A stretch of 32,453 nucleotides of DNA, taken from positions 1 to 32,453 of the forward strand of contig NZ_JACJKB010000019.1 of the NCBI RefSeq assembly GCF_016900375.1. Reading direction: 5' to 3'. The notes under the pieces are model-generated. The model saw only the letters and a program-made list of their open reading frames with translations, was not told the DNA's origin and did not search any database. Of this stretch, positions 1-32,453 are shown piece by piece. Positions within the stretch are counted from its first letter, which is position 1. Every line of letters begins with the position of its first letter. The translations under genes and the position numbers were made by a program. This DNA comes from Collinsella tanakaei (GTDB taxonomy: Bacteria > Actinomycetota > Coriobacteriia > Coriobacteriales > Coriobacteriaceae).

Positions 1-105
1 GCTGGGCAAGTCAGGAAGATAGCGGCGTGCCCGCGCCGAAACCCGAAAACCTTTCGTGGCGAAACCCGAAAGAAAGGCGCGCTCTTTTCCGAAAGCAAAG
101 CTTGA

Positions 106-600
106 CTAAACACACCCGTCGACGTAGACGTAGGGGTAGGCGCGCCCGAGGGGGCGGTTGCGCCACTCCTCGACGGACGCGAAGGCCCTCTCGTTGAGGT
201 TCGAGACGGTGGAGGCCGAGACGCTCGAGCCCCAGAGGATCTCCGAGACGTCCTCGATGCGCCTGGTCGAGACGCCCGCGAGGTACATCTCGATCATCGC
301 CTCCTCGACCGAGGTCTCGCGCCTGCGGTAGCGCTCGATGATCGCCGTGGTGAACCTCATGCCCTTGAGCTTGGGCATGCGGACCGTGACCTCGCCGGAG
401 GTCGTGGTCAGCTTCCTCTCGTAGTGGCCGGCCCGGTACGCCTCGCGGTCGGCGGTCCGCTCGTAGCGCTCGGCGCCGACGAGGTCGCCGGCCTCCTCCT
501 CGAGGAGGCCGTTCAGCGTGTCCTCGACGGTCCTCCTGACGAGCTCGCGAAGGTCGGACTTCAGGGACTCCTCGTTGAATGTTACGATTGGCTCGGGCAT
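106..600 (-). pseudogene. IS256-family transposase, N-terminal fragment
   Basis: The reading frame of 164 codons matches the N-terminal part of IS256-type (mutator) transposases. It has a helical start, the pattern TTTSGEVTVRMPKLKG, the helical segment ending in VSTRRIED, and SVSASTVSNLNE. It then reaches YPYVYVDG, which holds the first catalytic Asp of the DDE triad, and stops three codons later. Full transposases of this family are about 400 residues, so the second Asp and the Glu are missing and the protein cannot transpose. The start has a good ribosome site (GGAGG, seven bases before ATG). Bases 1-105, beyond the break, carry nothing I can identify. The junction at about 110 may be another insertion or a deletion. 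Confidence 0.8.
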
Positions 601-680
601 GGTCTACCTCCAGCATGTTTCTCGTCTAGGCAACTCGAATCATACCGGGGCGGGCCGTGCCCTCCTTCCTTACCTGGACG

Positions 681-791
681 CTATTCCGCTATCAAAGTGC
701 GCAAGAAATTGTACGTTACCAGGGCGCGGGTGGCTTCGTTCCAGCTCACCCCCTTCAGCAGCTGGCGCATGATCTCCTTCTTAGTGGCCAT
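681..791 (-). pseudogene. IS21-type IstA, extreme N-terminal fragment
   Basis: From an ATG with an AAGGAGG site the frame reads MATKKEIMRQLLKGVSWNEA, the helix-turn-helix start typical of IS21-like IstA transposases, then TRAL. It leaves the expected sequence at VTYNFLRTLIAE and stops. The break at about 717 probably marks the end of the IS256-type element whose transposase fragment lies downstream. The assignment rests on about 24 residues, so it is moderate. Only the DNA-binding start remains and no catalytic part is present. Confidence 0.5.
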
Positions 792-930
792 ACGGGCCTC
801 CTTCCAACGGGCGAGGGCGCCCGGATGGCGCCCTCCTCGCTGAAAGGTTATCGGGTTCGCCGGCCGGTACCGCATATGCGGAACGGCGGTACCGCTCTTG
901 TAGAGCGCCGGTACTAACTAGGTGCAGTAC

Positions 931-957
931 TCACTTGGCCCTGATTCTATTCGCCAT
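931..957 (-). other. possible 8-codon leader peptide before istA
   Basis: A very strong ribosome site (AAGGAGG) sits before ATG of a frame reading MANRIRAK and then stop. The ribosome site overlaps one arm of an 11-bp inverted repeat (969-979 with 992-1002). Downstream, toward istA, lie overlapping hairpins at 868-915. One pairs CGCTCT with AGAGCG around ACA; the other pairs GGTACCGC with GCGGTACC. The layout resembles a leader-peptide attenuator, but no function is shown. Confidence 0.25.
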
Positions 958-1012
958 GCTGAAAACCTCCTTCGTCTTGACTCCGACATGGCAAGACGAA
1001 GGTAGCAGCAGG

Positions 1013-1095
1013 CGGCTCCCTTGCGAAATATCGATGGCTCTCTATGCCAATATCTGACGTTGGCCACCAGCGGCTCCCATTCGCAATATCGCATG
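1013..1095. repeat. three imperfect terminal repeats of the IS21-type end
   Basis: Copies begin at 1013 (CGGCTCCC...AATATCGATG), about 1036 (GGCTCTC...AATATCTG, the most diverged) and 1071 (CGGCTCCC...AATATCGCATG), each 22-25 bases. Multiple short repeats near the ends are known as transposase-binding sites in IS21 elements. I infer that role here. Confidence 0.55.
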
Positions 1096-1110
1096 CTCTG
1101 AAGCGGGCGA

Positions 1111-1218
1111 TTACTCACCGGGGCATCGGCGAGCATGCGTCCAAATGTTGAGAAACTCGCGTTCAGACATAAGATAGGGTTCCCAAAAGCGTTCTAGGTA
1201 TTCCACTCTCTTTATCAT
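1111..1218 (-). pseudogene. 5' end of an unknown gene cut by the IS21-type end
   Basis: An ATG at 1218 with GGAGGT six bases ahead starts MIKRVEYLERFWEPYLMSER and continues for about 33 sensible residues. The frame then runs into the IS end, where GTGAGTAA supplies the stop at 1111. The strong ribosome site and the stop made by element sequence argue for a real gene broken by insertion. I do not recognise the protein. It follows the defence operon on the same strand and may once have been its last gene. Confidence 0.45.
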
Positions 1219-1629
1219 TTGTATACCTCCGTCCCAAGAATCCGCGAGCTGATCCGACCAGCGGCATTTGAGAATCAGCTCCGACCTGCGTGCAGACTCG
1301 ATACCAAACCGTACGGTGGAGCTGAGGCGAATCTCGGATACCATGCCCGTCGCCTGTCGATGACACCACGACCGACCGTCAGTCCCAACCAATCTATCTC
1401 GCACGACCGCCCAACCTTGTGTTCAATGCGCTCAATGGGGTTACGGGCGGCGAGCCAAGCGCCGCAGCTCCTGAAGAGCTTAATGATGCCTATCGGCAGA
1501 ATCGGACCTGCTGCAACAGCCCCAATACTCGTCCTGCAGGAGGCGAAAGTTCGCCGCAGCGTTTCCCTAGAATGACATACAACGCTCGCCGAGGCGAGTA
1601 GTGCACTCAGATACAAGAACACATCGCTG
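1219..1629. other. 411-bp stretch without a confident gene
   Basis: The best minus-strand frame starts at 1652 (MRKISLSNSDVFLYL), overlaps the end of the 108-aa gene and runs 125 codons to 1275. It has two hydrophobic stretches, near residues 12-26 and 42-60. It lacks a good ribosome site and uses many AGG codons, so I do not call it. A second minus frame covers 1219-1404 without a clear start. The stretch may hold a degraded gene. Confidence 0.3.
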
Positions 1630-1956
1630 TTAGAAAGGGATATCTTCCTCATCCCCATTATATATAGAGCCCGGAATAGTCTGCCCATCGCTTGTAGAAG
1701 CACCCTCTGCCGCAAGGCCGTTAATACCATCAACGATTTCCTTGACCAGTCCCTCAAGCGATTCAAACGAACCTTTGGGAATCGGACCGCAGATACCTTT
1801 TTCTAGCTCGTAAATATCGCGAGCATGATAGTCGAGCGCTTTGTAAAAGCCGAGCGCGTCGATTGCCTTTTCTCTACTGAAAACAGTTGTCACGTTATCG
1901 TCAACTATCATTTCGACGCCCTCTGAGGTACCGTTGAGCTTAATCGAGCGGGCCAT
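1630..1956 (-). CDS. 108-aa protein with SSB-like acidic C-terminal tip
   Basis: I do not recognise a family. The start at 1956 is fixed by AAAGGAGG lying inside the last codons of the preceding ATPase gene; the two genes overlap by 17 bases, so translation is probably coupled. The first half looks compact (MARSIKLNG, then FSREKAIDALGFYKALDY and a helix ending in a LEKGICGPIP turn). Residues 85-100 are a low-complexity Ala/Ser/Gly linker. The chain ends in GDEEDIPF. That layout, folded domain plus flexible linker plus acidic tip ending in Pro-Phe, copies the C-terminus of single-stranded DNA-binding protein (DDDIPF in E. coli), which docks RecQ, RecJ, PriA, RecO and other repair enzymes. No OB-fold is evident. 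I infer a partner that recruits or competes for SSB-binding proteins. It is the last intact gene of the operon. Confidence 0.8.
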   Translation of the reverse strand: MARSIKLNGTSEGVEMIVDDNVTTVFSREKAIDALGFYKALDYHARDIYELEKGICGPIPKGSFESLEGLVKEIVDGINGLAAEGASTSDGQTIPGSIYNGDEEDIPF

Positions 1957-4222
1957 ATGCCGCCAACCTCCTTTTGATCGCCTCTTTGCCGCCATCCAAA
2001 ATGGACGCAACCTCGCTAAGCACAGATCCGTCATCCTCAGACTCGAGACATCCTGATACAACTCGCTCCGCACCCTCCTTGTCCCTTCTCAAGGCAATTA
2101 CATTGTCAGCATCGAGATTGACAACGAGCAGTGGGCTATGAGAAACGATGATGACCTGCGAGCGCCTTCTGAGATTTCCCAAGTATCCGATAAGATCAGC
2201 GCTAATGCGCTGATTTGAGATATTATCTTCAGGCTGGTCAGCTACGAATACCTCAACACCCGCAGAGCCATAGCTCAGATACTTATAGTATGTAAGGGCT
2301 CGCTCACCCAGAGTATTGCCCATTGCCCTGCTTTCTCCATCCAGAATGGTATCGGCGGTCTCGCATAGCTTTTTTATAAATTTCTCTGTAAGCGCGTCAA
2401 AGTCCGACACCCAGGTTTCCGGCTTTCCCCCAGGGATTGCTTTAGCCGCTTCGTCGCGTGTTTTAATTGACATTAACTTGTCAATAGAGCAGTACTGCTT
2501 ATTGAAACACTGCAGATAGTCGTTAGCATAGTCATCCAAATCGGAGTATGCGGCTCTTCTAACAAAAGAAAAACCATTCTGCTGATTTCTTGCAACACCA
2601 GCATTCTCTGAAATAACTGAGCTGGTCAGCGTCGGAGATTGCAACATTTCGGAGCGAGCGAGGTCGATCACGACATCTTTAAACATCGCCTTATCTTTTC
2701 GGTAGGCAGCGCTTTTTCTATCCTCGTCATCACTCCTTTTTTCAATGTAGAGCTCATAATTCTTGAAATCCCTAAGAATGATGCTCTTCACACCATTAGT
2801 AATTGTGCGACAGTCGCTTCTATGAGCAACAGATGATATGACCTCTTCAATAAGCGCAGCCGCACTCTTCAGCTTATCTATCTCATCATCCATATACTCG
2901 CTGCGCGCAATTTCTTGCCCCAGAAGAGAACCAATCGTCCGAAGCGCCTCGGCTCTCTCCGCCCAAGGATCTCCATCGTTGGCAAAGTCCTCTGAGTAGG
3001 TAACCGTAAACCCGAAAGTCTCTTCCTCAGGAGAGGGCAGGTAATGAGTTTCTCGCGCCTTCTCAATCAGATTGTTTCTGGATATGTTGTCAACAATAAG
3101 ATTCTTTATCCCATCAGCGTATGCACGCGCCGAGCTAATAAAGGCAGTATTATTGGGCTCCTTAAATAGGGAGTCGTCAAACATCGTCCCCTTCTCGTAT
3201 TTTTCTTGCAAGAGACCCTGTGGAACGTAGGCAAATGATTCCGGCTTGTGCCCACAAGCAAAACCGTACTCTTCGCCGATTTTCTTTACATAAGTCTTTC
3301 TACCCTGCTTATCGCAAATAAGATCTAGCAGAGATGACTTACCAGACCCATTCTCACCAATAAGTACGTTTAACCCAGGACTCAACGGAATCGTCTTTCC
3401 GCACAAAGTGATTTCTCGGCAGTAGGAGTCCTTCCATTCATAGTCCCGCCAGCCAATCCTTGTTTCAGGAGAGGTCAACGCCATGAGAAGCCCGCAGAAC
3501 GTTGGAAGGGCGCGAATCTCAGCAAAGAATGCCCCAGGCATTCTTTGGTTATGGTCATGCTTCGGGTAACACGCCCACTCGTGACAGTCGCTGCCGACTA
3601 TCATGCGCGCAGGCAACTCAAGATCAGCAAGCTCTCCGCGAAGAATACCCTGGACTTTGTAGCTGTTGTACTCCAAAGCATCAAAGTATCCATACCGATA
3701 GAAACCAACCGCGTCATCACACGCTTTACCAACAGAACGGGTCCGCTGGTTTCCTCCAAATCCAGAATACTGATGCACGATTAAAATGGCGTCCACACCA
3801 ATATGCCTAAGAAGGGCCTCGAACTTGTCCAGCGGATAAAACCCTGACGGATCTTCGATTCGTCCATCACCATCTATCGTTGACTCTATTCGAGCACAAT
3901 CAGCGTCATCCTTAACGTTGAAGATCGTAATAACATGTGCCGCAGGCTTTCCTTCCTGCAGCTCCACATCGAACTCAACACCTGCCAGTAGCGAAATATC
4001 AGAATTCCGCCTGTTTATCCCTTGACGAAATGCTTCATACAGTGCGGCATTGAACCTATTGTGATCAGTGATGGAGAACATGTCGATACGGTGCTCTTCT
4101 AATTTCTCAAGCAGCACATCAACATGTTCGGCATCGCACTCCCCGAGGTCGACACCCTTATCCTTATAGGCGCTAGCTTTTGAGTGGATATGCAAGTCTA
4201 TTCTGATGGTGCTGTTCAGCAT
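1940..4222 (-). CDS. PHP phosphoesterase fused to AAA/SMC-like ATPase (TrlF-like)
   Basis: This 760-residue protein has an N-terminal PHP domain (about 5-250). Its metal ligands look complete: HIH at 11-13, DH at 53-54, Glu 83, His 96, His 150 and DCH at 212-214. A C-terminal ABC/SMC-type ATPase follows, with Walker A GENGSGKS at 289-296, a long charged helical middle, and a Walker B-like VADQPEDN followed by VIIVSHSP near the end. DQPEDN in place of DEPE is typical of a set of stand-alone defence and stress ATPases, including those annotated TrlF. By family logic the ATPase senses DNA, tails or a nucleotide signal and gates a phosphoesterase or nuclease active site; the substrate is unknown. 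It starts four bases after res, with AGGTAG over the res stop, and overlaps the 108-aa gene. Base composition is lower in GC than the flanking core. Confidence 0.8.
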   Translation of the reverse strand: MLNSTIRIDLHIHSKASAYKDKGVDLGECDAEHVDVLLEKLEEHRIDMFSITDHNRFNAALYEAFRQGINRRNSDISLLAGVEFDVELQEGKPAAHVITIFNVKDDADCARIESTIDGDGRIEDPSGFYPLDKFEALLRHIGVDAILIVHQYSGFGGNQRTRSVGKACDDAVGFYRYGYFDALEYNSYKVQGILRGELADLELPARMIVGSDCHEWACYPKHDHNQRMPGAFFAEIRALPTFCGLLMALTSPETRIGWRDYEWKDSYCREITLCGKTIPLSPGLNVLIGENGSGKSSLLDLICDKQGRKTYVKKIGEEYGFACGHKPESFAYVPQGLLQEKYEKGTMFDDSLFKEPNNTAFISSARAYADGIKNLIVDNISRNNLIEKARETHYLPSPEEETFGFTVTYSEDFANDGDPWAERAEALRTIGSLLGQEIARSEYMDDEIDKLKSAAALIEEVISSVAHRSDCRTITNGVKSIILRDFKNYELYIEKRSDDEDRKSAAYRKDKAMFKDVVIDLARSEMLQSPTLTSSVISENAGVARNQQNGFSFVRRAAYSDLDDYANDYLQCFNKQYCSIDKLMSIKTRDEAAKAIPGGKPETWVSDFDALTEKFIKKLCETADTILDGESRAMGNTLGERALTYYKYLSYGSAGVEVFVADQPEDNISNQRISADLIGYLGNLRRRSQVIIVSHSPLLVVNLDADNVIALRRDKEGAERVVSGCLESEDDGSVLSEVASILDGGKEAIKRRLAAYGPLD

Positions 4223-4226
4223 CTAC

Positions 4227-7200
4227 CTACCTGCCTCCATCGAACTCAATCATGTGGTATGTCGTCCTCACGTCGTACTCGAGATCGGGAACATCGATTG
4301 CCTCGAAATGCTTACGGGCACAGCGAATTTTCGTCTTCTCCGAGTCACTTACTCGTATGCTGTTGTTTCCGCCTCCTTTAGTCTCGATAACGAAGTACAC
4401 ACGATGTTCTCCGTCGCGTTCCTCAACATAAGCCCAATCGGGGTTATAGCTTCCAAGAGGCGTATCGATCTTGAAGCTACTCGGGAGCTTCGCGAACACC
4501 TTCACCTCTTCCGCCTGATCTAGTTCGACCGCGAAGGGCTTCTCCACGGAAGAAGAGTCGTAGACTACATACGTATAGAGACTCTTACGGTGAGACGGCT
4601 TCCAAGCGTTCTGCCCAACGTACGCCTTAAGTTCGCCGGGGTCGAGATCTTTCATCGTGTACCATTCTTCGTCCGGTAGCCTTACATACTTGATTCCATC
4701 GGCGATGGCCTCAGCCTTCACCTTCTCGATCTTCTGGGCAACCTGAGCGAGAAAAAGCGCCGGATTCAATTCGAACTCGTCAAGCCTTCCGCACCCCTCG
4801 AGAATTCGTTTTATCGTCGCGCGCGTCAAGCCAACCGCATCCGTCAACTCCGAAATCGGGTCGGGAAGATCGTACATACGGCGACCTTCAACGTGAACGA
4901 TAGAGCTTGAGAGCGCCTCTGCAATCACGCCACCGTCCCCGACGTCAAGTCCGGCGCGCAATGCAACCACCTCAGGTGTCTTAACCTTTGGCATCAATGA
5001 AACTGCCTCGCAGGCTTGTTCGACGAGCCTGTCGCTGTCGACATTGACCTCAAAACGGGTTCGCCTGCGGATTCGGTCCCACAGCGCCTGAAATGCAGGA
5101 CTGAGAGTAACGTCCTTGTCCAGCACGACCTCAACCTCATCCGCTTTATTCCTAATTTGGACCCGCTGAGATTTATGGATGATAAGCGTCTCGACCTGCT
5201 CCTTAGCACCCTCAAGGCCAGCCGGCATCTCAACCTCGCCCTTCTCAGATGCAAGTTTGAGCTCGGGCGATACTTTTCCGTCCTTGTCAATAAGCCCCGC
5301 TCGACGGAAAGAGTCGTATATCGCCTTAGAGCCGGCATACCCGATACGTCCCTCAGCCCCGTCGTCCCCCTCTATAACAACGGAGGTAAAACTCTCGGGA
5401 GTAATAACACCGAAGCGCACGCCGTCTTTCTCGAGCTCGCTCTGGAGTTGCCGGGCGAAACTGTCGTAACTCTCATTAGCGATGACCGTGAGCACGTTAA
5501 CGTCCTCGTCGTAGCATCTCTCGCCATCCTGGTCGACGCAGAGCCTGAGGCCGCGCCCGACCTTCTGGCGCTTGGTCATGGTGTCCTTGGTCTCCACGAG
5601 AGTGCAGATTTGGAAGACGTTTGGATTGTCCCATCCCTCCTTGAGCGCGGAGTGCGACCAGATGAACTGGACGCGCTTCTTCGCTCGTTCCTCCTCGGTG
5701 TCCGTCGTACCAGGGAAGGAGAGCAGCGTCTCCTTCTCCTCCATGATGAGGGAGAAGGTCTCGATGTCCGCCGCGGTGTTCGCCGAGGCGGTGGAGTTTT
5801 TGAACCGCTTCTTGCCGTCCCGGGCGAAGTAGCCGGTGTGAACGGCCGCCGGGTCGTCGTCGAGGGGGACGTCAGCCTTCTCGTAGCGCGGTCGCCACTT
5901 CTCGACGGCGTCGGCGTACTCCTCCTCGAACATCTGCGCGTACTCGCCGCTGCGGATGGGGTCATAGAGGCGGTACCGCTCGACCTTGTCGATGAAGAAC
6001 AGGGAGAGGACCTTGATGCCCCGTGGGTAGAGCTCGAGCTGCTTCTGGAGGTGGTCCTCGATGGTGCGGCGGATCTGGGCGCGTTTGATAGCCTCCTCGG
6101 CGACGTCGCCGACGGCCTGCCCAAGCTCGATGCGTTCTCCGTTGAGGAACTCGACGAACTGATCGTCCTCGGCGGCGGAGATGTTGCTCACGATCCAGCC
6201 GGACTCGTAATCGGGGTTTTCGTTACTGACATCGTAGAGGCTGCGCCCGCGCTTCACGGTCACCGTCTTGCGCTTCTGGCTCCCGTCCTTTTGCTTTACG
6301 TCGATGGTCAGGCGGGCGGAGAACGGGTCCTTCTTGGTCGACTCGAGGCGCACGTAGGAGCCGTTGAGATCCTCCTGCGTGAGGACCGAGTCGACGCAGA
6401 TGCCCTTGACGAGCCCCTGCTGGAAGGCGTCCGTCGGGGTAAGCGTATAAACCTTGTTGTACTCCTCCTTGTGGGTGGCGGAGTAACGCAGCACGAACAG
6501 CGGGTTCAGGCTGCGGATCGCGGCCTTGGCCTTCGTGGTGTTGTCGACGCTCTGGGGCTCATCGATGATGACGATTGGCCGGCATTCCGCCACGAGCTCA
6601 CGTGGGCTGCGCCCGCCGGGCAGGTGTTCGCTCACCCTGTGGAAGAGGTTCCCCTCGTCAGCGCCGCCGTCGTTCTGGAAGCCCTTGTTGAACGCGCCGA
6701 TGTTGATGATCATGACCTGAATCGAGCTCGAGGTCGCAAAGTTGCCGACGGGGCCCATGTCCTTCGAGTCGTAAACAAACACGTCCAGGGGCGCGTTGTC
6801 GTAGAGCGTCGCGAAGTGGCTCCTTGTACTCCGGAAGCTCTTGAGAACACCCTCACGGATGGCGACGGAAGGGGCCACGATGATGAACTTCGTAAGTCCG
6901 TAGCGTCGGTTCAGCTCAAAGATGGTGCGAATGTACACATAGGTCTTTCCGGTACCGGTTTCCATCTCAACGGTAAAGTCTCTGAGTCTGCCATCAGTGA
7001 GCACATCGGTGGGAGCAAGAGAGTTCTCCTCCTGGATGACATGAAGGTTCGACTCCAATTGTTGGGGGGATAGGCGCATGCCGTTGGAGTGGCCGACGGT
7101 GTCGAAGAGGCCGCGCTCGCCGGCTACCTCCGCCAAGAACTCGCCGCTCATGAACTCCTGCCCACGGAACAGGTCGCAGACGCTGGTAACGGCATTGATC

Positions 7201-7244
7201 TGATACTGCTGGTCGGCAGAGTACTTCAGTTCAAGCGTCGCCAT
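4227..7244 (-). CDS. res: type III restriction subunit Res, DEAD/DEAH helicase-nuclease
   Basis: This 1005-residue protein has the size and order of type III Res subunits. The helicase core has Walker A METGTGKT (about 92-99), motif II as IIDEPQ (the Res variant of DEAD), motif III as RYSATH, and a helicase C part with GWDNPNVFQI and KVGRGLRL. Near the C-terminus, NPDWAYV followed by YFVIETKG is a PD-(D/E)xK nuclease. With Mod it should translocate and cut unmodified DNA after recognition of two sites. It begins one base after the mod stop. GC content is clearly higher in the N-terminal half (5560-7244) than in the C-terminal half, which suggests a recombinant gene. All key motifs look intact. 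Confidence 0.92.
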   Translation of the reverse strand: MATLELKYSADQQYQINAVTSVCDLFRGQEFMSGEFLAEVAGERGLFDTVGHSNGMRLSPQQLESNLHVIQEENSLAPTDVLTDGRLRDFTVEMETGTGKTYVYIRTIFELNRRYGLTKFIIVAPSVAIREGVLKSFRSTRSHFATLYDNAPLDVFVYDSKDMGPVGNFATSSSIQVMIINIGAFNKGFQNDGGADEGNLFHRVSEHLPGGRSPRELVAECRPIVIIDEPQSVDNTTKAKAAIRSLNPLFVLRYSATHKEEYNKVYTLTPTDAFQQGLVKGICVDSVLTQEDLNGSYVRLESTKKDPFSARLTIDVKQKDGSQKRKTVTVKRGRSLYDVSNENPDYESGWIVSNISAAEDDQFVEFLNGERIELGQAVGDVAEEAIKRAQIRRTIEDHLQKQLELYPRGIKVLSLFFIDKVERYRLYDPIRSGEYAQMFEEEYADAVEKWRPRYEKADVPLDDDPAAVHTGYFARDGKKRFKNSTASANTAADIETFSLIMEEKETLLSFPGTTDTEEERAKKRVQFIWSHSALKEGWDNPNVFQICTLVETKDTMTKRQKVGRGLRLCVDQDGERCYDEDVNVLTVIANESYDSFARQLQSELEKDGVRFGVITPESFTSVVIEGDDGAEGRIGYAGSKAIYDSFRRAGLIDKDGKVSPELKLASEKGEVEMPAGLEGAKEQVETLIIHKSQRVQIRNKADEVEVVLDKDVTLSPAFQALWDRIRRRTRFEVNVDSDRLVEQACEAVSLMPKVKTPEVVALRAGLDVGDGGVIAEALSSSIVHVEGRRMYDLPDPISELTDAVGLTRATIKRILEGCGRLDEFELNPALFLAQVAQKIEKVKAEAIADGIKYVRLPDEEWYTMKDLDPGELKAYVGQNAWKPSHRKSLYTYVVYDSSSVEKPFAVELDQAEEVKVFAKLPSSFKIDTPLGSYNPDWAYVEERDGEHRVYFVIETKGGGNNSIRVSDSEKTKIRCARKHFEAIDVPDLEYDVRTTYHMIEFDGGR

Positions 7245-7245
7245 G

Positions 7246-9138
7246 CTATACCGTCCTCAGTTCGACTTCGCGCCCGGTGCGCTCCTCGACGCGCTTGAAG
7301 ATCTGGACGGCGTTCAGTTTGAGCGAGTCGTCCAGGATGCTGTCGAGAATAAATACCCGGCGGGGCTCGATTTCGGCAATTGCCTCGAGCACATCAATAG
7401 TAAGGCCAGGGGCGAGGCAGCATACGAGCTCGCCGTAGGCGACGGAATAACAGGGGTAACCTGCTGCCTTTTCTTGTTCAACGGGCAGAGTGAGCTCAAG
7501 GCCCCACTTGAGCATCATCTCGAATACGATATCAAGATCGGAACGGTCGGACTTGACGACGTTAAGCCGCAATTCACCCGGTCGAGGTTTATCAATGCCA
7601 GATTCGTCAAGCTGCAGAACACGAAATCCCGTATCCACTCCATCGAGCCCTTCACCAGCCGCCCGAGTGCGCTTCATACCGATTTCGCAAATTGTCTCAA
7701 ATCCGGCAATCGCAGCTTCACTACCCTCTTTGCAAGGCTCCTCAAGCTGAACTTGGATGAAGCGACGTTTGCCCCCGTCATTCGCGTTGGCTTGCATAAC
7801 GGCATGGGCGGTGGTTGCGGAGCCAGAAAAGAAGTCAAGAACGATGTCCTCGCCAGAGGAGAGAGACTGAATGTGCTCGGCACAAATCGATGTCACTTTC
7901 GGCGTGTCAAAGGGGATGCCCATCTCCTCCAGCATCGCCGTGTCACTTCCTCCGAAATAAAGAAGCGAAGGTATATTCTCCATCATGTTTTCGCGGAGGA
8001 GATACTTCCGTCTGGGTTGAGTTGTTTCATCTTTTCCGAAGACGATCAATTTATGGTCGAGTAATTCCTGCATGGTCTTCGATGGGTTCCTCCAACCACG
8101 AGGCGGCACAGGGCACGCTTTTCCAGTAACAGGATGAATGAGGGGGACAAAGTAATCGTCAGGCGCTTTCTTCTTGTTCGGCCACGCCATGGAAACTGGC
8201 TGATAAACCTCGCCATTCTCATCTATGTTGTTGTAAGCTCGCTCTCCGCCCGACAATTCGTTCCGGCTCTTTATCCACTCCTTGAAGTCGCGATTGGCAT
8301 CATCGAGTGAGTAAGTCAGGTTAATTGAGCCGAACAAAGCTTTCGCCTTGTCAAGCATAGCCTGAGCATTCTTCTTCGGTCTTTGCAGGACACGCTTGTC
8401 GGCGATCTGAGACTTGTCTCGTGCGTAGACCACAAGATATTCGTGTTGCATTGCGACGCCCGTGGCGTCACCTTTTGGATTCCTCTTGTCCCAAACGATA
8501 GTTCCGAGATCGTTATTCTCCCCAAAGATCTCGCGCATAATGAGCTGGAGATTGGTGTACTCATGCTCGTCGATATTAACGATTGCGATTCCGTCCGGCC
8601 GTAGCAGCTCGCGAGCGACTTTCATCCTGGCATACATGAATGTGCACCAGCGAGAGTGCTTACGACCGGTTAAATCCGGGCTGGCTTGGCAGCTCAATCC
8701 GCATTGAACTTTGTAATCTTCGATTGAATCACTAAATGAGTCTTCGTAAACAAAATCACCGTCAGTGTTATACGGCGGATCGATGTAGATGAGTTTGACA
8801 CTCCCGAAGTAGGCTTTCTGGAGAATCTTCAGGACTTTGAGATTGTCCCCCTTGAGATAGAGGTTTTGAGTTGTATCCCAGGCAACGCTCTCTTCGGGTT
8901 GAGGCCTAAGGGTAAGCGTTGTTGGAGTTTGGGCAAGGCGGATCGCCTTGGCCTTTCCGGGCCATGTGAATGAATAACGCTCGTCATTCGTGTCGACTTC
9001 GTCGCCAAGCTCTAGTCTTAGCTTCTCGAAGTCGATTCCGCTCTCGCTAAACACCTCGGGGAACAGCTCGCGCATACGTTCGAGGCGCTCGTCGACGACG
9101 TCAAGGGACTCGAGGTCCATCTTCTCAATTTCAGCCAT
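7246..9138 (-). CDS. mod: type III modification methyltransferase Mod
   Basis: This 630-residue protein is a beta-class N6-adenine methyltransferase. The catalytic motif IV is DPPYNTD (120-126) and the AdoMet-binding motif I is DFFSGSATTAHAV (435-447), in the order expected for Mod. The 300 residues between them hold the variable target-recognition region. It should set the recognition site and protect host DNA. The start is supported by AGGAGG six bases ahead. It follows the unrecognised 264-aa gene by 16 bases and precedes res by one base. GC is lower than in the helicase gene, fitting a swapped specificity module. Confidence 0.93.
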   Translation of the reverse strand: MAEIEKMDLESLDVVDERLERMRELFPEVFSESGIDFEKLRLELGDEVDTNDERYSFTWPGKAKAIRLAQTPTTLTLRPQPEESVAWDTTQNLYLKGDNLKVLKILQKAYFGSVKLIYIDPPYNTDGDFVYEDSFSDSIEDYKVQCGLSCQASPDLTGRKHSRWCTFMYARMKVARELLRPDGIAIVNIDEHEYTNLQLIMREIFGENNDLGTIVWDKRNPKGDATGVAMQHEYLVVYARDKSQIADKRVLQRPKKNAQAMLDKAKALFGSINLTYSLDDANRDFKEWIKSRNELSGGERAYNNIDENGEVYQPVSMAWPNKKKAPDDYFVPLIHPVTGKACPVPPRGWRNPSKTMQELLDHKLIVFGKDETTQPRRKYLLRENMMENIPSLLYFGGSDTAMLEEMGIPFDTPKVTSICAEHIQSLSSGEDIVLDFFSGSATTAHAVMQANANDGGKRRFIQVQLEEPCKEGSEAAIAGFETICEIGMKRTRAAGEGLDGVDTGFRVLQLDESGIDKPRPGELRLNVVKSDRSDLDIVFEMMLKWGLELTLPVEQEKAAGYPCYSVAYGELVCCLAPGLTIDVLEAIAEIEPRRVFILDSILDDSLKLNAVQIFKRVEERTGREVELRTV

Positions 9139-9154
9139 GGTTACCCTCCTAATG

Positions 9155-9949
9155 TCACATTTGCGACTGAACGGCTTGAACGATATAGGGCATGGCGGCT
9201 ATGAAGACGTCGGTGCCCTTGTCCGCGAGCCAGCCGAGTATCTTCTGAAGCTTCCCCTCTCGCTTTTCAGCATCTTTCGTCTGCAAGTCAGCCATCATGC
9301 CCTTGAGTAAGGTCTTTTCGTCCTCGGTGAGGCTGGAGTCGGGGAGGTTGTCGATCTGCTCGATGGCAACAGACATCTGGATGCTCGCACTTGAGGCTGA
9401 CGAGCTCTCGCTTATGGCGCTGACGCTAAGGCTCGCGCCCTGCGCCTCGGCTACCCTAATCTTTCTCAACTCCGCATCGCGAAAGTGCTTGAGCTTCTCG
9501 ATTCTGAGGGAGGTCTGCTCGTCACAAGGTTCATAATCTCGGTAGTTCCAGCCGCTTAGTCCATCTACATACGAGTCGTAATAGTTCGCGTAAATCCGGT
9601 CGACCCTTTCGTACAGCGCCTCCAGATCGTCGCCATCAACACCAGTATTCATGGCGTCTTCGAGATTGCGAATGTGCTCGGTGATGGTTTCGAGTCCGTA
9701 CGGCCCGTAGAGCTCCCTGTCCTTTTCCTCCCTGAGGACGCGGAGCTTTCCGACAAGTTTCCTAAGGTCATCGGGGCTGTGCATGTCGCGTCCATCACCG
9801 ATGATCCGGGCGCCCCTGTACGAGGAGAGGTGAGGGATCTCGCTATGGAACGCCGAGACGATCTCCCGGGCGATTCGGTCGACCTCGCGGAGGTCTCCCG
9901 CCGCAAGCACGCTCCTAGCTTCGGAAAGGTAAGTATCGATAATGCTCAA
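9155..9949 (-). CDS. 264-aa protein of unknown function, amphipathic C-terminus
   Basis: I do not recognise it. I favour a TTG start at 9949, because TTGA then overlaps the stop of the DUF4391 gene by four bases, the same geometry as the ATGA junction one gene upstream, and GGGAG lies just ahead. A second TTG at 9970 would add seven residues. The protein is mainly helical. A Ser/Ala-rich stretch near residues 175-190 separates an N-terminal part, with repeated Tyr around YGPYGLET and YANYYDSY, from a charged helix. The last 30 residues contain a hydrophobic segment (TDVFIAAMPYIVQAVQSQM) that could insert in membrane or pack as a helix. Its place between helicase, DUF4391 and Mod suggests a structural or effector part of the system. 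Confidence 0.75.
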   Translation of the reverse strand: MSIIDTYLSEARSVLAAGDLREVDRIAREIVSAFHSEIPHLSSYRGARIIGDGRDMHSPDDLRKLVGKLRVLREEKDRELYGPYGLETITEHIRNLEDAMNTGVDGDDLEALYERVDRIYANYYDSYVDGLSGWNYRDYEPCDEQTSLRIEKLKHFRDAELRKIRVAEAQGASLSVSAISESSSASSASIQMSVAIEQIDNLPDSSLTEDEKTLLKGMMADLQTKDAEKREGKLQKILGWLADKGTDVFIAAMPYIVQAVQSQM

Positions 9950-10725
9950 GACGTAGCTCCCTTCGAGCAAATCTCGTTGATTTCTTTAAGCAAACGCTCG
10001 GTCCTTCCTTCGGCCTCGCGCTGCTCCATGCGCAACTTCGCCGTCTCGTTGAGCGTGAGGTCTCGGCTGCGGCGCTGCTCGGTGATGGCGTTTCGCCTCG
10101 CCACAAGCTCGTCACGCTCGGAGGAGAGCTCGAGCAGGCGCACCCGCTGCGCGGGCGCGCAGCTCGGGTAGAAGCCGAGCGAGCCCGTGAGGCGCCCCAA
10201 ACGCAGGAGCCACGAGAGCTCCCGCACGTACTCGTAGAGGTCGCCCTGCGGCATCCGATTGAGCGCCAGGTCAGCGAGGAGCGACGCGTAGAGCGGGTCG
10301 GCCGGGTCGAACCCTCCCGTCGACGTGACGTCCTCCACCACGGTCGCGCCGCGCTCCGCCTGGCTCATCCTTGTGACGGCACAGCTCAGGCACGTCTCGC
10401 CGCCGTTCTCGAACAGCAGCACCGTGGGGTTGGGGAAGCACGGATGGATGATGCGTGCCAGCTCGGCGTAGGCGGAGGAGCGGCCGGTGAGCCCGCAGCG
10501 CAGGAACACGACTGCCTGGATGTCGCGCTCCTCGTCGACGTGCGGCGGTATGCGCGTCGAGGACTTCTGGACGGTGGCCCAGTGCTCAATAAAGGAGACC
10601 TTGTCCAGCGCCCTCTGCTCGAGCCGCGTGAGATGCGCATTGCGCAGCAACGCGGCCTTGGGCACGCGCCTGCGGGCGAGAGAAGCAGACGGCAGCCGGA
10701 ATATGTCGTTCCACTCAACGCTCAT
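9946..10725 (-). CDS. DUF4391 protein
   Basis: The 259-residue protein fits DUF4391: an N-terminal leucine/arginine-rich part, then DIQAVVFLRC, YAELARIIHP and PTVLLFENG, about 130 residues of mixed structure, and a coiled-coil tail (about 195-255) rich in Glu, Arg and Leu. The biochemical role of this family is not known to me; its members occur beside large helicases and methyltransferases in defence loci. The start ATG overlaps the helicase stop (ATGA), so it depends on coupling and shows no strong ribosome site of its own. It may be an adaptor bridging the helicase to Mod-Res; that is inference. Confidence 0.8.
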   Translation of the reverse strand: MSVEWNDIFRLPSASLARRRVPKAALLRNAHLTRLEQRALDKVSFIEHWATVQKSSTRIPPHVDEERDIQAVVFLRCGLTGRSSAYAELARIIHPCFPNPTVLLFENGGETCLSCAVTRMSQAERGATVVEDVTSTGGFDPADPLYASLLADLALNRMPQGDLYEYVRELSWLLRLGRLTGSLGFYPSCAPAQRVRLLELSSERDELVARRNAITEQRRSRDLTLNETAKLRMEQREAEGRTERLLKEINEICSKGATS

Positions 10726-13700
10726 CGCAGCACCACGAAGCTCACGAGCGAGTAGTCGTCGAACCCGGAGACCGCGCCGCCCCCGACCTCGCCCAGGCTG
10801 AACAGCGAGTCGACGCCCTTCTCCTCCTGCACGCCCGTGATCGAGGAGACCACGGTGTTGAGCAGGTCGGTGTATGCGTCCATGCGGATGCCGTCCTTCG
10901 TCTCGCGGTTGAACGCGCGGCAGAGGTCGGCAATGGGCTCTGCGTGGCCGGCGCATGCCGCTCGCATGATGTCGAGCGCGGCCTTCGGCTGCGTGTGCTT
11001 GGTCACGCGAGTGCCGTCGGCGGTGACATAGGCCACGTAGTACGGGAAGGTGGGGTTGGCGTCCATGGGGTTTCGCGCGTCGTCGTTCTGCATGAGGCAG
11101 AAGATGACGCCGGGCTCGACCTCGCCGCGCAGATCGTCGGGGATGGGCGCCACGGCGTGCACGCCCATGGGCGCGCTCTCCAGCAGGCCCGGGTGCTCCT
11201 TCGCGTAGCGCTGGAGCTCTACGCGGAAGTCGTCGAACTGCAGGTCGGTGATGGAGATGCCGCCCGAGATGTCCTCGAGGTCGAGCACCTCCTCCTGCAG
11301 CTGCTTGAGCTGCTGGCGGCGGTACTTTAGGTCGTTCATCTCGCCCGACGCCTTCGACTCGAGCACGTTCTCCTCGCCGGTGGCGGATGCGTCGAGCAGA
11401 GCCATGCGGCCCTTCACGCGCCCCTCGAGCTGGATGTACTCGTCGAGCGCGATGTCAGGCCAGAAGTTGACGAGCTGGATCTGGGTGTTGCGCGACCCCA
11501 GGCGGTCGATGCGGCCGAAGCGCTGGATGATGCGCACCGGGTTCCAGTGGATGTCGTAGTTCACCAGGCAGTCGCAGTCCTGCAGGTTCTGGCCCTCGGA
11601 GATGCAGTCCGTGGCGAGAACGACGTCGATCTCGCCCTGCGCCCGCTGCGCCTCGGGCAGCTCCTTGGAGACCGGGGAGAACCGGGCGAGGATGTTCTCG
11701 AACGAGGTGCGCCTGAGCTTGAGCGAATAGGTGCGGTTGCGGTCGCCGCTCACCTCGGCGCACTCCATGCCGAGCTCGCTCTTGAGCCACGGGGCGAGCT
11801 GGTCGAAGAGGTAGGTCGTCGTGTCGGAGAACGCACTGAACACGAGCACCTTGCGGTTGCCGGGGTTGTACGGGTGCGCGACCTTCTCGGCGATGAACTC
11901 CTTGAGCTTGGCGAGCTTTGCGTCGCGCTCCGGCGTCACGGCGTCGGCGTACTCGAGCAACGCCCGGAGAACGGTCACGTCGAACTCGAGGTCGGGGCGG
12001 AGCTTGAGCCGGTCGACGTCTCGAAGGTCCACCTGCACCTTGGAGCCCGCCTCGAACTCCTCGGCGGCGTCGTCATCGTCGTCGAAGTCACCGTCCCAGC
12101 TAGTCATCCCGACGGACGCCGCCCCTCCGCTGTCGAGCGCGTCGAGCTGGGCGAGCAGGCTCTCGCAGCCCTCCAGGATGCGGCGCAGCGTGATGCGGAA
12201 GCTGTTCACCGAGGACTCCATGCGCTTGAGGACGTTCACGCGCATGAGGTTCGCCACGGCGGCGGTACGGTGCACCTGGCTGTCGAAGTCCTTGCCCCAG
12301 GTGTCGCCGTAGCGGTCCTCGTACTTCTTCCGCAGGCTGTGCATCACGTAGCCCAGCAGCTGGTACTGGGCGAACGTGAACTGGGCGATCATGTCGTTGA
12401 GCTCAGCGATGGGCGGCAGCTCGCCCTCGAGGTCGATCGGCGTCTGGAACGACAGCGGCGGCCGCCTCGTGGGGAAGGTGCCGCTCTCCGCTCCGTAGTA
12501 CTTCGTGATGTGCTTGCGGCTGCGCGCGATGGTGAGCACGTCGAGCAGCTTGAAGTAGTCGGCGTTGACCGTCTCGGCAAAGCTCTCGGTCGTGCGCTCC
12601 TCGTCGGGCAGCTTGCTCCACTCGTTGAAGCGCTGCTGCGCGACGCGGGTCACCTGCGTGATGGACGGGATGCCGTCGGTGTCGGCGAGGTAGGCGTCGT
12701 CGCCCTCGGTGATGAGCTCGATCTGGTTGCGCAGGTCGAGCAGGCGGTTGTTCACCGGGGTTGCCGAGAGCATGAGCACCTTCGTGCGGCGCCCGCTCCT
12801 GATGACGTCCTCGATGAGGCGCGTGTAGCGGTCCTTCTTCTCGGCGTCGGTGCTCTTGTTGCGGAAGTTGTGGCTCTCGTCGATGACGATGAGGTCGAAG
12901 TTGCCCCACCTCAGGTGCTCGAGGTCCACCTCGCCGCTCATGCCGGAATAGCGCGAGAGGTCGGTGTGGTTGAGCACCGTGTAGCTGAAGCGGTCGTCGG
13001 CGAGCGGGTTGCGGTCGTCGTTGTCGTTGGTCCACAGCGTCCAGTTCTCGCGTAGGCGCTTAGGACACAGCACCAGGATTCGGTCGTTGCGCTCCTGGTA
13101 GTACTTGATGACGGCCAGCGCCTCGTAGGTCTTGCCGAGGCCCACCGAGTCGGCGATGATGCAGCCCTTGTACTTCTCGAGCTTGCGGATGGCGCCCACC
13201 ACGGCGTCCTTCTGGAAATCGTAGAGCTTGCTCCAGACAACAGAGTCCTCGAAGTGGATGCCCGATCGGATACCGTTATCCTCCTCGTCGTCCATGTACT
13301 CGCGGAACAGATGGTAGAGCGTCAGGAAGTAAACGAACTCAGGCGGATTCTCGCGGTAGAGCGTCTCGACCTGTCTGGCCACCTGCTCGGTCACGTCCTC
13401 AACCATTGAGGGGTTATCCCAGACCGACTCAAACATAGCCTTGAGTCCAGCCGTCTCCGCCATGCCTTCAAAGTGGCTTACGCCTGTTACTGTTCCCGGA
13501 CGACGCTCATAGCCGAGACCCTCTTGAGTAAATGACGCACTGGCGCCCATGAATCCATGTGCCGTTCCATCGGGATTATCCACCACGTAAGTGCCGCCGG
13601 GCTGAATGGCGCCTTTGATTCGAGCGGAGCGGAACGAGCCTTTGGAACGCACCCACTCAGCGCACTCGCGAGCGATCGCCCTTTGGTCCAGATTGTTGCT

Positions 13701-13979
13701 CAGCGTGAGCTCGAGACCTACACCGCCTACTCCACGCTCGCGGTCGCGACGTTCTAGCTCGAACTGGCGCGGATCCCTAGCGTCCTCCATCGCCTTAACG
13801 AATGTCGGCTCGCTGAAAAGGAAACGAACGCCGTCGATTTTCGAAAGCTCTTCCTTGAGCTCGCGATAGGCAAACACCGTGAAGTAAGCACTGATTATGG
13901 AAAGCTTAGCCCCCGCATCGATGGAGCCAGCCAATGCATCGCCGAGCCTATTGACTCCAACGTTATCCAAGAATTCCAT
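10722..13979 (-). CDS. PLD-domain SNF2-type helicase
   Basis: This 1085-residue protein has an N-terminal phospholipase D-like domain (about 1-200) and a SNF2 superfamily 2 helicase core. Walker A is DSVGLGKT (about 277-284), motif II is VIDESHNF (about 365-372), motif III is SATPVNN, and the C-lobe has ATDCISEGQNLQ and QRFGRIDRLGS (motif VI). The last 200 residues form a helical tail. In the PLD part the usual HxK...GSxN pattern is degraded: the GASASFTQEGL strand is recognisable, but no His-x-Lys stands about ten residues ahead. It may bind DNA without cutting. The start has GGAAGG and lies one base after the regulator's stop. Its first 700 bases are poorer in GC than the rest. Confidence 0.88.
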   Translation of the reverse strand: MEFLDNVGVNRLGDALAGSIDAGAKLSIISAYFTVFAYRELKEELSKIDGVRFLFSEPTFVKAMEDARDPRQFELERRDRERGVGGVGLELTLSNNLDQRAIARECAEWVRSKGSFRSARIKGAIQPGGTYVVDNPDGTAHGFMGASASFTQEGLGYERRPGTVTGVSHFEGMAETAGLKAMFESVWDNPSMVEDVTEQVARQVETLYRENPPEFVYFLTLYHLFREYMDDEEDNGIRSGIHFEDSVVWSKLYDFQKDAVVGAIRKLEKYKGCIIADSVGLGKTYEALAVIKYYQERNDRILVLCPKRLRENWTLWTNDNDDRNPLADDRFSYTVLNHTDLSRYSGMSGEVDLEHLRWGNFDLIVIDESHNFRNKSTDAEKKDRYTRLIEDVIRSGRRTKVLMLSATPVNNRLLDLRNQIELITEGDDAYLADTDGIPSITQVTRVAQQRFNEWSKLPDEERTTESFAETVNADYFKLLDVLTIARSRKHITKYYGAESGTFPTRRPPLSFQTPIDLEGELPPIAELNDMIAQFTFAQYQLLGYVMHSLRKKYEDRYGDTWGKDFDSQVHRTAAVANLMRVNVLKRMESSVNSFRITLRRILEGCESLLAQLDALDSGGAASVGMTSWDGDFDDDDDAAEEFEAGSKVQVDLRDVDRLKLRPDLEFDVTVLRALLEYADAVTPERDAKLAKLKEFIAEKVAHPYNPGNRKVLVFSAFSDTTTYLFDQLAPWLKSELGMECAEVSGDRNRTYSLKLRRTSFENILARFSPVSKELPEAQRAQGEIDVVLATDCISEGQNLQDCDCLVNYDIHWNPVRIIQRFGRIDRLGSRNTQIQLVNFWPDIALDEYIQLEGRVKGRMALLDASATGEENVLESKASGEMNDLKYRRQQLKQLQEEVLDLEDISGGISITDLQFDDFRVELQRYAKEHPGLLESAPMGVHAVAPIPDDLRGEVEPGVIFCLMQNDDARNPMDANPTFPYYVAYVTADGTRVTKHTQPKAALDIMRAACAGHAEPIADLCRAFNRETKDGIRMDAYTDLLNTVVSSITGVQEEKGVDSLFSLGEVGGGAVSGFDDYSLVSFVVLR

Positions 13980-13980
13980 T

Positions 13981-14187
13981 CTACCTTCCCCGTTGTGCCA
14001 AGTACTCGATAAGGCTCAGTTTGAGAAGCCCCGTAAAGCTAATCCCCGAAAGCTCAGCCATTTCCTTAGCGGCGTCACGCATGTTCTTTGGAATGCGGAC
14101 GGTTACCGCTACGTTCTCGCCATCGACCAAGAACGACTGCAGTTCGCTCAGCGCTGCATTTCTGTCCAAGAGCTCCGAGTATTTCAT
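13981..14187 (-). CDS. ribbon-helix-helix-like regulator, first gene of the operon
   Basis: The ATG at 14187 follows GGAGG by four bases and is preferred over an in-frame start at 14214; the product is 68 residues. The second half, NVAVTVRIPKNMRDAAKEMA followed by a short loop and helix, fits the strand-helix-helix of CopG/Arc-type DNA-binding proteins, which act as dimers. As first gene, with a palindrome 40 bases upstream, it probably represses its own operon. A role as antitoxin to one of the downstream enzymes is possible, since this fold is common in antitoxins. Its stop is one base before the helicase ATG. Confidence 0.75.
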   Translation of the reverse strand: MKYSELLDRNAALSELQSFLVDGENVAVTVRIPKNMRDAAKEMAELSGISFTGLLKLSLIEYLAQRGR

Positions 14188-14226
14188 GGCGCCTCCGGTG
14201 CTTGCACTATGCAATACATCTAGCCA

Positions 14227-14241
14227 GATTCTAACAGAATC
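14227..14241. promoter_or_regulatory. candidate operator/promoter of the defence operon
   Basis: GATTCT-AAC-AGAATC is a perfect six-base inverted repeat, 40 bases upstream of the regulator start. Read on the minus strand it contains TAGAAT, usable as a -10 box, though no good -35 is visible. A ribbon-helix-helix dimer binding here would block the promoter. The rest of the divergent gap (14188-14422) shows no gene. Confidence 0.4.
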
Positions 14242-14422
14242 ATGGCACCGCCTCTTCGTGTTAGATTGCCATATTAGCCGCTTCTGACACCATATTGTAG
14301 CTGCGTGAATTGATGCACCCCGCTTCCCCGCTCGTTAATTCTCGATTCTCCGCAGGCAAAGTAAGCTTTACCTTCAGCATCGACGTACAATAGCGATACC
14401 ATCAACCGAAACGGAGAGCGTT

Positions 14423-15622
14423 ATGACGGATTCTCACGATATCGAAAACCCGAATGAGTTTGCCCTTGGTCTCGTTCCCACCGATATCGAGGTCAAGACC
14501 GATAACGCTCTACGTATCCCCTTCGATCAGCTCCCTGCTTTTGGAGTTGGGCTCTCATCGCTCGTTAACGCCCTCGCACCTGCTACAGCGTCGCTTGCGG
14601 CGCCCGTGCTCTTCACTGTGACCGACAAGTTCGGAAATCCGATATCTCCTGAAATCTTGCAAGCTTTTAAAGATGGATCTGGGCTTCTCGGTTCATATCG
14701 CGACCCGATAAAGGGCTTTGGCCAGGCGCGTTTACACGTTGCCGACGCCATTCAGCAGGCTCCCGTCGCCTTCGATCCCGTAACACTCGCGATAGCCGCA
14801 GCCCTTGCGGTCGTCACGCAAAAACTTGACTCCATTCAACAGGCACAAGAGGAGATGTTTGAGTACCTTCGGCAGCGCGATAAGGCTGAACTTCGCGGTG
14901 CTTTCCAGGAACTTGCGAACATTGCTCGTTCCTATCGCTACAACTGGGACAACCAAATCTTCTTGCAAAGCGCGCACGCGCAGGTACTCGAAGTCAGGAA
15001 ACAGGCAGACTCCGCTGCAACGCTGCAAAGAGCTCAGATCAGAGGAAAGATTCAAAATGGCCCAATTGAAATCAGGGCGTCAGTCGAAGCGCGTCTCACC
15101 GAGATTCTCGACCGCTTCGCAGAATACCGACTTGCAACCTACACGTACGCTCTTGCTTCGTTCCTTGAGCCGATGCTGAGCGACAACCTCAATGCAAGCT
15201 ATCTTCGCTCTATCGCCGAGCAAATCTCCGCTCATGGTCTCGCATACCGCGAACTCTATACCGAATGCTACGAGGCCATTGAGGAAGGGTCGCGAGGCTC
15301 CCTTGACGCCGCCCTTCTTGGGGGCATCTCCGAGGCAGGCAAGGCACTTGGCTCGCTGTTCTCCAAAACACCTATCGGCGAGCTTACGCCGGTTGACGAT
15401 GCACTTACCGGAGCTGGCGAAGAAGTCGGGAAGTTCAATGAAAGCCTCACCGATTCGCTTTTGGGCAAACTGCGCGAGATGCGATCACCCGAGGTGCTTC
15501 CACTCCAACAAGGCGTCGAGTCCCTTGCTGCGCTGCGCGAACGTCCGACGAAGATTGCCGCCGATTCCGGAGCACTTTACCTGATTGCGGAGGATGAGCG
15601 GTACGACAGTCCCGCCGCATGA
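14423..15622 (+). CDS. 399-aa protein of unknown function, divergent from the operon
   Basis: I do not recognise a family. The start has GGAG six bases ahead. There is no signal peptide. An Ala-rich N-terminal third is followed by a hydrophobic segment at about 120-131 (VTLAIAAALAVV), then a long helical part with coiled-coil character (QKLDSIQQAQEEMFEYLRQR, at about 133-152) and more helices to about residue 300. The C-terminal 60 residues look flexible. A single hydrophobic hairpin amid long helices is a layout seen in pore-forming or membrane-targeting effectors, but this is only a resemblance. It is transcribed away from the defence operon and is followed by a strong hairpin. Confidence 0.75.
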   Translation: MTDSHDIENPNEFALGLVPTDIEVKTDNALRIPFDQLPAFGVGLSSLVNALAPATASLAAPVLFTVTDKFGNPISPEILQAFKDGSGLLGSYRDPIKGFGQARLHVADAIQQAPVAFDPVTLAIAAALAVVTQKLDSIQQAQEEMFEYLRQRDKAELRGAFQELANIARSYRYNWDNQIFLQSAHAQVLEVRKQADSAATLQRAQIRGKIQNGPIEIRASVEARLTEILDRFAEYRLATYTYALASFLEPMLSDNLNASYLRSIAEQISAHGLAYRELYTECYEAIEEGSRGSLDAALLGGISEAGKALGSLFSKTPIGELTPVDDALTGAGEEVGKFNESLTDSLLGKLREMRSPEVLPLQQGVESLAALRERPTKIAADSGALYLIAEDERYDSPAA

Positions 15623-15715
15623 GGTCGAAACTCGATCTTTCGGGAAGCATGCAGCACGAACCACCCGGCATCCTAGGGGATACCGACAACAAGCAAGTAA
15701 GCACCTACAGATTCT

Positions 15716-15758
15716 GATTGGGGGACGAGGTGCGCCTAGCGCCCCTCGTCCCCCAATC
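15716..15758. terminator. strong hairpin after the 399-aa gene
   Basis: A 15-bp perfect stem (GATTGGGGGACGAGG with CCTCGTCCCCCAATC) extends inward by four more pairs (GCGC/GCGC) after one mismatch. There is no T-run on either side, so it may end both converging transcripts weakly or act as an RNA-stabilising structure. Confidence 0.5.
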
Positions 15759-15759
15759 A

Positions 15760-15938
15760 TCATTCCTCCTCCGGCCACATGAACATCGCCCCGAAATCCG
15801 GCGTAGAACGCGCCTCTTCATACGACTTCGGAAGCTCTGGGAGTAGTGGGGAGCGTATGCATTGTAAATGGCGCGATTCGTCTCCAGATGCTGGAAATCC
15901 GCAGAAAATAGGTTGGCAAGCAGATGTTTCATTAAACG
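15760..15938 (-). pseudogene. frameshifted C-terminal gene remnant
   Basis: On the minus strand one frame reads MKHLLANLFSADFQHLETNR and ends in AYAPHYS. The next frame continues PELPKSYEEARSTPDFGAMF and then MWPEEE and stop. Adding one C to the run TCCC at about 15849 joins them into a smooth protein end. I do not recognise the family. It lies just downstream of the AbiH gene on the same strand, and could be what remains of a gene displaced by the defence insertion, or carry a sequencing error. Confidence 0.35.
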
Positions 15939-15970
15939 CGATTCTCTGCTCACTCAGATATGGTCTAACT

Positions 15971-17128
15971 TTACTGAATCTCAGGCAGTTCCTTCCAATC
16001 CTTCTCTTTCAGCTCACGTATTTCAATTCTGTTCTCAAGAAGCATCTTATGAACGAGATTTCTCCCGTGATTGGGGTTATCGAGGCTTGATCCGTAACTA
16101 TCCAACAGCTTTAGAGCTTTCGTCATTTGTTGCTCTCGAGCACTGTCAGCACTCACCTGAGTGCCGTCAGACAACTGATACGGACAGTAGTAGAAAACCA
16201 GCTTTGTATTTCCTCCATACAAATTAACTATATCGAAGATGGACTGAAAGTAGGAATAATCCGCATCTCCAAGAGAGTGGCCAAAAAACTTGATTACATC
16301 AGTTTCTTTGGATATTTGCACGCCGTTGTCTGACCGGCCATTGTTGCCGTTTTGAGAACGGAGCGACATCACCCTAGACGTTTTAGTGAACTGGGATATT
16401 TCGGCATTATCGAGCCGACCAGATCCATCAATTCCGAAAATGATTGAGCCCGTCAAACGCCCATGAATATTGCAGTATCTAATCGGCGCTCGTTCTGTAC
16501 CATAACCAACGCTGTATACCTCGGCAGACCGAGTGTAGTTGAAACAAAGAACGTTTATGTTGTATAGCACAACGTTTTGATCAGGACCTCCGTCAGCAAG
16601 AATTGAAAACAACAGACGCCTTGCCTTTTCTTTGTATTCGCTAGAGGAATTAACAGCATAATCAAGATAGTTCTTGAAATCGTTTTCGAACACATTGAGC
16701 TCTTTCATTAAGAACCTATATAAGCTGTGGCAATTCCAATCCATTTTGGGATAATGCTCGAGCAAATAGAGGAGAACCTGTCGCTGGCCATCAGAAAGAT
16801 CGTGACTCCAAGCTTTAGGATCGTTTTGTGCCAGACAAAAGAAAACGCCTTCAATTCCTCGCCGCCTTTTATTCGCCCCAGTCTTGTCAGGATCAATCCA
16901 GCTTGCAATACAACCCTCAATATCTTTCCAATCGGAACCATGATTGCCGTCAAGGATGATGTCCCAGATTGTCTCATGATGAATAGGGGCATTAGTCGCC
17001 TCGGCCTCATCTGGTTGATTAAAAAAGTGTTTTCGGTTTCGCTTAAAATCTAAATAACTCGAATGAAGGCCGCAGTGCAGATCGAATCCATTTCCAATAA
17101 CTACGAGCTGGCGGTATACGGATTCCAT
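15971..17128 (-). CDS. abiH: AbiH-family abortive infection protein
   Basis: The 385-residue protein opens with LVVIGNGFDLHCGL and SSYLDF, the hallmark of AbiH, and keeps the other conserved blocks: VLCFNYTRS near 195, NIHGRL with IIFGIDG near 225, and FFGHSLGDADYSYFQ near 285. AbiH was found as a lactococcal phage-resistance protein; its biochemical action is not settled. The NGFD start and the later GHSLG block recall a nucleotide-binding, SIR2-like layout, which is inference. The start has AGAGG about nine bases ahead, and the gene appears to be transcribed alone. Its low GC relative to the core supports recent transfer. Confidence 0.88.
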   Translation of the reverse strand: MESVYRQLVVIGNGFDLHCGLHSSYLDFKRNRKHFFNQPDEAEATNAPIHHETIWDIILDGNHGSDWKDIEGCIASWIDPDKTGANKRRRGIEGVFFCLAQNDPKAWSHDLSDGQRQVLLYLLEHYPKMDWNCHSLYRFLMKELNVFENDFKNYLDYAVNSSSEYKEKARRLLFSILADGGPDQNVVLYNINVLCFNYTRSAEVYSVGYGTERAPIRYCNIHGRLTGSIIFGIDGSGRLDNAEISQFTKTSRVMSLRSQNGNNGRSDNGVQISKETDVIKFFGHSLGDADYSYFQSIFDIVNLYGGNTKLVFYYCPYQLSDGTQVSADSAREQQMTKALKLLDSYGSSLDNPNHGRNLVHKMLLENRIEIRELKEKDWKELPEIQ

Positions 17129-17459
17129 GGGTTAATCCTCTCTGCATATGGCATGAACAGCTGGAAAACAGCCATATCATCACTGTCGAATCGAAATCAC
17201 AACCGATTCTACTGCAGCATCGCGTGATATCAACGCGCCCACAATGAACTAGAATTGAGCTCCCATTGCCGCGAGTAATCCCCAATACTAGACTTTCCTC
17301 ATCAGCCGTAGCATACGCACTGCCGAGGAATTCGTTGCCGAATGTGAAAAATCCCGCATGAGCGCACGGTGGGCACCTGCGCAACCAAACAATTCGTGTA
17401 TGTCAGACATACAAATCAATCAGAAAGAATGAACTCCATAACAGGTCGTATCCCCGCCG
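17129..17459. other. 331-bp gap between abiH and fic
   Basis: No gene with a convincing start was found. A minus-strand frame (17043-17384) reads through abiH's start region in another frame and contains several Cys pairs, but it has no ribosome site. The gap must hold the promoter of abiH and that of fic on opposite strands; no clear -35/-10 pair was seen. Confidence 0.3.
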
Positions 17460-17496
17460 TTTTACCGCCAATGGCGGTAAAATGATGGCGGTAAAA
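17460..17496 (+). promoter_or_regulatory. palindromic operator before fic with a third half-site
   Basis: TTTTACCGCC-AAT-GGCGGTAAAA (17460-17482) is a perfect ten-base inverted repeat. The half-site GGCGGTAAAA is repeated directly at 17487-17496, 14 bases from the previous one, and reaches the fic ribosome site (AAAGGAGG). Occupancy would cover the promoter or the ribosome site. The winged-helix tail of the Fic protein is a likely ligand. Confidence 0.6.
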
Positions 17497-17505
17497 GGAG
17501 GCCGC

Positions 17506-18462
17506 ATGGGATACAAACCACCCTTTGAAAGAACGCCGGAGATCGATAACCTCTGCATGGAGATTGCAGAGCTCGTCGGCAAACTGCACCCAACCTCTAG
17601 CCTTAGCACGGATCCCACCCTTCACCGGGAGCTGCGCATCCGCACCATCCGCTCCTCCCTCATGATTGAAGGAAACACGCTTTCCGAAGAAGCCGTAACG
17701 GCAATCATGGACGGCAAACGCGTCCTTGGCCCGGCAAAGGACATTCTCGAAGTAGAGAACGCCAAGCGAGCTTATGGGCTTATGGGCGTTCTCAACCCGC
17801 TCAGCCCAGACGACCTGCTCCATGCGCACCGTATCATGATGGATGGGCTCATCGAGCATGCCGGCTGCTTCCGTTCTCGCGATGTCGGGGTCTTCGACGG
17901 CGACGCCCTCATCCATGCCGGCACACCGGCAAATTACGTTCCGCAGGTCATGGCAGACCTTTTCAGCTGGCTTGCAACAACCGAGCTGCACCCGCTCGTC
18001 ACGTCGTGCATCTTCCATTACGAGTTCGAATTCATCCACCCCTTCGCTGACGGTAACGGACGAATTGGAAGGCTTTGGCACACGTTGCTGCTCTCGCATT
18101 GGCGGCCCGTGCTCGCCTGGCTTCCCATCGAAAGCGTCATTCGCGAGCGTCAGCAGGAATACTACAGGGCGTTGGCGACTTCCAACGCCGAAGGCTCCTC
18201 AGAGCGTTTTGTCGCGTTCATGCTGCACGTTATCCGCGATGCATTGCTCCCCTTCTCCATTCCTGAAGACGAACATGAGAGCCGCTCTCGCCAGGCACTG
18301 GATTACTTTTCGAAAAACCCCAAGGGCACCGTTGCCGAACTTGCTGCCCTGCTCGGATGCTCCAAGCGATCTGCCGAGCGGCTCGTGGCAAATCTGCGCA
18401 AGAGCGACAAGCTCAAACGAGACGGCAGCGCGCGCGGCGGCACGTGGATCGTCAGCGGCTAA
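17506..18462 (+). CDS. fic: Fic-family protein with winged-helix C-terminus
   Basis: The ATG at 17506 follows AAAGGAGG and is preferred over one at 17482, which lies in the operator; the product is 318 residues. The Fic core motif HPFADGNGRIGR (178-189) is intact, so the enzyme should transfer AMP or another nucleotide group to a protein hydroxyl. The self-inhibitory motif SLMIEG (51-56) lies N-terminal, as in class II Fic proteins, and its Glu 55 should block ATP. The C-terminal 60 residues hold a helix-turn-helix (VAELAALLGCSKRSAERLVA) and a wing, fitting autoregulation through the palindrome upstream. The target is unknown. It may be a stress or phage-triggered toxin held in check by its own helix, or a housekeeping regulator. 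Confidence 0.9.
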   Translation: MGYKPPFERTPEIDNLCMEIAELVGKLHPTSSLSTDPTLHRELRIRTIRSSLMIEGNTLSEEAVTAIMDGKRVLGPAKDILEVENAKRAYGLMGVLNPLSPDDLLHAHRIMMDGLIEHAGCFRSRDVGVFDGDALIHAGTPANYVPQVMADLFSWLATTELHPLVTSCIFHYEFEFIHPFADGNGRIGRLWHTLLLSHWRPVLAWLPIESVIRERQQEYYRALATSNAEGSSERFVAFMLHVIRDALLPFSIPEDEHESRSRQALDYFSKNPKGTVAELAALLGCSKRSAERLVANLRKSDKLKRDGSARGGTWIVSG

Positions 18463-18477
18463 GGTCGGCCGCATCCC

Positions 18478-18506
18478 GACAAGTTTGCACCCGGCACCAT
18501 CTTGTC
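18478..18506. repeat. 29-bp interspersed repeat, copy 1
   Basis: It starts GACAAGTTTG and ends CATCTTGTC; the outer six bases are inverted repeats (GACAAG/CTTGTC). It matches 27 of 29 bases with the copy at 29580-29608. It sits 58 bases before the aminopeptidase start. Confidence 0.7.
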
Positions 18507-18563
18507 ACCCCACAGTGCTACCATACTCCCGGACATATCCCTACTAAAACAGGAGGCATCCCT

Positions 18564-19955
18564 ATGGAGCGTCCGAACGCATGGAAGAAGTACGGCGACG
18601 CCGATGTCGCCGAGCTCGAGCGCCTGTGCGCCGACTACCGCGCCTTCATCAGCGCGAACAAGACCGAGCGCGAGTGCGTGGCCGCCGGCGTCAAGCTGGC
18701 CGAGGCCGCGGGCTACGTGAGCCTCGAGTCCGCCGTGGCCGAGGGCCGCGCCCTCACCGCCGGCAGCAAGGTCTACGCCGTGTGCCACAACAAGACCCTC
18801 ATGCTCGTGAACCTGGGCTCCGCTCCCCTCGAGCAGGGCGTGAACATCCTGGGCGCACACGTCGACTCCCCGCGCCTCGACCTCAAGCAGAACCCGCTCT
18901 ACGAGGCCGGCGACATGGCCTACCTCGACACGCACTACTACGGCGGCGTGAAGGCCTACCACTGGGTGGCCACCCCGCTCGCCATCCACGGCGTCATCTG
19001 CAAGAAGGACGGCACCACCGTCGAGGTCGCCGTGGGTGAAGACGCCGCAGACCCCGTGTTCTGCATCTCCGACCTGCTGATCCACCTGGCCTCCGACCAG
19101 CTGAAGAAGCCCGCCTCCGAGGCCGTCGACCACGAGAACCTCGACGTCATCGTTGCCGGCCGCCCCGTGGTCATCGAGGGCGACGACGAGCCCAAGGAGC
19201 CCGTCAAGCAGATGCTCCTGAACATCCTGTCCGACAAGTACGGCGTCACCGAGGAGGACTTCCTCTCCGCCGAGCTCGAGGTCGTGCCCGCCGGTGCCGC
19301 CCGCGAGATGGGCCTCGACCGCTCGATGATCTTGGGCTACGGCCAGGACGACCGCGTGTGCGCCTACACCTCGCTCGCCGCGCAGCTGGATGTGCCGACC
19401 GTCGAGCGCACCTCCGTCACGCTGCTCGTGGACAAAGAGGAGATCGGCTCCGTGGGCGCCTCCGGCATGACGAGCCGCTTCTTTGAGAACACCATGGCCG
19501 AGATCCTCGAGCTCGCCGGCCAGGGCGGCCCGCTGGCGCTGCGCCGCTGCCTTGCCAACTCGCGCATGCTCTCGTCCGACGTGTCCGCCGGCTTCGATGC
19601 GCTGTACGCCGACCGCTTCGAGAAGAAGAACGCCGCCATCATGGGCCACGGCCTGTGCTTCAACAAGTACACCGGCGCGCGCGGCAAGTCCGGCTCCAAC
19701 GACGCCGACGCCGAGTACATGGCGCTCGTCCGCGACATCATGGACGAGGCCGGCGTGGACTTCCAGACCTGCGAGCTCGGCCGTATCGGCGCGGGTGGCG
19801 GCGGCACGATCGCCTACATCCTGGCCGAGTACGGCATGGACGTCATCGACTCCGGCGTGGCGGTGCTCTCCATGCACTCCCTGTGGGAGGTCACCAACAA
19901 GGCCGACGTCTACGAGGCCTACAAGGGCTACAAGGCGTTCATCGAGCGCGCGTAG
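18564..19955 (+). CDS. M18-family zinc aminopeptidase
   Basis: The start at 18564 follows AGGAGG; a longer in-frame reading overlaps fic and is rejected. The 463-residue protein has the M18 (aspartyl aminopeptidase-like) metal ligands: GAHVDSPR with His 99 and Asp 101, QDDR at 261-264, KEEIGS at 291-296, SSDVSAGF near 343, and SMHS with His 438. It removes N-terminal residues from peptides in the cytoplasm. Length is normal. Codons are strongly GC-rich, unlike the defence genes upstream, so this marks the return to core genome. A terminator follows. Confidence 0.93.
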   Translation: MERPNAWKKYGDADVAELERLCADYRAFISANKTERECVAAGVKLAEAAGYVSLESAVAEGRALTAGSKVYAVCHNKTLMLVNLGSAPLEQGVNILGAHVDSPRLDLKQNPLYEAGDMAYLDTHYYGGVKAYHWVATPLAIHGVICKKDGTTVEVAVGEDAADPVFCISDLLIHLASDQLKKPASEAVDHENLDVIVAGRPVVIEGDDEPKEPVKQMLLNILSDKYGVTEEDFLSAELEVVPAGAAREMGLDRSMILGYGQDDRVCAYTSLAAQLDVPTVERTSVTLLVDKEEIGSVGASGMTSRFFENTMAEILELAGQGGPLALRRCLANSRMLSSDVSAGFDALYADRFEKKNAAIMGHGLCFNKYTGARGKSGSNDADAEYMALVRDIMDEAGVDFQTCELGRIGAGGGGTIAYILAEYGMDVIDSGVAVLSMHSLWEVTNKADVYEAYKGYKAFIERA

Positions 19956-19987
19956 GGTTTACCGCGCGACTCCTGCCGCTGATTTGA

Positions 19988-20026
19988 GCCGCTCGCATGG
20001 CTGTTTGGCCGTGCGGGCGGCTTTTT
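19988..20026 (+). terminator. Rho-independent terminator of the aminopeptidase gene
   Basis: GCCGCTCGCATGGC pairs with GCCGTGCGGGCGGC (14 pairs, two of them G-U) around a six-base loop, followed by TTTTT. Confidence 0.85.
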
Positions 20027-20159
20027 CGTGTGCGCCGGCGCTCTTCGCGCAGACCCCGTTTGGTGCTGGCGCGCTTGCGCTTGCGCGCTATGCATGCTGG
20101 CGCTGGAAACTAGCCTCGATATACACAGGATTCTTGCTCAGTAGTATGCCGGCATAATT

Positions 20160-20308
20160 ATGAAGCCCGTTTTCAGCGTTTCTCGCCAGGCTCCTCGAGT
20201 ACACCGCACCTTGGGCTTCTCGCCAACTGGAAAAACGTGCCGCAAGGCGGGCAGAAATCAGGCCTCTACTCGGCCGATCCCAAAAGAAACGCTGAAAACG
20301 GGCTTCAT
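20160..20308. repeat. MITE-like element, copy A
   Basis: This 149-bp non-coding element has perfect 24-bp terminal inverted repeats that begin ATGAAGCCCGTTTTCAGCG and extend by TT/AA outside. It lies between two converging genes. A second copy, at 27874-28032, shares 21 of 24 terminal bases and the internal word AAAAACGT but little else. It has no transposase and is probably moved in trans or spread as a structured repeat. Confidence 0.75.
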
Positions 20309-20333
20309 AACTTTCCGAGGGCCGCACCGAAAG

Positions 20334-21347
20334 CTACTTCGCGCCCCGCGCGGTCGCCTCGCGGATGGCATCGAGGATCTCCGCGCAGCGCACGGAGGCC
20401 GAAAGCGGCATGATGGGACTTTCCGTCGCGCCCATGCGCACGAGCTCGGCAAAGTGCGCGATCTGCGGGTAGAAGTCGTCCACCTCGTAGGGCAGGCGCA
20501 CCTCGTGCGGCTCAGGGTCAGACGAACTCACGATGCGCAACGCATCCGGGCGATGCGGCAGGTCGACCTCGATCGCGCCTTCTGTGCCCACGATGCGCGC
20601 CGTCCTCGGGCCGGGGCGGTCGCTGCCGCATTCCAGCAGTGCGCTCGCTCCCCCGGGTGCTGCGAACTCCGCGCGGTCCCACACGTCCACCCCGTGGCTG
20701 CAGGCGCACTCCGCGCTCACCACCGCAAGGTCTGCCGGCAGCAGGTCCGCAAGCCAGCTCGCGCAGTAGGTGCCCATGTCCAGCAGCACGCCGCCTTGCA
20801 CCGGGTCGAAGTAGTACGACGACGCCTCGAGCGCCTTCGGGTCCGATTCGCCGAGCAGCCGCACCTCGACGCGCGTGACCTCGCCGATCGCACCCGCATC
20901 CAGAAGGCGGCGCAGCTCCAGGTAGGCCGGCTCGAACCTCACCTTCATGGCCTCCATGAACAGCGAGCCGTGCTCGCGCGCCACCGCGGCGACCTCGCGC
21001 ATCTCGGCAGCCGTAAGCATCGCCGGCTTCTCGCAGAGCACAGCCTTGCCGGCCGCGAGCGCGCGCTCGGCCCACACGCGGTGCAGGCCATGCGGCAGCG
21101 CCAGGTACACCGCATCGATCGCGGGATCGGCAAGCAGCTGGCGGTGGCCCTCATCGGCCCCATCAACATCGGTGTAAACGCGCTCCACACCGAACTCCGC
21201 CGCGAAGGCCTCGGCTTTCTGGGGCGTGCGGCAGCTGATGGCCACAAGCTCGCTTGCCGGCTCGTGCGCCAGGCTCTTCGCAAAGCGGTGCGCGATGCCG
21301 CCCGCGCCCAAGATTCCCCAGCGTACCGTAGCCGTGTTGCCCATCAT
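20334..21347 (-). CDS. Gfo/Idh/MocA-family oxidoreductase
   Basis: Start chosen at 21347 (AAAGG five bases ahead; the next codon is also ATG). The 337-residue protein has a Rossmann NAD(P)-binding start (WGILGAGGIAHRFA), the family hallmark CEKPAM near residue 110, and a C-terminal alpha/beta domain with GGVLLDMGTYC. It should oxidise or reduce a sugar, polyol or related ring substrate; the exact one cannot be told. The gene stands alone, between a MITE copy and a 300-bp gap (21348-21647) in which only the ribosome sites and presumably the promoters of the two divergent genes were seen. Confidence 0.9.
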   Translation of the reverse strand: MMGNTATVRWGILGAGGIAHRFAKSLAHEPASELVAISCRTPQKAEAFAAEFGVERVYTDVDGADEGHRQLLADPAIDAVYLALPHGLHRVWAERALAAGKAVLCEKPAMLTAAEMREVAAVAREHGSLFMEAMKVRFEPAYLELRRLLDAGAIGEVTRVEVRLLGESDPKALEASSYYFDPVQGGVLLDMGTYCASWLADLLPADLAVVSAECACSHGVDVWDRAEFAAPGGASALLECGSDRPGPRTARIVGTEGAIEVDLPHRPDALRIVSSSDPEPHEVRLPYEVDDFYPQIAHFAELVRMGATESPIMPLSASVRCAEILDAIREATARGAK

Positions 21348-21647
21348 GCCAACCTTTCGCGAAATCATGCGCCCCGCCCGCGCGGAGCGTCCGTAGACAC
21401 TCTACCCCGTGCGCCCGCTGTGCACCAGCATGCCTGCAGGCGGGCACTCCCTTCGCGCCACGCCCCCAACGAAACCGCTCCCGCACGCTCAGCCCGCACC
21501 CGTGCGCCCATCCCATCGCTACCGTTTACCAACCCCGTGAGTCAGAAAATGCATGCGGACCGATACCATCTTTGTATCCGTTTAGATTTCCGCGCGTGGG
21601 CCCAAACGCCACCTGCCGACGTGCGGACGATCGAGCAAGGAGGCGCT

Positions 21648-23717
21648 ATGAGACTATCCAAACGGATGCTCGCCATCACTGCAGCGCTCTGCGCAAGCCT
21701 TGTGGGCACCGGCAGTTTTGCCGCACCCGCCCTGGCGCACACCCCCGGAGAGGGCCAGATCGAGACGCAGGCGCAGACCAAAACAGCCTACGACTTCTTC
21801 AAGGCCCAGGGCAGCAACGTTGCCGCCGGCATCCTGAACGGCACGGTCGGCCCGCGCAAGATGCAAGACGGCACCAACCTGCACAGCTACACGCACCTCG
21901 GTGACCCCGACGACGCGACCGCGCTTGCCAACATGCTCGAATCGCTCGACATCCTCGAGGAGATGAACAAGGTCCGCACGCAGGTCGAGCACATCAGCGA
22001 GCTCAAGGTCACCGACACCGCCATGGCCTACACCATGCTCGCGGCCAACTGGTCGAACCACAGCTACGAGACCGGTAACGGCCTGCAGCACTCCAACCCC
22101 TATGCCCTTTCGAACACCATGCGCTGGGGCAACTCGCGCGGCGAGGTCATCGCGCGCGGATACCGCGACGCCCGCCACGTGATCGGCGGCTGGTACTGGG
22201 CCGAGAAGGCCTATGCGACCGGCACGAGCCAGACCGACCTGTACGGCACGCGCTACTCGACCACGGAAAACCGCCAGACCGGCCACTACAAGATCATCCG
22301 CGACAACACGTACAAGATCGCCGGCGCCGCTATCGTCAGCTCCAACAAGATCCACGCAGTCGACTTCGCCGACGTCAACCGCCTGCTCGGAGCCGGCAGC
22401 TACACCGGCACGGTCTCCGGCGAGAAGACCTACACCGTGGCGCAGTACCGCGCGCGCCTGCAGTCCTATATCGACCAGATCGGCGGCATCGATGAGCCGG
22501 AACCCGACGTGCCGGACACCCCGGATGAGCCCGATAACCCGGTTGATGGCCCCGAGGTCATCCTCGACATCACCGGACAGGGTGGCCTCCTCACGAGCGA
22601 CGGCGGCCCGGGAGACATCATCTCCATCGAGCCCGTCATCTTTGACGAATACATATTAGCAAGCATCTCCGCCACCTCTGAAGGCAAAAGCGTTCCGCTT
22701 ACCTACGATGCCGCCACCGGAAACTACCTGATGCTCATGCCCAACGCTGATGTAACTGTGAGCGTCGTATACAAGTGGGTCGGTCTAGATGCCGACAAGA
22801 AGCACAGCATCACAGTCCAAATCGAAGGCGTTGAAGGCGGAGACGTGAGCATGCCGTATAGGGCCTTGCCCGGCACGAGCGTTTCGGGCGGTATCATGCC
22901 GAATGACGGCTGGTGGCTCTACAGCGCAACCGCCGAGGCGGGCGGCCGCGAGCTGAATTTCTATAGGGAAGAAGGAACCAACTCCTGGAGGTTTGTCATG
23001 CCCGACGAGGATGTCGTCATCCACGTCGTGTTCATGCCCGATGGAGAAGAGCCCGAGCCCGAGGAGCCCAAGCCTGAAGAGCCCGAGCCCGAGGAACCCG
23101 GTGAGATTCCGGAGCCGGAGCCGCCCGTGGAGGACGAAGGCGACGATGACGATACGGATACCGGCTTTAGTGATGTGAGTAGCACCGAGTGGTATGCGAA
23201 GTCCGTCGCGTGGGCGGTCGAGAACAAGGCAATGGGCGGTTACTCGGGCACCGACAAGTTCGGTCCGAACGACGAGTTGTCCCGCGCCATGATGGCCGAG
23301 ATCCTGTGGAACCTCGAGGGCAAACCTGCGGTGTCACTCGGCGACGGCATGGCAAGCGACGTCAGCGCCGATAAGTGGTATGCCTCGTCGACGTCCTGGT
23401 GCATGCAGACCGGCATTTTCGCTGGATACGGCAACGGCGCGTTCGGCCCCGAGGACACGCTCACGCGCGAGCAGGCCGCGGTCGTCCTATGGCGTCGCGC
23501 CGGCGAACCCGCGTCGAGCCAGAACCTGAGCGGGTTCCCCGATGCGGGCGATACGTCCACCTACGCGATCGACGCGATGCGCTGGGCGGTTGAGAACGGC
23601 GTCCTGAGCGGAGCCGATCAGGATGACGGCACGAAGAAGCTCAACCCGAGGGTTCAGTGCACCCGCGCCGAGCTCGCCACCATCCTCATGCGTATGGACG
23701 AGGACGGCATCCTGTAG
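21648..23717 (+). CDS. secreted CAP-domain protein with three SLH repeats
   Basis: AAGGAGG precedes the ATG at 21648. The 689-residue protein has a Sec signal peptide (1-30, cut after PALA). A CAP/SCP-like domain (about 97-228) follows, with LEEMNKVR, a His-containing segment near 140 and RGEVIARGY, then a Pro/Asp-rich linker (281-300). Next come two repeat modules (about 303-376 and 386-463), each ending in a Met-Pro-x-(Ala/Glu)-Asp-Val strand as in Listeria-Bacteroides type repeats. An acidic PEPEEP linker (468-503) leads to three SLH domains (506-560, 569-622, 630-685). The SLH repeats should hold it on cell-wall polymer, outside the cell. CAP domains serve in adhesion, proteolysis or lipid binding; its role here is unknown. 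Confidence 0.9.
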   Translation: MRLSKRMLAITAALCASLVGTGSFAAPALAHTPGEGQIETQAQTKTAYDFFKAQGSNVAAGILNGTVGPRKMQDGTNLHSYTHLGDPDDATALANMLESLDILEEMNKVRTQVEHISELKVTDTAMAYTMLAANWSNHSYETGNGLQHSNPYALSNTMRWGNSRGEVIARGYRDARHVIGGWYWAEKAYATGTSQTDLYGTRYSTTENRQTGHYKIIRDNTYKIAGAAIVSSNKIHAVDFADVNRLLGAGSYTGTVSGEKTYTVAQYRARLQSYIDQIGGIDEPEPDVPDTPDEPDNPVDGPEVILDITGQGGLLTSDGGPGDIISIEPVIFDEYILASISATSEGKSVPLTYDAATGNYLMLMPNADVTVSVVYKWVGLDADKKHSITVQIEGVEGGDVSMPYRALPGTSVSGGIMPNDGWWLYSATAEAGGRELNFYREEGTNSWRFVMPDEDVVIHVVFMPDGEEPEPEEPKPEEPEPEEPGEIPEPEPPVEDEGDDDDTDTGFSDVSSTEWYAKSVAWAVENKAMGGYSGTDKFGPNDELSRAMMAEILWNLEGKPAVSLGDGMASDVSADKWYASSTSWCMQTGIFAGYGNGAFGPEDTLTREQAAVVLWRRAGEPASSQNLSGFPDAGDTSTYAIDAMRWAVENGVLSGADQDDGTKKLNPRVQCTRAELATILMRMDEDGIL

Positions 23718-23768
23718 CCGGACTGCCTTCGCCTGGGCTTTAAGCTGAAGGCGTAAGCGAACGATTTT

Positions 23769-23813
23769 GCAGCAGGGCCGCACGGTGTGAAGATCGCCGT
23801 GCGGCTCTGTTGC
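23769..23813 (+). terminator. hairpin after the SLH protein gene
   Basis: GCAGCAGGGCCGCACGG pairs with CCGTGCGGCTCTGTTGC (15 Watson-Crick pairs and two mismatched or G-U positions). No T-run follows, so termination strength is uncertain. Confidence 0.5.
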
Positions 23814-23884
23814 TGTGCATCGCCCGCTTTCCCGCGCGATTCGTGCTACGGTAGCGTGAGCACCTTCGACCACGAGGAACACCC

Positions 23885-24703
23885 ATGCTGCAGGTCATCA
23901 TCTCCCCCGCCAAACAGATGCGCATCGCCGCCGACACCTTCGCGCCGCGCGACATCCCGCCCTTCCCCGCGCGCACCGAGCGGCTGTACCGCGCGCTACT
24001 CGATATCGAGCGCGCCGACGGCGCCGAGGGCCTGCGCAGCCTCTGGCGCGTGAACGACAAGCTACTTGCCGAGAACATCGTGCGCCTGCACGAGTTCGTA
24101 CCCGTGCTCGACGACGTGCGGCTCGACGACCCGCTTGTAGCCCGCGCGGCATCGCCCGCCGTGTTCTCCTACGTGGGTATCCAGTACCGCAGCATGGCGC
24201 CCGAGGTCATGGGCTTCTCCGAGCTCGAATGGCTGCAGGAGCACCTGTGGGTGCTCTCCGGCTTTTACGGCTGCGTGCGCCCCTTCGACGCCGTGGAACC
24301 CTACCGGCTCGAGATGGGAGCCAAGCTTTCTGTCGACGGCGCGCGCGACCTCTACACCTTCTGGGGCGATGCACTGGCGCGCGAGATCTGCTCGGGCGAC
24401 TACCCCACGACCGTCGTCAACCTGGCAAGCGTCGAGTACGCGAAGGCCGTGCTGCCGCACCTGCCCGAGGGCGAATCGGTTGTGACCTGCATCTTCGGCG
24501 AGGACCTGCGCGCCGGACGTCCCGTGCAGCGCGCCACCGCGAGCAAGATCGCCCGCGGTTCCATGGTCCGTTGGATGGCCGAGCACGGCACCGAAGACGC
24601 CCGTGACCTGGAGCGGTTCGATGTCGGCTACGCGCTCGCACCGGAGCTCTGCCGTGAGCGCGGCCGCGAGCGCACGCTCGTGTTCATGCACCGCGAGGGC
24701 TAG
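23885..24703 (+). CDS. yaaA: YaaA family (peroxide stress, DUF328)
   Basis: The 272-residue protein shows the family's blocks: ISPAKQM at the start, YRLEMGAKL near 140, VVNLASVEYAKAV near 180 and KIARGSMVRWM near 220. In E. coli YaaA binds DNA and lowers free iron during peroxide stress. The ribosome site (GAGGA) is weak. It is transcribed alone and converges on the DUF6054-like gene, sharing a hairpin with it. Confidence 0.9.
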   Translation: MLQVIISPAKQMRIAADTFAPRDIPPFPARTERLYRALLDIERADGAEGLRSLWRVNDKLLAENIVRLHEFVPVLDDVRLDDPLVARAASPAVFSYVGIQYRSMAPEVMGFSELEWLQEHLWVLSGFYGCVRPFDAVEPYRLEMGAKLSVDGARDLYTFWGDALAREICSGDYPTTVVNLASVEYAKAVLPHLPEGESVVTCIFGEDLRAGRPVQRATASKIARGSMVRWMAEHGTEDARDLERFDVGYALAPELCRERGRERTLVFMHREG

Positions 24704-24705
24704 GA

Positions 24706-24735
24706 CGGCAGACGCGCTCCGCAGCGCATCTGCCG
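24706..24735. terminator. shared hairpin between yaaA and the DUF6054-like gene
   Basis: CGGCAGA and TCTGCCG pair, and inside them GCGCT pairs with AGCGC around a CCGC loop. It is symmetrical and lies between two converging genes, so it may serve both. Confidence 0.5.
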
Positions 24736-24744
24736 CGTGCTGCC

Positions 24745-25077
24745 CTATTCGTACCCCGCGTCGCGCATCGCCTGCTCGAAATCCTCAGCGAAGCGCCTGT
24801 GCGCGCCGAACCCGATGTTGAACACGCCGTCTCCTGCGCCCGCGGGGATCGCCTCCACACGCGAGCGAGCGTCGTCGCCCGTCACCACGATCGTCAGGCT
24901 CGCATAGCTGCCGTTACGAATGAAGTACTTCTCGATCACGACCACGTACAGGCTCGTGCCGTCCATATCGTGCTCGAGCTTGCCTGCAACCTCAACCGAC
25001 ACGCCGAGCTGCGTGATGGCGCGGCGCACGAGCGCCTTCGCGTCCTCGAAACCCAGACTCGCCTCGAGCTCAACCAT
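24745..25077 (-). CDS. DUF6054-like small protein
   Basis: The 110-residue protein has a helical start, a strand-rich centre (TSLYVVVIEKYFIR, YASLTIVVTG) and a C-terminal FGAHRRFAEDFEQAM helix. This fits DUF6054, a family of unknown role found in anaerobic Firmicutes and Coriobacteriia; the assignment is from pattern memory. AGGAGG before the ATG overlaps the stop (TAG) of the EF-hand miniprotein gene, so the two are coupled. Confidence 0.65.
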   Translation of the reverse strand: MVELEASLGFEDAKALVRRAITQLGVSVEVAGKLEHDMDGTSLYVVVIEKYFIRNGSYASLTIVVTGDDARSRVEAIPAGAGDGVFNIGFGAHRRFAEDFEQAMRDAGYE

Positions 25078-25086
25078 CGCAGCCTC

Positions 25087-25293
25087 CTATCGTCCACCCA
25101 ATGCACTCAGCACGATCAGCAGCGAGACCATCACGCCAAGGGCGGCGATTAGGCAGCCGCATCCGCAGCCGCCGCCGTCGTTGCCGGAATCGCCGCCATG
25201 GCGCTCGAGCTCGTTGACGAGCATCTCGGTGATGGCACCGTCGCCCATGCCGACGCGCCCGTCGCGATTCCAATCGAGTGGATGATGGCCCAC
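25087..25293 (-). CDS. 68-aa EF-hand membrane miniprotein
   Basis: I favour a GTG start at 25293, with AAAGGGG about seven bases ahead. The N-terminus holds DWNRDGRVGMGD, a canonical 12-residue EF-hand/dockerin calcium loop (Asp 7, Asn 9, Asp 11, Asp 18). A Gly/Cys-rich spacer with GCGCGC follows, and then a transmembrane helix (about 48-66, CLIAALGVMVSLLIVLSALG). There is no signal peptide. A calcium-sensing small membrane protein is a fair reading, but no function is known. It is coupled to the DUF6054-like gene. Confidence 0.65.
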   Translation of the reverse strand: MGHHPLDWNRDGRVGMGDGAITEMLVNELERHGGDSGNDGGGCGCGCLIAALGVMVSLLIVLSALGGR

Positions 25294-25431
25294 GATCTGC
25301 CCCTTTCCGCCTTTGCTCGAGTATATGCCTCCTGCGCGTCACGACGACTCGCCGCGCCATGCAACCCGCGAACGCAAGCCTCGCACGTTCCAGCGGTGTT
25401 GCACGTTATCCAGTTCGTAGCATACGTGGTC

Positions 25432-25460
25432 TTTACATGGGTATATTATGGGATAGTGAT
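25432..25460 (+). promoter_or_regulatory. tentative promoter/operator of the toxin-antitoxin pair
   Basis: TTTACA (25432) is followed after 16 bases by TAGTGA. TATTAT at 25444 is another -10 candidate. GGTAT and ATACC flank the stretch as a weak inverted repeat, which may be the antitoxin's operator. Confidence 0.3.
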
Positions 25461-25481
25461 ACCTCAACGAAAGGACCCGCC

Positions 25482-25748
25482 ATGATGATTCTCCCTATCA
25501 AAGAGCTGAAGGACGGAGCCGGCATCTCCAAGCGCTGCCACGAGTTCAACGAGCCGATCTACATCACCAAGAACGGCTACGCCGACATGGTCATCATGAG
25601 CGCCGAGCTGTTCGAGGAATACGAGGGCATCGCGCGCCAGCATCAGATCGCCGCCGCCATCCGCGAGGGCATCGACGCGTACCGCGACGGAAATTACGAA
25701 GACGACCTGTCCGTCATCGAGCATTTGGAGGACGAACATGGCCTATAG
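25482..25748 (+). CDS. Phd/YefM-type antitoxin
   Basis: The 88-residue protein starts MMILPIKELKDG, with AAAGGA ahead. The part ELKDGAGISKRCHEFNEPIY followed by ITKNGYADMVIMSAELFEEY fits the Phd/YefM DNA-binding fold. The C-terminal part (YEDDLSVIEHLEDEHGL) is acidic and likely disordered until it wraps the toxin. It should neutralise the toxin and repress the operon. Its end overlaps the toxin gene by 11 bases. Confidence 0.85.
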   Translation: MMILPIKELKDGAGISKRCHEFNEPIYITKNGYADMVIMSAELFEEYEGIARQHQIAAAIREGIDAYRDGNYEDDLSVIEHLEDEHGL

Positions 25749-26061
25749 AATCGTCATTACCGCCCCCGCAAAACGACAGCTCGCAGAAATCGTCAACTAC
25801 CTCGTTCAAGACTGCAGCGCTCCCCGTGCGGCGAGATCGCTTCTCGATTCATATCGCGCCGTACGTAAGCTTATAAGCGCGCTTCCCTACCCATTTCCGG
25901 TTGACGAAGTAGTTTCATCCATCGTTGGCGACTCGGTACGCAAAGCGAATGTTGATCGGTATCGAGCATATTTCATCGTTGAGGAAAAAGACCACGTCGT
26001 AGCGGTTGTCGCGTTTCTCCATGGCTCGCAAGATCAAAGACGGCATTTCCCCTTGAATTAG
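25738..26061 (+). CDS. RelE/ParE-type toxin
   Basis: This 107-residue basic protein has the family order: YRIVITAPAKRQLAEIVNYL at the N-terminus, LPYPFPVDE in the middle and YRAYFIVEEKDHVVAVVAFL in the strands before the end. RelE members cut mRNA in the ribosome and ParE members block gyrase; the sequence does not decide between them. GGAGG for its ATG lies inside the antitoxin gene, so the toxin is made only after the antitoxin. Length is typical and no key break is seen. Confidence 0.85.
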   Translation: MAYRIVITAPAKRQLAEIVNYLVQDCSAPRAARSLLDSYRAVRKLISALPYPFPVDEVVSSIVGDSVRKANVDRYRAYFIVEEKDHVVAVVAFLHGSQDQRRHFPLN

Positions 26062-26114
26062 CGCATGAAGCATGAGAACTGAACGGCCCGAGCACATTCG
26101 AGACCGTCGCAAGC

Positions 26115-26120
26115 TATAAT
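26115..26120 (+). promoter_or_regulatory. -10 box of the thiC transcript
   Basis: A perfect TATAAT stands 21 bases ahead of the riboswitch. No good -35 lies at 17 bases, so the promoter may be weak or need an activator. Confidence 0.5.
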
Positions 26121-26140
26121 CTGAACCACAACTGCATATC

Positions 26141-26233
26141 ACGGGGAGCTTGCAGGACACCACGGCAGGCTGAGAGGGGGCGCGACCTGCCCCGACCCGA
26201 CGAACCTGATATGGGTAATGCCAACGAAGGGAG
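26141..26233 (+). promoter_or_regulatory. TPP riboswitch (THI box)
   Basis: The conserved parts are present in order: GGGGAGC, GGCTGAGAGGG, the P3 stem with CGACCTGCCCC, then GACCCGACGAACCTGATATG, GGTAATGCC and AACGAAGGGAG. The final GAAGGGAG also serves as the thiC ribosome site, eight bases before the ATG at 26241. Binding of thiamine pyrophosphate should therefore hide it and stop translation. Confidence 0.95.
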
Positions 26234-26240
26234 TATGCGT

Positions 26241-27572
<1,332 letters not shown>

Positions 27573-27590
27573 GGCTGTCAGGCGAAGGCG

Positions 27591-27676
27591 CCGGGCGGGC
27601 ATATCATCCCGTCCTCAGACAGTCCTCGCTCGCTGCGGAACTCCGGGCGGGACGATATGCCCGCCCGGAGTTCCGC
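27591..27676 (+). terminator. two mutually exclusive hairpins after thiC
   Basis: Arm 27591-27611 can pair with 27648-27668 (20 of 21). Alternatively 27635-27651 pairs with 27660-27676 (17 of 17, loop ACGATATG). Both use the same GCCCGCCCGG strand, so only one can form. There is no T-run. This may end or attenuate transcription between thiC and thiM. The rest of the gap up to 27873 shows nothing I can name. Confidence 0.5.
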
Positions 27677-27873
27677 ATGGTGTTGACCGTGGCGCGACGA
27701 GGGCGATCGACATGGCCGTGAAACCTCGTTGACGCGGTGCGGTGGCTGGAGGACTGGATTGAGGCGGCAACTTTGGCTCTAACGGTGTCGTGGTTGCGCC
27801 GTTGTTGGGGGCTGCGTCCCGACGCGGCGGGTTTTGAGGCCCGCACATGAATTGTTGGATGTTCTTACGAGTT

Positions 27874-28032
27874 ATGGAGGCCGTTTTCAGCGAATCTCAT
27901 CGGACACGGTAAGTAGAGGCGCCCTGGCAGAAAAACGTCAACGCTTCTACCTGCGGTTTTCCTGATGGGGTTTTACACGAAATCCTTTGCTACTCGCCAG
28001 TCGCTTGTAGATTCGCTGAAAACGGCCTTCAT
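27874..28032. repeat. MITE-like element, copy B
   Basis: This 159-bp element has 24-bp terminal inverted repeats with one mismatch (ATGGAGGCCGTTTTCAGCG on the left, ATGAAGG on the right strand). It is related to copy A by its ends and by AAAAACGT inside. It sits between thiC and thiM and ends 37 bases before the thiM start, so thiM's own expression signals would have to lie in or beside it. Confidence 0.75.
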
Positions 28033-28069
28033 ACGTTTCAAAACGACTTGGAAAGGTTGGTTTTCTACT

Positions 28070-28903
28070 ATGGATAGCAAGGTTTTGGGTTCTGCGCTGG
28101 AGAACGTTCGCTCGCAGGTGCCGCTGGTGCACTGCATCACCAACTACGTGACAGTGAACGACTGCGCGAACGCGCTTCTGGCGTGCGGCGGCTCCCCCAT
28201 CATGAGCGACGAGCCGGAAGACGTGGCCGACATCACGTCGATCTGCGGCGGCCTTGTGCTGAACATCGGCACGCTGAACGCGCGCTCCATCGAGGGCATG
28301 CACGTGGCGGGCGCCCGCGCCGGCGAGCTCGGGCACGCCATCGTGCTCGACCCGGTGGGCGCCGGCGCCTCCGCCCTGCGCACCAAGACGGCGGCCGATC
28401 TCATCGACACGCTGCCCATCACCGTGGTGCGCGGCAACATGAGCGAGGTCAAGACCATCGCCGGCACGGCTGCCGCCACCCGCGGCGTCGACGTCAACCC
28501 TGACGACGCCGTGACCGAGGACAACCTCGCCGCAAGCGCTGCCTTCGCACGCGAGCTCGCTGCCAAGCTGGGCTGCGTCGTGGCCATCACCGGTGCCATC
28601 GACATCGTGGCCTCCGCCGACCGTGCCGTCGCCATCCGCAACGGCGTGGCCACCATGGGTAAGATCACCGGCACGGGTTGCATGCTCACCTGCGTAGTGG
28701 CCGCCTACGCCGTGGCCAACCCCGACGACGTCTTCGGTGCCACCGTGGCCGCCATCGCCGGGCACGGTCTTGCCGGCGAGGTCGCCGCGGCGCGCATGAC
28801 GCCCGCCGACGGCAACGGCAGCTTCCGCACCTACCTGCTCGACGCCATCTGCAACATGAGCGCCGACCAACTCGTGGCCGGTGCCAAGATCGAGGAGCTG
28901 TAA
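28070..28903 (+). CDS. thiM: hydroxyethylthiazole kinase ThiM
   Basis: The ATG at 28070 is chosen because the protein then starts as the family does (VPLVHCITNYVTVNDCANAL within 40 residues). AAAGG lies 13 bases ahead, a long spacing. The 277-residue enzyme phosphorylates thiazole alcohol salvaged from outside. The active-site loop GTGCMLT near 200 is intact, and DPVGAGAS near 100 is the usual metal-site strand. Its stop overlaps the next start (TAATG). Confidence 0.95.
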   Translation: MDSKVLGSALENVRSQVPLVHCITNYVTVNDCANALLACGGSPIMSDEPEDVADITSICGGLVLNIGTLNARSIEGMHVAGARAGELGHAIVLDPVGAGASALRTKTAADLIDTLPITVVRGNMSEVKTIAGTAAATRGVDVNPDDAVTEDNLAASAAFARELAAKLGCVVAITGAIDIVASADRAVAIRNGVATMGKITGTGCMLTCVVAAYAVANPDDVFGATVAAIAGHGLAGEVAAARMTPADGNGSFRTYLLDAICNMSADQLVAGAKIEEL

Positions 28904-30411
28904 TGAGCGCCGTCTCCGGCGCCACCGCGGGCGGCCCCGTGCAGCGCGGGGCCTTCTCGCCCGCAGACATCCGCCGTGCGCTACTGCTTTACGGCGTGAC
29001 CGACTCCGCCTGGCTTTCCGGCCGCACGCTCGCCGACTGCGTACGCCAGGCCATCGCCGGCGGCGCCACGTTCATCCAGCTGCGCGAGAAGCACATGACC
29101 ACCGACGAGCTCGTGGCTGAGGCCGCCACGATTCTACCCATCTGCCGCGCGGCGGGCGTACCCTTCGTGATCGACGACGACGTCGAGGCAGCCCTGCGAT
29201 CGGGTGCCGACGGCGTGCACGTGGGCCAGTCCGACACGGCCTGCGCCGAGGCGCGTCGCATCCTGGGGCCCGATGCCATCGTCGGCGTCTCGGCCCAAAC
29301 CGTGGAGCAGGCACTCGCCGCCCAGGCAGCCGGTGCGGACTACCTGGGCGTCGGCGCGCTCATTCCCACACCCACCAAGCCCGATGCCGTCGACGTCACG
29401 AAGGAGGAGCTCGCCCGCATCTGCGCGGCCGTTGACATCCCCGTCGTGGGCATCGGCGGGCTGCACGCGAGCACGCTCGGCGTCCTGTCGGGCACGGGCG
29501 TTGCCGGCGCTGCCGTGGTGTCGGCGATCTTTGCCGCCGGTGACATCGAGGCCGCCACGCGCGAGCTTGCCGACAAGCTGACAAGTTTGGACCTGGCACC
29601 ATCTTGTCGCCTGGCGGTGCTCTCCATCGCCGGTTCCGACTCGAGCGGCGGCGCGGGCATCCAGGCCGATATCAAGACCATCGCCGCCAACGGGCTGTTT
29701 GCCGAGACGGCCATCACCGCGCTCACCGCGCAGAACACCCTGGGCGTGCGCGACGTGCTCGAGGCCACGCCGGCCTTCGTCGCCGAGCAGATCGACGCCG
29801 TGTTCGAGGACATTCCCCCTGCGGCCGTGAAGATCGGCATGGTATCGTCCGCGGCCATCATCGAGTCCATCGCCGAGCGCCTGACGCACTGGAGCGCCGC
29901 CAACATCGTGGTCGACCCCGTCATGGTGGCAACCTCCGGCGCACGCCTGATCGGCGACGACGCGGGCGCCGCCCTGACCGACCGCCTGCTGCCGCTCGCG
30001 CGTGTGATCACGCCGAACATCCCCGAAGCCGAGGCCCTCACGGGCACGCGCATCGACTCCGAGGAGGCCCAGCAGGCCGCAGCCCGCATGCTGGCCGAGC
30101 GCTTCGGCTGCGCAGCCCTCGTCAAGGGCGGCCACGGCATCGCCGACGCCAACGACGTGCTCGCCGAGCCCGACGCCGACACGGGCGAGATTCGCATCAC
30201 GTGGTTTCGCCACGAGCGCATCGACACCGCGAACACGCACGGCACGGGCTGCACGCTGTCGTCGGCCATCGCCTGCGGCCTCGCGCGCGGCCTGACCGTG
30301 CCGGAAGCCGTCAATGCCGCCAAGGCCTACCTCACCGGCGCCCTGGCCGCCGGCCTTAACCTGGGCCACGGCTCGGGCCCGGTCGATCATATGTGGGCCT
30401 ACCGCGCCTAG
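28903..30411 (+). CDS. thiE/thiD: fused ThiE-ThiD (thiamine phosphate synthase / HMP-P kinase)
   Basis: The product has 502 residues. Residues 1 to about 225 are Thi[47 protein letters not shown] and [10 protein letters not shown]; it joins pyrimidine diphosphate to thiazole phosphate. Residues about 237-502 are Thi[36 protein letters not shown] and [12 protein letters not shown]; it phosphorylates the ThiC product twice. The joint (about 226-236) is encoded by a 29-bp interspersed repeat. The gene starts in the thiM stop (TAATG). With ThiC and ThiM it covers the pyrimidine branch, thiazole salvage and coupling. No thiazole synthesis genes are in the window. Confidence 0.95.
29580..29608. repeat. 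29-bp interspersed repeat, copy 2, inside thiE-thiD
   Basis: It starts GACAAGTTTG and ends CATCTTGTC, two mismatches from the intergenic copy at 18478-18506. Here it is read in frame and encodes the linker between the two enzyme domains. Confidence 0.75.
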
Positions 30412-30425
30412 CGCAAGACTCCCCC

Positions 30426-30521
30426 GGGCCTGGCCTCTCTGGGGACGTAGCCGGAAGGTGCCAAGGGGCCCCGCGGGGCCCCTTGGCACCTTCCGGCTAC
30501 GTCCCCAGAGAGGCCAGGCCC
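30426..30521. repeat. 96-bp perfect palindrome
   Basis: Two arms of 48 bases match without error, from GGGCCTGGCCTCTCTGGGG at the left edge to a centre of CCCG/CGGG at 30473/30474. It starts 15 bases after the thiE-thiD stop. As RNA it would fold into one long rod; as DNA it could form a cruciform. A second copy begins at 32382. It may act as a terminator, though there is no T-run. Confidence 0.9.
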
Positions 30522-30568
30522 CGGCGGGTGACCGAAAACATCTCCGCCCTGAAAGTGGACATCGCAAC

Positions 30569-30615
30569 GGCCCGCTTCCCGTGCGCGTCGCGCGCGTCGG
30601 GAAGCGGGCCTTCTT
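30569..30615 (+). terminator. hairpin between thiE-thiD and the transporter
   Basis: GGCCCGCTTCCCG (30569) pairs perfectly with CGGGAAGCGGGCC (ends 30610), followed by TTCTT. It lies between converging genes and probably ends the thi transcript. Confidence 0.6.
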
Positions 30616-30647
30616 GCAATCGATGCCGCTTTATCCGGGCAGCAGTC

Positions 30648-32162
30648 CTAGAGCACCAGCAGGGCGCCGGTGGTGATGACCACGCTCGCGATGGCGATCA
30701 CCACGATGGGGATAACCGCCCACTTGAGCCAGGTCGGGTACTGCACGCGCGCGAGCAGCAGGCCGGGCAGGAACACAGCCGTGGGGCTGAAGAGGTTCGC
30801 CAGGCCGTTGGCGGCGCAGAAGATGGCGATGATGACCTCGGGCGGGAAGCCGAGATTCGCAGCCAGGGGGCCGAGGATCGGCATCGAGATGGTCGCCAGC
30901 GCGGAGGTCGAGGTGATGACCACCGAGAGGCCCAGGTACACCAGGTAGCACAGCGGACCGAACACGAGCGCGCTCGTGCCGGCAAGCGCAGCGGAGGCGT
31001 TGTCGAGGATGACGACGTCGAGGCCGGTCTCGCCCATGAGGATCGAGATGGCGCGGGACAGGCCGACCATGAGGGCGACGCCAATCATGTCGCCGGCGCC
31101 GTCGAGGAAGCCGTCGACGATCTCGTTCTCGCGCAGGCCGCCGAGCACGCCGATGATGATGGCCATGATGAAGAACCACACGGAGGCGTCGTTGAAGTAC
31201 CACTCGCCGAGCGGGTTGCCGGTGAGCAGGCCGCTCCAGGGCATGACGGACCATGCCTCAGCGGCCTCGTCGTACACGCCGCCGGCGGTGAAGATGGTCA
31301 CGCCGAAGTCCTCCCACGGAATGAAGCCGCAGATCATGACCACGAAGGACAGGCCGAACAGCGCCAGCGCGACCTTGCGCTTGGGCGTGAACTCGAGCGT
31401 TTCGGTGGCGGAGGTGTCGGCATCCTTGCCGTAGGCCTCCTCGGCCGCCTTCTGCTCCTGCAGCGACAGGATGGTCGAGCCCTTGTCGCGGCGCACGCGG
31501 TTGGCGTAGCGCAGGATGAAGAACAGCGAGATGGCGTAGCTCACCACGGTGAGGATGAGGCCGAGGCCGATGACGATGGCCTGGTTGGCCTCGATGCCCA
31601 CGCTCGACAGCGAGTCGATGGCGACGCCCACGGCGAACGGGTTGACCGTCGAGCCGAGACAGCCGACGCCCGCGCCGAGCAGCACGGCCGCCGCGGCGAC
31701 CATGGTGTCGAAGCCCGCAGCGAACAGCGTGGCGGAGAGCAGCGCGTAGAACGGGATGGTCTCCTCGCAGAAGCCGTAGCTGGAGCCCATGATGGCGAAC
31801 ACGGCCATGATGGCGGCGATGAGGATCGTCTCGTGGCCGTGCAGCGCGCGCACGAGCGCGGCGATGCCCGCATCGAGGGCACCGAGCTTGTTCACGATAC
31901 CCAAGCAGCCGCCGAGCAGCAGCAGGAACAGCGAGACCTCGATGCCGTCGAGGAAGCCGGAGATGGGCGACGTGAGGATGTCGGACATCGAGGCCGCCGT
32001 GACGCCGGGCACGATGTTCGACAGGGCGATCGTCGCCACGCCCACGATGAGCGTGATGACGATGAGGATGGTGTACGAGGAGATCATGACCTTCTGGTCG
32101 GCCTTCTTCCCCTCGTTCGGCTCGAGCGCTTCCGCGTTCGCGCCGGTCTGGTCGTTTGACAT
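30648..32162 (-). CDS. yfcC: YfcC-type membrane transporter
   Basis: The start at 32162 has GGAGG five bases ahead; an ATG 12 bases upstream is less likely. The 504-residue protein has about 12 membrane segments, a polar N-terminus, and a charged loop near 225-265 containing EAYGKDADTS. Features such as GSSYGFCEETIPFYAL, GSTVNPFAVG and, in the second half, GLANLFSPTAVFLPGLL fit the YfcC/ArcD-like family. Members move C4-dicarboxylates or basic amino acids; the substrate here cannot be read from sequence. It appears to be transcribed alone. Confidence 0.85.
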   Translation of the reverse strand: MSNDQTGANAEALEPNEGKKADQKVMISSYTILIVITLIVGVATIALSNIVPGVTAASMSDILTSPISGFLDGIEVSLFLLLLGGCLGIVNKLGALDAGIAALVRALHGHETILIAAIMAVFAIMGSSYGFCEETIPFYALLSATLFAAGFDTMVAAAAVLLGAGVGCLGSTVNPFAVGVAIDSLSSVGIEANQAIVIGLGLILTVVSYAISLFFILRYANRVRRDKGSTILSLQEQKAAEEAYGKDADTSATETLEFTPKRKVALALFGLSFVVMICGFIPWEDFGVTIFTAGGVYDEAAEAWSVMPWSGLLTGNPLGEWYFNDASVWFFIMAIIIGVLGGLRENEIVDGFLDGAGDMIGVALMVGLSRAISILMGETGLDVVILDNASAALAGTSALVFGPLCYLVYLGLSVVITSTSALATISMPILGPLAANLGFPPEVIIAIFCAANGLANLFSPTAVFLPGLLLARVQYPTWLKWAVIPIVVIAIASVVITTGALLVL

Positions 32163-32227
32163 GCAAACCTCCATCGGTATTCCGATACAACACGCATAAT
32201 GGTAGCGCGGTTATGCATGACCGATAA

Positions 32228-32371
32228 TCAGAATTGGGAAATAACCGCCCAACGGTTCTGTAATCCTAGCAGCTCAATGATGTTATTGCCCAGCTGTTGA
32301 TACTTTGTCTCGCTAAAGCGTCCGAGGTAGTATGCACTATTTTCCGGATTCCATGCATGTCGATGCTTTCG
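32228..32371 (-). pseudogene. C-terminal gene remnant next to the palindrome
   Basis: A minus-strand frame reads WNPENSAYYLGRFSETKYQQ, then LGNNIIELLGLQNRWAVISQF and stop. It looks like real protein in a lower-GC stretch but has no start of its own; upstream the frame runs into the palindromic repeat. I do not recognise the family. It may be the end of a gene disrupted at the repeat. Confidence 0.3.
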
Positions 32372-32381
32372 GACACCCGCG

Positions 32382-32453
32382 GGGCCTGGCCTCTCTGGGG
32401 ACGTAGCCGGAAGGCGCCAACGTGGCCCGCGGGCCACGTTGGCGCCTTCCGGC
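32382..32453. repeat. 96-bp palindrome, second copy (cut by the window end)
   Basis: The left 48-base arm is complete and 24 bases of the right arm are visible; the centre lies at 32429/32430. The outer 32 bases equal those of the copy at 30426. The inner part differs (AACGTGGCCCG against AAGGGGCCCCG, and C for T in AAGG[T/C]GCC), yet both arms still pair. Confidence 0.85.

Follow-up and report, generated by a model that had tools for sequence, protein, structure and literature searches.

A REP-type repeat at the joint of a thiE-thiD gene fusion in Collinsella tanakaei

Repetitive extragenic palindromes (REPs) of the GTAG type are palindromes of 20 to 40 bp that occur in many copies, mostly intergenic and in inverted pairs, with an IS200-like transposase gene (RAYT) lying between inverted copies and with repeat ends that supply stop codons (PMC2817692, PMC3116915, PMC3733652). 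The repeat reported here resembles the systems presented in these texts in its palindrome, copy number, intergenic bias, inverted pairs, bracketed transposase and stop-supplying ends, and differs from them in its degenerate GTAG tag, in a transposase scoring just under the NCBIfam cut-off and in its host clade, the Coriobacteriia. The names Collinsella, Eggerthella, Atopobium and Actinobacteria do not occur in the main text of PMC3733652, and Actinobacteria does not occur in PMC2817692. Intragenic REPs and REP ends acting as stop codons have already been published, as has the proposal that flexible linkers tolerate intragenic REPs (PMC3733652); the repeat that we describe likewise lies in frame within a gene, but it marks the boundary between two genes that sister species keep apart, and the words "fusion" and "fused" are absent from the main text of that article. 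Rickettsia palindromic elements, which are translated inside genes and are in frame in many ORFs (PMC3733652, PMC2229807), offer a second parallel, as palindromic repeats translated within a gene. Finally, a preprint describes gene fusions created by a deletion between genes (PMC12803068), from which the present case differs by a junction marked by a REP; its main text does not contain the string "palindrom". Our search of open-licence literature returned no report of a REP as a gene-fusion junction with unfused sisters, and none of this family in Collinsella. The origin of bacterial domain fusions is usually reconstructed long afterwards, whereas the joint studied here retains a recognisable repeat, and its description adds, for the Coriobacteriia, a probable REP family together with a RAYT-like gene, as well as a REP-encoded linker in a metabolic enzyme.

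The window, that is the whole stretch of 32,453 nucleotides analysed, comes from the Collinsella tanakaei genome designated G000 (2.48 Mb, 87 contigs). It carries a fused thiE-thiD gene (thiED, 28903..30411, + strand) of 502 amino acids, annotated as thiamine-phosphate synthase plus HMP/HMP-P kinase. The ThiE domain (residues 29–222, 28987..29568, +) matches TIGR00693 with 193.3 bits (cut-off 145.1) up to the last model position (197/197), and the ThiD domain (residues 239–497, 29617..30393, +) matches TIGR00097 with 311.1 bits (cut-off 204.95) from model position 1. Both domains are thus whole, and dN/dS values of 0.06–0.21 in thiE and thiD pairs indicate purifying selection on both halves, which is consistent with a bifunctional ThiE-ThiD enzyme. 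Multi-domain enzymes of the PRK09517 type have the same domain order, but thiED reaches only 343.5 bits against the cut-off of 761 for that model and has a repeat-derived linker. The gene belongs to a thiamine operon consisting of a TPP riboswitch (26132..26249, +), thiC, thiM and thiED, so that thiE and thiD were probably already co-expressed as neighbours.

The 29-bp palindrome-ended repeat GACAAGTTTGNACCNGGCACCATCTTGTC is found in the window at 18478..18506 and at 29580..29608, both on the + strand, the two copies being mismatched at two positions. These are exactly the two matches present at up to three mismatches, against none in 100 dinucleotide shuffles. The first-pass annotation, which had placed one copy between genes and the other in frame at the junction of the two enzyme domains, was exact in its coordinates: the copy at 18478..18506 separates a Fic-family gene (17482–18462) from an M18 aminopeptidase gene (start at about 18564), and the copy at 29580..29608 codes, with adjoining bases, for residues 226–236 of the fused protein. 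The ThiE match stops at residue 222 and the ThiD match begins at residue 239, which puts the repeat at the joint. An AlphaFold model (18 rows, mean pLDDT 72.8) places the last ThiE helix at residues 215–228 and a ThiD strand from residue 238, with pLDDT below 50 at residues 232–235, a picture of the joint that we take only as a hint.

Counting the repeat genome-wide, as the same annotation had proposed, revealed a dispersed family: G000 holds 87 matches at up to three mismatches (47 on one strand and 40 on the other), and the reversed pattern gave 0. Among 43 genomes of the genus, the repeat occurs in eight, namely G040 (130 copies), G041 (104), G000 (87), G035 (74), G029 (20), G036 (8), G039 (4) and G014 (1); the other 35 gave no match, and the reversed control was 0 in all 43. 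At the family level, 10 of 65 genomes match the repeat, the two outside the genus with 1 and 3 copies. Relatives were named by matching stretches of about 1400 bp, identical throughout, to named records, G040, G041 and G039 corresponding to C. tanakaei strains ET10, ET30 and An368, G036 to Ca. C. stercoripullorum, G014 to C. ihumii, and G029 and G035 to uncultured Collinsella bins.

Several features suggest that the repeat belongs to the REPs, as a family confined to one Collinsella clade, an assignment that we favour as part of the overall explanation given below. Close inverted pairs are found in G000 (for example C4:37708-/37740+, C18:6464-/6504+ and C2:93727-/93799+), and folding of three repeat strings as DNA gave hairpins of -4.8 to -6.5 kcal/mol (z of -2.4 to -2.8 versus shuffles). 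One or two nucleotides past the 29-mer, CTAC is found in 9 and CTA (the complement of TAG) in 17 of the 87 copies, against control values of 0.12 and 0.16 per offset, and on the opposite side GTAG occurs in 2 copies and TAG in 6; the tag is enriched, though only a minority of copies carry it, and the thiED joint copy has no GTAG-like tag. A different arrangement was seen at G000:C65:15844-15950, where three repeats follow one another in the same direction at a period of 39 bp. The source genome encodes four Y1_Tnp genes, one of which (L113) is bracketed by inverted, in part degenerate, repeat copies, as is its relative L215 in G035. The 31 Y1_Tnp loci scanned comprised 26 with a usable gene; one-sided repeat copies were seen at L212 and L221, and at 22 of the 26 none lay within reach. 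L113 scores 76.1 bits against NF047646 (REP-associated tyrosine transposase), under the NCBIfam cut-off of 80, and is therefore called RAYT-like. From these gene and repeat arrangements, the family was probably spread by an IS200-like transposase of the RAYT type.

Repeat occupancy differs between close relatives. Twelve repeat places of G040 could be aligned to G041, six of them filled in both genomes and six without the repeat in G041; conversely, 7 of 13 compared G041 places have no repeat in G040. Only one of the six places empty in G041 is near-clean, namely G040:C9:103346, with the repeat immediately after an apparent TAG stop and GTAG also present at the empty G041 site. At another of the six, G040:C9:85703 (L228), the repeat occupies a spot at which over 400 bp of additional sequence are found in the sister G041. 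The others of the six show less simple differences.

The placement of the repeats was assessed with a purpose-built gene caller, a 3-periodic Markov model trained on the studied loci and distinct from any published tool, with copies counted as internal when at least 45 nt of the gene lay on each side. Every G000 copy was also inspected together with its flanking sequence. By the caller, 77 of the 87 copies of G000 are intergenic, nine lie over a gene end and one, in thiED, is internal. In 160 kb of G040 the corresponding figures are 15, 1 and 1 of 17 copies, the internal one being again in thiED, and in 180 kb of G041 they are 8, 2 and 0 of 10. These counts speak against the idea, put forward in the first-pass annotation, of a protein-coding repeat class comparable to the Rickettsia elements, which are in frame in many ORFs. 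In five of the nine gene-end copies of G000 (L007, L025, L156, L164, L180), the GA of the repeat completes the TGA stop of the neighbouring gene. Sixteen ORFs running across repeats were inspected by eye and mostly resemble antisense shadows of GC-rich genes, with the exception of L027 and L169. At L027, a plausible gene begins downstream of the repeat, and at about position 2188 of L169 (G000:C9:30622) a plausible protein appears to enter the repeat at its C-terminus. Gene-end overlaps may be undercounted, since the caller missed the L169 case as an end overlap.

Comparison of the eight repeat-bearing genomes, along the lines of a test against repeat-free joints that had been suggested beforehand, showed that the joint repeat goes with the fusion. 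It is present within a fused thiED in three genomes (G000, G040 and G035), and in the other five (G041, G029, G039, G036 and G014) thiE, with its own stop, and thiD, with its own start, are separate and adjacent, the repeat matching their intervals no better than shuffles. In G014 (L123), the thiE match is in two pieces, perhaps owing to a broken gene or an assembly error. The three fused genes share the left junction (CT|GACAAG), the orientation and the frame, and their linker peptide reads LTSL-D/N/Y-LAPSCR (LTSLxLAPSCR), the joint copies differing at one variable position (G, A and T). Such a near-identical peptide would suit a chance DNA match imposed by a conserved linker, but 27 of 27 fixed positions agree with the 87-copy family (control 0) and the other fusions seen carry different linkers. 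We rejected both the chance and the conserved-peptide readings, which we regard as hardly credible in view of the null counts in shuffles and in the reversed control and of the unrelated linker of the G016 and G037 fusions; protein-level conservation of the linker in other fusions, the outcome named in advance as fatal to an insertion, was thus not found. An assembly or binning artefact could be suspected from the draft state of G000 and G035 (87 and about 230 contigs), but it is very improbable, as the identical joint is seen in three separate assemblies, one of them, G040, being the record of strain ET10 with a contig of 336 kb.

The nearest unfused sister is G041, whose thiE is 93–94% identical to those of G040 and G035. 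Where G041 has 82 bp, comprising the last thiE codons with the stop, the first three thiD codons and, on visual inspection, a GC-rich hairpin and a ribosome site, G040 and G035 have 31 bp, made of the repeat followed by GC; in G000 a further 9 bp are absent to the right of the repeat. A clean presence or absence of about 29 bp at the joint had been anticipated, and what we found instead is 31 bp in place of 82 bp, therefore a replacement coinciding with the fusion and no clean insertion.

Two further genomes, G016 and G037 (L120 and L119), have a ThiE-ThiD fusion at the same locus without the repeat and with an unrelated linker, so that fusion probably occurred there at least twice and a REP is not needed for it. 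The G016 and G037 fused genes are near-identical, yet the species are not rpoB sisters, which suggests that the locus was exchanged there too. These repeat-free fusions, together with the proposal that flexible linkers tolerate intragenic REPs (PMC3733652), lend some weight to a different order of events, in which an ordinary deletion fused the genes and a REP entered the tolerant linker afterwards. We consider this order unlikely, because no repeat-free fusion was found among the eight repeat-bearing genomes and because an insert of 29–31 bp, not being divisible by three, would disrupt a fusion already in place unless a second indel compensated for it.

The fused state cuts across the trees, since both the rpoB and the thiE/thiD groupings mix fused with unfused genomes. 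In the rpoB tree, the partner of G040 is unfused G041 (90/91) and that of G000 is unfused G039 (100/99). In thiE and thiD, G000 falls beside unfused G029, and G040 clusters with G035 and G041; G035, which gave no rpoB match, was placed by thiE and thiD, and the L034 row was left out of the ThiE alignment set. To the right of the joint, the identity between G000 and G040 is 98–99% over about 150 bp, against 68–88% in later thiD windows. This recombination tract at the thiD start (29666..29828, +) has edges that are approximate and set by eye, its supporting sites lying between +120 and +252, counted from the start of the repeat. Over 1391 comparable sites (-650 to +799, minus -1 to +39), 26 join G000 with G040 against G035 with G041, and 14 of them fall within one 150-bp window from +120; in 2000 shuffles the mean maximum was 6.5 and the largest 11, none reaching 14. 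G035 and G041 share 98% identity in the +122 window, in which G040 is 86–88% identical to both; G040 is thus the odd one, and the piece was probably imported into it from a G000-like lineage. Left of the joint, three sites join G000 with G040, within 60 bp. Between +37 and +100 there are none, and four sites separate G000 from G040, G035 and G041, so that the tract has no visible continuation across the joint.

The repeat itself shows no silent divergence: none of its 10 third positions differs between G000 and G040 or G035, against 37% outside (chance about 0.01), the same absence between G040 and G035 being unremarkable (chance 0.11). The joint repeat is therefore probably younger than the lineage split, for which exchange, recurrent REP events and conversion among repeat copies would each account, and the joint was probably exchanged between species or arose more than once. 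Two or three independent fusions at a single hot spot for REP insertion with deletion would fit the absence of a sister relationship between G000 and G040 in the rpoB tree, the three letters at the variable position, the shorter right junction of G000, third positions that do not reflect the age of the split and a tract that does not visibly cross the joint. However, the left junction, orientation and frame are identical in all three species, the recombination tract adjoins the joint, and 11 of the 87 G000 copies, the joint copy included, have the haplotype that the three joints share outside the variable letter, so that three independent draws would rarely agree; we judge independent fusions slightly less probable still than a REP entering an older fusion.

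The explanation that we prefer is a REP-associated replacement that fused thiE and thiD, followed by exchange between species of the fused joint or adjacent sequence; taken as a whole, with the REP family and the bifunctional enzyme included, we hold it to be fairly likely. In an ancestor of a fused lineage, thiE and thiD would have been adjacent genes, the first still closing with a stop and the second opening with a start of its own. Either a REP next to the end of thiE or a pair of REPs would then have been involved in a deletion in which one repeat unit replaced about 82 bp, taking out the thiE stop together with the thiD ribosome site and start. The in-frame product would have been kept, since the repeat unit has no stop codon in the frame used and linkers are tolerant positions, and the unit would have become the 11-residue linker of a bifunctional ThiE-ThiD. 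Short-tract recombination would later have carried the fused joint, or at any rate the sequence next to it, between species. The repeat family, its location, the replacement relative to G041, the low dN/dS of both halves and the tract are direct observations, whereas we infer the role of the transposase, the order of events, the REP-driven deletion, the direction of exchange, the single origin and the enzyme function. Several observations count against this explanation: the tract that stops visibly short of the joint, the single near-clean place among the six of G040 that are empty in G041, the G, A or T at the variable position, which suits independent copies, the shorter right junction of G000, the tagless joint copy, the repeat-free fusions of G016 and G037, and the absence among the eight repeat-bearing genomes of an intermediate with the repeat present and thiE and thiD still separate.

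The steps of the fusion are testable, since sister species remain unfused and the junction repeat is still legible, and the repeat-free fusion of the same gene pair provides a natural control. More tentatively, REPs could act as fusion agents, rearrangement beside gene ends stripping adjacent operon genes of the intervening stop, ribosome site and start, with a stop-free unit left as a linker, with the joint then mobile between species via short tracts or through repeated REP events at the same site; we see this wider role as possible and rather doubtful. As a separate observation, the gene that follows thiED (L115), from about 1022 nt past the repeat start, aligns at about 90% with G040, G035 and G041 and poorly with G029, G039, G036 and G014.
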